From the NCBI GenBank assembly GCA_002284855.1, contig CP015603.1, forward strand, positions 806,001-870,000: a stretch of DNA of 64,000 bases. Reading direction: 5' to 3'. Under the pieces are notes generated by a model. The model was not told where the DNA came from and did no database searches. It saw only the letters and a list, made by a program, of their open reading frames with translations. Shown here one piece after another: positions 1-64,000 of the stretch. The DNA is from Actinobacteria bacterium IMCC25003. GTDB taxonomy: Bacteria; Actinomycetota; Actinomycetes; Nanopelagicales; Nanopelagicaceae. A program made the position numbers and the translations under genes. Each line of letters begins with the position of its first letter. Position 1 is the stretch's first letter.

Positions 1-576
1 CCACCTAACGCCTATCGCGCATCTGATGATGAAGTTGTTGCTCACTATAAAGAGGTAGCAAAGGTTGGAATTCCAATTATCGCCTATAACAACCCATTTG
101 ATACGAAGGTTGATCTCACTCCAAAGTTAGTTGCACGCATCGCAGACGAAGTTCCTAATGTTGTTGCTATTAAAGAATTCTCTGGCGATGTTCGCCGCAT
201 CTGGCAGATTAAGAAACTTGCTCCTCGCATTGAAGTTATTGTCGGAGCTGACGATGTATTCCTCGAGCTTTCGACCGCTGGGATTTCGGGTTGGATCGCA
301 GGTTTCCCGAATGCGCTCCCTAAAGAATCTATGGAGCTCTACAACCTTGCAACATCGGGTAACTTCAAGGAAGCCGCCCCAATGTATGCAGCGCTTCATG
401 ATGTATTCCATTGGGATTCAAAGAAGGAATTTATCCAGGCGATTAAGTTGGGTATGGACCATGTAGGTCGTTACGGCGGACCAACTCGTCTTCCGCGTCT
501 GCCTTTGCCACAGCTTGAGCAGGATCAAATCCATCGCGAGATGGATGTAGCACTGGCCTACTTCAAGAATCGCTAA
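1..576 (+). CDS. DapA-family aldolase/deaminase, probably pyrroline-hydroxycarboxylate deaminase (5' end outside window)
   Basis: This is the C-terminal 191 residues of a dihydrodipicolinate synthase/N-acetylneuraminate lyase family protein, open from the first base. A YNNP motif (fragment residues 29-32) supplies the catalytic Tyr, and VAIKEFSGD around fragment Lys58 supplies the Schiff-base Lys. The family is about 300 residues, so roughly 110 are missing. The next two genes encode a proline racemase-family epimerase and an aldehyde dehydrogenase. In hydroxyproline catabolism a DapA-family enzyme deaminates 1-pyrroline-4-hydroxy-2-carboxylate to 2-oxoglutarate semialdehyde, so I infer that role from context. 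Family membership is certain; the substrate is not. True DapA or a 2-keto-3-deoxy sugar acid aldolase are the alternatives. Confidence 0.85.
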   Translation, partial: PPNAYRASDDEVVAHYKEVAKVGIPIIAYNNPFDTKVDLTPKLVARIADEVPNVVAIKEFSGDVRRIWQIKKLAPRIEVIVGADDVFLELSTAGISGWIAGFPNALPKESMELYNLATSGNFKEAAPMYAALHDVFHWDSKKEFIQAIKLGMDHVGRYGGPTRLPRLPLPQLEQDQIHREMDVALAYFKNR

Positions 577-584
577 ATCGATCC

Positions 585-1589
585 ATGAATAGCATCCGCA
601 CCGTTACGACAGTGGAGACGCATACCGAAGGCATGCCAACTCGCGTTGTCACCTCAGGAATTGGTGAAATTCCAGGTGAGACGATGTTCGATAAGCGCCT
701 GCACTTCATGGAACATATGGATTACTTCCGCCATTGGTTGATGTACGAGCCTCGCGGACATAGCGCCATGAGTGGAGCGATCTTGCAGAAACCAACTCGA
801 CCTGATGCTGACTGGGGAGTTGTTTATATAGAAGTTTCTGGATGCCTACCAATGTGTGGACATGGAACTATCGGAGTTGCTACAGCGCTCGTCGAGAAGC
901 AGTTGGTGAAGGTTGTTGAACCCGTAACGACTATCCGCCTTGATACTCCAGCAGGGTTAGTGGTCGTAGATGTTGCCGTCGAAAATGGCAGAGCTAAGAA
1001 CGTCACCCTCACAAACGTCCCGTCATTTTCCTATGCACTAGATCAAGAGGTAGATGTTCCTGGCCTTGGCAAGATTAAGTACGACATGGCCTACGGTGGA
1101 AATTTCTACGCAATCGTTCCTGTCGATCGAGTAGGTCTTGAATTCAAGCGAGAGAACGGTCAGAAGTTTCTCGATTATGGACTTCTTATCTCCGACGCGA
1201 TCAATGAACAAAATCGCCCGGTGCATCCTGAAAATCCAGATATCGCGATTTGCCACCACATCGATTTCATAGCTCCAGGCAACGAAGGACCGCTGCATTG
1301 GCGCAATGCAATGGCGATTCACCCTGGCTGGTTCGATCGTTCTCCATGTGGAACTGGCACTAGTGCGCGCCTAGCTCAAATGGTTGCTCGCGGAGAATTT
1401 ACCGATGGCGATGTACTCAACAATGAATCATGGATTGGTTCTCACTTTGAAGGAAGAATTAAGGAGCGCACCAAAGTGGGTAACTTCGATGCAATCATTC
1501 CGATGATTACTGGACGTGCCTGGGTGATGGGTGAAGCTACCTGGATGCTCGATGAGAACGATCCATTCCCAAGCGGTTTTATCGTCTAG
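585..1589 (+). CDS. Proline racemase family protein, probable 4-hydroxyproline 2-epimerase
   Basis: This 334-residue protein has the usual family length. It carries both catalytic cysteines of the two-base racemization mechanism: Cys91 in MCGHGTIG and Cys255 in SPCGTGTSA. Keeping both argues for an epimerase or racemase and against trans-3-hydroxyproline dehydratase, in which the first Cys is replaced. The gene starts 8 bases after the upstream deaminase-like gene and converges with an aldehyde dehydrogenase 8 bases downstream. The expected reaction is trans-4-hydroxy-L-proline to cis-4-hydroxy-D-proline in the cytoplasm, feeding oxidation to 2-oxoglutarate. Proline racemase itself remains possible; the split from 4-hydroxyproline epimerase needs substrate-pocket comparison. 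Confidence 0.85.
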   Translation: MNSIRTVTTVETHTEGMPTRVVTSGIGEIPGETMFDKRLHFMEHMDYFRHWLMYEPRGHSAMSGAILQKPTRPDADWGVVYIEVSGCLPMCGHGTIGVATALVEKQLVKVVEPVTTIRLDTPAGLVVVDVAVENGRAKNVTLTNVPSFSYALDQEVDVPGLGKIKYDMAYGGNFYAIVPVDRVGLEFKRENGQKFLDYGLLISDAINEQNRPVHPENPDIAICHHIDFIAPGNEGPLHWRNAMAIHPGWFDRSPCGTGTSARLAQMVARGEFTDGDVLNNESWIGSHFEGRIKERTKVGNFDAIIPMITGRAWVMGEATWMLDENDPFPSGFIV

Positions 1590-1597
1590 CTAAGTAT

Positions 1598-3082
1598 TTA
1601 ATTGATGGATTGCGGGACAGCCCAAGAGTTAGCATCTTGTAGCGGTTCTGGAAGAACGTTCTGCGCAAAACCTTGATATGCCACAGGGCGCATAAAGCGA
1701 TAGATCGCATCTGTGCCAACCGAGGTTGTATGTGATGACGATGAAGGCCATGGGCCACCATGATTCATTGCAGATGTCACTGCGACTCCTGTAGGAAATC
1801 CATTCCAGATAACTCGACCAGCCTTCTCCTTCAATATAGAAAGGAGTTCGGCTGGTTTATCATCATCTGTTCCTTGAATGGTGGCAGTCAATTGACCTTG
1901 GAGTGACGATGCGATTTCGACATACTGGTTTTCATCGCAGGTAATGACAACGGTGGTAGGACCGAAGTGCTCTTCGAGAAGTTCGTGGTTGGCAGCAGCG
2001 GTTGCCCAATCAGTAATAAAGATAGTTGGAGTAACTCCGAACCCTGCCTCGTTCGTGGCTCCGGAAGCTACTTCAATCTTTCCAGCCGAAGAGAGCTTTG
2101 CGATGGCTGATGAATATCGTTCCGCAATAGATTTGCTCAAGAGGGGAGCGACAGAAAGTGTCGCAAGATGTGACTTCATAGTTTCAATGAAGTCAGTATC
2201 GTTTGGTGTGAATACAAGTCCGGGTTTGGTGCAGAACTGGCCAGAGCCCATGAGCGCTGAATCGATAATTCCCTTAGCAAGCACTTCGGAGCGATCTGCG
2301 ATGGCGTTCTTTGTGACGAAGACTGGATTGAGACTACCCATCTCGGCAAAGACAGGAATCGGTTCCTTACGAGTTGCCGCTAGATTAACGAGAATTCGCC
2401 CAACAATTTCTGAACCGGTGAAGCCAACTGCCTTTACCTCGTCATGAAGAGCGAGCCAATGTGTGATTTCGGGGTTAATTCCTTGAACGATTGAGTATAA
2501 ATCTTCACTCAACCCACATTTCTTAAGCGCTGATTTGATTGCGCTCTCAATAGTTGCGCAAGTATTTGGGTGTGAAGGATGTGCCTTAGCAACGATGGCA
2601 TTTCCTGCCGCAATTGCAGAGGCAGCATCGCCACCAGCAACAGAAAATGCAAGTGGGAAGTTGCTGGCAGCAAAAATCGCTACAACTCCGAGTGGATGAT
2701 TCATCTTACGAATATCTGGACGTGGTGCAGGGGAGTAGTTGGGATCAGCCTTATCGATGGCAACTGCGAGGTGTTTTCCAGTTTCGACAAGTCGAGCAAA
2801 GAGTTCGAATTGGACGGTTGTGCGAGTTATTTCTCCGGCTATGCGGGCTTCTGGAAGAGCTGTCTCTGCGCATGCTAATTCGATCAGTGATGCTCGTGAC
2901 GCTTCAATTTCTGCCGCAATAGTACGAAGGAGGAGCGCACGTTTCTTCGGAGATTGCGTCGCGATTGAGTGCGATGACGCTGTAGCCTTCTTAATGAGCA
3001 AATCAACTTCACTCTTGGAGTGCTCTGGGATCTCAACTCCATAGGGAGCTCCGTCAATTGGCTTTACCGCGCGAAATGTCAT
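1598..3082 (-). CDS. NAD(P)-dependent aldehyde dehydrogenase, probable 2,5-dioxovalerate (KGSA) dehydrogenase
   Basis: This is a complete 494-residue aldehyde dehydrogenase. It shows catalytic Asn141 (ASNFP), a nucleotide-site Lys166 (VAKAHP), general base Glu247 (AEMGS) and nucleophile Cys284 (GQFCTKPG), plus the FTGS segment at 221-224. Beside a hydroxyproline epimerase-like gene and a DapA-family deaminase, the natural substrate is 2-oxoglutarate semialdehyde, oxidised to 2-oxoglutarate for the TCA cycle. The start is fixed by a TAGTAT hexamer at 3089-3094 read on the minus strand, 6 nt before the ATG, suggesting a leaderless mRNA. The gene diverges from the DMT transporter with 28 nt between start codons. 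Family certain; substrate inferred from neighbours. Confidence 0.88.
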   Translation of the reverse strand: MTFRAVKPIDGAPYGVEIPEHSKSEVDLLIKKATASSHSIATQSPKKRALLLRTIAAEIEASRASLIELACAETALPEARIAGEITRTTVQFELFARLVETGKHLAVAIDKADPNYSPAPRPDIRKMNHPLGVVAIFAASNFPLAFSVAGGDAASAIAAGNAIVAKAHPSHPNTCATIESAIKSALKKCGLSEDLYSIVQGINPEITHWLALHDEVKAVGFTGSEIVGRILVNLAATRKEPIPVFAEMGSLNPVFVTKNAIADRSEVLAKGIIDSALMGSGQFCTKPGLVFTPNDTDFIETMKSHLATLSVAPLLSKSIAERYSSAIAKLSSAGKIEVASGATNEAGFGVTPTIFITDWATAAANHELLEEHFGPTTVVITCDENQYVEIASSLQGQLTATIQGTDDDKPAELLSILKEKAGRVIWNGFPTGVAVTSAMNHGGPWPSSSSHTTSVGTDAIYRFMRPVAYQGFAQNVLPEPLQDANSWAVPQSIN

Positions 3083-3088
3083 GAGCGC

Positions 3089-3104
3089 ATACTACGAGTA
3101 TCCT
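3089..3104. promoter_or_regulatory. Paired divergent -10 elements for the aldehyde dehydrogenase and DMT genes
   Basis: On the minus strand TAGTAT lies at 3089-3094, 6 nt before the ATG at 3082. On the plus strand TATCCT lies at 3099-3104, 6 nt before the ATG at 3111. Both fit the actinobacterial TANNNT -10 consensus at the distance expected for leaderless transcripts. No start-site data are available. Confidence 0.5.
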
Positions 3105-3110
3105 CAGCGA

Positions 3111-3983
3111 ATGAGTACTACCAAGGAACGCGCAGGAATCCTTGCCGTTCTCGGGGCAGCACTCTGTTTTGGAACAACCGGAACAACTCAGCAATTGGGC
3201 GTTCCGGATATTTCACCCGTCGCTGTTGCGTCAGCTCGCCTCTTATGCGGATCACTCTTTCTCTTCTTCTTCGCGTACTTCCAGAGAAAATCTCGTGGCG
3301 AAGTCCGGATGCCTTTGCTTGATTTGATCATCTGTGGCTCTGGTATCGGTATGTACCAGCTCACTTTCTTTAGCGCAGTGCACTCAACAGGTATCGCAAT
3401 AGCTACGGTGACCGCATTGGGTGCGGCACCGACTCTCTCTGCAGTTGTGGCATATCTCGTTATCAAGGAGAAGCCACAGAAGAGTTGGTATCTGGGTACT
3501 GCAATAACAATTCTGGGAATTGTTTTGGTGGGTACAGCAAATGGGGTTGAATCATTTGATCCCAAGGGAGTCGGATTAGCCGTTCTCGCGGGCTTTGGAT
3601 TTGCGGTCTTCAATGTGGTCTGCCGAAAATCGCTGGCTCGGGGCGCACAAGATATGTGGCTCACAGCCACAACATTTGGCGTCGCTGCCTTGGTGAGTTT
3701 CCCATTTCTCTTTACTCAAAACCCTGAATGGATATTTACAACGAAAGGTTTTCTGACAGTTCTATGGCTGGGATTGGTAACAACATCCGTCGGTTACGTC
3801 CTCTTTATGTTCGGGTTGAAGAGAATCGACTCAAGTAAAGCAGCCACAGTAGTTCTCGCAGAGCCGGCAACAGCCACGATATTGGCAGCCGTTGTGATTG
3901 GAGAGCACCTCGTATTCAGGAGCTATCTTGGAATTGTGATCGTGGCGCTGGGGATTCTGTATATCAGTCGATCTAAGGGCTAA
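3111..3983 (+). CDS. EamA/DMT-family drug/metabolite transporter
   Basis: This hydrophobic protein of 290 residues has about ten membrane segments and the two EamA half-repeats typical of drug/metabolite exporters; the second half ends in a GEHLVFRSYLG stretch. I chose ATG 3111 rather than the in-frame ATG at 3081. The shorter form begins MSTTKERAG directly before the first membrane helix, a TATCCT -10 sits 6 nt upstream of it, and the longer form would overlap the divergent dehydrogenase start. The substrate cannot be read from sequence. The position beside a hydroxyproline-catabolism cluster is suggestive only, because the gene has its own promoter. Confidence 0.85.
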   Translation: MSTTKERAGILAVLGAALCFGTTGTTQQLGVPDISPVAVASARLLCGSLFLFFFAYFQRKSRGEVRMPLLDLIICGSGIGMYQLTFFSAVHSTGIAIATVTALGAAPTLSAVVAYLVIKEKPQKSWYLGTAITILGIVLVGTANGVESFDPKGVGLAVLAGFGFAVFNVVCRKSLARGAQDMWLTATTFGVAALVSFPFLFTQNPEWIFTTKGFLTVLWLGLVTTSVGYVLFMFGLKRIDSSKAATVVLAEPATATILAAVVIGEHLVFRSYLGIVIVALGILYISRSKG

Positions 3984-3988
3984 GAAAG

Positions 3989-4357
3989 TTACTTCACCGA
4001 GAAGGAGTACTTGCCCGAAATCGGATGCCCATCAGCTGATACCACGCGGTAGGTAACAGTAAATTTTCCAATAGATTTCCTAGATTTCAAGGAGATTGAG
4101 ATTTCGCTTCCACTGACTTTCAGCGGACCTGTAGTTATTGATTGCCCAGAGGAAGTTGCGACGGTAAGAGAGTTTGGATGTTCTCCGGGGATCACTAGTA
4201 ACTTCTCATTGAAAGCCAGAGTTACTCGACCAGGAACTGCCCTGAGAGTGGCTCCACTCTTCGGGATAGAAGAGATAAGAGTGGAGTGGGCGTCTGCTAT
4301 GGAAGCGCTACTAACCATAAGTAGCGAGACCATTGCGATCCCCAGAAGTCTTCTCAT
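3989..4357 (-). CDS. CopC-domain secreted protein
   Basis: This 122-residue protein has an N-terminal signal peptide of about 23 residues (cleavage after ADA). The mature protein would begin with His24, the N-terminal copper-ligand position in CopC. The C-terminus has Asp109-Gly-His111 in the DGHPISGKYSF segment, also typical of CopC copper sites. The fold is a small extracytoplasmic beta-sandwich that carries copper or protects against it. Often a CopD membrane partner or a C-terminal anchor follows; here there is neither and the protein ends after the domain. A TAAGAT hexamer 6 nt before the ATG (4364-4369, minus strand) suggests a leaderless transcript starting inside the end of the upstream exporter gene. 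Confidence 0.85.
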   Translation of the reverse strand: MRRLLGIAMVSLLMVSSASIADAHSTLISSIPKSGATLRAVPGRVTLAFNEKLLVIPGEHPNSLTVATSSGQSITTGPLKVSGSEISISLKSRKSIGKFTVTYRVVSADGHPISGKYSFSVK

Positions 4358-4366
4358 ATTGCCATC

Positions 4367-4969
4367 TTAGAACTTAAAGATTGCTAGCGTGAACGCGATA
4401 GAGAACATGACGAGCGCTACAAAGCAGTCAAAGATTCTCCAGAAGATTGGTTTGGACATGAGTTTCGATGCAGCCTGAGCGCCAAATCCGATTGAGGTAA
4501 ACCAAGCAAGGCTGGCACATGAAGCGCCGACGGCGAAGTACCAACGATCTGTGGTGAATTGGTTAGCAATACTTCCTACGAAAATAACAGTATCGAGGTA
4601 GACGTGAGGATTGAGATAGGTGAGTGCAAGAACTGTCGCGAGAATCTTCTTCCACGAGGTCTCTGCAGCACCTGATGCGAGAAGTTGATTTTCTTTAAAT
4701 GCAGAACGCAAACTTCGTATTCCGAACCAGGTTAAATAGGCAACGCCGAACCAGCGAATGAATGTAAGGAGATGCTCATTTGCTTTCACTATCTCGCCAA
4801 GACCGCCGGTACCGAGAATGATGAGAAGCGCATCCGATAGCGAGCAGACTGCAACAACCAGCAGAACATGGCTTCGAAGTAGACCTTGACGGATGACGAA
4901 GGCATTCTGGGCACCGATAGCAACAATCAAGGAAAGTCCGGTGAGAAATCCAGGAATGAGCGCAACCAT
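4367..4969 (-). CDS. LysE/ArgO-family amino-acid exporter
   Basis: This 200-residue membrane protein of about six helices starts with the LysE/ArgO family signature (GAQNAFVIRQG around residues 18-28), which matches exporters of lysine and arginine. The C-terminal half has the family's YLNPHVYLD segment. The start codon lies only 4 nt beyond the 3' end of tRNA-Val, so the mRNA is either cut from a tRNA-containing precursor or begins inside the tRNA gene. A TATCGT at 4977-4982 on the minus strand, 7 nt upstream of the ATG, overlaps the acceptor stem. Basic amino-acid export is the best guess; the exact substrate is not determined. Confidence 0.85.
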   Translation of the reverse strand: MVALIPGFLTGLSLIVAIGAQNAFVIRQGLLRSHVLLVVAVCSLSDALLIILGTGGLGEIVKANEHLLTFIRWFGVAYLTWFGIRSLRSAFKENQLLASGAAETSWKKILATVLALTYLNPHVYLDTVIFVGSIANQFTTDRWYFAVGASCASLAWFTSIGFGAQAASKLMSKPIFWRIFDCFVALVMFSIAFTLAIFKF

Positions 4970-4973
4970 ATTG

Positions 4974-5045
4974 TGGACGATACTGGGATCGAACCAGTGA
5001 CCCCCACAATGTCAATGTGGTGCTCTACCGCTGAGCCAATCGTCC
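4974..5045 (-). tRNA. tRNA-Val (GAC anticodon)
   Basis: Read on the minus strand, the 72 nt fold into a complete cloverleaf: acceptor GGACGAT/ATCGTCC with discriminator A, D-stem GCTC/GAGC, anticodon stem CCACA/TGTGG with loop TTGACAT (anticodon GAC, valine), and T-arm ACTGG-TTCGATC-CCAGT. No CCA is encoded. The LysE-type gene follows 4 nt downstream. Confidence 0.95.
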
Positions 5046-5115
5046 TAGGTATATGAAGTTGTAGTACACGAAATTGTAGTGCTCAACCAAAACTTAATTC
5101 TTCCGAATCAAGCAG

Positions 5116-5189
5116 TGGAGGTCGGAACGGGATTTGAACCCGTGTAGAGGGATTTGCAGTCCCTTGCCTCGCCTCTCGGCCATCCGACC
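5116..5189 (-). tRNA. tRNA-Cys (GCA anticodon), CCA encoded
   Basis: The minus strand folds with acceptor GGTCGGA/TCCGACC, discriminator T, and anticodon stem AGGGA/TCCCT enclosing loop CTGCAAA (anticodon GCA, cysteine). The T-loop is GTTCAAATCC-like. Unlike its two neighbours, this gene encodes its own 3' CCA (5116-5118). It is the middle member of a minus-strand Gly-Cys-Val tRNA cluster. Confidence 0.95.
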
Positions 5190-5237
5190 ATAGACAAACC
5201 GCCACCTGAAAATAAATTCGAAGCGGCGGTTAATCCG

Positions 5238-5310
5238 AGCGGACGACGGGGTTCGAACCCGCGACCTGAACCTTGGCAAGGTTCCGCGCTACCAGCTGCG
5301 CTACGTCCGC
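5238..5310 (-). tRNA. tRNA-Gly (GCC anticodon)
   Basis: The 73-nt cloverleaf on the minus strand has acceptor GCGGACG/CGTCCGC with discriminator T, anticodon stem GAACC/GGTTC with loop TTGCCAA (anticodon GCC, glycine), and T-loop TTCGAAC. No CCA is encoded. It is the first gene of the Gly-Cys-Val cluster and has a recognisable promoter upstream (5327-5356). Confidence 0.95.
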
Positions 5311-5326
5311 ATTTTGTGCAGGGGCA

Positions 5327-5356
5327 AATCTAGCGCAGTGCGGGCTGAACTGCCAA
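5327..5356 (-). promoter_or_regulatory. Probable promoter of the tRNA cluster
   Basis: On the minus strand a TTGGCA -35-like hexamer (5351-5356) is separated by 18 nt from a TAGATT -10 (5327-5332). The -10 ends 16 nt before the first base of tRNA-Gly. Placement and spacing fit a sigma-70-type stable-RNA promoter. Confidence 0.55.
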
Positions 5357-5408
5357 AGCGGGTTTTTTGAAAGGGATTTCGATGGCGTTATATGCGTAGC
5401 CTTGCCTT

Positions 5409-6398
5409 ATGTCAGCCCCGATAACGCAGATGTGGATGGGTGGAATCCATGCAACCAAGTGCGTTGAAATTACTGATGATGCAAGTCGATTGGACGACGG
5501 ATCATTCTGGGCTGTCTCAATAAGCTTTGAAGGCAAGGCACGCTTTGCTCGTTTTGCCGATCTTTCACACGGTGAGTTTCCATCTCACCAATGGACGCCT
5601 CTGACTTCACAGTGGTCGACATCGCATAGTCAGAGTGAATACATCTCCTATGTTTCACAGATTCGCGAACTCATCGCGAGCGGTGGGGTATATCAAGTCA
5701 ATGCGTGTCGACAGCTCAACCACTCTTTTAAGGGTGAATCGCTGAAGGGATTATTCTCGCAATTATTACTACGAAATCCAGCGCAGTACGCCTTCTATCT
5801 CTCCATCGAGGGTCTCGAAATTGCATCGGCATCTCCCGAGCGGTTCATTTCTCGCAACGGTTCCAAAATTCTCACCTCACCTATAAAGGGAACCATCCGT
5901 AGCGATGAGAATGAATTTGGCGAAAAGGACAAGGCTGAAAATTTGATGATTGTTGATTTAATGCGTAATGATCTCGGGCGAATTTGTGACGCGGGCTCAA
6001 TTGAGGTGAGTGAACTCTTCAGGCAGGAAAAACATCCAGGAATTACCCACCTTGTCTCTGATGTCGAAGGAAAGTTGAGAGAAGGAATAACCTGGAGGGA
6101 AATTTTTGAGGCAACTATTCCTCCAGGTTCAGTAAGTGGTGCTCCTAAGAGCGCGGCGCTCTCGATTATCGAAAGAAACGAGGGAGAGCGCGGACCATAC
6201 TGTGGAACGCTGGGTTGGATTCATGGTGATCGCGCGGAACTATCTGTGGCGATTCGTAGCTTTTGGACTCAAGGCGATTCCACTATTCGATTTGGAACAG
6301 GGGCTGGAATTACGTGGGGGAGCGATCCTGCTGCAGAATGGGAGGAGACGCAGCTCAAGGCTCGTCACCTTATTTCAATTGCAGGGGGAGAGCTATGA
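5409..6398 (+). CDS. pabB: Aminodeoxychorismate synthase component I
   Basis: This is a 329-residue chorismate-binding enzyme (anthranilate synthase I/PabB superfamily). C-terminal landmarks are MRNDLGRI, GSVSGAPKSAAL, and GPYCGTLGWI followed by the FGTGAGIT segment. It is shorter than the usual 450 or more residues and lacks most of the N-terminal subdomain. The downstream pabC overlap (ATGA) identifies it as PabB, not TrpE. It aminates chorismate to 4-amino-4-deoxychorismate for folate. No glutamine amidotransferase (PabA) is nearby, so that subunit must come from elsewhere or be shared with TrpG. A TAGCCT hexamer at 5397-5402, 6 nt before the ATG, suggests leaderless transcription. Confidence 0.88.
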   Translation: MSAPITQMWMGGIHATKCVEITDDASRLDDGSFWAVSISFEGKARFARFADLSHGEFPSHQWTPLTSQWSTSHSQSEYISYVSQIRELIASGGVYQVNACRQLNHSFKGESLKGLFSQLLLRNPAQYAFYLSIEGLEIASASPERFISRNGSKILTSPIKGTIRSDENEFGEKDKAENLMIVDLMRNDLGRICDAGSIEVSELFRQEKHPGITHLVSDVEGKLREGITWREIFEATIPPGSVSGAPKSAALSIIERNEGERGPYCGTLGWIHGDRAELSVAIRSFWTQGDSTIRFGTGAGITWGSDPAAEWEETQLKARHLISIAGGEL

Positions 6399-7120
6399 CG
6401 TTTTTTGAACTCGATAGCCACGGCTTCCCACGCGCATCTGGAATCTTTGAAACCATTAAAACAATCAACGGGGCACCTATCGCCTTAGGTCGCCATATGC
6501 GTCGGGCACTTGAGTCAGCGTTAGAACTCGGTATTTCAATGCCGTCTGAGGATTTCATCAGAGATGAGATAGTCCGTGTGTTAGCCGAAAACGCTCATGA
6601 AGTGGGGCGCCTACGTATCTGTTTTGGTCAAGAGATCTTTCATATTACTCACGATGCTTACGTGGAACTCACTGAACCTGCTCGACTCAATTTCTATAGC
6701 CAAACTGTTATTGGTGCGATTCATAAACTCTTTCCATATGACTATCGCTTTGCTCTGATTGAAGCGGCGAACGACGAGGGATATCACGACAGCGTTCTAT
6801 TTAGCGAGAAGAATGAAATCACCGAGTCAGCAGTTGCAAACCTAGCCTTCTATATAGGAGGACAATGGGTAACTCCGCCCATCACATCAGGAATTCTGCC
6901 TGGTGTTATTCGAGCGATAGCAATTGAAGAGTGTGGTGTGCGAGTGCGTCCGATACATGTTTCAGAAATCCCCGAGGTGGAATCTGGATTTATGCTCTCG
7001 AGCCTTCGAATTGCCCAGCCAATCTCGCATATCGGGGATATGAAGTTGAAAATAGGAGATGCTTCACGCGCTCTTGAGGAGCAAATTCGCACGAACTGTA
7101 AGCCTGTTTCGGTAGGCTAA
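6395..7120 (+). CDS. pabC: Aminodeoxychorismate lyase (class IV PLP aminotransferase fold)
   Basis: The protein is 241 residues from the ATG that overlaps the pabB stop codon (ATGA); the longer frame opening at 6263 runs inside pabB and is not used. The class IV signature is clear: [12 protein letters not shown] followed by [14 protein letters not shown], with a candidate PLP Lys in [12 protein letters not shown]. Together with PabB it makes p-aminobenzoate plus pyruvate in the cytoplasm for folate synthesis. Branched-chain or D-amino-acid aminotransferases share the fold, but translational coupling to pabB favours PabC. Confidence 0.85.
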
Positions 7121-7124
7121 CCCC

Positions 7125-9113
7125 ATGTCCATGATCTCTGTAACCGTCGATGGTGCTGCTCGCAGCATCGAGGCAGATCAGAAGCCGACTCATCTCTTCT
7201 CAGATGCAAAAGAGATCGTAGTCTGCAAAGTTAATGGAGTACTGAAAGATCTCTGGACGGATCTCGTTGAGGGCGATTCAGTCGAAGGCATCTCCATCTC
7301 GTCAACTGAAGGTCTAGCTGTACTTCGACATTCAACAGCCCACGTGATGGCTCAAGCGGTGCAGCAAGTTTTCGCTCAGACTCGACTCGGTATCGGTCCA
7401 CCAATCACCGATGGTTTCTATTACGACTTCGATCCACAGAACCCCTTCAATCCTGATGACCTCGAAAAGATTGAAAGCGCGATGCGCAAGATAGTAAAAG
7501 AAGGTCAGCGCTTTAAGCGCCGCGTGACCACAGAAGCTGATGCGCTGAAAGAGCTGGCTCACGAGCCGTATAAGTGCGAACTTATTGGAATTAAAGGTGG
7601 CGGAACTGACGAGACAAACGTTGAGGTAGGCGGCACTGAACTTACGATCTACGACAATTTAGGTCGCGATGGACAACCCGTGTGGTCAGACCTCTGCCGC
7701 GGACCTCATCTACCTTCAACAAAACATATTCCTGCCTTCAAATTGATGCGAAGCGCAGCTGCTTATTGGCGCGGCTCAGAAAAGAACCCAATGCTGCAAC
7801 GCATCTACGGAACAGCATGGCCATCACAAGATGAACTCAACGCTTATCTCGAACTTTTAGCAGAGGCTGAAAAACGCGACCATCGCAAACTCGGACAAGA
7901 ACTCGATCTTTTCTCATTTCCTGAAGAAATTGGTTCAGGTCTTGCGGTATTCCACCCGAAGGGCGGCATCGTCCGACGTGCAATGGAAGATTATTCGCGC
8001 AAACGACACGAAGAAGAAGATTACGAATTTGTTTACTCACCTCACTTAACGAAGGCTGCGCTCTTTCAGAAGTCAGGGCACTTGGATTGGTACTCCGAAG
8101 GCATGTATCCACCGATGATCATGGATGAAGAGCTCCATGCTGATGGAACCGTCAAGCGCGCAGGGCAGCAGTACTACATGAAGCCGATGAACTGCCCCTT
8201 CCACAACCTTATCTTCCAGTCTCGTCAACGTTCTTATCGCGAGCTACCTCTTCGCCTCTTTGAATTCGGAACTGTCTATCGTTATGAAAAATCTGGAGTG
8301 TTGCATGGCATCACTCGAGCGCGCGGCTTTACACAAGATGATGCACATATTTATTGCACCAAAGAGCAGATGCCAGGTGAACTCGATTCACTTCTCACCT
8401 TCGTCCTCAATCTTCTTCGCGATTACGGACTAGAAGACTTCTATCTGGAACTTTCAACTCGCAACCCTGAAAAATCAGTAGGAGAAGATGCCGATTGGGC
8501 TGAAGCAACTGAAGCACTTCGCAAGGCCGCAGTAGCGCAGAATCTCGAACTCGTTCTCGATGAAGGCGGAGCAGCTTTCTACGGACCAAAGATTTCCGTT
8601 CAGGCCAAGGATGCAATCGGTCGCACATGGCAGATGTCCACGATTCAGGTTGACTTCCAACTTCCACAACGATTCGAACTTGAATTTGCAGCAGCAGATG
8701 GATCTCGCCAACGCCCGGTCATGATTCACCGCGCACTCTTTGGCTCGATTGAGCGTTTCTTTGGTGTTCTCACAGAGCATTACTCGGGTGCATTCCCACC
8801 ATGGCTTGCGCCAGTTCAGGTGATGGCTATCCCTGTTGCCGATAATTTCACCGACTATTTGCACGACGTTGTGAAGCAGATGAAGTCTGCTGGAATTCGC
8901 GCCGAGCTCGACTCCTCGGATGATCGTATGCAGAAGAAGGTTCGCAACGCCCAGTTACAGAAGATTCCATTCATGATCATTGCCGGTGAAGAAGATATGA
9001 ACGCAGGCGCAGTCTCCTTTAGATATCGCAATGGCGACCAGAAAAATGGAATTGCAATTGCAGATGCCATCGCTGAGATCAAGCAGATAGTTGCTGATCG
9101 CAAGCAGGTCTAA
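7125..9113 (+). CDS. thrS: Threonyl-tRNA synthetase
   Basis: This 662-residue class II synthetase has the expected order. An N-terminal TGS domain occupies about residues 1-65. The editing domain follows with HSTAHVMAQ. The catalytic core has [10 protein letters not shown] (zinc Cys) and the RYE-type motif 2 region, and a C-terminal anticodon-binding domain completes it. It charges tRNA-Thr and hydrolyses mischarged Ser-tRNA. A TAGGCT at 7113-7118 ends 6 nt before the ATG, a textbook leaderless arrangement. It heads the conserved thrS-HIT-pgsA-acyltransferase-pimA run of Actinobacteria. Confidence 0.97.
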
Positions 9114-9115
9114 CG

Positions 9116-9640
9116 ATGTCTGAGATCAACGGTGTTGGCATGCCCGATGGATGGCAGCGCTTGTGGGCTCCCCACCGTCTCGATTACTTGCGCGGAGAAA
9201 ATAGACCTCTCGATGGTAATGATGTTGAGTGCCCTTTCTGCCGCATCCCGTCGCTCTCTGATGAAGAAGGCTTGGTTGTAGCGCGCGGCACGACTGCGTA
9301 TGTGGTGATGAATCTCTATCCATACAATCCAGGCCACTTACTTGTATGCGCCTATCGACACGTCGCCGACCTGACTGATCTCACTGATGAAGAGCGACAC
9401 GAAATCACCGATCTCAGTGCGCATGCAATGAAGATCGTACGCAAAGTTTCTAAGGCTGATGGTTTCAATCTCGGAATGAATCAGGGTGCAATTTCTGGAG
9501 CTGGAGTGGCTGCGCATATTCATCAGCATATTGTGCCGCGCTGGTCAGGAGACGCTAACTTCATGCCGATTATTGGAAAGACTAAAGTGTTGCCGCAGTT
9601 GCTTACTATGACTCGCGAAGAGCTAGCTGCCGCTTGGTAG
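9116..9640 (+). CDS. HIT-family nucleotide hydrolase/phosphorylase
   Basis: This 174-residue protein has the histidine triad HIHQH at 134-138 and a CPFC pair at 39-42. Length and location just after thrS match the actinobacterial diadenosine tetraphosphate phosphorylase/hydrolase group. It probably cleaves Ap4A-like dinucleotides, by-products of aminoacyl-tRNA synthetases such as the neighbouring ThrS. It starts 2 nt after thrS and its last 18 nt overlap the convergent minus-strand gene. Exact substrate inferred. Confidence 0.88.
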   Translation: MSEINGVGMPDGWQRLWAPHRLDYLRGENRPLDGNDVECPFCRIPSLSDEEGLVVARGTTAYVVMNLYPYNPGHLLVCAYRHVADLTDLTDEERHEITDLSAHAMKIVRKVSKADGFNLGMNQGAISGAGVAAHIHQHIVPRWSGDANFMPIIGKTKVLPQLLTMTREELAAAW

Positions 9641-10219
9641 TAAATCAATATAACTTTGCACCACATCTATTCCAATGCCCTTAATGAGATTAATGGGAAT
9701 AGCTGGAAATAGAATTCCCGCAGCAAATGCGCCGTCATCCATTTCAGATGTTTGGTCGAAGTACTCTTCTCGAAACTCCCTCACGAGTTCTTCATGTTCA
9801 GGATCGCTGGCACGGATCTGTGGTGGATTCTTTGAGTAATCAATAATCTGCAAATCCTGCAATCTAATGAGGGCAGCTGCCTCTCCGCTGTCATCATGCA
9901 GAACTAGGTAAGGAGTTATGAGTTGATCAAAGACGCGATTTGCAACCATGACCGCATCTTCAAAATCAAGCTCTTGCCCTTCAAGTCCATTGACAACAAC
10001 CAAACGAGGAATCTGGAAGTCATCGAGGGCTGCCCAATTTTCAATTGTCTGTTGGTCGATGCCCGCAGAGGGGTTGATAGCGAAGATTGCTAAATCAGAT
10101 TCACTCTCAGGAGAGTCGGTGAATGAACCGCCGAATGCGGTTGCCACAGATTGGGGAGATGCGCTGGCATGACCGTATATGTGGATACGTTTCACAGCGT
10201 TGGCGCTAGGTGAAGACAT
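9623..10219 (-). CDS. Degenerate EF-G-like G-domain protein (predicted GTPase-dead)
   Basis: The 198 residues track the EF-G G domain from end to end but in shortened form. GHASASPQS (16-24) stands where GHxDxGKT is expected, without the P-loop Lys. SAGIDQQTIENW (51-62) matches EF-G's AxxGVxxQTxxxW. PRLVVVNGLE (71-80) matches PRxxFVNKMD with the G4 Lys and Asp lost. A DD followed by a final IDLLPS (161-196) matches the helix and VDYLPS end of that domain. The stretch that should hold switch I and the DTPGH switch II is absent. The expected function is a non-catalytic binding role, unknown. The gene has its own TAGGCT -10 (10227-10232, minus) 7 nt before the ATG. It sits on the strand opposite the thrS-pimA run and overlaps the HIT gene by 18 nt. 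Confidence 0.7.
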   Translation of the reverse strand: MSSPSANAVKRIHIYGHASASPQSVATAFGGSFTDSPESESDLAIFAINPSAGIDQQTIENWAALDDFQIPRLVVVNGLEGQELDFEDAVMVANRVFDQLITPYLVLHDDSGEAAALIRLQDLQIIDYSKNPPQIRASDPEHEELVREFREEYFDQTSEMDDGAFAAGILFPAIPINLIKGIGIDVVQSYIDLLPSGS

Positions 10220-10226
10220 GCGGGTA

Positions 10227-10236
10227 AGCCTACGAT
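10227..10236. promoter_or_regulatory. Overlapping divergent -10 elements
   Basis: TAGGCT on the minus strand (10227-10232) serves the EF-G-like gene, with its ATG 7 nt away at 10219. TACGAT on the plus strand (10231-10236) serves pgsA, with its ATG 7 nt away at 10244. The two hexamers share bases 10231-10232, so the two polymerases could not bind at once if both are used. Confidence 0.5.
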
Positions 10237-10243
10237 GGTGCCG

Positions 10244-10846
10244 ATGATTAGTAGCGTACTGAAACCAGCTGTCACTCGTGTCATTGAACCAGTGGCCCGA
10301 CTTGCCCTGCGTGCAGGTCTTACCCCAAACATCATCACAGTTCTAGGTGCGCTTGGAGTTCTTATCTCTGCAGGATATTTCTATCCTCGCGAGCAGTATT
10401 TTGTTGGAACACTCTTCATCTGTTTCTTTGCATTGAGTGATCTATTTGATGGCACGATGGCGCGAATCTCTCAGAAGGGCGCAAGTAGGTGGGGAGGATT
10501 CCTTGATTCAACAATCGATAGAATTACTGACTCGGCAATCACGATTGCGATTCTTGTCCCTCTCATCGAATCAGATGACAAACTCTCGTATCTCGGAATT
10601 ATCACTCTCGTGACTGGAATGCTCATTCCTTATATTCGTGCGAAGGCTGAGAGTTACTCCATAGCCTGTTCAGTAGGTATCGCCGAACGTACGGAGAGAC
10701 TCATCATCATCCTCACTGCGATCGGATTTGAAGGACTCAACGTTCCTTATGCACTGGCCATTGGTCTCTGGCTGCTTGCAATTCTTGGCGTCATTACGGT
10801 CATTCAACGAATCAAGGTAGTTCGCGATGGGCTCTTGTCGCAATGA
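10244..10846 (+). CDS. pgsA: CDP-alcohol phosphatidyltransferase, probable phosphatidylinositol phosphate synthase
   Basis: The 200 residues form a polytopic membrane enzyme with the family catalytic motif: Asp66, Asp69, Gly70, Ala73-Arg74, Gly84, Asp88 and Asp92 (DLFDG...AR...GGFLDSTID). It joins CDP-diacylglycerol with inositol-1-phosphate, the first step to phosphatidylinositol mannosides. That substrate is inferred from the next two genes, a PIM acyltransferase and PimA, as in mycobacteria. I prefer ATG 10244 to 10235 because a TACGAT hexamer then lies at the leaderless distance. The 3' end overlaps the acyltransferase start by 4 nt. Confidence 0.87.
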   Translation: MISSVLKPAVTRVIEPVARLALRAGLTPNIITVLGALGVLISAGYFYPREQYFVGTLFICFFALSDLFDGTMARISQKGASRWGGFLDSTIDRITDSAITIAILVPLIESDDKLSYLGIITLVTGMLIPYIRAKAESYSIACSVGIAERTERLIIILTAIGFEGLNVPYALAIGLWLLAILGVITVIQRIKVVRDGLLSQ

Positions 10847-11736
10847 AGGACCGCATCACTCTCGTCGCCTATCTTCTTGGATGGTGGATGGTTCGGACAC
10901 TGCCGGAGAAGTTGGCCTATTCACTCTTCCACTCCATAGGTGAATTTTCGCACCGCCGAAATGGGAAGAGCATTCAAAGGTTGCGCGGAAACCTCCATGT
11001 TGTAAAGCCAGATCTTGATGAGCTGGAACTCGAGACTCTTGTTGCAACGTCCATGTCGTCATATATGCGCTATTGGTGTGACACATTCCGTATTCAAAAT
11101 TGGAGTACGGAGAGAATTCGTAAGACCGTAACGACGACCAATGATCATCTCTTGCTCGATCCCATGAAAGATGGCAGGGGAGTTGTTGTTGCACTTCCTC
11201 ATTCCGGAAATTGGGATCATGCAGGCGCCTACTTCTGCTCACTAGGAATTCCATTAGTAACAGTCGCTGAACGGCTCAAACCTGAGGCACTCTTTCAAAA
11301 GTTTTTGCGGCATAGAGAAGCCATGGGTTTTGAGGTTCTCTCACTCGATAGTCGATCCTTTGTCACACTAGTTAAGCGCGCCAAGGAGAAGCGCCTCATC
11401 GCTTTGGTTGCCGATCGCGATCTCTCCCACTCTGGGATCGATGTCGATTTCTTTGGAAGCAATGCACGAATGCCTGCAGGTCCAGCTCTACTAGCGGTAA
11501 AGACTGGAATTCCTCTTATCGTCGCCCATGTCTCTTATTCCTTCACCGGGATACATATTGATTTCCATCCGGTGCACGTGCCGACGGAAGGAAGCGAATC
11601 AGAGAGGATTGTGCAAACGGTTCAAGCGACTGCGAACCTCTTCGCTCAGGGAATTGCAGAGCATCCCGAAGACTGGCATATGCTGCAGAGAATCTGGGTT
11701 GATGCCCGTGCAGAAAATCTCGAGGAGAGTCGCTGA
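10843..11736 (+). CDS. Phosphatidylinositol mannoside acyltransferase (HtrB/LpxL fold)
   Basis: This 297-residue lipid A acyltransferase-superfamily protein has a membrane-proximal N-terminus and the catalytic HX4D motif at His120-Asp125 (HSGNWD). In Actinobacteria the orthologue between pgsA and pimA acylates a mannose of phosphatidylinositol mannosides at the cytoplasmic face of the membrane. It overlaps pgsA by 4 nt (ATGA) and pimA by one nt (TGATG), so the three are translationally coupled. Function rests on fold plus synteny. Confidence 0.88.
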   Translation: MKDRITLVAYLLGWWMVRTLPEKLAYSLFHSIGEFSHRRNGKSIQRLRGNLHVVKPDLDELELETLVATSMSSYMRYWCDTFRIQNWSTERIRKTVTTTNDHLLLDPMKDGRGVVVALPHSGNWDHAGAYFCSLGIPLVTVAERLKPEALFQKFLRHREAMGFEVLSLDSRSFVTLVKRAKEKRLIALVADRDLSHSGIDVDFFGSNARMPAGPALLAVKTGIPLIVAHVSYSFTGIHIDFHPVHVPTEGSESERIVQTVQATANLFAQGIAEHPEDWHMLQRIWVDARAENLEESR

Positions 11737-12905
11737 TGCCGTTAACTAAGAAGCGCATCGGAATCGTCTGCCCATATGGCTGGGATACACCTGGCGGTGT
11801 GCAAAGCCATGTTGGCGATCTCGCCGAATATCTCATTCGGCAGGGACATTATGTCTCAGTACTAGCCCCCGCCATTAATGATGAAAATCTTCCCGATTAT
11901 GTGACTAGTGCAGGTCGCCCAATCGCAATTCCGTATAACGGGGCTGTCGCACGAGTTCTCTTCGGACCTATTGCATTCGCCCGAGTTCGTCAGTGGATCA
12001 ACAATGGTAGCTTCGATGTTTTGCATCTTCACGAACCAGCGATTCCTTCCATCTCACTACTTGCATGCTGGGCTGCCGAAGGGCCTTTGGTCGGAACTTT
12101 TCACGCAGCAGCTAAGCGCCAGAAAGTGACCTTTGCAGTCGCCCCGATTCTCGAACCTGTTATTGAAAAGTTAACTGCGCGAATTGCAGTGAGCGAAGCT
12201 GCACGTGAAACACTCACAGAACACTTAGAGACAGATGCCATAGTTGTTCCTAATGGGATTTACGCAGATCGCTATCGAGATGGTTCGATAGATGAGAGAT
12301 GGACTGGAAACACCATTGGCTTTATTGGGCGATTCGAAGAGAAGAGAAAAGGACTTCATATTCTCGCCGCGGCGCTTCCTACAGTGATTGCTCAGTACCC
12401 GGATATTAAGGTTTTGATTGCCGGACCTGGAGAAAGTGCAGCGGCGCTGAAAGAGATTGATCCTTCGCTGCACTCTCGCTTTACATTCCTTGGTCGTATC
12501 AGCGAAGAAGAGAAAGCGAATTTTCTTGCATCTATCGCGCTCTACATTGCACCCAACACCGGAGGTGAATCTTTTGGAATTATCTTGGCTGAAGCGCTTG
12601 CTGGTGGCGCCAGCGTAATAGCCAGCAATATCCCAGCATTTGATTCGCTGCTTGGACATGGAACCTACGGAACGCTCTTTGAATCTGAGAACTCACAGGA
12701 TTTATCGTTAAAGATTATTAATCTCCTAGGAGATGAAAAGAAGCGACGCGACATTGCTCAACGTGGAAAGGTCTATGCGCAGGAATTCGATTGGGATGTA
12801 GTGGCAGAGAAGATTTATGATGTCTACGAAATGGCGATGGTCGGTGGAGCAACAGTCTCTCTCTCATCTGAAAATCGTGCATGGAATAAGTTCTTGGGGA
12901 GATAG
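11736..12905 (+). CDS. pimA: Phosphatidylinositol alpha-mannosyltransferase, GT4 family
   Basis: The protein has 389 residues and the two-Rossmann GT-B fold. The N-terminus has the PimA-type acceptor-site segment CPYGWDTPGGVQSHV. The C-terminal half has the GDP-mannose site with the GGESFGIILAEALAGG motif. It transfers the first mannose from GDP-mannose to phosphatidylinositol on the inner leaflet. The start overlaps the acyltransferase stop. With pgsA and the acyltransferase it forms a complete PI to acylated PIM1 module, evidence that this lineage makes PIM-type glycolipids. Confidence 0.9.
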   Translation: MPLTKKRIGIVCPYGWDTPGGVQSHVGDLAEYLIRQGHYVSVLAPAINDENLPDYVTSAGRPIAIPYNGAVARVLFGPIAFARVRQWINNGSFDVLHLHEPAIPSISLLACWAAEGPLVGTFHAAAKRQKVTFAVAPILEPVIEKLTARIAVSEAARETLTEHLETDAIVVPNGIYADRYRDGSIDERWTGNTIGFIGRFEEKRKGLHILAAALPTVIAQYPDIKVLIAGPGESAAALKEIDPSLHSRFTFLGRISEEEKANFLASIALYIAPNTGGESFGIILAEALAGGASVIASNIPAFDSLLGHGTYGTLFESENSQDLSLKIINLLGDEKKRRDIAQRGKVYAQEFDWDVVAEKIYDVYEMAMVGGATVSLSSENRAWNKFLGR

Positions 12906-12907
12906 CG

Positions 12908-13411
12908 ATGACTAAATACATAGTGGGAGCCCTCTTTCTTACTTTCATCGCGTGGTACCTCTCGTACTCGGCCACTCGTTTAGATCGATTACATCATCGC
13001 GTCGAAACTAGTTGGGCAAATTTGGATGGACTTCTGCAACGCCGGGCGGCGATAGCAATCGAGATTGCGCGATCTGAGATTTCTGATCCTGCCTCGTCCC
13101 TCTTGCTCACCTTTGCAGCCCATCAGGCGCGTGAAGCGAGTGTGCGAGATCGATCTCAGGCTGAAACAGGGCTGACCGGTGCTTTAGGAATTCTGTTGGA
13201 GACCTCAACAGATATTTCGGGAGCTAACGAGAAAGATCTTCTCCGTGAACTGAAGGAGCTCACCGAAAAGATCAAGATGGCCATTGCGATGCATGTGGAT
13301 GCAGTAAACCGTACGCAGATGGTTCGGAAGAAGTGGTTTATTCGATTCTTCCGTCTTGCTGGAAATGCTCCAGCACCTGTGACCTATGAATTTGAAGGCG
13401 ATGTTCTCTAA
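12908..13411 (+). CDS. LemA-like single-pass membrane protein
   Basis: The protein has 167 residues: one N-terminal membrane helix (about 3-20), then a helical domain. Its start (RVETSWANLDGLLQRR) resembles the LemA pattern of a conserved Trp and an LxRR turn. The rest is charged and alpha-helical. It follows pimA by 2 nt with a good GGGGAG ribosome site, so it belongs to the PIM operon. A membrane protein at this place is common in Actinobacteria, with no established function. LemA family membership is tentative. Confidence 0.65.
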   Translation: MTKYIVGALFLTFIAWYLSYSATRLDRLHHRVETSWANLDGLLQRRAAIAIEIARSEISDPASSLLLTFAAHQAREASVRDRSQAETGLTGALGILLETSTDISGANEKDLLRELKELTEKIKMAIAMHVDAVNRTQMVRKKWFIRFFRLAGNAPAPVTYEFEGDVL

Positions 13412-14402
13412 GAAATTAAGGATGAGCCTTCTTTCGGCGATCTTACTCGGATTAGTTCTCATCGCAGTAGCCAACCCAGATAATCGCCTTCTCTCGAGGC
13501 TACCTTTCATTTCTACCTCACCCATCAACTCTATTAGCGGATTGCCTGGTGGCGATGGTCCAGTCTTGGTGGTGAAGATCGATGACACACGTCAAGCACA
13601 TCCACAAATTGGTTTAGAGGACGCAGATATTGTCTATATCGAGCAAGTTGAGGGAGGACTTACTCGCTTAGCAGCAATTTTCTCTTCGACTATTCCTAAT
13701 CGTGTTGGCCCAGTCCGCTCAGCTCGAATTTCAGATATCGAATTGCTTGAACAGTACGGCCGAGTTGCATTCGCCTATAGCGGTGCGCAGAAGAAGATGC
13801 GCCCAGTTATTGAAGCGGCGAATCTCGAAGATCTTGGAGCGCAGAACCATTCATCAACAATTTATACAACAGATTCCAATCGCATACAGCCCTATGCAAT
13901 GGTGTTGCGTGCCGATCTACTCATGCAATACGTCAAAGATAAAGGGATCAGTATCGAGTCTTCGAAATGGATGGGTTGGAATTTTGGAGATGCACCCAAT
14001 CAAGGAGTACCAATCAAGTCGGTTCATCTTTCGTGGCCGGCAAGTTCGTATGATGCACACTGGTCTGAAAGTGAGAAGCGGTGGTTACTCGACCATTCAT
14101 ATCAACCAGATATTGCAGATTCAGGTAAACGACTGGGTCCGCAGACACTTGTTATCCAATTAGTTTCCATCAGCGATTCCATCTATAAAGATAAGGTCGG
14201 TGGAGTCACTCCCTTTTCAGCCACAGTCGGGGAAGGTAGGGGATATATCTTGCGCGACGGAAGAGCCTTTGAAGCGCAATGGTCACGCCCTGATGGAGCC
14301 TCCGGCACATCCTGGAGCACTTTAGCTGGCGAAAAAATTTCATTTTCCAAGGGTCAGATATGGGTAGCTCTTACAGATAAAGAGCCTAAATTAAGCAAAT
14401 AG
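13386..14402 (+). CDS. DUF3048 (YerB-type) exported protein
   Basis: This protein of up to 338 residues has an N-terminal signal-anchor (about residues 13-30) and a DUF3048 body. Recognisable segments are VVKIDDTRQAHPQIGLEDADIVYIE, split here by its neighbours, and NRVGPVRSARISDIELL. The domain is extracytoplasmic and its biochemistry is unknown; Bacillus YerB is a lipoprotein, whereas no lipobox Cys is visible here. Starts at 13386, 13401 and 13422 are all possible in frame and none has a well-spaced ribosome site. The gene overlaps the LemA-like gene and ends the operon that begins with pgsA. Confidence 0.78.
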   Translation: MNLKAMFSKKLRMSLLSAILLGLVLIAVANPDNRLLSRLPFISTSPINSISGLPGGDGPVLVVKIDDTRQAHPQIGLEDADIVYIEQVEGGLTRLAAIFSSTIPNRVGPVRSARISDIELLEQYGRVAFAYSGAQKKMRPVIEAANLEDLGAQNHSSTIYTTDSNRIQPYAMVLRADLLMQYVKDKGISIESSKWMGWNFGDAPNQGVPIKSVHLSWPASSYDAHWSESEKRWLLDHSYQPDIADSGKRLGPQTLVIQLVSISDSIYKDKVGGVTPFSATVGEGRGYILRDGRAFEAQWSRPDGASGTSWSTLAGEKISFSKGQIWVALTDKEPKLSK

Positions 14403-14432
14403 CCTTCGGATGCGGATATGAAGAGTTCAAAG

Positions 14433-14470
14433 TAGACTCCACTTCTCGATTTAATTAGCTACTAGGAGTC
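14433..14470 (+). promoter_or_regulatory. Probable pdxS promoter and ribosome binding site
   Basis: TAGACT at 14433-14438 fits the -10 consensus, and AGGAGT at 14464-14469 is a strong ribosome site before the ATG at 14478. This gives a leader of about 30 nt, in contrast with the leaderless genes nearby. The -10 region and ribosome site can also pair (GACTCC with GGAGTC). Confidence 0.4.
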
Positions 14471-14477
14471 ACACATC

Positions 14478-15365
14478 ATGTCTGAAGCAACTGGCACAGC
14501 ACGCGTTAAGCGCGGGATGGCTGAAATGCTCAAGGGCGGCGTCATTATGGATGTCGTAAATGTTGAGCAAGCGAAGATTGCAGAAGATGCGGGTGCATGT
14601 GCAGTGATGGCGCTCGAGCGCGTACCTGCTGATATCCGCGCGCAAGGCGGAGTTGCTCGCATGTCAGACCCAGACATGATTCAGAAGATTCAGGCAGCAG
14701 TTTCAATCCCTGTTATGGCAAAGGTACGTATTGGGCACTTCGTTGAGGCCCAGATCCTGGAAAGCCTCGGCGTTGATTACATTGACGAGTCTGAGGTTCT
14801 TACACCTGCTGATTACACCAACCATATTGATAAGTGGAACTTCAAGATTCCATTTGTTTGCGGTGCAACGAATCTCGGTGAAGCGCTCCGCCGTATCAAT
14901 GAGGGTGCAGCGATGATTCGTTCTAAGGGCGAAGCTGGAACCGGAGATGTCTCTAACGCAATGACTCACATGCGCACAATCGGCGGAGAAATTCGTCGCC
15001 TTACTTCTATGCGCGAAGATGAGCTCTACGTTGCAGCGAAAGAACTTCAAGCACCCTACGCTCTTGTTAAGGAAGTTGCTGAGACTGGAAAGCTTCCCGT
15101 GGTTCTCTTTACCGCAGGTGGAATTGCAACTCCTGCCGATGCTGCTTTGATGATGCAGATGGGCGCAGATGGTGTATTTATCGGTTCAGGAATTTTCAAG
15201 TCAGGTGATCCTGCTCATCGCGCAGCGGCATGTGTAAAGGCAACCACATTCTTCAACGATGCAAAGGTTCTCGCAGATGTTTCACGTGGTCTCGGTGATG
15301 CCATGGTTGGAATTAACGTTGCCGATATCCCAGTGCCTCATCGTTTAGCTGAACGCGGCTGGTAA
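14478..15365 (+). CDS. pdxS: Pyridoxal 5'-phosphate synthase, synthase subunit
   Basis: This is a 295-residue PdxS/SNZ-family (beta/alpha)8 barrel, highly conserved throughout. The two catalytic lysines are recognisable in VMAKVRIGH and in [11 protein letters not shown]. It condenses ribose 5-phosphate, glyceraldehyde 3-phosphate and ammonia into PLP, forming a dodecamer decorated by PdxT. pdxT lies 36 nt downstream. Many actinobacteria carry a tesB gene between the two; it is absent here. Confidence 0.97.
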
Positions 15366-15401
15366 CCCCTTCTCTATTTTCGTCGGGAAGGTAGACGTGC
15401 A

Positions 15402-15974
15402 ATGAAAGTTGGCGTGCTTGCTCTGCAAGGAGACTTCCGTGAGCATTTGAAAGCAGCTGAAGAGTGTGGCCACACTCCCATTGATGTGCGAAGGGTTTCT
15501 GAACTTAATGAAGTCGATGCACTTATTCTCCCTGGAGGAGAGTCGACAACCATTGTTCATCTCGCCCAAAACTTCGGCCTTTACCAGCCGATAAAGGGCG
15601 CAATCGCGCAAGGGCTACCGGTATATGGATCATGCGCCGGAATGATTCTTTTAGCAGATCGCATCGTTGATGGCGTAAAAGATCAGAAGACATTTGGTGG
15701 ATTAGATATCACTGTGCGCCGTAATGCATTTGGGCGACAAGTGGACTCATTTGAATCGGACCTCACCTTCAACGGCACATCACTCCATGCCGTCTTCATC
15801 CGCGCACCGTGGGTTGAACAGGTAGGAGCCGGCGTTGAGGTTCTATCTACCGCTGCCGATCATGCGGTGGCAGTGCGCCAAGGAAATCTCCTCGCCACCA
15901 GTTTTCATCCTGAATTGACTGAAGATCTCGCCGTGCATCGCTACTTTTTTGAAGAGATCTGCAAAGGCAGATAA
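15402..15974 (+). CDS. pdxT: Pyridoxal 5'-phosphate synthase, glutaminase subunit
   Basis: This 190-residue class I glutaminase has the oxyanion GGES motif at 45-48, nucleophile Cys78 in GSCAG, and a His-Glu pair in FHPELTED near the C-terminus. It hydrolyses glutamine and channels ammonia to PdxS. The gene follows pdxS closely with a GGAAGG ribosome site about 12 nt before the ATG. All catalytic residues are present, so the de novo PLP pathway should be complete with these two genes. Confidence 0.96.
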   Translation: MKVGVLALQGDFREHLKAAEECGHTPIDVRRVSELNEVDALILPGGESTTIVHLAQNFGLYQPIKGAIAQGLPVYGSCAGMILLADRIVDGVKDQKTFGGLDITVRRNAFGRQVDSFESDLTFNGTSLHAVFIRAPWVEQVGAGVEVLSTAADHAVAVRQGNLLATSFHPELTEDLAVHRYFFEEICKGR

Positions 15975-16012
15975 AGTACCGTCATACCAAAGAGCGATTG
16001 AGGTGTTGAAAA

Positions 16013-16765
16013 ATGTCGGGCCATTCCAAATGGGCAACAACTAAGCATAAGAAGGCTGTCATCGATAGCCGTCGCGCAAAGAACTTTGCCAAGCTGATTA
16101 AGGCAATTGAAGTCGCGGCTCGCAATGGTGGACCTGATGTTGATGGAAACCCAACTCTCTTTGATGCAATCGCTAAGGCTAAGAAGAATTCAATGCCGGC
16201 GGACAATATTGAACGGGCCGTTAAGCGCGGCGCTGGACTCGAGTCCGGTGGCGCTGATTGGCAGACCATCATGTACGAGGGTTACGGTCCTAACGGCGTT
16301 GCCATCATGATTGAGTGTCTTTCCGATAACCGCAATCGCGCGGCATCTGAAGTTCGTGTAGCTGTCACTCGTAACGGGGGATCCATGGCAGATCCTGGAT
16401 CTGTTTCATATCTCTTCAACCGTAAAGGTGTCATCATTGTAAATAAGACTGTCGGTGCTACCGAGGATTCAATTCTCGAAGCAGCTCTCGATGCCGGCGT
16501 TGAAGAAGTAAATGATTTAGGTGAATCCTTTGAGGTTGTCTGCGAAGCGAGCGACCTCGTTGCTGCGCGTACGGCTCTACAAGAGGCTGGAATTGATTAT
16601 GAATCTGCAGATTCTTCATTCTTGCCATCTATGCAGATTCCTCTGGATGCCGAAGGCGCCCAGAAAGTATTTGAACTGATCGATGCCATTGAAGAGTTAG
16701 ATGACGTTCAGAACGTCTACTCAAACTTCGATGTCTCTGATGAAGTTATGGCGAGCCTTTCTTAA
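16013..16765 (+). CDS. yebC: YebC/PmpR-family regulatory protein
   Basis: This 250-residue protein begins with the family hallmark [14 protein letters not shown] and continues through the three-domain YebC fold ([11 protein letters not shown]). The family was described as DNA-binding regulators and more recently linked to translation of proline-rich stretches. The gene lies between pdxT and ruvC, its usual actinobacterial place near the Holliday junction genes. A GAGGTG ribosome site precedes the ATG. No feature departs from the family. Confidence 0.95.
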
Positions 16766-16797
16766 TCCCTCTTCCTTAAGTCCTAGGCTTAGAAGTT

Positions 16798-17352
16798 ATG
16801 AGCCATCTACAACGTCGCGTCCTGGGAGTCGATCCAGGCCTGACTCGTTGTGGAATCGGAATTGTCGAGGGCGCTATTGGAAAACCACTCTCTCTTGTTG
16901 GGGTTGGGGTAATTCTTACCCCTTCGGAAGCTCCGCTAGAAAAGCGTTTACTTCAACTTGAAGCAGAACTTGAAGAGTGGATATCTCTCAACAAACCAGA
17001 TGTCATCGCGGTCGAACGGGTCTTTTCTCAACATAACGTTCGAACAGTTATGGGAACAGGTCAAGCCGCAGGCATTGCGCTATTAGTAGCTGCACGCAGA
17101 AATATTCCCGTCATGATGCATACGCCATCTGAAGTAAAGGCTGCAGTCACAGGTTCGGGTCGTGCAAATAAGGCACAAGTTGCCGAGATGGTGAAACGAT
17201 TATTGAATTTAGAGGTGATACCAAAACCCGTTGATAGTACCGATGCGCTAGCTCTGGCTATCTGTCACATCTGGCGCGGTGGTGGAAATTCCAAGATTGA
17301 TGATGCGCTCAAGGCCGAGAAGTCTCGTCTTGCTAAATTGGTGGGCAAATGA
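16798..17352 (+). CDS. ruvC: Crossover junction endodeoxyribonuclease
   Basis: This 184-residue RNase H-fold nuclease carries its acidic active site in [16 protein letters not shown] and DALALAICH. It resolves Holliday junctions on RuvAB. A TAGGCT hexamer at 16784-16789 lies 8 nt before the ATG, so the ruvCAB transcript may start at or within 2 nt of the start codon. The 3' end overlaps ruvA by 4 nt (ATGA), coupling the two. Confidence 0.96.
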
Positions 17353-17957
17353 TTTCTCTCATTAACGGCACAGTCCGTTCCATTTCAACCGATCGCGCCG
17401 TCGTAGAAGTCGGTGGCGTTGGACTCTCTGTCTCTCTCACATCGACGACTACTTCCCAGCTCAATTTGGGCGCACCAGTACAACTCTTTACATCGCTTGT
17501 TGTGCGAGAAGATTCGCTTACCCTCTTTGGATTTCTCGATGAAGAAAGTCGCTCAGCTTTCGAATTGGTGCAGACAGTCTCTGGCATAGGACCTAAAGTT
17601 GCTTTGGCGATTCTCGGAGCACACACCCCACAATCTCTGGCTGTTGCTATTGCGCAAGAAGATATCAAGGGAATTGAAAAGGTTCCTGGCATCGGCCGGA
17701 AAGGTGCACAACGACTCATCCTTGAACTTAAAGGAAAGATTTCTGATTTTGGAAGCGCAGATCATAAGCAGATCCATCAACCAATTTGGCGAGAACAACT
17801 TACCTCAGCTCTGATCTCTCTTGGCTTCACGGCTAAGGATTCGGATTCTGCAATCACAGCAGTGGTTTCGCAGTATGCAGATCGTGGAGTCGATGCCCAG
17901 AACGTTGATATCTCTGAACTCCTGAAGGCTGCACTTCAAAGTGGTCGGCGAAATTAA
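17349..17957 (+). CDS. ruvA: Holliday junction branch-migration protein RuvA
   Basis: The protein has 202 residues: an N-terminal OB fold, tandem helix-hairpin-helix motifs ([12 protein letters not shown] and [12 protein letters not shown]) and a C-terminal RuvB-binding domain. It forms the tetramer that holds the four-way junction open. It is placed between ruvC (4-nt overlap) and ruvB (no gap), so the whole resolvasome is in one operon. Confidence 0.96.
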
Positions 17958-18998
17958 ATGAGCGAAGAGAGATTGGTCAATCCTCATAGCGGCAATGATG
18001 ACGCAGCCGCAGAGCATGCCTTACGCCCTAAGACGCTCAGTGATTTCATTGGACAGCATCGCGTTCGCGAACAGATTGATGTGTTGCTGACCGCTGCTCG
18101 AAAGCGCGATGCGGCGGCCGATCACATTCTTCTCTCCGGCCCTCCCGGATTGGGTAAGACAACCCTTGCCATGATTCTTGCATCCGAGATGCAAGCACCT
18201 ATCCGTATTTCAAGTGGTCCGGCAATTACTCATGCAGGCGATCTTGCTGCAATTCTCTCTTCACTGGTTGAAGGCGAAATTTTCTTCTTGGACGAAATCC
18301 ATCGATTACCTCGTCCAGCTGAAGAACTCCTCTATTTAGCGATGGAAGATTTCCGCGTCGATGTAGTTGTTGGAAAAGGTCCCGGCGCAACTGCAATTCC
18401 GCTGCAACTACCACGCTTCACCTTAGTAGGTGCAACTACACGCGCCGGATTACTCCCTTCTCCACTCCGCGATCGCTTTGGATTTACGGCTCACTTAGAT
18501 TTCTATGAAGAGTCTGAGCTCGAAGAAGTTATCTCTCGTAGCGCAACTCTTCTGGGACTGACTATTGATAAATCTGCAATCGCCGAGATTGCAAGCCGCT
18601 CTCGCGGAACTCCTCGTATTGCCAACCGATTACTTCGCCGTGTTCGAGATTTTGCTCAAGTGCAAGGGTCAAATGCGCTCTCTCATCAACATGCAATGTC
18701 AGCACTCGATATGTATGAAGTAGATGCCAAAGGTCTCGATCGTCTCGATCGCTCCGTTCTGATCGCTCTCATTGAGCGATTTGGTGGGGGACCAGTTGGT
18801 CTTTCAACCCTGGCAATTGCGGTGGGAGAAGAGACTGAGACAGTGGAATCGGTTGCAGAGCCCTTCTTGGTCCGAAATGGCTTTATGGCACGCACTCCAC
18901 GAGGTCGAATCGCGACGGCGATGGGGTGGGAGCATGTGGGACGAACACCACCTGCTGGAATCGCGACCCTTTTCGACACACCAGCGCCCGACGCCTAG
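17958..18998 (+). CDS. ruvB: Holliday junction helicase RuvB
   Basis: This 346-residue AAA+ motor has Walker [10 protein letters not shown] at 61-69, Walker B FLDEIH, sensor GATTRAG and an arginine-finger region, followed by a winged-helix C-terminus ending with the TPRGR segment. It drives branch migration on RuvA. The ATG follows the ruvA stop directly with no clear ribosome site, consistent with translational coupling. Next comes secD 11 nt later; the usual intervening yajC is missing. Confidence 0.97.
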
Positions 18999-19009
18999 AC
19001 TCTCCTCTT

Positions 19010-20527
19010 ATGTCCACACCTACAAAACCAGTGAAGACAACTGGACGACCTGTTCGCGCTCTGGCCATCCTGGCAGCGCTGATTGTCGCTCTTTTGGCTA
19101 CCGCTCTCATCCAGGGCGCAACATCTGTCCGTCTCGGCCTCGATCTACGTGGAGGAACAAGCGTCACCCTCCAACCACGTGCATCCAATGACTCAAACAA
19201 GATTACGTCAGAGGCTATTGACCAGGCAGTCTCCATCATTCGTCAGCGCGTTAACTCACTCGGTGTCGCCGAATCTGAAGTTACTGCGCAAGGTAGTGGC
19301 ACAAATCGTCAGATTGTAATTTCAGTTCCAGGTGATTCAGGTCGTCGCGTAGTTGACCTTGTCGGTCAGACTGCTGAACTTCGTTTCCGCCAGGTACTTG
19401 CTGAATCCTCAGCGCTCGGTGGCAGTGCAGCATCGGCTGCAACGCCAGCGGCAGGTGTCAGTGCAGAGGTGAACGCACGATTCGCAGCATTAGATTGCAC
19501 CAACCCAGCAAATCTTCAAGGTACAGGTGCAGATGCACCTACAGATGTCATCGTTGCTTGTTCACGAACAGGTGCAAGCAAGTACATCTTGGCTCCAGCA
19601 GAAGTTCTAGGTCGCCAGGTCTCCAAGGCATCAGCTGGAATTGATCAGCAAGGAGCAAGCGCTTGGTACGTCCTCCTGACATTTAATGGAGAAGGTACAA
19701 AGGCATTTGGCGCTCTTACAGCGCGTGTTACCTCACTGGCATCACCTCAGAATCAAGTTGCCATTGTTCTCGATGGTTTAGTTGTGTCAGCTCCATCTAT
19801 TAATGAGGCAATCCCATCTGGAAATGCTCAAATCACAGGTTCTTTCACCCAGCTCGAAGCGCAAGATCTTGCAAATGTACTTAAGTACGGTGCACTTCCA
19901 CTTGCATTCGATCGCGGTGAAGTTCAGCAGGTATCACCAACTCTTGGTGCTGATCAATTACAGGCTGGGCTCCTCGCAGGTGCTCTCGGGCTCTTGCTCG
20001 TATTTATCTTCTCACTTCTCTATTACCGCGCACTTGGGTTGGTGACAGTTGGCTCACTCACTGTTGCAGGCATAATTCTTTACTTACTCTTCCTTGTTCT
20101 CGGTAAATCAATCGGATTCACTTTGACTCTCGCTGGAATCGCCGGAGCCATTGTGGCCATCGGTGTTACTGCAGACTCATTTATCGTCTTCTTCGAACGT
20201 ATTCGAGATGAAGCTCGCGAAGGTCGCTCACTGCGTTCAGCCGTCGAAAGTGGTTGGGCACGTGCCCGTCACACGATCATTGTGGCGGATATGGTTTCGA
20301 TCCTCGCAGCAGTACTTCTCTACTTCTTCGCAGTCGGGGGAGTACGCGGATTCGCATTTACTCTCGGTCTCACAACCCTGATCGACCTCTTGGTTGTATT
20401 TATCTTCACCAAGCCAATCGTGACTGTGATTGCAAAGAGCAACTTCTTCGCCTCAGGTCATTCGCTCTCTGGCTTCTCAGCCAAGAGCATCGGCAAATCA
20501 CATCCAGCTACAACTTTGGAGGCATAA
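19010..20527 (+). CDS. secD: Protein translocase subunit SecD
   Basis: From the ATG at 19010 the protein has 505 residues: a membrane helix at about 16-38, a large extracytoplasmic P1 domain (GLDLRGGTSVTL at its start) and five C-terminal helices with the GVTADSFIVFFERIRDE segment. The longer frame from 18926 would run through the ruvB 3' end and is unlikely. A TAGACT hexamer (18996-19001) lies 8 nt before the ATG. With SecF it uses the proton gradient to pull translocated proteins outward. The P1 region contains an Ala/Ser-rich insert around residues 135-160. Confidence 0.95.
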   Translation: MSTPTKPVKTTGRPVRALAILAALIVALLATALIQGATSVRLGLDLRGGTSVTLQPRASNDSNKITSEAIDQAVSIIRQRVNSLGVAESEVTAQGSGTNRQIVISVPGDSGRRVVDLVGQTAELRFRQVLAESSALGGSAASAATPAAGVSAEVNARFAALDCTNPANLQGTGADAPTDVIVACSRTGASKYILAPAEVLGRQVSKASAGIDQQGASAWYVLLTFNGEGTKAFGALTARVTSLASPQNQVAIVLDGLVVSAPSINEAIPSGNAQITGSFTQLEAQDLANVLKYGALPLAFDRGEVQQVSPTLGADQLQAGLLAGALGLLLVFIFSLLYYRALGLVTVGSLTVAGIILYLLFLVLGKSIGFTLTLAGIAGAIVAIGVTADSFIVFFERIRDEAREGRSLRSAVESGWARARHTIIVADMVSILAAVLLYFFAVGGVRGFAFTLGLTTLIDLLVVFIFTKPIVTVIAKSNFFASGHSLSGFSAKSIGKSHPATTLEA

Positions 20528-20531
20528 GCAC

Positions 20532-21581
20532 ATGGCGAAACTTTCAGGTCTAGGTGGCCGTCTCTACTCAGGTGAGACATCTTTCAACATTGTTGAGAAT
20601 CGCAAGCGTTGGTATTCCGTATCTGCGCTCTTTATTCTTGCTTCTATTGCCGCTCTCGTTATTCAAGGCCTACATCTTGGAATCGAATTCAAAGGCGGAG
20701 CTTCTTACACAATCAACAAGTCATCTGTGACTGTTGAACAAGCTCGAGCATCTGTAGAAAATATCGGCATTCCTGGCGAAGTAATTGTCCAGAAGATTGG
20801 AACTTCAAAGGTGCGCATTCAAACCGGCGCACTCACTCCTGCTGAATCTTCAGCTATCGAAGCAGCGCTCACATCAACATTTGGTGTGACCGCTGAATCT
20901 ATCGATACCCAACTCGTTGGGCCATCGTGGGGTAAGGAAATTACCAAGAAGGCTCTCTATGGTCTGATTGCTTTCTTGCTCGCCGTAATGATCTTCTTGG
21001 CGATGGCATTCGAGCCAAAGATGGCTATTGCAGCGATTGTCGCCGTTGTTCACGACGTATTTATTACGGTTGGAATTTATGCACTCGTCGGCTTCGATGT
21101 CACTCCAGCAACTGTCATCGGTTTCTTAACTATTCTCGGTTACTCGCTCTATGACACCGTTGTGGTCTTCGATAAGGTCCGCGAAAATACGAAGTCAGTT
21201 GCTGCTAATAGCAAGATGACATACTCGCAAGCTGCAAACCTTGCTGTGAATCAGACACTTGTTCGTTCGGCGAATACTTCAATCATCGCTCTACTCCCAG
21301 TGGGTTCTATCCTCTTCGTAGGAGCAGGACTTCTTGGTGCAGGAACGCTGAAGGATCTCTCACTCGCGCTCTTTATCGGTCTTGCAGTGGGTACGTACTC
21401 CTCTGTATTTATCGCACCTCCATTCCTTGCTCAGCTTCGCGAAAAGGAGCCAGCAATGCAGGCTCTTGCAAAGCGCGTTGCAGCTCGTGGGGGAGTACCG
21501 GTTGTTGCCGAGGTAAAGGCAGCTCGCCCTTCAACTGGCAGCGGTCCACGTAATCAGCCTAAGCGCAGAGGTCGCAAGTAA
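20532..21581 (+). CDS. secF: Protein translocase subunit SecF
   Basis: This 349-residue partner of SecD starts at the ATG at 20532, with a GGAGG ribosome site at 20518-20522; a longer frame inside secD is not used. The first helix is followed by the short periplasmic domain (GIEFKGGASYTI) and five helices including the LTILGYSLYDTVVVFDKVREN hallmark, shown here only in part. The tail is Arg/Lys rich. It lies 4 nt after secD and 11 nt before rel; the apt gene usual at this junction is absent. Confidence 0.95.
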   Translation: MAKLSGLGGRLYSGETSFNIVENRKRWYSVSALFILASIAALVIQGLHLGIEFKGGASYTINKSSVTVEQARASVENIGIPGEVIVQKIGTSKVRIQTGALTPAESSAIEAALTSTFGVTAESIDTQLVGPSWGKEITKKALYGLIAFLLAVMIFLAMAFEPKMAIAAIVAVVHDVFITVGIYALVGFDVTPATVIGFLTILGYSLYDTVVVFDKVRENTKSVAANSKMTYSQAANLAVNQTLVRSANTSIIALLPVGSILFVGAGLLGAGTLKDLSLALFIGLAVGTYSSVFIAPPFLAQLREKEPAMQALAKRVAARGGVPVVAEVKAARPSTGSGPRNQPKRRGRK

Positions 21582-21592
21582 CCTTTTAACTC

Positions 21593-23752
21593 ATGGAGAC
21601 GTTGCCCTTAATCGCACCTTTACTTAGTGCGCTTAAGGAGCATCATCCAAATGCAGATCTTGCATCGATAGAGCACGCATTTCTGGTCGCCGAAAAGGCG
21701 CACGAGGGTCAACTCCGAAAATCTGGCGAGGAGTACATCACTCATCCCGTCGCAGTAACGCAGATACTTGCCGAACTTGGGCTTAACGAAACTACGCTGA
21801 TTGCCTCACTTCTCCATGACACAGTCGAGGACACTCCATATTCGCTCGAGCAATTACGTACTGACTTTGGCGATGAGATTGCCAACCTCGTCGACGGCGT
21901 CACTAAGTTAGATAAGTTGACCTACGGCCCAACGGCAGAAGCCGAAACGGTACGTAAGATGGTTATTGCGATGTCGCGAGATATCCGAGTGCTCGTCATC
22001 AAATTGGCAGACAGACTTCATAACGCTCGCACATGGGGATTCGTTTCAAGCGAAAGTGCAACGCGCAAAGCTCGCGAAACCCTCGATATCTATGCTCCAC
22101 TGGCCCATCGCTTGGGGATGAATGCGATCAAATGGGAGCTCGAAGATCTCTCCTTCGGCGTCCTTGAGCCAAAGAAATTCGAGGAAATTTCCCGTCTTGT
22201 GGCCGAACGTTCACCGTCACGTGATGCACTCACTGCTGAGGTAATTCACGCGGTCGAAGAAGATTTAGCTAAGGATGAAATTTCAGCGACTGTTACCGGC
22301 AGAAAGAAACATTTCTTTAGCGTCTATCAGAAGATGGTCGTTCGCGGACGTGACTTCAATGATATTTACGATCTCGTCGGAATCCGCGTTCTCGTCAACG
22401 ATGTACGTGACTGTTATGCAGTACTCGGGTCGATTCATGCTCGTTGGAGTCCGGTGCCTGGTCGCTTTAAAGATTACATCGCGATGCCAAAGTTCAATCT
22501 CTATCAATCACTCCACACAACTGTCATTGGGCCAAATGGCAAGGCGATTGAAATTCAAATTCGTACCTACGATATGCACTCACGAGCTGAGTTCGGTATT
22601 GCTGCACATTGGAAGTACAAGCAAGGGGGAGAACCCCAAAGCAGTTCGCCTGAGATGCTCTGGTTACGCCAACTCCACGAATGGCAGAAGGAGACCGAGG
22701 ATCCCTCTGAATTTCTTGAAGCGCTCCGCTTCGATCTTGGAAGCCCCGAAGTATTTGTCTTCACTCCCAAAGGTTCTGTAGTTGCACTTCCTGGTGGTTC
22801 AACACCGGTCGACTTTGCATTCTCAGTGCATACAGATGTAGGTCTTCGTTGCGCTGGGGCAAAGGTCAATGGTCGACTTGTTCCTCTCGAGTCGAAGCTC
22901 AACAATGGTGATGTCGTTGAGATTGTTACCAATAAGGGCGAACATGCAGGACCAAGTCGAGATTGGCTTAACTTTGTAAAGAGCCCACGTGCACGTTCGA
23001 AAATTAAGGCGTGGTTTAGTAAGGAGCGACGCGAAGAGGCTATCGATGCTGGTCGAGAATCTATTGCGCGCCAGATGCGAAAGGCCGGTCTTCCGCTTCA
23101 AAAGATCTTCGCAGGACACTCACTTCTCGAGCTTGCCCACGATATGCACTACGCAGATATTGATGCGCTTTACAGCGCAGTCGGTGATGGCCATGTCTCA
23201 GCGGCATCCATCATTGAAAAACTTGTGGCAAGTATGGGTGTGGAAGATTCACATCCCGAGCCAACCATTGATCACATCCCAACTGGTGTTCAAGCCACTC
23301 GCCGTACTTCAAGTGCAGTGGAAGTTGAAGGCGTTGACGATGTTCTTGTAAAACTCGCACGTTGTTGCACACCTGTTCCGGGTGATTCCATTATGGGATT
23401 CATTACGAAAGGCTCTGGAATCTCGGTACACCGAGATGACTGCATCAATGCCGGAGATCTCCGTAACCATCAGAGCGAGCGAATTGTTGCAGTGAAATGG
23501 TTAGCCGGTGCAGCGAGCATTTTCTTGGTCAATATCCAGGTCGAAGCGCTCGATCGTTCGCGCTTGTTAGCTGATGTGACTCGGACACTTTCAGAGCAGC
23601 ATGTAAACATCTTGAGCGCAGCTGTTAGTACATCGAAAGATCGCGTTGCCATTTCACGCTTTACCTTTGAAATGGCTGATGCCAAGCATCTGGATTCAGT
23701 ACTGGCAGCAGTTCGCGGTATCGAAGGCGTCTATGACGTCTATCGAACCTAG
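21593..23752 (+). CDS. rel: Bifunctional (p)ppGpp synthetase/hydrolase
   Basis: This 719-residue long RelA/SpoT homologue shows four parts. The HD hydrolase domain has His51, His75-Asp76 and Glu79-Asp80 (HDTVEDT). The synthetase domain has RFKD at 291-294, the RxKD form typical of bifunctional enzymes. A TGS domain (VFTPKGSVVALPGGST) and a C-terminal ACT domain follow. Both active sites look intact, so one enzyme probably makes and degrades the stringent alarmone. A TAACCT at 21579-21584 ends 8 nt before the ATG. It converges with the DUF349 gene after 15 nt without an evident terminator. Confidence 0.95.
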   Translation: METLPLIAPLLSALKEHHPNADLASIEHAFLVAEKAHEGQLRKSGEEYITHPVAVTQILAELGLNETTLIASLLHDTVEDTPYSLEQLRTDFGDEIANLVDGVTKLDKLTYGPTAEAETVRKMVIAMSRDIRVLVIKLADRLHNARTWGFVSSESATRKARETLDIYAPLAHRLGMNAIKWELEDLSFGVLEPKKFEEISRLVAERSPSRDALTAEVIHAVEEDLAKDEISATVTGRKKHFFSVYQKMVVRGRDFNDIYDLVGIRVLVNDVRDCYAVLGSIHARWSPVPGRFKDYIAMPKFNLYQSLHTTVIGPNGKAIEIQIRTYDMHSRAEFGIAAHWKYKQGGEPQSSSPEMLWLRQLHEWQKETEDPSEFLEALRFDLGSPEVFVFTPKGSVVALPGGSTPVDFAFSVHTDVGLRCAGAKVNGRLVPLESKLNNGDVVEIVTNKGEHAGPSRDWLNFVKSPRARSKIKAWFSKERREEAIDAGRESIARQMRKAGLPLQKIFAGHSLLELAHDMHYADIDALYSAVGDGHVSAASIIEKLVASMGVEDSHPEPTIDHIPTGVQATRRTSSAVEVEGVDDVLVKLARCCTPVPGDSIMGFITKGSGISVHRDDCINAGDLRNHQSERIVAVKWLAGAASIFLVNIQVEALDRSRLLADVTRTLSEQHVNILSAAVSTSKDRVAISRFTFEMADAKHLDSVLAAVRGIEGVYDVYRT

Positions 23753-23767
23753 TGATTTATCTGCGAA

Positions 23768-25084
23768 TTAATTAAATTCAGCGAGGTGCTTCTGCGCTTC
23801 AGCAAGCCATGATTTACGAGCTTCAGCAGATTCAGCAGCTTCCTTAGCCTTCTTCTCGTTCCCAGCAGCCCTTGCCTTAGCAGCAGCCTTTTCGTAGCTC
23901 TCGATTGATTCAGAGAGTTGCTTCACAACTTCAGCAGCGCGCGCCTTTGCGGTCGGATCTGTCTTACGCCAGACCTCAGCTTCAGCTTCCTTGATCGCCT
24001 CTTCAACCTTAGATACACGTGCATCGAGAGCTGCGCGCTTATCGCGATTGGTAATGCCAATCTTTGTCCATGAGTTCATAAGTTCTCGGAAGGCGCTCTT
24101 GGCCTGCTTCACGTCAGTGAAAGGCACGAGAGCTTCGATCTGAACAATAAGTTCTTCACGCTTAATAAGGTTTGCAGCCATTGATACTTCGCGCTTTTCA
24201 AGATCTGCATTCTTTGCTGTGAAGAATTGGTCCTGCGCCGCCTTGAAACGAGCCCAGAGCTTTGCATCATCGCCCTTCTTGCCGCGACCAGCCGCCTTCC
24301 ACTGATCCATCAGCGCTTTGTAACGACGAGCAGTTGCAACCCAATCAGTCGATGTTGCAAGCTTTTCCGCCTCAACGATGATTGCGTTCTTTGCTTCCGA
24401 TACAACACTTGCGGTTGCTTCTAACTGTGCGAAGTGGGTGCGACGGCGCTTATCAAATTTATTGCGGGAAGCTGAGAAACGCTTCCAGAAGTCAGCATCT
24501 GACTTCTTATCGAGGCGAGGAGCCGCCTTCCATTCATCGAGGAGAGCTTTGAGACGGTCGCCTGTAACCTTCCAATTCTCAGAAAGTGCGAGTGACTCTG
24601 CTTCGGCAACAATCTTCTCTTTCTCGACGAGAATCTGTTCTCGACGAGCAGCCTTGGCAGCTGATTCAGCGGCCTTCTTGGCTTCATATGCTTCGCGATG
24701 GCCTTCAATGAGTGGCTCGATCTGTTCGACAGATGCAGCGAGTGCGTCGAGGTCGCCAACGCCATTGAGTTCGCGAACTTGCTGGCGAAGTTTCTTGACT
24801 GCCTCGTATGCATCTTGAGGAACCATCGCGCCACTTGTGATGCGAGCGGCAGTGAGGGCAACCTCAGATGCAAGTGCTTCAAATTTACGGACGAAGTAAG
24901 CAAGCGCTTCTTCGGCAGTCTTACCTGGGTATGAACCAACTGGCTTCTCGCCATCGTTGGTACGGACAAAAACTGTGCCATCTTCGGCAACGCGACCAAA
25001 TCGTGAAGGGTCTCCTACAAGTGCAGATGCTGCACTGGGAGTGGAGTGTGTCTGAGCTAGAGCAGTTGGATTGATATCGGTCAT
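23768..25084 (-). CDS. DUF349 coiled-coil protein
   Basis: This 438-residue, strongly helical, Ala/Lys/Glu-rich protein has at least two clear DUF349 repeats (WKAAPRLDKKSDADFWKRF and WKAAGRGKKGDDAKLWARF) and probable weaker copies on each side. I start it at 25084, where a GAAGGG site precedes the ATG by about 7 nt. The longer frame to 25387 would run through the divergent hydrolase gene. The last 60 residues are rich in KAAAKARAAG-type sequence. The family is common between rel and the glyoxalase-like gene in Actinobacteria. Its function is not established; binding of nucleic acid or ribosomes is only a guess. Confidence 0.8.
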   Translation of the reverse strand: MTDINPTALAQTHSTPSAASALVGDPSRFGRVAEDGTVFVRTNDGEKPVGSYPGKTAEEALAYFVRKFEALASEVALTAARITSGAMVPQDAYEAVKKLRQQVRELNGVGDLDALAASVEQIEPLIEGHREAYEAKKAAESAAKAARREQILVEKEKIVAEAESLALSENWKVTGDRLKALLDEWKAAPRLDKKSDADFWKRFSASRNKFDKRRRTHFAQLEATASVVSEAKNAIIVEAEKLATSTDWVATARRYKALMDQWKAAGRGKKGDDAKLWARFKAAQDQFFTAKNADLEKREVSMAANLIKREELIVQIEALVPFTDVKQAKSAFRELMNSWTKIGITNRDKRAALDARVSKVEEAIKEAEAEVWRKTDPTAKARAAEVVKQLSESIESYEKAAAKARAAGNEKKAKEAAESAEARKSWLAEAQKHLAEFN

Positions 25085-25110
25085 GGCTTTTCCCTTCAGC
25101 GCGTCGGACG

Positions 25111-25123
25111 GTTCATTGTGAAC
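25111..25123. promoter_or_regulatory. Short perfect palindrome in a divergent intergenic region
   Basis: GTTCA-TTG-TGAAC at 25111-25123 is a perfect 5-bp dyad between the DUF349 gene and the metallo-hydrolase gene. The 133-nt gap also holds a TACCTT hexamer on the minus strand that could be the -10 for DUF349. It may be an operator or a small leader hairpin; it is weak evidence on its own. Confidence 0.25.
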
Positions 25124-25217
25124 GCGACCTTCGTTGATATGTGCGAGTGTTGAGGTGGTCAAAGGTACCCTGTGCATCCGCGAGTCGTAAATCCACGCTA
25201 GAAATTGGGTCAGATAG

Positions 25218-25874
25218 ATGCTTGTACGTTCATTTCCGGCCCCCATGTTCGCCACAAATTGCTGGGTGATTGCCCCGTCCGAGGGATCTGAGTGCATCAT
25301 CGTGGACCCAGGCATGCCTGATATTTCTCGTGAGATAGAGATGATTATCGAGCAACATAAGCTCAAGCCTGTTGCCGCGCTCCTCACTCACGGCCATTTG
25401 GATCACACATTCTCAATTGCACCCCTTGCTGATGGATACGACATCCCTGCCTACATCCACTCTGAAGATCGTAGATTCATCGCAAATCCGGCAGGGATTC
25501 ACGGAGAACAATTCATCTCACAACTTCAAGGGATGAACTTTGTTGAACCTAAAAATGTCCAGGAATTGAAGAATGGTTCAACTCTGCAGCTTCTTGATAT
25601 GAATATCACTGCTATTCATGCTCCGGGACATACACGTGGTTCATTGATGTTCACCCTTAACGATGAAATTTTGATTAGTGGTGACGTCCTCTTCGCAGGT
25701 TCCGTTGGACGCACAGATCTACCAACGGGCAGTTCTCGCGAAATGACGCAGACTTTAAAGACAAAGGTTCTGCCACTTTCTGATGATCTACGCGTACTCA
25801 CAGGACATGGCCCTGAGACCACAATTAAATTCGAGCGAAAAAACAACCCTTATCTGAAAGAATTGACCTCATGA
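25218..25874 (+). CDS. Metallo-beta-lactamase-fold hydrolase (glyoxalase II-like)
   Basis: This 218-residue protein has the metal-binding motif THGHLDH at 57-63 (His58, His60, Asp62, His63), further ligands in HAPGHTRGS and [15 protein letters not shown], and GHGPET near the end. The same gene lies upstream of hisS in mycobacteria and is annotated there as a glyoxalase II-type thioesterase. The gene overlaps hisS by 4 nt (ATGA). The substrate is unknown; a thioester or lactone is likely. Confidence 0.87.
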
Positions 25875-27139
25875 AGTTCGAAAAAATCCAAGCACCCAAG
25901 GGTGTGCGCGAATATCTGCCTCCTGAATCCCAATCGTTCGAATGGGTTCGCGAGCAGTTGATAGCCCCTGCCAAGAGCGCTGGTTATCAATTGATGGAAC
26001 TTCCAGTATTTGAAGATACCAATCTCTTTAGCCGTGGCGTTGGTGAGTCGACAGATGTGGTCTCTAAAGAGATGTATACATTTGAAGATCGCGGAGGGCG
26101 TTCTATCACTTTGCGTCCCGAAGGAACTGCAGGTGTGATGCGTGCCGTCATTGAACAGAATCTCGATCGCGGACAGCTTCCTGTCAAGGTTTGGTATTCC
26201 GGTCAATTCTTCCGAGCAGAGCGACCACAAGCGGGCCGCTATCGGCAGTTCTATCAAGTGGGTATCGAGGCGATCGGTACCGAGGATCCCGCACTCGATG
26301 CTGAAGTTATTGCAATCGCGGATCGCGGCTTTAAGAATTTAGGGCTTAAGAACTATCGCCTTGAAATCACATCACTCGGTGATGCACAGTCACGCGCAGC
26401 TCATCGCGTAGATCTCCTTGCATACATCGAAGCTCTCGATCTCGATGAAGCAACAGCTGCGCGCGCTCAAATTAATCCATTGCGACTCTTCGACGATAAG
26501 CGTCCCGAGATGCAGAGCGCGATGGCTAAGGCGCCTCTCTTGCTCGACTACCTATCACCTGAATCTGCAGCCAACTTTGCTGCAGTACAGAAGTACCTCA
26601 CTGCAATGGGTATCGCCTTTGTGATCAATCCTCGAATGGTGCGAGGTCTGGATTACTACACAGGAACTACCTTCGAATTTGTTCATCCCGATCTTGGTGC
26701 TCAAAGTGGAATTGGTGGAGGCGGTCGGTACGACGGATTGATGGAGACTCTCGGTGGCCAATCTCTTTCAGGAATTGGTTTTGGACTTGGTGTAGATCGC
26801 GCCCTTCTGGCGGCGATAGCAGAATCGACAGTTCCTTCTCAAGAGTTCACCTCAGATTTATTCATCATTCCTTTGGGCGACGATGCGAAAGAGCAGTCCT
26901 TGGTACTTGCTCAAAACTTGCGGAATTCGGGTATTCAAACGGAGATTGCCTTCGGTGATCGCGCACTCAAGGGCGCTATGAAGGCTGCCGATAAGTCGGG
27001 TGCGCGATATGTCATCGTTCTTGGTGAATCTGAACTCAAAGAAGGCGTTATCGAACTCAAGAGAATGTCTGATGGGGTTACAACCTCCGTTAAGATTGGA
27101 CAATTACAGGAGGAATTACGGCGAACTCTCTCGTTGTAA
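25871..27139 (+). CDS. hisS: Histidyl-tRNA synthetase
   Basis: This 422-residue class II synthetase has motif 2 ([16 protein letters not shown]), the histidine-specific loops [12 protein letters not shown] and GGGGRYDGL, and a C-terminal anticodon-binding domain. The N-terminal [11 protein letters not shown] replaces the common GTxDxLP start but keeps the same layout. It is coupled to the upstream hydrolase by a 4-nt overlap. Length and motifs are ordinary, so cytoplasmic charging of tRNA-His is secure. Confidence 0.96.
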
Positions 27140-27169
27140 TCCACCATCATTTAAAGGCGGCTTTTCACA

Positions 27170-28909
27170 ATGTTAAGAAATCACGATGCAGGAGCGCTTC
27201 GCGCTTCTCACGCAGGTCAGACCGTAACCCTTGCTGGCTGGGTGGCCCGTCGACGTGACCACGGAGGAGTTGCCTTTATCGATCTCCGCGATGCAACCGG
27301 TTCGGTTCAAGTTGTTATCCGCGACGAGAAGATGGCCGGTCAACTCCGCGCAGAGTGGTGCCTCCAAATTACTGGTGAGGTGGCTCTTCGCCCTGCCGGA
27401 AATGAAAATTCAAATATTCCAACTGGCGCTATTGAAGTCATGGGCGATGACGTTGTCGTTCTCAGTGAATCTGCGCCACTTCCGTTTCCTGTTGATTCAG
27501 GAAGCGAAGTCGATATCTCCGAAGAAGTACGTCTTCGTTACCGTTACTTAGATCTACGACGCGAAGGTCCAGCTGCAAATTTACGTCTTCGCTCAAAGGT
27601 GACATCTGCAATTCGCAACGTCATGGAGAACCTTGAATTCCTCGAGATTGAAACTCCTTATCTCACTCGTTCCACACCCGAAGGTGCGCGTGACTTCTTA
27701 GTCCCTGTCCGTCTTCAGCCTGGAAGTTGGTATGCACTTCCACAGTCACCGCAGCTCTTTAAGCAACTTCTCATGGTTGCTGGTATGGAGCGCTACTACC
27801 AGATTGCACGTTGTTTCCGCGATGAAGATTTCCGTGCGGATCGTCAGCCGGAATTTACCCAGCTCGATATTGAAATGTCATTTATCGACCAGGCCGATAT
27901 CTTGGCTGTTGCTGAAAAGATTTTGGTCAAGGTGTGGAAGGAAGCTGTCGGATACGACATTCCAACTCCGATTAAACATATGACGTATGCCGATGCAATG
28001 GATAAGTACGGCTCTGATAAACCAGATCTTCGATTCGCATATGAACTCACAGAGGTAACTGATTTCTTCAAGGCAACTCCATTCCGTGTATTCCAAGCGC
28101 CCTATGTAGGCGCAGTTGTCATGCCTGGGGGAGCAGACTCTCCTCGACGCGAACTCGATACCTGGCAAGATTGGGCGAAGGCTCGTGGAGCAAAGGGAAT
28201 CGCCTACATTCTTGTAAATGCTGATGGAACTCTCGGTGGTCCAGTATCAAAGAATATTTCCGAGGAAGAGCAAGCAGGAATTGCTGCACTCGTTGGTGCA
28301 AAGCCAGGAGATGCAATCTTCTTCGCGGCCGGCGAACGTTCATCTTCCCAGCAACTTCTAGGTGCAGCTCGTCTTGAAATCGGAAAGCGTTGCAACCTCA
28401 TTAACCAAGGCGCTTGGGAATTCGTATGGGTTGTCGATGCTCCCATGTTTGAACCAACTGACAATGGTGGATGGACTGCGGTGCACCACCCATTCACGGG
28501 TCCAAAGCCGGAATTTGCTTCGACATTTAAATCAGATCCTGCATCTGCACTCGCTTATGCATATGACATTGTTCTTAACGGTACTGAACTCGGCGGCGGA
28601 TCTATTCGTATCCACGATCGCAATATCCAGAAGGATGTCTTCACCGTTATCGGTCTCTCTGATGAAGAAGCGCAGAGCAAGTTTGGCTTCCTCCTCGAAG
28701 CATTTAATTACGGTCCACCTCCACATGGCGGAATCGCCCTTGGTCTCGATCGCGTATGTGCGCTTCTCACCGGCTCTGATTCAATTCGTGAGGTGATTGC
28801 ATTTCCTAAGACAGCAAGCGGTGGTGACCCACTTACCGGTGCACCAACTCCGATTACTCCTGCGCAACGAAAGGAAGCTGCCATCGATTGGACTCCTCCG
28901 AAGGAGTAA
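27170..28909 (+). CDS. aspS: Aspartyl-tRNA synthetase
   Basis: This 579-residue bacterial-type enzyme has an N-terminal OB fold ([14 protein letters not shown]), the catalytic core with [18 protein letters not shown] (motif 2), the GAD insertion domain and C-terminal GIALGLDR (motif 3). An AAAGGCGG ribosome site at 27153-27160 lies 9 nt before the ATG. It may charge only tRNA-Asp or also tRNA-Asn; this cannot be decided without knowing whether asnS or gatCAB exist elsewhere. Confidence 0.96.
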
Positions 28910-28927
28910 GTCAGGTAGGCTAACAAC

Positions 28928-29284
28928 ATGGGTCCAGGCGGAATCGCAACAATCATTGCAGCGGCATCTCTCTTTGTTATCGCTGTAGCTATCGCATATA
29001 CAGTCCTTCGCGTCAGTAAATTCATCGACGAGGCGAAGACTTCGCTCAAGGCATTCACTGATGACACAACTCCGCTCTTAACTGAATCAACTCGCACCCT
29101 CGAGCTCATCAATGGTCCCCTCGAAAGTTTTGCAAAGATCACCAAGAACGTAGAAGAAGTCACTTCAAAGGTAACCGGCGCTACTACCGGTTTTATGGAA
29201 AGCCCTACAGGACGAGTCGCTGGAGCCCTTCTTGGTGCTGCAACCCTCAGCAAGGGCCGCAAGTCGAAGAAAAAATCTGACTAG
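28928..29284 (+). CDS. DUF948-like small membrane protein
   Basis: This 118-residue protein has one N-terminal membrane helix (about 5-25), a helical stretch and a Lys-rich tail. The arrangement resembles DUF948 proteins that sit before alaS in many Actinobacteria. A TAGGCT at 28916-28921 lies 6 nt before the ATG, giving a candidate leaderless transcript. The alaS GTG start overlaps its stop codon by one base. No function is known; an envelope role is only suggested by topology. Confidence 0.72.
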
Positions 29285-31959
29285 TGGAATCCGCCGAGAT
29301 CCGTTCGCGCTGGCTGCGCTTCTTTGAATCCGAGAACCGACAAGGTCTTACTCACACAGTTGTTCCCTCTGCTTCTCTCATTGCCGATGATCCCAACCTC
29401 CTCTTGGTCAATGCGGGCATGGTGCCATTTAAGCCATTCTTCCTCGGAGAAGTAACTCCTCCATATAAGCGTGCAACATCAGTGCAGAAGTGTGTCCGCA
29501 CCTTAGATATTGATGAAGTGGGTAAGACAACTCGCCATGCATCCTTCTTCCAAATGTGCGGAAACTTCTCCTTTGGTGATTACTTCAAGGAAGGCGCAAT
29601 CTCTCTTGCGTGGGAACTTCTGACACGTCCCATCGCAGATGGTGGTTATGGATTTCCTGAAGAACGTCTATGGGTAACTGTCTACCTCGACGACGATGAG
29701 GCAGCAGATATCTGGCATAAGAAGATTGGAATTCCACGCGAGCGTATCCAACGCCGCGATATGGCAGATAACTTCTGGTCGATGGGCGTCCCAGGGCCAT
29801 GCGGACCTTGCTCTGAGATTTATTACGATCGCGGCCCTGAATACGGTGTCGAAGGCGGACCTATCGCTGATGAGAATCGTTACATGGAAGTCTGGAACCT
29901 GGTCTTCATGCAGAACGAACGCGGTGCAGGCGGCGGTAAAGATGGTTATCCAATTCTCGGCGAACTTCCTGCAAAGAGTATTGATACAGGTTTAGGTCTC
30001 GAACGTACTGCTGCCTTACTGCAAGGCGTTGAGAATATTTATGAGATCGATACAACGATGCAGATTCTCAAGAAGGCTTCTGCTCTCGCTGGTGTTAATT
30101 ACGGAAAATCGCAGAACACAGATGTTTCACTTCGCGTCGTTGCAGATCACGCACGCACATCAGCGATGCTTATTGGTGACGGAGTTACACCAGGTAATGA
30201 AGGACGTGGTTACGTTCTTCGCCGCATGATGCGTCGCACAATTCGCAATATGCGCCTCATGGGCGTCAATGACCCAATCATGTCTGAACTCACCGTTGCG
30301 GCAATAGGAGCGATGGGCCCTCAGTACCCAGAACTCATTGCAGATCAGAAACGAATTCTTGCCGTCTCTGTAGCTGAAGAAGAGTCCTTCCTTCAAACAC
30401 TTAAGGCCGGTACCCAGATCTTTGATCTCGCATCAACACAGTTGAAATCAAGTAAGAAGAGCGTGCTTCCTGGTGAAGAAGTTTTCAAACTTCACGATAC
30501 CTATGGTTTCCCATTTGATCTCACTCTCGAAATGGCGCGCGAAGAGGGTCTTGAAGTCGATGAAGATGGTTTCCGTCGACTCATGAATGAACAACGCGAT
30601 CGCGCTAAAGCTGATGCCAAGGCGAAGAAGAGTGGACACACAGATCTCTCTGAGTACAAGAAGATCGCAGATTCCAAGGGTGCATCCTCATTTGTTGGCT
30701 ACACACACAATGAGACCGAGTCAACGATTAACGGAATCCTGGTCGATGGCCTGAGCGTTGCCTCAGCTATCTCTGGTCAAGATGTTGAAATCGTTCTCGA
30801 TCGCACTCCGTTTTATGCAGAAGGTGGCGGACAGCTCGCTGATGGCGGACGAATTACACTCTCGACCGGCGCAGTCATTGAGATTGAAGATGTACAGACT
30901 CCAGTGAATGGTCTTTCGGTTCACCGTGGTCGAGTTATCTCAGGTGAGGTAACAACCGGATCGCAGGCTCTTGCAGCAATTGATCTGGAACGTCGCCACG
31001 CTATTTCTCGTGCACACACTGCAACACATATGGTGCATAAGGCTTTCCGTGAAATTCTAGGAGAAACCGCTACTCAAGCTGGTTCGGAGAACTCTCCAGG
31101 CCGTTTCCGTTTTGACTTCCCATCAACAGGCGCTGTTCCTGATTCAGTTCTCAACGAGGTGGAATCACGAGTTAACACACTCTTGCTTGATAACTTGGCA
31201 GTTACCGCTGAGACAATGACACAAGATGCCGCAAAGAAGATTGGCGCGATGGCGCTCTTCGGGGAAAAGTATGGCGACCAGGTGCGTGTTGTCAGCGTTG
31301 GAGATTGGGCTCGCGAACTCTGCGGTGGAACACACGTCGAGCGTTCAGGCCAACTGGGTGTCGTCAAGCTCTTGAGCGAATCATCAGTCGGCGCTGGTGT
31401 TCGTCGCGTTGAAGCACTTGTGGGCGTCGATGCCTACAAGTTCCTGGCGCGCGAACATGTACTTCTTAATTCGCTCACTGAAATTATCAAGGGCGCTCGT
31501 ACTGAAGAGCTTCCAGAACGAATCTCTGACCTTCTCAATAAGATCAAAGATATCGAGAAGGAACTAGCCTCTGTCCGTTCTGCTCAAGCGATGGGCCAGA
31601 TTGGTGCTCTTGCAGATTCAGCACAGTTGCTCAATGGAACATCAACTGTGACAGCAGTACTTCCCGATGGAATTACTGGTGATGATCTTCGCAAGATTGC
31701 TCTCGATCTCAAAGCTCGTGCAACGCAATCAGCGATTGCACTCATCAGCTCAAATGATGGAAAGCCTGTCTTGGTTGTAGCAGTAAGTGATGCGGCAAAG
31801 ACAGCTGGCCTTAAAGCTGGAGCGCTTGTGAAGATCGGTTCAACCATCTTGGGTGGTGGCGGAGGCGGTAAAGATGATTTCGCACAAGGTGGCGGAACTG
31901 ACGCATCCAAGTCACAAGCTGCTCTCATCGCTATCGCCGATTCAATATCTGGTAAGTAA
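29284..31959 (+). CDS. alaS: Alanyl-tRNA synthetase
   Basis: This complete 891-residue enzyme begins with GTG at 29284, overlapping the preceding stop. It has the catalytic domain (motif 2 region [16 protein letters not shown]), the tRNA-recognition segment, the editing domain with HTATH and CGGTH metal ligands, and a C-terminal C-Ala domain with the usual GGGGGGKDD stretch. It charges tRNA-Ala and clears Ser/Gly misacylation. It heads the alaS-ruvX-mltG-aroE run conserved in Actinobacteria. Confidence 0.97.
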
Positions 31960-31964
31960 TTGTG

Positions 31965-32384
31965 ATGCGAGGCCGACGTATCGCCTTCGATTATGGGGAT
32001 GTGCGTACAGGTGTAGCACTCTGTGACCCAGATGGAATTCTCGCCTCACCGCTCTGCGTCCTCGAGACTCAATCAAAGAACTTCAGCGAGGAAATTTCGG
32101 AGCTCTTAAGAGAGTATGAACCAATCCGAATTTTCGTGGGTAAACCTCTCAATATGTCCGGAAGTGCGGGGGAGAGCGCAGCAAAGGTCGATGCATTTAT
32201 CGAGAAGCTTTCTTCACTCTCAGACCTTCCGATTCAACTTATCGACGAACGACTCTCGACCGTGAGTGCACAGAAGAAGTTGAAAGAGGCGGGAATTTCC
32301 AGTAGAGATTCAAAATCGTTGATAGATGCGATGGCAGCTGTTGCAATTCTTGAACAGGGGCTTCTCAGTGAAAATCTGGAATAA
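31965..32384 (+). CDS. ruvX: YqgF/RuvX RNase H-fold nuclease
   Basis: The protein has 139 residues from ATG 31965 (a GTG directly before it at 31962 is also possible). The RNase H-like acidic residues are in FDYGDVRTG, near IDERLST, and in DAMAAVAILE. The family is a putative Holliday junction resolvase that acts in 16S rRNA 5' processing in E. coli. The canonical position between alaS and mltG supports the call. Its last 17 nt overlap the mltG start. Confidence 0.9.
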   Translation: MRGRRIAFDYGDVRTGVALCDPDGILASPLCVLETQSKNFSEEISELLREYEPIRIFVGKPLNMSGSAGESAAKVDAFIEKLSSLSDLPIQLIDERLSTVSAQKKLKEAGISSRDSKSLIDAMAAVAILEQGLLSENLE

Positions 32385-33405
32385 CTCGCCACTATTCAGA
32401 GTAATAACGGCACTTTTTCTTCTGTGTGCAGTAACGCTATCGCTCCACTTCGTACGCGTGCCCGGCAGTGGAGCGCCAGATTTTCCATGCGGTTCTCCAT
32501 CGCAGAGTAAAGCCACTATCAATATCGCATCAGGAGAGACCGGTTCTCAGATCGCCCACTCCCTCTTTTCTGCAGGGGTCGTGAAATCTTCCGAGTCATA
32601 CTTCAGGGTCGCTGTAGGAGATGCGCGCTCACAAAAGGTTGCTCCAGGAAATCATGAGATTGATTTACATATCTGTGCCACCGAAGCACTGACGCAACTT
32701 CTTGATTCATCTCGTATTACAGGACTCATCAATATCACCGAAGGCGCTTGGCTCAGTGAAATTCTGCCGCAGTTCTATGCTGCGCAATTCTCGAAAACGG
32801 ATGTGTCATCAGCTCTCAACTCACTTTCGAAGCCTTCCGGTTTTACATCAATCGAAGGACTTCTTTTTCCTGCACAATACAGTTTCGCAAGCGGTACTCC
32901 GGCAAAGATGGCCCTACAGAGCATGGTCGATCGAGCTGTACGAGAGATGAAAGAGGCAGGAATCTTCTCCTCTAAGGAGAAGTTCACACCACAACAACTA
33001 TTGATTATTGCCTCATTAGTTCAAGCTGAGGGAAATACCGAGGATTTTTCAAAGATTTCACAGGTGATTCGTAATCGCCTGACCAAGGGAATGCCGCTGC
33101 AATTCGACTCCACAGTTCATTATGTGAAGAAATCACGCGGAAGCGTCTTCTTGAGCACTCAGTCGACTCTGATTTATTCTCCATACAACACCTATCGTCG
33201 CTATGGATTACCACCAGGACCGATCAATAATCCTGGGGCTGATGCGTTGCGCGCCGCTGTGAACCCAACGCCAGGTGATTGGTTATATTTCATCACTGTT
33301 GCACCTTTTGATACTCGTTACACAAGCGATATCAACCAGTTCAATGACTGGAAAGTTGAATATAAGAAGAACTTACGCGCAGGGAAATTTAGGGGTAAAA
33401 AGTGA
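32368..33405 (+). CDS. mltG: Endolytic murein transglycosylase (YceG family)
   Basis: I place the start at GTG 32368, giving 345 residues; the upstream in-frame ATG at 32326 would lengthen the overlap with ruvX to 59 nt, and an AGGGG site precedes the GTG. One membrane helix (about 10-27), a LysM-like domain, EGLLFPAQY at 163-171 and catalytic Glu221 in SLVQAEG follow, then the GLPPGPINNPG signature. The enzyme cuts nascent glycan strands and sets their length at the outer membrane face. It is slightly shorter than many homologues because the cytoplasmic N-terminus is reduced. Confidence 0.9.
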   Translation: MKIWNNSPLFRVITALFLLCAVTLSLHFVRVPGSGAPDFPCGSPSQSKATINIASGETGSQIAHSLFSAGVVKSSESYFRVAVGDARSQKVAPGNHEIDLHICATEALTQLLDSSRITGLINITEGAWLSEILPQFYAAQFSKTDVSSALNSLSKPSGFTSIEGLLFPAQYSFASGTPAKMALQSMVDRAVREMKEAGIFSSKEKFTPQQLLIIASLVQAEGNTEDFSKISQVIRNRLTKGMPLQFDSTVHYVKKSRGSVFLSTQSTLIYSPYNTYRRYGLPPGPINNPGADALRAAVNPTPGDWLYFITVAPFDTRYTSDINQFNDWKVEYKKNLRAGKFRGKK

Positions 33406-34211
33406 TACGAGGCGCAGTTCTAGGCTCACCGATTTCACATTCTCTTTCGCCTGTACTGCATAAGGCCGCCTTTGATTTCCTTGGTCTTGCCGGAAATTAT
33501 TCGGCGATAGAAGTGACTTCCGGAACTCTGCAAGAGTTTGTCGAAACTCGTGGACAGGAGTTTGATTACCTTTCACTCACGATGCCGCTAAAAGAAGAAG
33601 TTCTTTCACTCGATGTCGACACAGATGCACTGACCCAGCGAATTCAATCAGGAAATACCCTCGTCAATCGAGATGGGTCCTGGTCACTCACCAGTACAGA
33701 TGGGAGTGGTCTTGTTGCCGCCCTTGCTCATGCAGGCCTCACACAATTCGATTCCGTTTTGATACTTGGAGCCGGAGGTACCGCGCGCGCAGTGACTGGT
33801 GCCCTCGATTCATTAGCAACAAACCTTCATGTGCTTGGACGATCAAGTGTGCGACAAACGGCTCTCGAATCTGCCGTTATCCATTCTCGCTTCGAGTATC
33901 TCAAGTGGAGCGAGGACGTGGATTTCACTACCTATGACTTAGTCGTAAATACAACACCAGCGGGAGCGGCAGATCTCTTGGCTAACTCTCTTCAGCCAGG
34001 AATTTCTTCAACCCTCTTCGATGTGATTTATAAACCTTGGCCAACAGAGCTCGCACAGCGATGGAGCGATTGTGGTGGCAACGTCATCAATGGGTTAGAA
34101 CTTTTGTTGTATCAGGGGATTGACCAATTAGAGATTGTTCTTGAATCGTCGGTGAATCGAGCAGGTTTAGCCGATTACATTCGACCAATATTGCGTAAAG
34201 CTGCCGGTTAA
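33402..34211 (+). CDS. aroE: Shikimate dehydrogenase
   Basis: This 269-residue protein has the substrate-binding LGSPISHSLSPVLH, catalytic Lys in TMPLKEEV and the NADP Rossmann loop GAGGTARA. Catalytic Asp is in STDGSG. The GTG start overlaps the mltG stop (GTGA). It reduces 3-dehydroshikimate to shikimate. The other pathway genes, aroC, aroK, aroB and aroQ, follow after a small membrane peptidase gene, so most of the shikimate route is in one block. Confidence 0.93.
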   Translation: MIRGAVLGSPISHSLSPVLHKAAFDFLGLAGNYSAIEVTSGTLQEFVETRGQEFDYLSLTMPLKEEVLSLDVDTDALTQRIQSGNTLVNRDGSWSLTSTDGSGLVAALAHAGLTQFDSVLILGAGGTARAVTGALDSLATNLHVLGRSSVRQTALESAVIHSRFEYLKWSEDVDFTTYDLVVNTTPAGAADLLANSLQPGISSTLFDVIYKPWPTELAQRWSDCGGNVINGLELLLYQGIDQLEIVLESSVNRAGLADYIRPILRKAAG

Positions 34212-34258
34212 TTCACAGGAAGAGTTTGCATCACTCACGGGCTCGCTATCGTCGGTGA

Positions 34259-34639
34259 GTGGCGATCTCCCTACTTCTCTTCTCAATCGCCATTTTTGAT
34301 CTCAAACACCATCGCATTCCGAACTTCTCGCTCTTACTTCTCATCGTGATTTCAATACTGAGCGGAGTTCACGATTTCGACCTCATCTACCTTCTTCTCA
34401 TCTCAGTAGCCGTTGCCCTCTTCACTCTTCTTACAGGCTGTGGTTTTGGCGACTCGAAGCTCCTCATCATTCTTCTCGCCCTGGTAATTCCTCGATATCA
34501 AATCTCTCATTTCATATCAGCCGTTCTTCTAGCTTCATCCATTCTGGTTCTTTTGCATCTCATTAGATTTCGTTCCTTCCGAGGAGAAATAGCCTTTGCA
34601 CCGGCCCTCTGTGGTGCAGTTCTCGCGCTATCTCCCTGA
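34259..34639 (+). CDS. A24-type prepilin peptidase, catalytic half only
   Basis: The protein has 126 residues from GTG 34259, with about four membrane helices. It carries both catalytic aspartates of the A24 family: Asp14 in [10 protein letters not shown] and Asp65 in GFGD. The N-terminal methyltransferase half with its zinc cysteines is missing. A similar short gene lies near aroE in mycobacteria and streptomycetes, so this is conserved synteny. No pilin or type II/IV secretion gene lies in the window. A ribosome site is not obvious and the start is uncertain. Confidence 0.78.
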
Positions 34640-34691
34640 AGACAGTTGCAATGATGAGCGAGAATCTGGGTGTATCTGCCAGAATAGGCTC

Positions 34692-35873
34692 ATGCGTTGG
34701 ATTACAGCAGGTGAATCTCATGGCCAAGCCCTTTCCGCAATTATTGAGGGAATGCCTGCTCATGTTTCCATTACAACCCACGATATTGATTTCCACTTAG
34801 CGCGCCGTCGCCTTGGAGTCGGTCGCGGAGCAAGACAGAACTTTGAAGCAGATAAAGTCACAATCCTCGGTGGCGTTCGCTTAGGAGTAACACAGGGCGG
34901 ACCAATCTCTGTTCAAGTAGGAAACAGCGAATGGCCAAAGTGGGAAAAGGTCATGTCTGCAGATCCAGTTCCTGCGGATGAGATTGAAAACCTTGCACGC
35001 AACGCTCCACTTTCACGCCCACGTCCTGGCCACGCCGATCTCGTGGGTATGCAGAAATATGATTTTGATGATGCTCGCCCCATACTTGAACGCGCAAGCG
35101 CTCGTGAGACAGCAGCACGTGTAGCGCTCGGTGCGATAGCTCGTAATTTTCTCGAGCAGGCTGTCGGCATCACCATCTTGAGCCATGTTGTCTCGATTGG
35201 GTCCGTGCGTATTCCAGATTCGTATGCACTTCCTGCTGCGACAGATATGAATCGTATCGATGAAGATCCAGTGCGATGCACAGATCCTGCAACGTCAGCT
35301 CTGATGATTGCTGAAATTGAATCCGCTCACTCAGATGGTGACACTCTCGGTGGGGTCTGCGAAGTACTCGCCTACAACTTGCCACCAGGTCTTGGATCAC
35401 ATGTCCATTGGGATCGCAGACTCGATGCACGTTTGGCCGCTGCCATGATGGGAATTCAAGCGATTAAGGGCGTAGAAATCGGAGATGGTTTCAGAACTGC
35501 GACGCGTCGCGGTTCCGTTGCGCATGATGAGATTGAACGCGGTACAGATGGAGCTATCCATCGTCGCACAGATCGTGCAGGAGGAACTGAGGGCGGAATG
35601 TCCAACGGCGAAATCCTTCGTGTTTCAGTTGCGATGAAGCCAATCTCTACAGTTCCTAAGGCGCTCGATACGATTGATGTAAAGACTGGCGAAGCGGCAA
35701 AGGCAATCAATCAACGTTCTGATGTATGTGCAGTTCCTGCCGCTGGCGTTGTTGCAGAAGCGATGGCCGCACTCGTATTGGCAGAAGCGGTACTTGAAAA
35801 ATTCGGCGGTGATTCGGTGCAAGAAGTTCGCCGCAATTACGAGTCCTATATGAAGAATCTACGCTTCAAATAA
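34692..35873 (+). CDS. aroC: Chorismate synthase
   Basis: The protein has 393 residues from ATG 34692, where [11 protein letters not shown] matches the conserved family start; the longer in-frame opening at 34596 runs into the peptidase gene. The FMN-binding family signatures [18 protein letters not shown] and [15 protein letters not shown] are present. It converts EPSP to chorismate, the branch point also used by PabB in this window. aroK starts 5 nt after its stop. Confidence 0.95.
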
Positions 35874-35878
35874 CTCTT

Positions 35879-36385
35879 ATGGCTCCTCGCGTAATTCTGA
35901 TCGGACCCATGGGTTCTGGAAAGACAACCATTGGTCAATTACTTGCGAGCGAGTTGGAAATTCCTTTTCGTGATACTGACCATGTCATCGAAGAGAAATC
36001 AGGAAAATCAGTCTCAGATATTTTTCTTGAAGATGGCGAAGATGAATTTCGCATCCTAGAGAAGAAGGTTCTTCGCGAAGAACTTCTCTCTGATGACACA
36101 GTCTTAGCTCTGGGCGGAGGCGCCCCCATCTCCATCGATGCACAATCGGCTCTTCGGGCAATTGCTTCACCGGTGGTGTACCTCGATATCTCACTAGCAA
36201 CGGTTGCACCGCGAATTGGCTTTAATAGAGATCGTCCCTTGCTTCTGCATAACCCTCGCGGTCAATGGCAGACACTCATGGAGGCTCGTCGCCCTATCTA
36301 TGAATCGATTGCTGATACGGTCATAGATGTGAATGACAAATCTGAGTCAGAGATCGTCTCTTTGATTTTGGAGGTAGTGAAATGA
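35879..36385 (+). CDS. aroK: Shikimate kinase
   Basis: This 168-residue P-loop kinase has Walker A GPMGSGKTT at 9-17, the shikimate-binding DTD and FRxLE region (DEFRILEKK), and the GGGAP segment. It phosphorylates shikimate to shikimate 3-phosphate. Its stop overlaps the aroB ATG by 4 nt. Length and motifs are ordinary. Confidence 0.94.
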   Translation: MAPRVILIGPMGSGKTTIGQLLASELEIPFRDTDHVIEEKSGKSVSDIFLEDGEDEFRILEKKVLREELLSDDTVLALGGGAPISIDAQSALRAIASPVVYLDISLATVAPRIGFNRDRPLLLHNPRGQWQTLMEARRPIYESIADTVIDVNDKSESEIVSLILEVVK

Positions 36386-37437
36386 AAACTATCCATATCT
36401 CCGCTGACCGCGAATACGATGTAAAGGTTGATGTTGATTTCACAGTTCAACTTTCAGATTTAGCGAGAGATAGAACTCGCGTTGCTATTGTATTTAGCGA
36501 ATCCATGAAGGCTCGAATTCCAACTTTCGACTCCGGAGATACCGAATATTTCTATCTTCCTATTCCAGATGGTGAAGCAGGAAAATCTGCATCAGTACTT
36601 GTTCACGCTTGGAATTGGTTGGGTGCAGCAGGTTTCACTCGCACAGACTTAATCGTGGGCATCGGCGGGGGAGCAGTAACAGATTTCGCTGGATATCTTG
36701 CAGCAAGCTGGCTCCGTGGTATTGATTGGGTCGCTATTCCTACAACTATTGCAGGTATGGTCGATGCCGCAGTGGGAGGGAAGACTGGGATAAATAGCGA
36801 TTACGGTAAGAATCTCATTGGGGCTTTTCATTCACCGATTTCCGTTCTGATTGATCCCGTCTGGCTTGAAACTCTTTCAGATAGAGATTTCGCAGCGGGA
36901 TTAGCTGAAGTGGTGAAGTGTGGCTTTATCCGCGATCAGAGGATCCTCGATCTTATGCACGCGAAGACTCTTCACGATATTCGTTCTTCACGAGAGGTGA
37001 CACTCGAACTCATCGAGAGATCAGTGGCAGTGAAAGCCCTCGTGGTCTCTGGTGATTTCAAAGAGAGCTTCGATCGCGAAATTCTCAATTACGGACATAC
37101 TTTCGGCCATGCGGTAGAACTTCTCTCTAAGTATTCTTTGCGCCATGGAGAATGCGTCTCCATCGGGATGGCGTATATCGCGTATCTCAGTGAGCGTTTA
37201 GGAATCATCTCTTCTGATATTCGCGCTCTGCATATCGAAACTCTTTCAGGGCTAGGACTACCAATCTCCTACAAAGGAGCTGAATGGCCAGAGTTACTTG
37301 CTGCAATGAAAGTTGATAAGAAGAGTCGTGGAAATACATTACGTTTCGTGGTGATTACCGAGGTGGGCAAGACACAGCGCCTGGAGAACCCAATTGAAAG
37401 CGAGCTTTACGCAGCATATGAGAGGCTTTGCCAATGA
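36382..37437 (+). CDS. aroB: 3-dehydroquinate synthase
   Basis: This 351-residue NAD- and metal-dependent enzyme has the GGGAVTDFAGYLA nucleotide motif, AVGGKTGIN, and metal ligands in LAEVVKCG and NYGHTFGHAVE. It cyclises DAHP to 3-dehydroquinate, the second step of the shikimate route. It overlaps aroK and aroQ by 4 nt each, so the genes are translationally coupled. No DAHP synthase is in the window. Confidence 0.95.
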   Translation: MKTIHISADREYDVKVDVDFTVQLSDLARDRTRVAIVFSESMKARIPTFDSGDTEYFYLPIPDGEAGKSASVLVHAWNWLGAAGFTRTDLIVGIGGGAVTDFAGYLAASWLRGIDWVAIPTTIAGMVDAAVGGKTGINSDYGKNLIGAFHSPISVLIDPVWLETLSDRDFAAGLAEVVKCGFIRDQRILDLMHAKTLHDIRSSREVTLELIERSVAVKALVVSGDFKESFDREILNYGHTFGHAVELLSKYSLRHGECVSIGMAYIAYLSERLGIISSDIRALHIETLSGLGLPISYKGAEWPELLAAMKVDKKSRGNTLRFVVITEVGKTQRLENPIESELYAAYERLCQ

Positions 37438-37865
37438 AGGTTCTCGTACTTAATGGCCCCAACTTAGGTCGTCTCGATATTCGCGACTCTTCGATATATG
37501 GAGATATGACATACCCAGCGCTGGTTTCTCATATTGAAGGCGCTGCTAAGACGCATGGCTTTGAAGCTGATGTTCGCCAAAGTAATGATGAAGCTGAAAT
37601 TATCGGATGGCTTCATGAGGCGGCAGATACGCATACTCCGGTCATCATAAATCCCGCTGCTTTTACTCATTATTCGTATGCAATTCGTGATGCGGCAGAG
37701 TTGGTAAAGGCGCCCTTGATCGAAGTTCATCTATCAAATCCGCTATCTCGTGAAGAATTCCGACATACATCTGTGATCTCTGGGGTAGCCAATGGAACGA
37801 TTGGTGGATTCGGACCGAATTCATACGTTCTCGCGCTCATCGCGCTCAAGGCGCTAGTCTCCTAA
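37434..37865 (+). CDS. aroQ: Type II 3-dehydroquinate dehydratase
   Basis: The 143 residues begin MKVLVLNGPNLGRLD at ATG 37434, which overlaps the aroB stop (ATGA); a TTG six bases upstream is less likely. The catalytic Tyr lies in the SIYGDMTY segment in place of the usual xYGxxT region, and NPAAFTHYS and EVHLSN are the other signatures. It dehydrates 3-dehydroquinate by the type II (dodecameric) mechanism. It is the last gene of the aro block. Confidence 0.93.
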   Translation: MKVLVLNGPNLGRLDIRDSSIYGDMTYPALVSHIEGAAKTHGFEADVRQSNDEAEIIGWLHEAADTHTPVIINPAAFTHYSYAIRDAAELVKAPLIEVHLSNPLSREEFRHTSVISGVANGTIGGFGPNSYVLALIALKALVS

Positions 37866-37875
37866 TTTCATACTG

Positions 37876-37912
37876 TAAACTCTGCTCTCTATTGACCTTC
37901 GAATGGCGAAGG
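37876..37912 (+). promoter_or_regulatory. efp promoter and leader hairpin
   Basis: TAAACT at 37876-37881, preceded by TG, fits an extended -10. A perfect 6-bp hairpin (CCTTCG 37896-37901, CGAAGG 37907-37912, 5-nt loop) lies in the predicted leader before the GTG at 37930. CTGGAG acts as ribosome site. The hairpin could influence efp translation or be incidental. Confidence 0.4.
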
Positions 37913-37929
37913 CATGAACTGGAGTTACC

Positions 37930-38490
37930 GTGGCAACAACAAATGATCTCAAGAATGGCATGACCCTCGATATCGAAGGTCAGTTATGGACTGTTGTTGA
38001 ATTTCAGCACGTTAAGCCAGGAAAAGGCCCAGCTTTCGTTCGTACAAAGCTGAAGCAGGTAATGACCGGCAAGGTTGTCGATAAGACATTTAACGCTGGC
38101 GTGAAGGTTGACATTGCGATTCTCGAAAAGCGTGAAATGAACTTTCTTTACAAGGAAGGTGATGACTTCGTATTTATGGATAACATCAACTTTGATCAGA
38201 TGACAATCTCAGCCGCAACCGTTGGCGATGCTGCCAATTTCATGCTGGAAAATACTGAGGCAATCGTGGCAATCCACGAAGGTAATCCGCTCTATATCGA
38301 TCTACCGGCTTCAGTGCCGCTCAAGATCACCTATACAGAGCCAGGACTCCAGGGAGATCGCTCTTCCGGTGGAACAAAGCCTGCAACTGTCGAAACCGGA
38401 ATCCAGATTCAAGTTCCACTCTTCATCAAGCAAGATGAGGTTGTTCTTGTTGATACTCGTGACGGCTCTTACCAGGGTCGCGCAAACTAG
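37930..38490 (+). CDS. efp: Elongation factor P
   Basis: This 186-residue three-domain EF-P starts at GTG 37930. The tip loop reads KPGKGPAF, the PGKGPA form found in actinobacterial EF-P whose tip Lys is known to work without modification. It relieves ribosome stalling at polyproline. Domain III ends with [12 protein letters not shown], the family tail. nusB begins on its stop codon (GTG overlapping TAG). The gene has its own promoter and leader. Confidence 0.96.
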
Positions 38491-38912
38491 TGTCCGCTCG
38501 CAGTAAAGCCCGCAAACAGACTCTGGATTTACTCTATGAGGCTGATATTCGCGGCGCTTCTGCTGCAGATCTCCTAGCTCTACGTGATGTCGTCGAAGAA
38601 GGCCCTGACGCTCGGCCGATCCGCGAATTTACGAAGACCTTGATCGCTGGAGTTACCGATAACAAGCGAAAGATCGATGAGCTCATTGCGACATATGCCC
38701 AGGGTTGGGATATGGATCGCCTCCCTGCTGTTGATAGAAATATTCTCCGCTTAGGTATCTACGAAATTGTTTGGAGTACTGATCTCGATGATGGGATCGC
38801 GATTGATGAGGCTCTCACTCTTGCCAAAGAACTCTCTACCGATGAATCGGCCGGATATATCCATGGGGTTCTCGGGCGAATTTCATCTATTAAAGAGAGT
38901 ATTGCAATCTAA
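38490..38912 (+). CDS. nusB: Transcription antitermination factor NusB
   Basis: This 140-residue all-helical RNA-binding protein starts at GTG 38490. It has SARSKARKQTLDLLYEAD at the N-terminus and AVDRNILRLGIYEI in the centre, both typical of NusB. With NusE (S10) it binds boxA in rRNA leaders. Its 3' end overlaps the convergent bldD-like gene by 4 nt. Confidence 0.93.
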   Translation: MSARSKARKQTLDLLYEADIRGASAADLLALRDVVEEGPDARPIREFTKTLIAGVTDNKRKIDELIATYAQGWDMDRLPAVDRNILRLGIYEIVWSTDLDDGIAIDEALTLAKELSTDESAGYIHGVLGRISSIKESIAI

Positions 38913-39409
38913 CTTTCTCTTACTTTCAGTAGTACTTTCTCTTTCTCCATCCATATAATTACTTCGGATGGCTTTTGATCAAAGAGAATCGCAATGGTTT
39001 CTACATCGCTTTGGCGTAGGGAAAGCACCTCGCCGTTCCAATCTTGACGCGATCTGACAATCCTCTGCGCAACACGAGCCAAGGATTGGTAACGGAGACT
39101 CTCGTTATGCGATGTATCTAAAGCCCTTCGGTTGATGGCGCGAAGATCGATAACAGTTTTGCCTGGGCTAATGAGTTCCACTGGCTCGCTATCTGAAAAT
39201 AGTTGTGAGACTGGAACCTGATAGAGATGTGCAATCGAGATGGCGCGCTTAACGCTGAGGGTTCGCGCTCCGCGTTCGTAGGAACCAAGGACTACCGCTT
39301 TCAAGGAACCCTCACTCAGGGTTTCCACATCACTCAAGGAGAGTGATTTCGAAAGGCGGATGGCGCGGAGCTTGGCTGAGACTTCCTGAATGGTTGGCTG
39401 TGTATTCAT
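38909..39409 (-). CDS. bldD: BldD-like XRE-family regulator with c-di-GMP motif
   Basis: From ATG 39409 the protein has 166 residues. An N-terminal helix-turn-helix (about 10-70) includes VLGSYERGARTLSVKRA. The C-terminal domain carries Arg121-x-Asp123, eight residues, then Arg132-Gln-x-Asp135 (RQD...RQSD), keeping the four residues that contact c-di-GMP in Streptomyces BldD (RGD-x8-RQDD). The place between nusB and pyrR is the same as in Streptomyces. A TACCGT -10 (39416-39421, minus) is 6 nt from the ATG. A BldD half-site (GCGTGA, 39411-39416) overlaps it, which could allow autoregulation. Confidence 0.85.
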   Translation of the reverse strand: MNTQPTIQEVSAKLRAIRLSKSLSLSDVETLSEGSLKAVVLGSYERGARTLSVKRAISIAHLYQVPVSQLFSDSEPVELISPGKTVIDLRAINRRALDTSHNESLRYQSLARVAQRIVRSRQDWNGEVLSLRQSDVETIAILFDQKPSEVIIWMEKEKVLLKVRES

Positions 39410-39476
39410 GGCGTGACGGTAGGTTGCCGCATGGGGGAGCCACCTAGCCAATCCACAGAGCCTTGGACTTAAGTGC

Positions 39477-39482
39477 TAGAAT
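39477..39482 (+). promoter_or_regulatory. pyr operon -10 element (extended)
   Basis: TAGAAT preceded by TGC (GTGCTAGAAT) fits an extended -10. A start site near 39489 would place the PyrR-type element at the 5' end of the mRNA. A convincing -35 at 17 nt is not seen. Confidence 0.45.
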
Positions 39483-39492
39483 CCGCCAACAT

Positions 39493-39527
39493 CCTTTAAC
39501 GACCCGTCCTGCGAGGCGGGGAAGGAG
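39493..39527 (+). promoter_or_regulatory. PyrR-binding RNA element overlapping the pyrR ribosome site
   Basis: The leader has the conserved order of PyrR-binding RNAs: CCTTTAAC, then a GC stem with CGTCC, the GAGGC loop side, then GGGAAGGAG. CCTT (39493-39496) can pair with AAGG (39522-39525), and the inner stem CCCG(T)CC pairs with GGCGGG. The ribosome site AAGGAG (39522-39527) lies in the outer stem and no terminator follows. PyrR-UMP binding would therefore be expected to block translation, not cause attenuation. Confidence 0.7.
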
Positions 39528-39533
39528 ATTGAC

Positions 39534-40067
39534 ATGAGCCTTGCCCTGCCGGCGCCAGATATGGCACGAGCAATAACCCGCATTTCCCACGAGATCCTCG
39601 AACGTAACTCTGGTTCGGACTCCATCACACTTCTCGGAATTCCTACGCGTGGCGCCCATCTTGCCGCGCGCATTGCGGCAAAGATTGAGGAGATTGAAGG
39701 TAAGCCTATTCAATCAGGCACTTTAGATATCACTCTTCATCGCGATGACCTTCGCATGAGACCACCAAGAGCTTTAATGCCTACGACGATTCCTTCTCTC
39801 GGAGTTGAAGATCGCAATGTGATTCTCGTCGATGACGTGCTCTTCTCTGGCCGAACTATTCGTGCAGCTCTTGATGCCCTAGGTGAGATTGGTCGACCTA
39901 AGACAGTGCAGCTAGCAGTTCTGGTAGATCGCGGCCATCGCCAACTTCCTATCAAGGCAGATTATGTAGGAAAGAATCTTCCTACCTCACCCACTCAAAT
40001 AATTAAGGTCCAATTCACCGAACTCGATGGAGTCGATGCGGTTTCTTTGGAAGAAGGTGGCAAATAA
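39534..40067 (+). CDS. pyrR: Pyrimidine operon regulator PyrR / uracil phosphoribosyltransferase fold
   Basis: This 177-residue PRTase-fold protein has the PRPP loop [19 protein letters not shown] and a [17 protein letters not shown] segment typical of PyrR. It senses UMP/PRPP and binds pyr leader RNA; a matching RNA element covers its own ribosome site. It heads pyrR-pyrB-pyrC-carA-carB-pyrK-pyrD-pyrF, nine kilobases with overlapping or abutting genes, so control at the leader would set the whole pathway. Confidence 0.94.
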
Positions 40068-41014
40068 TGCGCCACCTACTCTCCATCTCAGATCTCAGTA
40101 AGGCAGAAGCTCTGCAGATTCTCAATACCGCAGAGGAGTTAGCACGCGTCTCCGATGGACCGATGAAGAAGTTACCAACACTCCGCGGTCGCACTATCGT
40201 CAATCTTTTCGCTGAAGATTCAACACGCACTCGCATCTCTTTCGAAGCAGCTGCAAAGAGACTTTCTGCCGATGTTATTAACTTCTCTGCAAAGGGTTCG
40301 AGCGTCAGCAAAGGCGAATCTCTGAAAGATACTGCGCAGACTCTGCAAGCCATGGGGGCAGATGCAGTAATCATTCGCCATAGCGCATCGGGTGCTGCTC
40401 AGCGCCTTGCCGATAGTCAGTGGATGACAGGATCTGTCGTCAATGCCGGCGATGGTACTCATGAACATCCAAGCCAAGCGCTCCTCGATGCATTCACCAT
40501 TCGTAGACATCTTGCTCATGGGGGAGATGACCTCACTGGTTTACATATTGCAATCGTTGGCGATGTATTGCACTCACGTGTGGCTCGTTCCAACGTGCTC
40601 TTACTTACCAAGTTGGGCGCGCAGGTAACTCTCGTAGCACCACCAACTCTTCTCCCTGTCGGCGTTGAATCTTGGCCAGTAAAAGTGTCCTACGACTTCG
40701 ACTCGATTATTGAATCCGTTGATGCAGTCATGATGCTGCGCATTCAGTTAGAGCGAATGACAGAACTCTTCTTCCCGAATGCCCGCGAATATTCGCGCTA
40801 CTTCGGTCTTAATAAAGACCGTCTCAAGAAGATGAAGCCAACCGCGATTGTGATGCACCCAGGCCCTATGAATCGCGGTTTGGAAATCACCGCCGATAGC
40901 GCCGATAGCGCACGTTCGGTGATTCTTGAACAAGTGACTAATGGCGTGAGCGTCAGAATGGCGATTCTCTACCTACTTCTTGCAGGGTCTCAAGAGATTG
41001 GAGCATCAGAATGA
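40067..41014 (+). CDS. pyrB: Aspartate carbamoyltransferase catalytic subunit
   Basis: This 315-residue enzyme has the carbamoyl-phosphate motif STRTRISFE, the loop [11 protein letters not shown] and C-terminal MHPGPMNRG. It commits carbamoyl phosphate to pyrimidines. The ATG overlaps the pyrR stop (TAATG). There is no pyrI, as expected for the unregulated trimeric class; the pathway would then be controlled through PyrR and CarAB. Confidence 0.95.
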
Positions 41015-42297
41015 GTTCAACAATTCTTATCTCAGGAGGAACGCTGCCTGATGGAAAGAAATCTGATCTTCTTATCAAGGATGGAAAGATCTCTGAGATT
41101 GCAACAAAGATTGAGCCACAGGGCGCACAGGTCATTGCTGCTTCAAATTCCATTCTTCTTCCCGGCCTCGTAGATTTGCATACTCACCTTCGCGAGCCAG
41201 GCAAGGAAGATGCCGAGACCGTTGAATCTGGTTCCCGAGCTGGTGTGAAGGGTGGTTTCACCGCCTTAAGCGCTATGGCAAATACTTCGCCGGTTGCAGA
41301 TACTGCGGGCGTCGTTGAACAGGTATATCGACTTGGACAATCAACTGGCTTACTTGATGTATTTCCTATTGGTGCAGTTACTCGAGGTTTAGAGGGAGAA
41401 CATCTCGCTGAAATCGGCGCGATGGCTGATTCTGTAGCGCGTGTACGAGTCTTTAGCGATGATGGACATTGTGTCTTTGATCCTCTGGTCATGCGCCGCG
41501 CACTTGAATATGTAAAGAAGTTCAATGGTGTCATCGCACAACATGCACAAGAGCCTCGTTTAACACAAGGTTCACAGATGAATGAAGGAATAGTTTCTTC
41601 ACAACTTGGTCTCAAGGGTTGGCCAGCAATTGCTGAAGAAGCGATCATCGCTCGCGATGTACTTCTTGCTGACCATGTTCAAGCTCGCCTTCATATCTGC
41701 CATCTGACAACTGCAGGTGGTGTAGAAATCATTCGTTGGGCAAAGGCGCGTGGAATCAAGGTCACTGCAGAAGTTACTCCGCACCACCTTCTTCTCACCG
41801 ACGAGCTCGCGCGTAGTTACGACCCAATCTTTAAGGTGAATCCTCCGCTACGTACCGAAGCCGATGTCATGGCCCTTCGTGAAGCGCTTGCTGATGGAAC
41901 AATCGATATTGTCGCAACCGATCATGCGCCGCATCCGGCAGAGACGAAAGAGTGCGAATGGCAAGAGGCATCTTTCGGAATGCTTGGATTAGAAACAGCT
42001 CTCAGTATCGTCAATAAGACGATGGTGGAAACTGGACTTATGAATTGGGCAACTGTCGCCGATCGCATGAGCTATGCGCCTGCCCGGATAGGCTTGTATG
42101 AAAATCAAGGACAAGAGTTAAAGGTCGGAGCGCCTGCTCATATCGCTGTGATGAACCCAACCTCACTATTCACAGTCGATAGAGACCTAGTAGCCTCAAG
42201 AAGTCGCAATACTCCCTTCCATGGCATGGAGCTGCCGGGACAGATTGTCGCAACAATCTTTAATGGGGCAGTTGTTTACGAGGGGAGTCAGTTATGA
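41011..42297 (+). CDS. pyrC: Dihydroorotase
   Basis: This 428-residue class I amidohydrolase has metal ligands in [17 protein letters not shown] and HICHLTT-like segments, and the DHAPH motif with catalytic Asp. It closes carbamoyl aspartate to dihydroorotate. It overlaps pyrB and carA by 4 nt. The active-site set is complete, so it is the enzyme and not an inactive paralogue. Confidence 0.95.
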
Positions 42298-43421
42298 GTA
42301 AAGCTTTCTTCGTACTCGATGATGGACGAATCTTCGAAGGAACTTCATGGGCCGCCACCGGCAAAACTTTCGGTGAAGCCGTCTTTCAAACAGGTATGAC
42401 TGGATATCAAGAGACTCTCACCGATCCGTCTTATCACAAGCAGGTTGTCGTAATGACGGCGCCTCACATTGGAAATACAGGCGTTAATGCATATGACAAT
42501 GAATCGAAGAAGTACTGGGTTGCAGGTTTCGTGGTGAGAAATCCTTCTACCCTGACTAGCAATTGGCGTAGCGAGAACGATTTAGAAGCGGAATTGATCA
42601 GCCAAAACATCGTCGGAATTCAAGGCGTCGATACTCGAGCTATTACGCGTCATCTGCGCGATCGCGGAGCAATGCGCGTTGGAATCTTTTCTGGTCTTGA
42701 ACTATCACGCGAAGAGATGGTTATCGAAGTTCGCAAGCAACCTGCCATGAGCGGTGCATATCTGAGTGATGATGTATCGACAGATTCGACTTATGTGGTC
42801 CCTGCAATTGGTGAGAAGAAATTTACCGTTGCAGCCCTCGATCTCGGAATCAAGGGCGCGACCCCCCGCGCGATGGCAGAACGCGGAATTGAAGTTCATG
42901 TGATGCCCTATAACTCATCATTTGCAGATATCCAAGCAATTAACCCCGATGGAGTCTTTCTCTCTAATGGCCCCGGAGACCCTTCAACAATGACAGAGAC
43001 CATTGATTTGGTGAGACAGATACTCGGCGAAGAGATTCCTGTCTTTGGCATCTGTTTTGGACATCAGATTCTTGGTCGTGCCCTGGGATTTGAAACTTAC
43101 AAATTGCAATTCGGGCATCGTGGAATTAACCAACCAGTCCTTGATCGCAAAACAGGTAAAGTTGAAATTACTGCACATAATCATGGCTTCGCTCTTCAAG
43201 CTCCAACTGACTCAGGATTCTCGACAGTGTATGGACCTGGACAAGTTACGCACATATCTCTTAACGACGGAGTAGTTGAAGGGATCGAACTTATAGAACG
43301 CGGTGCATTTAGCGTCCAGTATCACCCTGAAGCTGCAGCAGGTCCGCATGATGCCGCTTATCTCTTCGATCGCTTTGTTGACCTTATGGTCCAGTACCCA
43401 CGAAAAGTTGAGGCTCTCTAA
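42294..43421 (+). CDS. carA: Carbamoyl-phosphate synthase small subunit
   Basis: The 375 residues have an N-terminal CPSase domain ([19 protein letters not shown]) and a C-terminal class I glutaminase with nucleophile Cys in [11 protein letters not shown] and His-Glu in [12 protein letters not shown]. It delivers glutamine ammonia to CarB. It is coupled to pyrC by ATGA and to carB by TAATG. It serves both arginine and pyrimidine synthesis unless a second copy exists. Confidence 0.95.
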
Positions 43422-46400
43422 TGGCTCGCGATACATCAATTAAGAGCGTCCTCGTCATAGGTTCGGGGCCCATTGTCATTGGACAGGCCTGCGAATTTGA
43501 TTACTCGGGAACACAAGCTTGTCGTGTTCTGCGCGCCGAAGGTATTCGAGTCATTCTAGTCAATTCGAATCCTGCAACAATTATGACTGACCCAGAATTT
43601 GCTGATGCAACGTATATCGAGCCCATTACCCCCGAATTTATTGAACGCATTATCGCTAAAGAGCGTCCAGATGCAGTTCTGGCGACCCTCGGTGGACAGA
43701 CTGCACTCAATGCTGCGATTGGACTCTTTGAAGCCGGAACTTTAGATAAGTACAACGTCAAACTTATCGGTGCTGATGTCGCAGCTATCGAGCGCGGTGA
43801 GAATCGCGAACTCTTTAGAGCGATTGTAGAAAAGGTTGGGGGAGAGTCGGCTCGATCCATCATCTGTCACACGATGGATGATGTGATGGGTGCAGTTGCT
43901 CAACTTAACTATCCTGTCGTAATTCGTCCTTCCTTCACCATGGGTGGACTCGGTTCAGGCATTGCTTTTGATGAAGATACGCTGCGCCAAATCGCTGGGG
44001 CTGGTTTACGACATAGCCCTACATCTGAAGTTCTCATCGAAGAGTCCATCATTGGATGGAAAGAGTATGAACTCGAAGTAATGCGCGATAAGGTCGATAA
44101 TGTCGTCATTGTCTGCAGCATCGAAAATATCGACCCTATGGGCGTACATACCGGAGATTCGATTACCGTCGCTCCAGCTCTGACTCTGACAGATGTTGAA
44201 TATCAGAAGCTTCGCGACCTCTCCATATCGATTATCCGCGAGGTCGGCGTTGACACTGGTGGTTGCAATATCCAATTTGCAGTCAACCCGGTTACTGGGC
44301 GCATCATTGTCATTGAAATGAACCCACGTGTTTCGCGTTCGAGTGCTCTGGCATCGAAGGCGACTGGTTTTCCTATTGCCAAGATTGCTACCAAATTAGC
44401 TATCGGTTATACGCTCGATGAGATTAAGAATGACATCACACAGGTCACTCCTGCATCCTTCGAACCTACACTCGATTACATCGTTGTAAAGGCTCCACGT
44501 TTCGCCTTTGAGAAATTCCAAGATGCAGATCCTCGCCTCACCACAACGATGAAGAGCGTCGGAGAAGCGATGGCGATTGGTCGCTCATTCCCTGAGGCGC
44601 TTATGAAGGCACTTCGCTCACTCGAGCGAAAAGAGGCAATCTTTACATTCACCGAAGCTCGTTCGGGTGATGAGAAGTCATCCCTGCTTGAATCGATGAA
44701 GATGCCTACTGAATACCGCCTCCAACAAGTCCAGCGCGCTCTCTGGCTAGGCGCTTCCATGGATGAGGTATTTGCATCAACAAAGATTGATCGTTGGTAT
44801 CTACGACAGATTGAATTCATTAATGATGTGGCGCGTACGATCGCAGAACCAGGCGAACTCTCTCTCGATCTTCTGAAGCTTGCTAAGGGAACTGGATTCT
44901 CCGATGCGCAGATTGCATCCATCCGTGGAATAGCTGAAGGCGATGTCCGCAAGGCCCGCCACCAACTTAATCTTCGACCCGTCTACAAGACAGTCGATAC
45001 ATGCGCCGCCGAATTTGAAGCTTTTACGCCGTATCACTACTCCAGTTATGAGGAAGAGACCGAGGTTCGACCTCGCACAAAACCTGCTGTCATCATCCTT
45101 GGAAGTGGTCCCAACCGAATTGGTCAAGGGATCGAATTCGATTATTCATGTGTGCACGCATCTTTCACACTTCGTGCGGCGGATTATGAAACCATCATGA
45201 TCAACTGCAATCCTGAGACAGTTTCTACCGACTATGACACATCAGATCGTCTCTACTTCGAACCACTTACTCTCGAAGATGTTCTTGAAATTGTCCATGC
45301 CGAGACTCAAGCAGGTCCTGTCTTAGGTGTTATTACTCAACTTGGAGGACAGACACCTCTTGGATTAGCGGCTGGTTTGAAGGCAGCTGGCGTCACAATT
45401 CTTGGAACGAGCCCCGATGCCATCAATCTAGCTGAAGAACGTGGAGCATTCGGTCAGGTTCTGAAAGAACAAGGTCTCACAGCACCAGAATTTGGTATGG
45501 CTTCATCACAGATGGAGGCGCTCACTATTGCTCAGCGAATTGGTTATCCCGTTCTAGTTCGACCAAGTTTCGTACTGGGTGGACGCGGTATGGAGATTGT
45601 GTACGACGATGAAGCACTCTCAGGCTTTATCTCACGTGCAACGGATATCACTCCAGATCACCCAGTATTAGTCGATCGTTTCCTCGATTCAGCCATCGAA
45701 CTCGATGTTGACGCCCTCTACGACGGGACCGATTTATTCCTTGGTGGAATCATGGAACATATTGAAGAGGCAGGAATTCACTCGGGTGATAGCGCCTGTG
45801 TCTTACCTGCAATGACTATTACTGACACTCAAAGAGTTCAGATTCGCGAGGCGACTCTTAAGATTGCTCAAGGTGTAGGCGTTTCTGGTCTTATCAATAT
45901 TCAATTCGCCATGGCAGAGAATGTTCTCTACGTCTTGGAAGCAAATCCACGTGCTTCGCGCACGGTTCCATTCGTCAGTAAAGCGACAGGTGTGCCACTT
46001 GCAAAAGCAGCTGCCCGAATCTCGCTCGGTTCTTCTATCGCGCAGTTGCGAGAAGAAGGTCTACTTCCATCTGAAGGCGATGCAGTGGCAAAGGGAATCA
46101 GCGTGAAGGAAGCAGTTCTTCCATGGAATCGATTCCGTCGAGCTGATGGTCGTGGTGTTGATGCTGTACTTGGGCCAGAGATGCGTTCAACAGGTGAAGT
46201 CATGGGTATCGCTGCAACATTTGGTGAGTCCTATGCCAAATCACAGATCAGCTCCTTTGGGCCGCTACCTAAAGCTGGAACAGTCTTCATCTCACTCGCA
46301 GATAAGGATAAGAAGCACGGTATAGCTCCTGCACAAGGTTTATCTGCGCTTGGGTTCCATCTCTTAGCAACTGATGGAACCGCCTCGTATCTGCTAGAAC

Positions 46401-46687
46401 ATGGCGTCTCCACAGTGGTCGTTCGCAAGAACTCACAAGGAACTGGTCCGATGGGCGAGAAGACAATTGTCGAGATGCTCAATGCGGGCGATATCGATCT
46501 CGTTATCAACACACCAGTAGGCCGCGGAACACGCGCCGATGGATGGGCAATTCGTACCGCCGCAGTGCAGCGCTCTATTCCGATTATTACTACGACCGCT
46601 GGTTTTAGCGCTGCAGTCGAAGGCATTAAAGCTCTACAAGCAGGCGATTTGAGCGTCGCACCTATTCAAGAGTGGTTGAAACGTTAA
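43421..46687 (+). CDS. carB: Carbamoyl-phosphate synthase large subunit
   Basis: This 1088-residue protein has the two homologous ATP-grasp halves: [17 protein letters not shown] near the N-terminus and [16 protein letters not shown] around residue 560. Each is followed by a PSFxxGGxG loop, and a C-terminal MGS-like regulatory domain completes it. It makes carbamoyl phosphate from bicarbonate, ammonia and two ATP. The C-terminal domain is where UMP or other effectors usually act. Its length is typical and no frame break is seen. Confidence 0.97.
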
Positions 46688-47535
46688 TGGCGACAATCAA
46701 TAAGAATGCGATTCAGCAGGTTGTCACACTCGTTTCCAATAAACGTATTGGTGCTTACCATCAGATACTTCTCAACGTTGGCGATGTCGTAAAGAGTTGT
46801 CGTCCTGGAAACTTCGTTGCCATCCGAGTCGGTGGAGATTCTTCAAAGATGATTCTTCGCAGAGCTTTTGCCATCTCACGGGTTGCTGATAATTCTCAGT
46901 ACGGCGGAACTATGGAGCTCATTGTTGCGCCTCACGGTTCCGGAAGTAAGTGGCTCTGCTCTCAACAAGAAGGAGCAGAGATCGACATTATTGCCCCACT
47001 AGGTACTGCATTTGGAATTCCAACAGAGCCTATTAACGCACTGCTTATTGGTGGCGGCTATGGTTCTGCACCGCTCTTTGGCCTCGCCGATGTACTCAAA
47101 AACCGTGGCTGCAAGGTGGATATGTTGCTCGGTGCGAGTGTGGGTTCAAAAATTTATGCACCTATGGAGGGCAAGCGTTCGGTTAACTCACTCAAGATTT
47201 ACACCGAAGATGGATCGATGGGAGAGACCGGCCGAGTTACCGAGAACCTTCTCGACATTGTGCGTGATCGTAATGTCGATGTTATTTACTCATGTGGTCC
47301 CATGGCGATGCTGTCGGCAATCACTGCATTGGTAGCTGAAACAGAGGTCATTCATCAATGTGCCGTCGAAGAATCGATGGCCTGTGGTGTAGGAATCTGT
47401 ATGACCTGTGTTCTCCCAGTTCAGAATGAAGATGGAACAACCTTGATGTTGAGATCGTGTATTGATGGTCCCGTGATGGATGGTTCTAATGTTCGGTGGG
47501 ATCTTGTTGGCAAAGTTCCGGAGGCTCTCGCATGA
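46687..47535 (+). CDS. pyrK: Dihydroorotate dehydrogenase electron-transfer subunit
   Basis: The 282 residues run from the ATG overlapping the carB stop (46687). An N-terminal FAD domain and an NAD-binding region (LLIGGGYGSAPLFGLA) are followed by a C-terminal 2Fe-2S cluster with Cys233, Cys238, Cys241 and Cys258 (CGVGICMTC then RSC). It passes electrons from the class IB PyrD to NAD+. It is encoded directly before pyrD with a 4-nt overlap, as expected for the heterotetramer. Confidence 0.93.
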   Translation: MATINKNAIQQVVTLVSNKRIGAYHQILLNVGDVVKSCRPGNFVAIRVGGDSSKMILRRAFAISRVADNSQYGGTMELIVAPHGSGSKWLCSQQEGAEIDIIAPLGTAFGIPTEPINALLIGGGYGSAPLFGLADVLKNRGCKVDMLLGASVGSKIYAPMEGKRSVNSLKIYTEDGSMGETGRVTENLLDIVRDRNVDVIYSCGPMAMLSAITALVAETEVIHQCAVEESMACGVGICMTCVLPVQNEDGTTLMLRSCIDGPVMDGSNVRWDLVGKVPEALA

Positions 47536-48470
47536 CGCTTCCTGTAGATATGTCGACGACGCTAGGAAATGCATGGTTTCCAGCACCGCTCTTCACCGCC
47601 AGCGGATGCGCAAGTAGTGGTAAAGAGTTGGCGCAGTTCTTTCCACTCAATCAGATTGGTGCTGTTGTTACAAAGTCCGTGATGAGTAAGCCTCGTCATG
47701 GTCGCCCTACGCCTCGTATGGCAGAGACGCCATCAGGAATGCTCAACTCAATTGGTCTTCAAGGTCCAGGTATTGATTCATTTCTTGCCAATGATGTTCC
47801 ATGGTTACTCGAACAGAAGGCTCGAGTCATCGTATCTATTGCAGGTGAAACGGTTGAAGAGTATTCCACCCTCGCTCGCAAACTTCGTTCTGTCTCAGGT
47901 ATTAGCGCCGTTGAAGTAAATATCTCTTGCCCCAACGTGGAAAATCGCGGACTCGTCTTTGCCTGCGATCCCGACGCTTCCCGACGTGTCATCGATGGAG
48001 TACGCAAGACAATTGGTGGGGATCTTCCGATCATCGCAAAGCTATCGCCGGATGTCACAGATTTACCATCTATCGCTCGCGGAGTAGTCGATGCCGGCGC
48101 TGACGGACTTGCTCTGATCAATACAGTCTTAGGAATGGTCATCAATATTGATTCCATGCGACCTCATTTAGGTGGAAAGACTGGTGGTCTTTCGGGTCCT
48201 GCCATTAAGCCTGTTGCTGTGCGCGCCATCTATCAAGTTCACGCGGCCCTGCCCAAAGTTCCTATCCTCGGTATGGGGGGAGTAGCTTCTGGTCGCGATG
48301 CCCTCGAACTTATCTTGGCTGGCGCTTCTGGGGTATCTATAGGAACTGCAAGCTTTGGTAATCCATCAGCAATTATTGAAATTCAAAATGAACTTCGTGA
48401 TTTACTTGCAGCGCGCGGCTTTGCAACGATGCAACAAGCAATTGGTTATGCACATAGAGAAGAGGCGTGA
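47532..48470 (+). CDS. pyrD: Dihydroorotate dehydrogenase, class IB catalytic subunit
   Basis: The protein has 312 residues from ATG 47532 (overlapping pyrK). The catalytic base is Cys133 in VNISCPN, the class I choice (class II enzymes use Ser), and FMN-site segments such as GMGGVASGRDALE follow. With PyrK it oxidises dihydroorotate using NAD+ in the cytoplasm, independent of membrane quinones. It overlaps pyrF by one base step (TGATG). Confidence 0.94.
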   Translation: MTLPVDMSTTLGNAWFPAPLFTASGCASSGKELAQFFPLNQIGAVVTKSVMSKPRHGRPTPRMAETPSGMLNSIGLQGPGIDSFLANDVPWLLEQKARVIVSIAGETVEEYSTLARKLRSVSGISAVEVNISCPNVENRGLVFACDPDASRRVIDGVRKTIGGDLPIIAKLSPDVTDLPSIARGVVDAGADGLALINTVLGMVINIDSMRPHLGGKTGGLSGPAIKPVAVRAIYQVHAALPKVPILGMGGVASGRDALELILAGASGVSIGTASFGNPSAIIEIQNELRDLLAARGFATMQQAIGYAHREEA

Positions 48471-49171
48471 TGAAAGCCCCCATCGTTCTAGCTGTTGATA
48501 CACCTGATATTGAGATTGCAAAGCAATGGGTAGCGGCAACTCATGAGTCAGTCAGCGTCTATAAATTAGGCCTGGAATTCTTTCTCTCCTTCGGTCAAGA
48601 AGGTATCCGCGCTATCCAATCTGAGACTGATGCCGATATCTTCCTCGATCTTAAGCTCCACGATATTCCTCATACGGTTGAAGGCGCTGCTAAGGCGATA
48701 GCAAATCTGAAGCCACGTTTCCTCACAGTCCATGCATCCGGTGGCCGCGCAATGGTGAAGGCGGCTGTTGATGCAGTTCCAGCGACTGATGTAACTGCCG
48801 TAACAATCTTGACTTCACTCTCTGAGGAAGATCTCTTTGAAATCGGATATGCAAACCCGGCCCTAGAAAGTGCTGTTGCGCTGGCAAAGATGTCGGTGAC
48901 AGCAGGTGCTCGCGCGATTGTCTGTTCTCCATTGGAGATTGCTGCCATTCGTTCGGCAGTAGGTCCAAACCCTCACATCATTACTCCCGGCGTTCGTCCA
49001 CTCTCTGAAGTGGGAAGCGACGATCAGAAGCGCACAATGACTCCGAAGGATGCTATTGCCGCGGGTGCTTCATTCGTCGTCATTGGTCGTCCGATTACGA
49101 AGGCATGGTCCGAAGGTTCGCAAGCGATGACAACCAAGGCTCGGTCGATCGCTGACGAGATTCTCAACTAG
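48470..49171 (+). CDS. pyrF: Orotidine 5'-phosphate decarboxylase
   Basis: This 233-residue (beta/alpha)8 enzyme has the charged active site Asp60-x-Lys62-x-x-Asp65 (LDLKLHDIP) and a phosphate-gripper end GRPITKA. It makes UMP, closing the pathway. I prefer ATG 48470 over the GTG directly before it because of the TGATG coupling with pyrD. orotate phosphoribosyltransferase (pyrE) is not in the window. Confidence 0.94.
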   Translation: MKAPIVLAVDTPDIEIAKQWVAATHESVSVYKLGLEFFLSFGQEGIRAIQSETDADIFLDLKLHDIPHTVEGAAKAIANLKPRFLTVHASGGRAMVKAAVDAVPATDVTAVTILTSLSEEDLFEIGYANPALESAVALAKMSVTAGARAIVCSPLEIAAIRSAVGPNPHIITPGVRPLSEVGSDDQKRTMTPKDAIAAGASFVVIGRPITKAWSEGSQAMTTKARSIADEILN

Positions 49172-49180
49172 ATTTATCCC

Positions 49181-50053
49181 ATGGGCGCACCTCCACAACT
49201 CACCCCCGAAGAGCGCGCCCGAGCGCTTGCCAAGGCAAAGGAATCTCGACAGATTCGAGCAGCGATCAAAGCTCGAGTCAAGAGTGGTGAGTTATCTATA
49301 TCTGATGTCATCACACACGCACGCGACGACGAAGCGATTGCAAAGATGCGCGTCCTTGAACTCGTTGAATCCATGAGCGGGGTAGGAAAGATTCGTGCCA
49401 AGGCGATTCTTGAAAGGCTCGACATCTCACTAACACGTCGGATTCAAGGTCTAGGAAGACATCAGCTGCACGCGTTGGAGAATGAATTTAAGGTTCCATC
49501 AGCTCTGCTTCCGGGAAAACTCGTAGTCCTCTCTGGTCCGGGTGGTGTGGGAAAGAGCACTGTTGCCAAAGTGCTGAAGGAATCCTCACCATTCTTCGTC
49601 AGTATCTCGGCGACCACACGAGCACCACGTTTCAATGAGATTGATGGCGTTGATTATCACTTCTATTCCAACGAAGAGTTCGATGCCGCAATCGCAAACC
49701 ATGAATTTCTTGAGTGGGCCGAATTTGCAGGTAATCGTTACGGAACTCCTCGAAGAGCAGTTGAAGAATCTCTTCGCGCTGGAAAGAGCGTCTTATTGGA
49801 GATTGAAATCGCTGGAGCCAAGCAGGTAAAAGCAAAAGTTCCAGAAGCGATCCTCGTCTTCCTCGAGCCACCAACCTGGGAAGAGCTGGTCTCTCGTCTC
49901 GAAGGGCGCGGCACTGATAGCCCTGAACGCAGAGCAGCTCGTTTGGCACTTGCGCAGGAGGAGATGGCTGCAGCCTCATTCTTCGATAAAGTCCTCATAA
50001 ATGACCAGGTCGATGGGGTAGTCGCATCCCTGATAGAATTCGCGTCTGCCTAA
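49181..50053 (+). CDS. gmk: Fusion of mycobacterial-type integration host factor and guanylate kinase
   Basis: One uninterrupted 290-residue frame holds two proteins that are separate neighbours in other Actinobacteria. Residues 1-103 match mIHF (LTPEERARALAKA, RAAIKARVKSGE, then a helix-hairpin-helix around SGVGKIRAKAILERL). Residues 112-290 are guanylate kinase with P-loop GPGGVGKST at 119-127, the GMP-binding SATTRAPR and YGTP segments, and the Lys/Arg lid GRGTDSPERRAARL. No stop codon separates them, and no good internal ATG or ribosome site precedes the kinase, though an in-frame TTG sits near the junction. TAGATT (49169-49174) is 6 nt before the ATG. Confidence 0.9.
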   Translation: MGAPPQLTPEERARALAKAKESRQIRAAIKARVKSGELSISDVITHARDDEAIAKMRVLELVESMSGVGKIRAKAILERLDISLTRRIQGLGRHQLHALENEFKVPSALLPGKLVVLSGPGGVGKSTVAKVLKESSPFFVSISATTRAPRFNEIDGVDYHFYSNEEFDAAIANHEFLEWAEFAGNRYGTPRRAVEESLRAGKSVLLEIEIAGAKQVKAKVPEAILVFLEPPTWEELVSRLEGRGTDSPERRAARLALAQEEMAAASFFDKVLINDQVDGVVASLIEFASA

Positions 50054-50054
50054 C

Positions 50055-50060
50055 TAGGCT
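50055..50060 (+). promoter_or_regulatory. rpoZ -10 element
   Basis: TAGGCT directly after the gmk stop codon fits the -10 consensus; a start near 50067 would give a leader of about 39 nt ending in an AGGAG ribosome site (50096-50100). Confidence 0.45.
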
Positions 50061-50105
50061 TCTTCACCAACAGAGCAGTCATTGCTACGAAACACAGGAG
50101 TACAG

Positions 50106-50366
50106 ATGAGCGCACATATGGATGGCATTACAAATCCACCTATCGACGAACTTCTCGATAAGGCAGGTTCTAAGTACAGCCTTGTTCTCTATGCAGCAAA
50201 GCGCGCTCGTCAAATCAATGCGTACTACTCACAACTGGGTGAAGGTCTACTTGAATACGTAGGACCACTAGTTGATACACACGTTCATGAGAAGCCATTG
50301 TCAATTGCACTTCGCGAAATCAACGAAGGTCTCTTGACTATTGAAAATCTAGAACCAACTGCTTAA
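50106..50366 (+). CDS. rpoZ: RNA polymerase omega subunit
   Basis: This 86-residue RpoZ has [18 protein letters not shown] at the N-terminus, the core [12 protein letters not shown], and a C-terminal tail with [11 protein letters not shown]. It binds the beta' subunit and helps RNA polymerase assembly. The start at 50106 is chosen by an AGGAG ribosome site 5 nt upstream; the longer frame from 50082 lacks one. The order gmk-rpoZ-coaBC-metK is standard for Actinobacteria. Confidence 0.93.
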
Positions 50367-50383
50367 TTTTAGGTAAAACCACC

Positions 50384-51568
50384 ATGCAAGGTTTTGGCCG
50401 CGAAGTAATTCTCGGTGTGGGTGGGGGCATTGCCGCATATAAATCCTGTGAATTACTTCGTCGTCTGCGTGATCACGGTTTTGGTGTCACCGTTGTTCCC
50501 ACACCCTCCAGCCTGAACTTTGTTGGATCAGCTACATGGGAAGCTCTCTCTGGTCGCAAGGTAACCACTGAAGTATTTGAGAGCGTTGAAGAGGTACGTC
50601 ATGTATCGCTGGCGAAGAAGGCCAATTTCATCGTTATCGCTCCAGCCACAGCAGATTTGATGGCGAGAATCGCTGCTGGACGCGCCGATGATCTGCTTAC
50701 CAATGTAATCCTTGCATCCAATTCTCCAATCTTGATCGTTCCAGCGATGCATCCGGAGATGTGGAACGACGCAGCAACGAAGGCAAATGTCGCAACCCTG
50801 CGTAGTCGTGGTTATCACGTCATGGATCCCGATACCGGTGCTCTCACTTCGGGAGATGTAGGACAAGGTCGTTTCCCTGAAACTTCTCGTATCCTCGAAG
50901 AATTTTCTACTGTTGTGGGAACCCGCGCAGATCTACTGGGTAAAAAGGTGTTAGTAACCGCTGGTGGAACACGCGAGGCCATCGATCCTGTTCGATTTAT
51001 CGGAAACCAATCATCTGGAAAGCAAGGGTATGCAATTGCTCGCTCTGCCCAGCAAAGAGGTGCCAACGTAACTTTGATCTCTGCTAATTCAAGCCTTGCT
51101 GATATTGAAGGCATACGTACTCTTAAAGTTGAGAGCGCACATCAGATGCTCGAGGCGCTTGAAAGTGAATTTTCTCAAACGGATATATTGGTGATGTCGG
51201 CAGCTGTTGCAGATGCACGTCCTTTGCAGGTTGCTGATTCAAAGATCAAGAAGAGCGACTATACAAATATCTCACTCGTTGAAAACCCCGATATCTTGAA
51301 GACCCTTGCATCACTCCGGAAACATCAAATCATCATAGGTTTTGCAGCAGAGACATCAGAAAATCTTGAGATTGCGCAGGAGAAGATGGTTGCTAAAGGC
51401 GCCGATATTCTCTATCTCAACGATATTTCTGGGGGAGATATCTTCAATAGCGAGACAACCCATGGATATATCTTGGCTCGAGGTAAAGAGCCGCAGAAGG
51501 TGGCGCAGACCACCAAGGACACGCTAGCTCACCAACTACTCGATGAAGCCCTTCTTCAGTTAGGTTAG
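50384..51568 (+). CDS. coaBC: Bifunctional phosphopantothenoylcysteine decarboxylase/synthase
   Basis: The 394 residues hold the CoaC flavoprotein half first ([24 protein letters not shown]). The CoaB half begins near residue 187 with [26 protein letters not shown] and a NDISGGDIF segment. It converts 4'-phosphopantothenate and cysteine to 4'-phosphopantetheine for CoA. It is separated from rpoZ by 17 nt and from metK by 4 nt, so the genes are probably cotranscribed. Confidence 0.95.
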
Positions 51569-51572
51569 GACA

Positions 51573-52763
51573 ATGTCAAAACGCCTCTTCACTTCAGAAT
51601 CAGTCACCGAAGGCCATCCAGATAAGATTGCCGATCAAATTTCGGATGCAATCCTTGATTCACTCTTAGAACAAGATCCTACAAGCCGCGTCGCTGTTGA
51701 AACGCTCATCACAACAGGACAGGTCCATGTTGCTGGCGAAGTAACAACAAACGGTTATGCCGATGTTATGGGCATTGTGCGCGACACGGTTATTGGAATT
51801 GGCTACGACTCATCTGTAAAGGGTTTTGACGGAAATAGCTGTGGCGTTTCAATCTCCATCGGCCAGCAATCTCCAGATATTGCACAAGGCGTTGACGATG
51901 CATTCGAACATCGCGTCTCTTCAGCGGTAGATCCACTTGATCTCCAAGGTGCAGGTGACCAAGGTCTTATGTTCGGTTACGCGTGCGATGACACAAAAGA
52001 GCTCATGCCACTTCCAATTTGGTTGGCTCACGAGTTAGCTCAACAACTTTCTAAGGTTCGTAAGTCAGGCGCACTTCCATACCTTCGCCCTGATGGCAAG
52101 ACACAGGTAACTATTGAGTACGACGGCGATAAGGCTGTTGCCCTCGATACGGTTGTGATCTCAAGCCAGCACGCAGAAGAAGTAGATGTCATCAAGCAAT
52201 TGACTCCAGAAATCATTGCTCAAGTAATCGATCCAGTTTTGGCCAAGATTGATCTGCCTCGCAAAGATATGCGCACGCTGATTAACCCAACAGGTCGATT
52301 CGTAATTGGTGGTCCTATGGGAGATGCGGGTCTTACGGGACGCAAAATCATCGTTGATACATATGGTGGCATGGCGCGCCACGGTGGTGGAGCGTTTTCA
52401 GGAAAAGATCCTTCAAAGGTTGACCGTTCAGCAGCCTATGCAATGCGTTGGGTGGCTAAGAATGTCGTAGCCGCAGGCCTTGCTCGTCGTTGCGAAGTTC
52501 AGGTTGCATATGCAATCGGTAAAGCGCAGCCTGTTGGCGTATTTGTAGAAACTTTTGGAACCGAAACAGTTCCTGTTCAGAAGATTCAAAATGCAGTAAC
52601 AACTGTCTTCGATCTTCGTCCGGCAGCGATTATTCGCGATCTCAATCTCAAGCGCCCTATCTATTCACAGACTGCTGCTTACGGTCACTTTGGTCGCGAG
52701 CTTCCTAACTTCACATGGGAAGCAACGAATCGCGTATCAGAGCTCCAAGCAGCCGTTAAATAG
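51573..52763 (+). CDS. metK: S-adenosylmethionine synthetase
   Basis: This 396-residue enzyme has the hallmark start [17 protein letters not shown], the [12 protein letters not shown] hexapeptide region and [10 protein letters not shown]. It makes SAM from methionine and ATP with K+ and Mg2+. It follows coaBC by 4 nt with an AGGA site and precedes priA by 17 nt. All signature segments are intact. Confidence 0.97.
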
Positions 52764-52780
52764 TCGAAGGCTTCATTGAC

Positions 52781-54652
52781 GTGGCACTTACGAGGCCACT
52801 TCGTCTCAAAGCTGAGATAGCGAAGCTCAAACCAGAAGGCAGTTCATCGGTTCTTCCGATAGCTCAGGTCTGGGTGGATTCTGGGGTTTTTCATCTTGAT
52901 CAGAAGTATGACTATCTGATTCCGGATAATCTCTCGGACATCATCTCAACCGGCGTTCGCGTTCAGGTTCCCTTTCATGGCAGAGAAGTTGAGGGTTTAG
53001 TTCTTGCTCGAGTGAGTTCGTCTAAATCACCAGTCTTGAAGTCATTATCTAAAGCTATCTCCCCGCACAGTGTTGCAACGTCAGAATCGATTGAACTTCT
53101 ATCGGCTGTTGCGGCTCGTTGGGCGGCTCATCCTTTTGACATTATTCGTTCAGCTATCCCTCCTCGGGTCGCATCAGTTGATAAAGAGGACTGGACCGAT
53201 TTACCTTTGCCTAAGTTAAAGACGAAGCCAACTCGCACCTATATGCATATTCCTCCGGTTGTTAATCGTTTCGACTTCCTTCAATCAATGGTTCGAAGGA
53301 ACACAGGGAAGGGATCGACTCTCGTCATAGTTCCTGACAATCGCTCCGTCCAGCGAGTCATGGCACTTCTACCGGAAGCGGTGGTTCTCGATTCTGCGCT
53401 TGAAAGATCTGAGCGATATCGCAATTTCCTCATATGTCGTTATGGACGAGGGCTCATCGTGGTGGGAACCAGGAGCGCGGTCTTTGCACCGATTACCGAC
53501 CTCGAGTCAATCATCATTTTAGATGAAGGTTCTGAACAACATTATGAAGTTCGTTCTCCAGGGTGGAATGTGCGCGACGTTGCGATACTTCGAGCGATGA
53601 AATCAGATCTCAATCTAACTTTCGTGGGTTACTCACCGAGTTCCGAAGTTGCGCGCCTTATTGAGAGTAAGTGGATCAATTTTTCTTCTATGAAATCTCG
53701 GGTCGAAGTTTCCGCCTTTCCCCAATCTCATGGTGAATTGATTCCCAGTCGGTTAATGGGGGAGATTCGCAAAGCGATGAACTCAGGACCGGTTCTATTT
53801 CTTGCTCCCCGGAAAGGTTATTCGCAAAGTATTGTCTGCTCTAAATGTAAGAACTCTGCTCTCTGTGAATGCGGTGGCAAGTTACTCAAACGTGGCTCTG
53901 AGACTTCTCTTGAATGCACCATCTGTGCCAAAGCACATTTAGATTGGAGATGCGCCTGGTGCAAGGGCTCAACTCCTTATCTCTTGGGTCGCGGTTCAGA
54001 AAGATTTGCATATGAAATTGGAGCAGCTTTTCCTGGAGTAAAGGTTGTTCAATCAACATCGGAATTGATGATTGATTCGTTTGCTGAAGATAGAGGGTTG
54101 GTCATCGCTACCCCTGGCGCTATCCCGATAACCAGAAATGGCTACAGCTTGGTTGTGATTCTCGAGGCAGAACGTTTCTTTTTGCAAGCAGATATTAGGG
54201 CCAACGAACGGAGCCGCGAGCTCTTCTTTTCAACAAGCGCGTTGGCATCGCAAAAGGGAAAGATCGCATTTGTCATGTCAGCAGATAGTCCAATCATTGG
54301 TGCTGTCTCTGCCTGGAAGCCATCACTGATTTCGCAACGAGAACTTCGTGAACGTCTCGAAGTAAATCTGCCGCCTTTCACCCGTGCAGTCACGATAGAT
54401 ATTGCAGCATCTGAATCGCAATCCCTTTTACGTGGACTTAAAAAGTCTCAGGAAGATTCGCGGTTACCCAAGTCAACTCAATTCCTTGGCCCATCACAGC
54501 TCAAGGCTGACATCGATCGAATCGTTCTTCTGGCGCCATTGAGTGATGGTGAGGCTCTTATCTCGCTTCTGCATGAATTCCAACGTCGCCGCAGCTCTTC
54601 AAAGAAGAGCCTTGCATCAATACGCATCGATCCCTATTCGCTATCTCGATAG
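52781..54652 (+). CDS. priA: PriA-like primosomal protein with degenerate helicase motifs
   Basis: The 623 residues from GTG 52781 follow PriA order. The N-terminal DNA-binding domain starts at IAQVWVDSG and LIPDNLSDIISTGVRVQVPF. The helicase core follows but lacks a Walker A: STLVIVPD stands where a preceding GxTGSGKT should be, and DEGSEQHY replaces the DEEHD Walker B. The zinc-binding cysteines are kept (CSKC, CEC, CTIC, CAWC). Loss of helicase motifs is a known trait of actinobacterial PriA. A structural role in primosome loading is probable; ATP-driven unwinding is not. Confidence 0.88.
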   Translation: MALTRPLRLKAEIAKLKPEGSSSVLPIAQVWVDSGVFHLDQKYDYLIPDNLSDIISTGVRVQVPFHGREVEGLVLARVSSSKSPVLKSLSKAISPHSVATSESIELLSAVAARWAAHPFDIIRSAIPPRVASVDKEDWTDLPLPKLKTKPTRTYMHIPPVVNRFDFLQSMVRRNTGKGSTLVIVPDNRSVQRVMALLPEAVVLDSALERSERYRNFLICRYGRGLIVVGTRSAVFAPITDLESIIILDEGSEQHYEVRSPGWNVRDVAILRAMKSDLNLTFVGYSPSSEVARLIESKWINFSSMKSRVEVSAFPQSHGELIPSRLMGEIRKAMNSGPVLFLAPRKGYSQSIVCSKCKNSALCECGGKLLKRGSETSLECTICAKAHLDWRCAWCKGSTPYLLGRGSERFAYEIGAAFPGVKVVQSTSELMIDSFAEDRGLVIATPGAIPITRNGYSLVVILEAERFFLQADIRANERSRELFFSTSALASQKGKIAFVMSADSPIIGAVSAWKPSLISQRELRERLEVNLPPFTRAVTIDIAASESQSLLRGLKKSQEDSRLPKSTQFLGPSQLKADIDRIVLLAPLSDGEALISLLHEFQRRRSSSKKSLASIRIDPYSLSR

Positions 54653-54664
54653 TAGGATGAGCAC

Positions 54665-55225
54665 ATGTCCATCATGCCGATTCGTCACTTTGGCGATCCA
54701 GTACTAGTAACACCGGCCTGTGAGGTAGTTGACTTCGATAAGGAGCTTCGGGTCCTTGTAAGAGATCTCACCGAAACGATGCTCGATGCTCCAGGTGCCG
54801 GTCTTGCTGCACCTCAAATTGGCGTTCCACTCCGTGTATTTGTCTGGGATGTCGATGAGGCGCTGGGACATCTCATCAATCCAACTCTCGACCTTAGCGA
54901 AGATCTCCAGGATGGAGATGAGGGTTGCTTGAGCTTCCCTGATCTGGTTTACCCAACCCCTCGAGCTTTTAGAGCCGTTGCAAAAGGCTTCAATATGCAC
55001 GGAGAACCCATCACCGTAGAAGGAACCGAACTCCTCGCGCGAGCTTTGCAACACGAGACAGATCACCTCAATGGAATTCTTTTTATTGATCGCCTCTCGG
55101 AGGAAGATCGAAAACTTGCGATGAAAGAGATTCGTGAATCGGATTGGTTCGGCATGGCTAATTCAGCAGGCATACAACCACAGATCAAGGTTTCACCGCA
55201 TGATCCTTTCGGTAGAGGGCTTTAA
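54665..55225 (+). CDS. def: Peptide deformylase
   Basis: This 186-residue metalloenzyme has all three motifs: GAGLAAPQ (44-51), EGCLS with metal ligand Cys88, and HETDH with His130, Glu131 and His134. It removes the formyl group from nascent proteins; the formyltransferase gene fmt follows directly. A TAGGAT at 54653-54658 lies 6 nt before the ATG. The ATG three codons later is an alternative. Confidence 0.95.
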   Translation: MSIMPIRHFGDPVLVTPACEVVDFDKELRVLVRDLTETMLDAPGAGLAAPQIGVPLRVFVWDVDEALGHLINPTLDLSEDLQDGDEGCLSFPDLVYPTPRAFRAVAKGFNMHGEPITVEGTELLARALQHETDHLNGILFIDRLSEEDRKLAMKEIRESDWFGMANSAGIQPQIKVSPHDPFGRGL

Positions 55226-56131
55226 TTGAAGATTATTGTGGCGGCAACGCCCGATGTAGCAATCCCCACTTTAGATTGGCTGATTACTTCAGAGCACCAA
55301 TTGTTATCTGTTATTACGCAGCCTGATCGCCCTGCAGGAAGAGGGCGATCTCTCAAGGAGTCGGTCGTTTCAGAGTGGGCACGTCAACACGATATTGCTT
55401 GCCTTAAGCCCGCTTCGGTCACGGAAACAGCAACTCTCATTGAGGGCGCTGATGTTCTTCTGACGATTGGTTATGGCGTTCTTCTGCCCGAGAACCTGCT
55501 CAGTATTCCCACGCATGGTTGTCTCAATCTGCATTTCTCACTCCTTCCGCGTTGGCGTGGAGCTGCTCCGGTACAGCGAGCAATCGAGGCAGCAGATTCC
55601 GTTTCTGGAGTAACGGTTTTCCAATTAGATCCAGGAATGGATACTGGTCCTATTTACTCAGTGAAGAGATTTGCGTTGGATTCAGATATCACCAGTGATG
55701 AACTCTTTTCAGAGTTAGGAGTACTTGGAGTTGAAGCAGTCGCGGATTCATTAAGGGCTATCGAAGCTGGAATTCTTCCTGAACCACAGAAGAACGAGGG
55801 CGCGACTCGAGCTATGAAGATTTCAAAAGAAGAGTGTAAGATTGATTGGAAATTGGATGCAGTAACAATTTCTCAGAAAATTCGCGCATTCACATCAGTT
55901 CCTGGTGCATGGACACGTTTCCGAGGCGAGACTCTTAAGATTGATTCGATAGCTATCTCGCAAGAACGCTTCGAACCCGGTTCCTTACATATTCTCAATA
56001 AAGAGCTCTTTGTGGGCACTTCATCGGAAGCGATTTCAATAGGTTTTCTCACTCCAGCAGGTAAGTCGCGAATGGATGCAAGGTCCTGGCTCAACGGAGC
56101 TCGTATCAATGATGGTGAATTCTTTGGTTAA
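55226..56131 (+). CDS. fmt: Methionyl-tRNA formyltransferase
   Basis: This 301-residue enzyme starts at TTG 55226, immediately after the def stop codon with no gap. The start VAATPDVAIPTLDWL matches the usual FAGTPxxAxxxL. Catalytic segments are LNLHFSLLPRWRGAAPVQRAI (in part) and the C-terminal OB-fold domain. It formylates Met-tRNA for initiation. The TTG start is supported by the family N-terminus and by coupling to def. Its 3' end overlaps rsmB by about 20 nt. Confidence 0.93.
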   Translation: MKIIVAATPDVAIPTLDWLITSEHQLLSVITQPDRPAGRGRSLKESVVSEWARQHDIACLKPASVTETATLIEGADVLLTIGYGVLLPENLLSIPTHGCLNLHFSLLPRWRGAAPVQRAIEAADSVSGVTVFQLDPGMDTGPIYSVKRFALDSDITSDELFSELGVLGVEAVADSLRAIEAGILPEPQKNEGATRAMKISKEECKIDWKLDAVTISQKIRAFTSVPGAWTRFRGETLKIDSIAISQERFEPGSLHILNKELFVGTSSEAISIGFLTPAGKSRMDARSWLNGARINDGEFFG

Positions 56132-57479
56132 AGCACGGAGAGATTCCTTTAAATCTCCCAAACCCGATGCTCCTCGCGTCTTGGTTTATGACATCCTCTC
56201 TGAGGTAAATCGTCGAGGCGGTTATTCAAACCTTCTCCTTCCTCAAGCTCTCGGCGCGAGCAACTTTGAACAGAGAGATAAAGGTTTTGCCACTGAGCTT
56301 CTCTACGGAACTCTGCGCATGCAGGGTCGCCACGATTACATTCTTTCTCAAGTATCCGATCGACCTTGGAGTGAGGTAGATGAAGGCATCGTAGATATCT
56401 GCCGACTTGGAGTACATCAACTCTTTGAAATGCGCGTTGCGACACATGCAGCAGTCTCTGCAAACGTTGAACTTGCCCGTAAAGTCATAGGCGAATCGAA
56501 GGCCTCCTTCGTCAATGCGATTCTGCGAAAGGTGAGCGCTCAATCACTAGAAGAGTGGATAAAGCCAGTCCTCGCAATAACAGATCCTGTCTCGCGTCTT
56601 TCTATTCAATACTCACATCCCGAATGGATCGTCTCTGCCTACTTCGATCTGCTAAAGGATTATCAACGAGTAGAAGCAGAGCTTGCCGCCAATAACGTTC
56701 CTGCCACTCCCACACTTGTCTCTTGGCCAGGCGCATCGAGCCAAGAAGATCTCATCTCTGAGGGCGCTGTTGCAACGAAGTTCTCCCCTTACGGTGCCAA
56801 ATTCGAAGGTGCACCAGGGTCGTTAGATCTGATCAGACACCGCAAAGCCGGAGTGCAAGATGAAGGATCTCAACTTGTCGCTTCAACTTTCTCATTAGCG
56901 ACCCAATCAGCTAAGTCAGTGCTCGATCTCTGCGCAGGGCCTGGTGGAAAAGCTGCCCTGATTTCGCATATATGTGGCGTTGAAGGTCGTGATTTCGTAG
57001 CCAATGAAGTCTCAGAGGCTCGTGCCAAGTTAGTTAAAAATGTAGTGGGCAAATTTCCTGTCTGGGTGAGCGATGGTCGCGAAATCTCTTCACACGGTCA
57101 GAGTTTCGATGCCATCATTGCCGATGTTCCATGTACAGGTTTAGGTGCGCTTCGACGTCGACCTGAAGTTCGTTGGCGCCGAACTGTCCAAGATCTTAGG
57201 GCGCTCACTGAACTGCAATTGGAGCTTGCGAATGCAGCAATCGCAACGCTAAATAGCGGTGGCATCTTTGGATATGCGACATGCAGTCCTCACTTTGCTG
57301 AAACTCTCGGCCAAGTAAAGATGATTCTCAAGGCGCACCCTGAGTTAGAACAGATTGATGTCGCACCTTTCTTACCAGCTAGCCTCGAGGACGCTGTGCG
57401 AGATAAATCAATGGCACTTTGGACGAGCGTGCATGACACGGATTCAATGTTTCTCGCTCTCTTTAAGAAGAAGGCTTAG
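56112..57479 (+). CDS. rsmB: 16S rRNA (cytosine-C5) methyltransferase
   Basis: This protein of about 455 residues has an N-terminal NusB-like RNA-binding domain and a C-terminal Rossmann methyltransferase. The SAM loop is DLCAGPGGKAALI, the release Cys is in DVPCTGLGALRRRPEVRW, and the second Cys is in YATCSPH. It probably methylates C967 of 16S rRNA. Starts at 56109, 56112 and GTG 56115 are adjacent and equally plausible; all overlap the fmt 3' end. It ends a def-fmt-rsmB translation cluster. Confidence 0.9.
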   Translation: MVNSLVKARRDSFKSPKPDAPRVLVYDILSEVNRRGGYSNLLLPQALGASNFEQRDKGFATELLYGTLRMQGRHDYILSQVSDRPWSEVDEGIVDICRLGVHQLFEMRVATHAAVSANVELARKVIGESKASFVNAILRKVSAQSLEEWIKPVLAITDPVSRLSIQYSHPEWIVSAYFDLLKDYQRVEAELAANNVPATPTLVSWPGASSQEDLISEGAVATKFSPYGAKFEGAPGSLDLIRHRKAGVQDEGSQLVASTFSLATQSAKSVLDLCAGPGGKAALISHICGVEGRDFVANEVSEARAKLVKNVVGKFPVWVSDGREISSHGQSFDAIIADVPCTGLGALRRRPEVRWRRTVQDLRALTELQLELANAAIATLNSGGIFGYATCSPHFAETLGQVKMILKAHPELEQIDVAPFLPASLEDAVRDKSMALWTSVHDTDSMFLALFKKKA

Positions 57480-57488
57480 GCTGGACTT

Positions 57489-58160
57489 ATGAGTGGACAC
57501 ATTCGTATAACGCCGAGCATCCTTAACGCTGACTTTGATCACCTAGATCAAGAGATAGCGAAAATTGCCCCTGTCAGTGATTTCATACATCTCGATGTGA
57601 TGGACAATATCTTTGTTCCCAACTTCACCTTTGATTTTGCAGCAGCTTCAAAGATTATTTCCAGTGCACCCATCCCAATTGATGCCCACTTAATGGTGGC
57701 TGATGTGGATTCGATTGCTATTGATTACGCAGTCGCAGGTGCGGCCAGTGTGACGATTCACGCTGAAGCCACTGCTGATATCTCATCAACTCTTCAGGGA
57801 ATTAAAGGTCATGGGGCGCGAGCCGCACTTGCAGTAAAGCCGGGAACAGCGATTGATCAATATTCGGAATTTCTCGACGACGTCGATATGTTCTTGATAA
57901 TGACAGTGGAACCGGGATTCGGTGGTCAAAAATTTATGGAATCTATGATGGATAAAGTTCGCAGAACGAGAAAAATGATTGGTTCACGCCCTATCTGGCT
58001 TCAAGTAGATGGCGGAATATCGCTAGAGACTATTGAGATTGCGGTGGAAGCTGGAGCAGATACCTTCGTCGCTGGAAGTGCTGTATTTAACGCTGAAGAT
58101 CCTGCCAAAATGGTAAATGCTCTTCGTGAGCGAGTTCTCTCCAGTAAACTTCAGCCATGA
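57489..58160 (+). CDS. rpe: Ribulose-phosphate 3-epimerase
   Basis: This 223-residue TIM barrel has [13 protein letters not shown], metal-site [24 protein letters not shown] and VDGGIS. It interconverts ribulose 5-phosphate and xylulose 5-phosphate. A TAGGCT at 57477-57482, within the end of rsmB, lies 6 nt before the ATG, so rpe-hisE may have its own leaderless transcript. The stop overlaps hisE (ATGA). Confidence 0.95.
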
Positions 58161-58420
58161 AATCTTTCGATCAACTCTGGCATGAGCTGGCTCAGAAGGC
58201 CATTGATCGACCTGAGGGTTCTGGAACTGTGGCAGCTCTCGATGCCGGAGTCCATAGCATTGGTAAGAAGATTCTCGAGGAGGCCGGTGAAGTGTGGTTG
58301 GCTGCTGAACATGAATCCGATGAAGCTCTTGCAGAAGAGATAAGCCAACTCATCTACCACCTTCAAACCCTCATGCTTGCACGTGGTTTAACGCCGACAG
58401 ATATTTACAAATTTCTATAA
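58157..58420 (+). CDS. hisE: Phosphoribosyl-ATP pyrophosphatase
   Basis: This 87-residue all-alpha MazG-like protein has [22 protein letters not shown] and [14 protein letters not shown], which carry the acidic metal-binding residues. It catalyses the second step of histidine synthesis. It overlaps rpe by 4 nt and precedes hisG by 18 nt, the usual hisE-hisG pairing in Actinobacteria. Confidence 0.93.
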
Positions 58421-58438
58421 TCATTCCTAGGGGAGAAG

Positions 58439-59284
58439 ATGTTACGTATAGCGGTTCCAAATAAGGGCTCCTTAGCTGATGCATCTATTGCGATTCTGAA
58501 AGAAGCCGGTTACAGACAACGCACTGATTCGCGTGATCTAGTTCTTGCAGACCCCGACAATGCAGTTGAGTTTTACTACCTTCGACCACGCGATATCGCA
58601 ATTTATGTTGGTTCAGGCGAACTAGAGGCAGGCATCACCGGACGCGATCTCCTTATTGATTCTGGAGCCGAAGCAGAAGAGATTCTGGCTCTCGACTTTG
58701 GTTCTTCCACATTTCGCTTCGCAGCCCCTGCTTCAACGCAATGGAAGTTGACAGATATTGCGGGTAAACGAGTAGCCACTGCTTATCCAGGTCTAGTAGA
58801 AAAGCACCTCAGAGATTTGAAGATATCTGCATCCGTTGTGCGTCTTGACGGCGCTGTCGAGAGCAGCGTTCGTTTAGGAGTGGCTGATCTAATTGCCGAC
58901 GTCGTGAGCACAGGAAACACTTTGAAGCAGGCAGGGCTAGCAATCTTTGGAGATCCCATACTTGTCTCTGAGGCTATCGTGATCAAGCGATCTGGTTCTG
59001 CGTTACCTGCAGGACTTGAAATCCTCATTCGTCGCCTGCAGGGCGTTGTTACTGCTCGTCAATATGTTCTTCTTGATTACGACGTACCAACATCGAGCGT
59101 TGATAAAGCCTGTGCGATAACTCCAGGACTTGAATCTCCGACTATTTCTCCTCTGCAGAAAGCCGATTGGGTTGCAGTACGCGCAATGGTTCTTCGTAAA
59201 GATACCAACCGATTGATGGATGAGCTCTGGGCGCTTGGTGCACGTGGCATCCTCGTTACCGATATTCACGCCTGCCGACTCTAA
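58439..59284 (+). CDS. hisG: ATP phosphoribosyltransferase, long form
   Basis: This 281-residue long-type HisG has [19 protein letters not shown] at the N-terminus, the two-domain periplasmic-binding-like core ([32 protein letters not shown]) and a C-terminal ACT-like domain of about 75 residues that normally binds feedback inhibitor histidine. It needs no HisZ. A GGGGAG ribosome site precedes the ATG. It converges with serB after 4 nt. Confidence 0.95.
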
Positions 59285-59288
59285 AAAA

Positions 59289-60491
59289 CTATTTGCGCTG
59301 CCCGCCAGCTTCTTCAATATCTTCACGTGAAATTCCGAGGAGATAGAGAACAGAATCAAGGTATGGCGCGCTCACTGAGCTGGCCGCCGCTGCCTTTACT
59401 GCAGGTTTTGCGTTAAATGCAATACCCAATCCTGCAATCGAAATCATGTCAAGATCATTTGCACCATCTCCGATAGCAACTGTCTGTTCCAGTTGTACGC
59501 CTTCGATTTCGGCAAAATCTCTGAGCGCAGTGGCCTTAGCTGCGCGATCGATAATGGGTTCGATAACTTTGCCGGTGAGTTTTCCATCAATAACCTCGAG
59601 AGTATTTGCGCGATAGTGCGAGATACCGAGTTCCTTAATCAGTGGTTCGATAACAGAGGTAAATCCACCTGAAACGACCGCGACGCTATGTCCCAATTGA
59701 TGAAGCGTCTTCACCAGAGTTCGAGCGCCAGGTGTCAGAGCGATTTCCTTCTGGATATCCGTGATGACTGATTCAGGTAACCCTTCGAGCAGCGCAACTC
59801 GCGCACGAAGGCTTGCCGCAAAATCCAATTCGCCCCGCATAGCGGCGTCCGTGATCTCTTTTACCTTCTCGTGAACTCCCGCTTTTTCGGCGAGGAGCTC
59901 AATGACTTCTTGCTGAATAAGAGTTGAATCAACATCCATAACAACTAGTTTTTTAGCCCAACGCATCAAACCGCCGGGGGAGACTGCAATATCAACAGAA
60001 TGAGTCGTTGTTACCTCGGCAAGACATGCACGGATATCTGTTTGATCGGCACCAGAAACGATAAATTCAATTGCAGTGATTGGGTAGCTAGCAGTTCTGT
60101 GAATACGTTCAATATTCCCACCACGTGAAGCGATTGCAGAAGCAATAGCTGCAATGGCTGTAGGCGCTAGAGGATTTCCCAGAGCAACAACGTGCACGAG
60201 TCCAGACTTTGCGGCAATCGAGGATTGACCTTGCTCAAGGAATGACGTTGCGATATCAACGCTAAGTTTCTGTCCACACAGCTGAAGATCTTCCTCAATG
60301 GCTTCGGCGTGAGCCGGGTTAAGTGAGATCAGTACTGTCAGAATCAATCGTTCGCGGATGACAACTTGTTCAATATCCAGAACAGTGATCGCAAACGGAG
60401 CTAGGGTCTCGAAGAGCGCCTGCGTAATTCCTGGAGTATCAATACCAGAGACGAGGATTAGGCCTGTAAATTCACTCTTTTCTTCGCTCAT
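59289..60491 (-). CDS. serB: Phosphoserine phosphatase with tandem ACT domains
   Basis: The protein has 400 residues from ATG 60491. Two ACT-like domains (about 10-85 and 98-172) precede a HAD phosphatase with nucleophile Asp186 and Asp188 in VMDVDST, then SGGFTS and GDGANDLDMI. It makes serine from phosphoserine; the ACT pair resembles mycobacterial SerB2 and suggests amino-acid control. I chose 60491 over 60515 because TAACCT (60499-60504, minus) lies 7 nt upstream. Confidence 0.93.
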   Translation of the reverse strand: MSEEKSEFTGLILVSGIDTPGITQALFETLAPFAITVLDIEQVVIRERLILTVLISLNPAHAEAIEEDLQLCGQKLSVDIATSFLEQGQSSIAAKSGLVHVVALGNPLAPTAIAAIASAIASRGGNIERIHRTASYPITAIEFIVSGADQTDIRACLAEVTTTHSVDIAVSPGGLMRWAKKLVVMDVDSTLIQQEVIELLAEKAGVHEKVKEITDAAMRGELDFAASLRARVALLEGLPESVITDIQKEIALTPGARTLVKTLHQLGHSVAVVSGGFTSVIEPLIKELGISHYRANTLEVIDGKLTGKVIEPIIDRAAKATALRDFAEIEGVQLEQTVAIGDGANDLDMISIAGLGIAFNAKPAVKAAAASSVSAPYLDSVLYLLGISREDIEEAGGQRK

Positions 60492-60574
60492 AAGGCGCAG
60501 GTTATCGCGAATCACTTACCTGAGGCTGACAATTGCGAGTGATTTCGCACCTCGACGATATATCTTTTAGCCCT

Positions 60575-61363
60575 ATGAGTAGCCAACGCGTCCTCGAATT
60601 GAGGGATGTTTCTGTCCGCCGTGGCGTTCGCACCATTCTTGGTCCCATTAACTTTGCAATATCTGAAGGGGAACGCTGGGTTGTTCTTGGCCCCAATGGC
60701 GCCGGAAAATCTACGTTGCTTCAAATTCTTGCTACCAGAATCTTCCCTACGCAAGGACAGGTAAAAGTCTTAGATAAGGAGATGGGTCGCGTAGATCTGT
60801 GGGAGCTTCGTAATCGCATCGGTATTTGTGGGACTTTGATATCAGAAGATATTCCATACGACGAGAAAGTTCGCGACGTTGTTCTTACTGCGGCATATGC
60901 AGTTCTCGGGCGATGGAACGAGGCTTACGACCTTTGGGATGAGTCTCGTGCCGTCGCTCTCTTAACCACATTTGGTGTCAGAGACTTGGCAGATCGAGAT
61001 TATGGAACCTTAAGTGATGGCGAGAAGAAGCGAGTGCAAATTTCTCGCGCGCTTATGGCAGATCCGGAACTACTATTACTTGACGAGCCAACCGCGGGAC
61101 TTGATTTAGGTGGGCGAGAAGATCTCCTCAAACGCTTCTCTCAATTCGCTTCTGATCCTGCTGCACCGGCATCCATACTTGTGACGCACCATATCGAAGA
61201 GATTCCAAGCGGAACTACCCATGCCCTCATTCTCAAAGATGGTGCGGTTGCTGTCTCGGGCCCAATCCATGAAGTCATCACTTCAGAACATATGTCTGCA
61301 GTCTTTGAATTACCTATGGAAGTTCGCAATGAAGGATCTCGTTTCTTCGCACGTGCACTCTAG
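60575..61363 (+). CDS. ABC transporter ATP-binding protein
   Basis: The protein has 262 residues from ATG 60575, with TATCTT (60561-60566) 8 nt upstream; a 14-codon longer start at 60533 exists. Walker A GPNGAGKST, signature LSDGEKKRVQISRA, Walker B LLLLDEP, and a switch His in THHIEEI are all present. The family is the stand-alone ATPase group related to molybdate/iron-type (ModF-like) proteins. No permease is adjacent, so the transported substrate is unknown. It overlaps ung by 35 nt. Confidence 0.87.
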   Translation: MSSQRVLELRDVSVRRGVRTILGPINFAISEGERWVVLGPNGAGKSTLLQILATRIFPTQGQVKVLDKEMGRVDLWELRNRIGICGTLISEDIPYDEKVRDVVLTAAYAVLGRWNEAYDLWDESRAVALLTTFGVRDLADRDYGTLSDGEKKRVQISRALMADPELLLLDEPTAGLDLGGREDLLKRFSQFASDPAAPASILVTHHIEEIPSGTTHALILKDGAVAVSGPIHEVITSEHMSAVFELPMEVRNEGSRFFARAL

Positions 61364-61973
61364 CTGGGCACCGGTCTTCGTACCGATAACTCCACTGATT
61401 GAAGAGTTGCTTGCAAGGATTTCAGATCAGAAACTCGCTCCTCCTTACGACTCAATACTCCGAGCCTTCGAAACTGACCTCGGATCAATCAGATGCGTGA
61501 TTGTCGGTCAAGATCCTTACCCAACTCCCGGTAATGCGATGGGGCTGGCATTTTCAACGCCACCTTCATTGAAAAAGATCCCACAAAGCTTGAAGAACAT
61601 TTTTGTAGAGCTAGAAAGCGACCAGGGAGTTGCACCGCCTACCACCGGTGATCTATCTCAGTGGAGCGAAGCAGGTGTGCTGCTACTCAATCGTGTCTTA
61701 ACAACTCGCCAAGGTGAATCAAACGCCCATTTGAATATCGGTTGGCAACGAATAACTGATCATATTGCGGCCGAGTTAGGTAAGAGAGATATCGTCGCAG
61801 TTCTCTGGGGAAAGCAAGCTCAAGAACTTTCGAGATTCTTCAGATACAAAGTTGAGAGTGCTCACCCAAGTCCGCTCAGTGCCTACAGGGGATTCTTTGG
61901 ATCAAAACCTTTCACCCAGGTCAATCAGCTATTGGTTTCACAGGGGCGAGAACCCATCGACTGGACGTTATAA
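61329..61973 (+). CDS. ung: Uracil-DNA glycosylase
   Basis: This 214-residue enzyme has catalytic motif GQDPYP at 60-65 (Asp62) and the uracil-site motif HPSPLS with His179, plus LNRVLTTRQG. It excises uracil from DNA. The ATG at 61329 lies inside the 3' end of the ABC gene, an unusually long 35-nt overlap, but downstream starts would cut into the first helix. A strong hairpin terminator follows the stop codon by 7 nt. Confidence 0.93.
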   Translation: MKDLVSSHVHSSWAPVFVPITPLIEELLARISDQKLAPPYDSILRAFETDLGSIRCVIVGQDPYPTPGNAMGLAFSTPPSLKKIPQSLKNIFVELESDQGVAPPTTGDLSQWSEAGVLLLNRVLTTRQGESNAHLNIGWQRITDHIAAELGKRDIVAVLWGKQAQELSRFFRYKVESAHPSPLSAYRGFFGSKPFTQVNQLLVSQGREPIDWTL

Positions 61974-61980
61974 AAGAAAA

Positions 61981-62014
61981 GACCCCCACCTCCTGAAGAA
62001 GTGGGGGTCTTTCT
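61981..62014. terminator. Bidirectional intrinsic terminator
   Basis: A perfect 9-bp stem GACCCCCAC (61981-61989) / GTGGGGGTC (62001-62009) with an 11-nt loop is flanked by A-rich sequence before it and TTTCT after it. It can stop both ung (plus) and the purine permease (minus). It is the only clear intrinsic terminator I see in the window. Confidence 0.9.
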
Positions 62015-62027
62015 ACTTACTATCTTT

Positions 62028-63464
62028 TTAGCCAACCCATGCGTTGATAGGTGATGTCAGGAAGTAGATCATGAAGAGACCCGATACCAAGAGAAGCAAA
62101 GGATGAACATCCTTGCGACGACCTTGCATATAACGGATAACAACGTGAGTTACAAACCCTGCACCAATACCAACTGAGATGTTGTATGTAAATGGCATCA
62201 AGATGATTGTGAGGAATGCTGGAATTGCGATTCCGTAATCTTCCCAATCGATTCCCTTAATCTGAGTCATCATCAAGAAACCTACGATGACGAGCGCTGG
62301 AGTCGCAGCCTCGTAAGGAATGATTGCAACAAGTGGCGCTAAGAAGGTTGTGAGCAAGAAGCAGACACCTGTGACCACCGAAGCAAGCCCTGTGCGTGCA
62401 CCTTCACCAACACCTGCAGCAGATTCGATGTAGCTAGTGTTAGAAGAGATGCTTCCAACACCGCCGCCTACAGCTGCGAGTGAGTCAACGAGGAGAATGC
62501 GATCGTTATTAGGAATATTTCCATCACGGTCGATGAGTCCAGCTTCGTGGCCAATTGCTGTAACTGTTCCGACAGTGTCGAAGAAGTCAGAGAGCAAGAG
62601 GGTGAATACGAGAAGGATGACTGTGATGAGCGGAACGCGATCGAGTGAACCAAAGAGGTTGAATTGACCGAAGAGACCGAAATCAGGAGTTGCAACGACC
62701 TTATCTGGCATCGCTGGAACGTTAAGTCCCCAACCCTTTGGGTTTACCTTGCCAGTTGCGCCGTCGAAGTTAGGGCCGATCTTCAAAGTTGTTTCAATGA
62801 AAACTGCCACAGCTGTCGCTGAAACAATACCGATAAGAATTGCACCTTTGACCTTCTTGACCATCAAACCAATTGTGAGGAAGAGTCCGAGAGCAAAGAC
62901 GATGATCGGCCAACCGACGAGAGTTCCGCCATCGCCAAGGGTTACTGGCACTGGACCAGAACCTGTGCGGCGTACGAAACCAGCGTCTACGAGACCGATG
63001 AGCGCGATGAAGAGACCGATACCTACGGAGATTGCAATCTTCAATTGTGCAGGAACTGCCTTGAAGACAGCAGTTCTAAATCCTGTGAGAACTAGAATCG
63101 TGATGATAATTCCTTCAAGAACGATAAGGCCCATTGCATCTGCCCACGTCATCTTTGAAGCGATACCGACAGCTACGAATGTATTGAGGCCGAGGCCTGT
63201 TGCAAGTGCGAGAGGGTAGTTACCAACGAGCCCCATAAGGATTGTCAGTACACCAGCCATCAGCGCAGTCATAGCTGCAACGAGCGCTAGGTTTGGAGCA
63301 TCTCCACCACCGATGAACTTTCCATCTGCATCTTTAGCAAGACCGATGATCAATGGATTGAGGGCGACGATGTAAGCCATCGTAAAGAATGTAACAAGAC
63401 CGCCGCGGACTTCACGTCCGACAGTTGAGCCACGTTCTGATATTTTGAAGAAACTATCAAGCAT
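62028..63464 (-). CDS. NCS2 family purine permease (AzgA/PbuG type)
   Basis: This 478-residue protein has 12-14 membrane segments and the AzgA-type NCS2 landmarks: FFTMAYIVALNPLI near the start, VGIGLFIALIGLVDAG, the DFFDTVGTVTAIGHEAG loop with its conserved Asp residues, and SSNTSYIESAAGVGEGARTG (in part). It should import adenine, guanine or hypoxanthine with protons. The 103-nt leader upstream is highly structured and places the AGGAAGG ribosome site in a 9-bp stem, suggesting translational control. The 3' end shares the bidirectional terminator with ung. Confidence 0.9.
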   Translation of the reverse strand: MLDSFFKISERGSTVGREVRGGLVTFFTMAYIVALNPLIIGLAKDADGKFIGGGDAPNLALVAAMTALMAGVLTILMGLVGNYPLALATGLGLNTFVAVGIASKMTWADAMGLIVLEGIIITILVLTGFRTAVFKAVPAQLKIAISVGIGLFIALIGLVDAGFVRRTGSGPVPVTLGDGGTLVGWPIIVFALGLFLTIGLMVKKVKGAILIGIVSATAVAVFIETTLKIGPNFDGATGKVNPKGWGLNVPAMPDKVVATPDFGLFGQFNLFGSLDRVPLITVILLVFTLLLSDFFDTVGTVTAIGHEAGLIDRDGNIPNNDRILLVDSLAAVGGGVGSISSNTSYIESAAGVGEGARTGLASVVTGVCFLLTTFLAPLVAIIPYEAATPALVIVGFLMMTQIKGIDWEDYGIAIPAFLTIILMPFTYNISVGIGAGFVTHVVIRYMQGRRKDVHPLLLLVSGLFMIYFLTSPINAWVG

Positions 63465-63468
63465 GACG

Positions 63469-63553
63469 AACCTTCCTGATTTTGGTAACGGGGGTGTTTG
63501 CGACCCCGTGTGAAATGACGGCTCACAGACCGAGGGAAGATACGAGGAAGGTT
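63469..63553 (-). promoter_or_regulatory. Structured leader of the purine permease (candidate riboswitch)
   Basis: Read on the minus strand, AACCUUCCU (63553-63545) is perfectly complementary to AGGAAGGUU (63477-63469), which contains the ribosome site 6 nt before the AUG. Enclosed are a UGUGA/UCACA hairpin (63509-63527) and an ACGGGG/CCCCGU hairpin (63488-63509). The layout, an outer stem masking the ribosome site around two hairpins, is riboswitch-like. The loops do not match the conserved purine riboswitch core. Part of the 5' arm (TAACCT) could instead be a -10 element. Confidence 0.4.
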
Positions 63554-63567
63554 AGTTGAAGCCCTGG

Positions 63568-64000
63568 CTACCGATGGGTCAGACGCGCGACAATGCCGAG
63601 GAAAATGGCGACAGATTGGCCAATCAGCAGCGCAAATAGGGCAGTTCCGATGCCAACGCGACCGCCCATGAGCCAGCCAATCGTGAGAACTACGACCTCT
63701 ATTCCCATGCGAACTCGGCCAACTCGGATTCCGGTCTTAAAGTGAATTCCGGTCATGGCTCCATCGCGAGGACCAGGTCCAAGTCCGCAGGTGATGTAGA
63801 GGGCTGAGCCCAGACCCACGAGAGTGATTCCCACCAGGGAGAAGATGATTCCAGAAAGAGTACTGCTCTGTTTGGGGAAGATGTGTGTACCTATCTCAAT
63901 AAAGGTCGCAATAAGGACGATATTGGAGAGCGTTCCGAAACCGGGTCTTTCATTGAGTGGAATCCAAATAAGAAGCACGAAGATGCTGATAACAAAAGTT
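63568..64000 (-). CDS. YczE/YitT-like membrane protein (5' end outside window)
   Basis: The frame is open to the window edge, giving at least 144 C-terminal residues with four to five membrane helices. The segment GLGPGPRDGAMTG and the following TG.RVGRVRMGIE pattern match the COG2364 (YczE) family of integral membrane proteins. Function is not established. An internal GTG at 63978 is probably not the start, because the reading continues upstream with hydrophobic residues. The gene lies 103 nt before the purine permease on the same strand and may be cotranscribed with it. Confidence 0.7.
   Translation of the reverse strand, partial: TFVISIFVLLIWIPLNERPGFGTLSNIVLIATFIEIGTHIFPKQSSTLSGIIFSLVGITLVGLGSALYITCGLGPGPRDGAMTGIHFKTGIRVGRVRMGIEVVVLTIGWLMGGRVGIGTALFALLIGQSVAIFLGIVARLTHR

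Follow-up and report, generated by a model that had tools for sequence, protein, structure and literature searches.

The window analysed here is a stretch of 64,000 nt from the genome of Actinobacteria bacterium IMCC25003, which consists of one contig of 1,353,947 bases. Within the window, a small gene (the mini gene, encoding the mini protein) is packed between the gene of a HIT-family protein and that of a phosphatidylinositol phosphate synthase, here called pgsA, whose ATG at 10235 is only 15 nt from the mini gene start (Table 1). The HIT-family protein matched an actinobacterial ATP adenylyltransferase model, at a score below the cut-off of that model. The host genome also encodes bL12 and a single copy of ordinary EF-G, a protein of 701 aa (C1:445145-447199), and no full-length EF-G2 was found in this genome.

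Table 1. Genes, protein parts and candidate promoter elements of the locus. Positions are those of the window unless another locus is named; residue numbers refer to the mini protein.
Feature	Position	Strand	Remarks
thrS	7125..9113	+	Conserved neighbour
HIT-family protein gene	9116..9640	+	Convergent; 18-nt overlap with the mini gene
Mini gene	9623..10219	-	Shrunken EF-G2 gene (EF-G domain I without switch I/II); ATG start, 198 aa
Last strand of the G domain and C-terminal helix	9641..9718	-	Residues 168-193
G' subdomain	9725..9967	-	Residues 85-165; DFDD..TPYLVLHDD.G..ALI.L.DL.I.DYS..EH..LV.EFR.EY
Acidic helix	9740..9805	-	Residues 139-160; equivalent to EF-G helix A_G'
beta5	9980..10009	-	Residues 71-80; degenerate G4 motif PRLVVVNGLE
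beta4 and next helix	10034..10099	-	Residues 41-62; EF-G2 homology resumes here
Degenerate P-loop	10148..10174	-	Residues 16-24; GHASASPQS, no Walker lysine
Candidate -10 box, TAGGCT	10227..10232	-	7 nt before the ATG of the mini gene (leaderless)
Candidate -10 box, TACGAT	10231..10236	+	Putative overlapping divergent box of pgsA, if pgsA starts at ATG 10244
pgsA (phosphatidylinositol phosphate synthase)	10235..10846	+	Divergent neighbour
PatA gene (phosphatidylinositol mannoside acyltransferase)	10843..11736	+	
Intermediates of 343-349 aa	L059 4981-6012; L060 4881-5930; L061 2661-3692		Domain I without switches plus ~100 C-terminal residues

Then, from which protein is the mini protein derived? 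The EF-G2 model NCBIfam NF009377 matched its residues 41-156 with an E-value of 3e-14 and 52.4 bits, below the curated cut-off of 890 bits, and the same model matched 35 of 36 orthologues at E<=0.01. Pfam GTP_EFTU gave 20.4 bits, under its curated cut-off of 26.5. When a profile of the 36 orthologues was compared with the PDB, the best match was 9k0z_7, the "EF-G2 bound 70S ribosome complex of M. smegmatis" (E 2.1e-16), with other EF-G structures ranked beneath it, and the resemblance to EF-G is therefore far above chance. The slot flanked by HIT and pgsA holds, on the opposite strand, the mini gene in the order Nanopelagicales and full-length EF-G2 genes (over 700 codons where complete) in most other families examined, with thrS conserved upstream and PatA-pimA conserved downstream; the exceptions are one locus with a different order of the pgsA-PatA-pimA block (L087) and three in which parts of the block are missing (L091, L092 and L094). 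Since the mini gene and full-length EF-G2 share both slot and orientation, the mini protein is EF-G2 shrunk in place. An origin from canonical EF-G was rejected, because the EF-G2 model scored 52.4 bits vs. 12 bits and the genomic position is the one held by EF-G2. It is thus near certain that the mini protein is the positional orthologue of actinobacterial EF-G2 and a real, conserved pseudo-GTPase. A translation factor of about 700 residues is reduced to a remnant of 198 residues in tiny freshwater bacteria. The original prediction, which had proposed a pseudo-GTPase derived from an EF-G paralogue and had pointed to the thrS-HIT-pgsA junction of relatives, is backed by the profile match, the predicted fold and the positional orthology, and orthologues do lie at that junction, as the mini form or as full-length EF-G2. 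Beyond it go the identification of EF-G2 as the specific parent, the reduction in place, the recurrence in other lineages and the surviving intermediates.

The mini protein is like actinobacterial EF-G2/FusA2 (NF009377; EFG II) in its genomic slot, in the homologous sequence of beta4-beta5 and G', and in its predicted domain-I fold, whereas it has 198 aa instead of ~700 and lacks the P-loop lysine, switch I/II, DTPG, helix B_G' and domains II-V. In the alignment with full-length EF-G2, beta1 with the degenerate P-loop is followed by a jump to beta4, so that only 25 residues separate the P-loop strand from beta4 vs. 87 in the full-length relative L058, and ~24 residues fewer are present at helix B_G'. 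Of the ~90 residues that had been predicted to be missing, the switch I/II region is indeed gone, but the stretch lost between the P-loop strand and beta4 amounts to ~60 residues, with another ~24 at helix B_G'. The motifs named in the prediction were all found, namely GHASASPQS, SAGIDQQTIENW (residues 51-62), PRLVVVNGLE and IDLLPS. In beta5, the mini protein has NGLE where full-length EF-G2 has TKLD. Among 99 distinct orthologues, G1/Walker A (GxxxxGK[ST]) was found in none, and the DxPG and [NTS]KxD (G4) patterns, counted regardless of position, were found in one each; the G3/switch region is absent from the alignment. The P-loop is replaced by a new conserved motif, GHxSAxP. There are 30 invariant columns in the alignment of 81 mini proteins, and the G' subdomain, which is kept with helix A_G', contains the longest conserved blocks. 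As judged from the sequences, a domain-I core that has lost G1-G3 would be incapable of ordinary GTP binding or hydrolysis.

The structure of the mini protein was predicted by AlphaFold2 from the alignment of the 81 mini proteins only, without EF-G sequences, and the resulting model (pLDDT 90.8, pTM 0.88) has the form of EF-G domain I. With this model, Foldseek returned EF-G as the top match (E 3.9e-11) and M. smegmatis EF-G2 at 6.3e-10, and VIA-align, run on the candidates of Foldseek, gave Z 21.0 over 194 residues, with an rmsd of 2.6 A, to residues 5-282 of S. aureus EF-G (9ghc_W). With high confidence, the mini protein is predicted to adopt the fold of EF-G domain I with its G' subdomain, which is a translational GTPase fold rather than an unrelated structure. 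The whole model thus superposes on domain I of canonical EF-G (FusA), although the sequence match to FusA is much weaker and a separate EF-G is encoded in the host genome.

Of 60 genomes sampled as relatives, 56 matched at E<=0.1, a count that includes matches to ordinary EF-G and full-length EF-G2. Across the order Nanopelagicales, matches at E<=0.001 were obtained in 145 of 151 genomes and 15 of 15 genera (101 of 104 when good-quality genomes are considered). The frame is open in nearly all matches of the order and mostly near 200 codons long, with longer stop-to-stop lengths in some. For the pair formed by the window and locus L004, dN/dS is 0.054 for the mini gene, compared with 0.057 (pgsA) and 0.010 (HIT). 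Values of 0.071 and 0.154 were obtained from two further mini pairs in which dS was usable, the second of them at a dS of 0.029 with few changes. The mini gene is under strong purifying selection. Consequently, with the shrunken form conserved throughout the order at such a dN/dS, a decaying pseudogene was rejected. Orthologues with intact motifs, which according to the original prediction would mark this copy as decaying, do exist (L058 and other families), but the copy itself is kept by selection. It should be noted that the first 40 codons (10100-10219) have a dS of 0.109 vs. 0.610 for the rest of the gene in the same pair, and a dN/dS above that of the rest. The low dS suggests an overlapping signal within the coding region, perhaps the divergent promoter of pgsA.

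A promoter of its own had also been ascribed to the mini gene. The sigma-70 scan saw none at its start, but the claim is plausible. At 26 of the 28 loci checked, a TANNNT box is located 4-9 nt ahead of the start, against a background of 0.031, which is the pattern that a leaderless mRNA would show. That the transcript is leaderless is likely but unproven. In at least two of the 26 loci (L010 and L012), the counted box is downstream of the conserved one, CATCGTAGGCT, and therefore their starts may be misplaced. The candidate -10 boxes of the mini gene and pgsA overlap between the two divergent starts (10220-10246; CATCGTAGGCT), an arrangement kept in many genera of the family.

In genus g38, a frame of 749 codons has intact GHSGSGKT, DTPG and TKLD. 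Forms between the complete and the mini protein have survived, namely the proteins of genus g31, which comprise 343-349 aa in frames of 354-363 codons. Their C-terminal 115 residues may contain a remnant of domain V, but domain V is not claimed, because the profile comparison reached the domain V region only at E 0.071. An extra ORF of 195 aa is present in genus g31 between pgsA and the gene of the 349-aa protein (L060 4331-4918).

The mini-family profile was also run over 296 genomes of the class, of which 243 matched, and among the matches listed, short frames outside the order occur in families f34 and f39, where the shortened EF-G2 has likewise lost G1-G3 and kept beta4-G'. Measured with a profile of 12 full-length EF-G2 (716 positions), the reduced proteins of the slot align only from about 80-116 to 225-428, for example 112-287, 109-428, 108-349 and 109-229; the exception is L214, with an odd upstream reading, whose alignment begins at 178. 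Full-length proteins with P-loop and DxPG occur in relatives from the same families. In genus g65 of f34, a domain II remnant is likely, according to a profile match at E 4.7e-4, and the comparison gave nothing for f39 (E 0.44). At L184 (4441-5613), a frame of 391 codons contains part of domain II and the P-loop-like GSAGSGRSS, in which arginine replaces lysine; the other member of this genus examined has a full-length EF-G2. A different kind of shortening is found in family f16, where an EF-G2 of 567 codons (L089 1465-3165) has an intact P-loop and internal parts missing.

How often has the reduction occurred? A tree was built from thrS, HIT, pgsA, PatA and pimA of 82 loci under a fast model, with SH-aLRT support only, and 68 rows were scored on it. 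The tree needs 8 changes, which, taken as irreversible from the outgroup, are 8 reductions, that is, 1 in f39, 5 in f34 and 2 in the family of the window. The last two depend on a branch (support 94) that joins the full-length L058 to the group of 349 aa, and 7 reductions are left if this branch is discounted. The count would be lower, too, if a lineage had received a full-length gene by transfer. For the full-length relative in f39 (G310), EF-G2 and HIT are on separate contigs. In addition, homology that starts at beta4 may partly reflect divergence rather than deletion of the N-terminal part. From these sequences, the same kind of EF-G2 reduction seems to have happened about eight independent times, with beta4-G' kept. 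No EF-G2 homologue was detected at the slot of the f32 loci, nor at that of several loci from f29 and f34, which suggests that the job of EF-G2 is dispensable there; a diverged remnant may be missed at such empty slots, since L062 was missed by the first profile and found by a wider one.

We propose that the domain-I core left by the reduction of EF-G2 works without GTP, as a standby factor that docks on bL12 via helix A_G', a reading whose chances we regard as evenly balanced. The kept piece would be that portion of EF-G2 for whose function GTP was never required. Its acidic helix would dock on the C-terminal domain of bL12, in the ribosomal stalk, and the docking would adjust how translational GTPases reach the ribosome, or would mark idle ribosomes. 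A role at the ribosome is probable at best, and bL12 binding we infer only from the acidic helix. Acidic G' residues of EF-G contact L7/L12 (PMC8446442), and the EFG II subfamily keeps the charged G' region although the G2 motif is relaxed (PMC3150367). EF-G2 of Actinobacteria has no settled function. For M. smegmatis EF-G2, no ribosome-dependent GTPase activity is reported (primary work as cited in PMC9067457 and PMC3832671), which would fit the GTP-independent model.

Helix A_G' has E at positions 141 and 152 in every one of the 81 rows and D/E at position 148 in all 81, while position 155, which aligns with the position of Mtb E221, is D/E in 60 of 81 rows and acidic in 25 of 36. Several points speak against docking on the stalk. 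The invariant acidic positions 141, 148 and 152 are not exactly those known to matter in EF-G, and other lineages with reduced proteins show a weaker acidic pattern (position 152 in 11 of 21, position 155 in 12 of 21). The whole mini protein is acidic (net charge -22 over 198 residues), so the charge of the helix is not unique. Also gone are domains II-V and helix B_G', by which EF-G is fixed on the ribosome, and the job is dispensable in the lineages in which EF-G2 is undetected at the slot. More tentative than the docking model, and in our opinion rather doubtful, is the wider claim that, in streamlined and related Actinomycetota, small GTP-independent proteins with beta4-G' retained as a stalk-contact module have arisen from EF-G2 on at least seven or eight separate occasions.

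Alternatively, the descendant of EF-G2 may act off the ribosome with other partners, such as the products of the phosphatidylinositol/mannoside genes or the HIT protein. The tight conserved packing between HIT and pgsA-PatA-pimA, the loss of domains II-V and the new motif in place of the P-loop would suit such a role, which we nevertheless consider unlikely: full-length EF-G2 occupies the same slot in other families, so that the neighbourhood is inherited and gives no sign of a new link, and the G' part is where the longest conserved blocks sit. The retention of the stalk-contacting subdomain without the catalytic parts, in a fold still predicted to be that of EF-G domain I, would also agree with a competitive decoy that occupies the stalk or the partners of EF-G and slows or gates EF-G instead of standing by. 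This is more improbable still, because a pure inhibitor would presumably be of little use to a streamlined cell. Could the gene be a remnant in slow decay that is not yet lost? The loss of EF-G2 seems tolerated in f32 and in several f29 and f34 genomes, and the raised dN/dS of the first 40 codons points the same way, but the low dN/dS of the whole gene, the open frame in nearly all matches of the order, the 30 invariant columns and the complete predicted fold make slow decay very improbable.

If the GTP-independent standby factor is taken up again, a common function on idle ribosomes may be shared with hibernation factors of bacterial ribosomes, such as the family of PMC10901736, a likeness of function alone. 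A literature search, in which coverage of subscription journals was thin, found no description of a shortened EF-G2 in Nanopelagicales. A natural deletion series in several lineages, with the same fragment kept, reveals the part that selection retains and makes the question testable with a protein of 198 residues, and the route from translational GTPase to pseudo-GTPase is visible with its surviving intermediates. If the wider claim of repeated conversion is true, the selected function of EF-G2 in these bacteria would be a nucleotide-free action on the bL12 stalk, and the small proteins would make up a class of ribosome regulators with translational GTPases as their ancestors.

As for the database records, named ones with close orthologues bear the label Candidatus Planktophila or Nanopelagicaceae, alongside others whose labels are vaguer or open to doubt, and many metagenome records that carry orthologues are titled Bifidobacterium breve or Streptomycetaceae, which is improbable for such loci.

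Follow-up and report, generated by a model that had tools for sequence, protein, structure and literature searches.

A single reading frame joining an mIHF-type DNA-binding domain to guanylate kinase in Nanopelagicaceae and other Actinomycetota

In actinobacteria mihF and gmk are usually found as two adjacent genes, the first encoding mIHF, which is essential in mycobacteria, and the second guanylate kinase, an essential nucleotide enzyme. In Actinobacteria bacterium IMCC25003, a 'Ca. Planktophila'-type member of the Nanopelagicaceae with a genome of 1.35 Mb in one contig, the two are found in one open reading frame. The locus raises the question whether one protein or two are made from this frame, how the genes came to be joined, and whether any holding of the kinase on the chromosome was selected or would simply follow from the joining.

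Parts of the fused frame

The frame has 290 codons, running on the plus strand from the ATG at 49181 to the TAA ending at 50053, with no internal stop codon. Its features and neighbours are listed below; positions are those of the window, the whole stretch of 64,000 nucleotides that was analysed.

48467..49171, plus strand: pyrF (orotidine-5'-phosphate decarboxylase), upstream neighbour, 9 bp before the fused gene (profile matches)
49181..49489, plus strand: actinobacterial IHF (mIHF/sIHF) domain, residues 1-103 (NF041260, Pfam H2TH_5, phmmer matches 4ITQ/6TOB, predicted helical fold)
49376..49378, plus strand: Ser66, at the position of M. tuberculosis mIHF Pro150 (alignment)
49436..49441, plus strand: Arg86-Arg87, at the positions of mIHF Arg170-Arg171, kept (alignment)
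49445..49447, plus strand: Gln89, at the position of mIHF Arg173, replaced (alignment)
49490..49513, plus strand: inter-domain linker, residues 104-111, without a start codon (alignment of relatives, pLDDT dip)
49514..50050, plus strand: guanylate kinase domain, residues 112-290 (TIGR03263; Foldseek match 1S4Q)
49535..49558, plus strand: P-loop GPGGVGKS, residues 119-126 (G119, P120, G124 and K125 invariant in 51 fused relatives)
50051..50053, plus strand: stop codon of the fused gene (frame)
50106..50366, plus strand: rpoZ (RNA polymerase omega), downstream neighbour (profile matches)

Profile searches found that NF041260 (actino_IHF) covers residues 5-103 (model positions 3-101 of 102) with 117.5 bits at a curated cut-off of 60, and that TIGR03263 (guanyl_kin) covers residues 112-287 (model positions 1-177 of 180) with 211.9 bits at a curated cut-off of 160.45; Pfam placed H2TH_5 at 33-103 (92 bits) and Guanylate_kin at 113-287. 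An earlier sequence-only reading, which saw in this stop-free frame an mIHF-like N-terminus and an intact guanylate kinase, is borne out by both models scoring over their cut-offs. Because the first stop comes only after residue 290, the N-terminal half is an mIHF domain rather than a free-standing mIHF of ~105 aa.

Compared with mIHF of M. tuberculosis (Rv1388) and sIHF of S. coelicolor (SCO1480), the N-terminal half spans the full family model and stands in the same order before gmk and rpoZ, but it is the first domain of a longer chain, and the equivalents of R173 and P150 are replaced. The C-terminal half likewise spans the whole family model of Gmk (Rv1389, TIGR03263) and keeps the P-loop and active-site positions, with 1S4Q as its best structural match; it differs from Gmk in having no start codon of its own and in carrying a 111-residue N-terminal part from a DNA-binding protein family. 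The mIHF half is in frame ahead of gmk, with rpoZ next, and further downstream lie coaBC and metK, the last assigned by sequence only. The mihF-gmk-rpoZ order of M. tuberculosis is the same as that at the fused locus, and deletion of mihF in that species has a polar effect on gmk and rpoZ (PMC6155035). Each half is present in single copy: the whole 1.35 Mb genome gave one match to the fused protein and one to NF041260, and a whole-genome search found no second guanylate kinase and no second mIHF. The genome encodes one HU-family protein.

A phmmer search of the PDB matched the N-terminal half along its full length to sIHF (4ITQ) and mIHF (6TOB), and when the whole fused protein was used, M. 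tuberculosis Gmk was among the top matches. The AlphaFold model has a mean pLDDT of 91 and a pTM of 0.61; most blocks of the mIHF domain exceed 90, and pLDDT falls to ~69 at the junction (residues 101-110), as expected for two well-folded domains joined by a flexible tether. Foldseek with this model returned M. tuberculosis Gmk (1S4Q) first, with an E value of 1e-22 and a TM-score (target) of 0.89. In 51 fused proteins, the invariant residues of the kinase comprise, besides the four P-loop positions listed above, S143, R147, R150, Y159 and E178. The P-loop and the GMP-site Ser, Arg, Tyr and Glu positions are conserved and a guanylate kinase fold is predicted; the protein probably phosphorylates GMP and dGMP.

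One product or two

If internal initiation or cleavage took place, free mIHF and free Gmk would coexist although encoded by one frame. Downstream of codon 90 and as far as the kinase core, in-frame ATG, GTG or TTG codons are limited to TTG99 and GTG123, the latter within the P-loop, and no Shine-Dalgarno-like sequence was found ahead of either; TTG99 is not conserved, being CTT or CTG in relatives. The absence of such a signal is weak evidence, because Shine-Dalgarno-like sites are infrequent in the window (11 of 40 gene proxies) and the fused gene itself lacks one.

The junctions of relatives were also compared. A start codon lies within -7..+1 of the kinase domain in 28/28 split members of the family that were examined, while of 62 fused Planktophila 4 have an ATG at the kinase-head positions and 11 have a start codon of any kind there. 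When g260 was added, giving a set of 74 fused genes, ATG was found at the kinase head in 6, where the background rate of these genes predicts 7.5. No conserved internal start for the kinase was found at the junction of fused relatives, which agrees with the earlier statement that the frame has no clear internal start.

The start codons that do fall near the junction in some fused relatives are thus at chance level, and they and a conceivable protease cut in the flexible linker are what can be said for two products. Against cleavage, the linker is conserved neither in sequence nor in length and so offers no recognisable site; between the relatives it is mostly 8-9 residues up to the kinase, with a maximum of ~20. 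We consider two products from the frame unlikely. Internal initiation of a separate kinase is disfavoured, and the junction sequences argue for one polypeptide.

Conservation, spread and origin of the fusion

Within the genus the fused protein is full length and stop-free in 86/86 matched genomes, two further genomes, both incomplete, having given no match. At the family level 107 of 151 sampled genomes have the full-length stop-free fusion, most of the others have separate genes, and in 6 of the 151 the halves are in frame and separated by one stop. The dN/dS between close relatives is ~0.02-0.1 in both domains (~0.03-0.1 for the mIHF domain), values to be read with synonymous sites nearly saturated in many pairs, and the linker changes fast. 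Both domains are under purifying selection. This and the conservation throughout the genus exclude a chance frame or an assembly error; loss of the stop codon by sequencing or assembly error, in favour of which nothing was found, is refuted by scores of independent genomes and can be dismissed.

The fusion was also found in at least three other families. In family f29, which is probably Microbacteriaceae including Tropheryma, 110 of 118 matched genomes have it in full length and without a stop; these genomes are mostly 3-4 Mb, with one complete genome of 0.9 Mb. In family f102, genus g315 is fused and g328 partly so, with split g328 species beside the fused ones, and family f33 has one fused genus, g204. 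All of these share the domain order and a total length of about 285-310 aa with the Nanopelagicaceae proteins, but they occupy separate positions in the trees, and in f29 the mIHF part is more divergent, with Gly at the R173 equivalent. A restriction of the fusion to the Nanopelagicaceae lineage was therefore rejected, and the earlier view of it as peculiar to a streamlined lineage does not hold, given its family-wide presence in the larger genomes of f29 and its recurrence elsewhere. An apparent fusion at L225 (G353, family f71) was discarded, its junction being a run of N.

The trees require 5-7 changes of state, gain or loss, at least 4 of them forced by well-supported branches. The basal genera of the Nanopelagicaceae (g262, g266, g269 and g271) are split, and in many split genomes both genes are in frame with a single stop, 6-60 bases separating the stop from the kinase domain. 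Fusion by stop loss would be easy, because the ancestral pair is often just one in-frame stop apart. Here the earlier proposal, that normally separate neighbours were fused through loss of the intergenic stop, agrees with the data. Judged from these alignments and trees, the ancestral state is the adjacent gene pair, and the fusion is recurrent in Actinomycetota and the norm in two families; to call it a new arrangement, as had been done, was too strong. The history within the Nanopelagicaceae may comprise two or three fusions, or a fusion followed by fission in g267/g273.

In genus g273, split relatives nested near fused genera (L197-L199, L217) have the mIHF stop directly followed by the gmk start (TAGATG), possibly a secondary fission of a fused gene. 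Several small, streamlined genomes of f29 (G968 and G1048 of g366, G971 and G1051 of g369, G1037 of g435) show the kinase part alone, which suggests that the mIHF half was lost or strongly diverged after fusion. In f102, genus g326 (e.g. L312, L313) and L319 of g292 have gmk without a detectable adjoining mIHF, which seems to have been lost, moved or become very divergent.

We regard it as quite probable that the locus encodes one bifunctional polypeptide, an mIHF-type DNA-binding domain and a guanylate kinase joined by a flexible linker of ~8 residues and made in a fixed 1:1 ratio. Its ancestor would have had mihF and gmk already adjacent with nearly no spacer; the stop codon of mihF would have been lost first, the separate start of gmk would then have decayed, and the same step would have been taken several times in Actinomycetota. 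Both activities would be kept, and the kinase would be on DNA part of the time, carried by a DNA-binding domain of weak affinity and fast exchange. The simplest cause of fixation would be a near-neutral change or compact co-expression rather than a selective advantage of making nucleotides on the nucleoid.

DNA binding and the meaning of the fusion

Sharadamma et al. (2015, Biochemistry 54:4142) reportedly found that R170, R171, R173 and P150 are important for DNA binding by M. tuberculosis mIHF. In the alignment the two arginines at Arg170 and Arg171 are kept in IMCC25003 and the other two positions are changed, as listed above; in many Planktophila the R173 position is Q, A or G and the P150 position S, T, A or N. 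Split mIHFs have Pro at the P150 position in 148/148, and its loss was found in fused proteins only but is confined to one clade. By raw counts Arg or Lys is missing at the R173 position in 153/162 fused against 54/148 split proteins; after shared descent was accounted for, a link between fusion and loss of the R173 equivalent was unsupported (independent pairs, median p 0.5). The fused genus g328 retains Arg at this position, and split mIHFs also show the change.

With the P150 and R173 equivalents replaced, the domain may bind DNA more weakly or differently. These replacements, and the detection of the kinase part alone in some f29 genomes, would fit an N-terminal half that no longer binds DNA and is kept only as an appendage that aids the structure or solubility of the kinase. 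Such a half is hard to reconcile with the low dN/dS of the mIHF domain, with the invariance of Arg23, Arg26 and Lys30 and the near-invariance of Arg86/Arg87 in 51 fused proteins, or with a net charge of the domain of ~+8, the same as in split mIHFs; nor is the R173 change, shared with split mIHFs, tied independently to fusion. We therefore hold a degenerate mIHF half to be quite unlikely.

In M. smegmatis the essential msIHF is functional as EGFP, mNeonGreen and HaloTag fusions in place of the native protein (PMC10028186); since mIHF thus tolerates cargo, a cargo the size of the kinase need not abolish its function. The same protein is described as a highly mobile, low-affinity and probably monomeric binder (PMC10028186), and a kinase fused to such a domain would therefore ride on DNA just transiently. 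mIHF ranks among the ten most abundant proteins of M. tuberculosis (PMC6155035); it would be odd for such a protein to be forced into a 1:1 output with an enzyme, unless mIHF is scarcer here.

Tethering could itself be what was selected, a GMP/dGMP kinase being held on the chromosome either to supply GDP and dGDP close to replication and transcription or to let its nucleotide or alarmone state feed back on DNA binding. The repeated origin of the fusion, its family-wide retention and the conservation of both domains speak for this. However, substrates would diffuse freely in so small a cell, with no obvious gain from channelling, the R173 and P150 equivalents are gone from many fused proteins, several Nanopelagicaceae genera are split, and in a few f29 genomes the kinase was detected with no mIHF part. 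We consider selected tethering very unlikely; selection for nucleoid channelling is unsupported, and riding of the kinase on DNA would be a likely consequence of the fusion. The boldest form, a chromosome-bound guanine-nucleotide kinase whose nucleotide or alarmone state alters the DNA binding of its own nucleoid-protein domain and which evolved several times in Actinomycetota, is highly improbable; if true, it would tie the supply of guanine nucleotides directly and physically to the state of the nucleoid.

The open literature searched gave no description of an mIHF-Gmk fusion. The fusion is real, little discussed and standard in several actinobacterial lineages: an actinobacterial DNA-packaging protein and an essential nucleotide enzyme are locked in one chain in highly abundant freshwater bacteria and, apparently, across a second family. 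Such genomes are a natural experiment on the amount of free nucleoid protein that a cell needs, and on whether the nucleoid can carry a housekeeping enzyme. For annotation, these genes are likely labelled plain 'guanylate kinase', so that mIHF appears to be missing. NCBI types NF041260 as 'equivalog_domain', which is compatible with curators having met mIHF within longer proteins. Four public MAG records (L067, L088, L093 and L101), whose titles read 'Bifidobacterium breve', 'Streptomyces griseus' or 'Streptomycetaceae', hold an mIHF-Gmk locus typical of Planktophila; they are probably misnamed, their protein being 66-78% identical to the IMCC25003 fusion.
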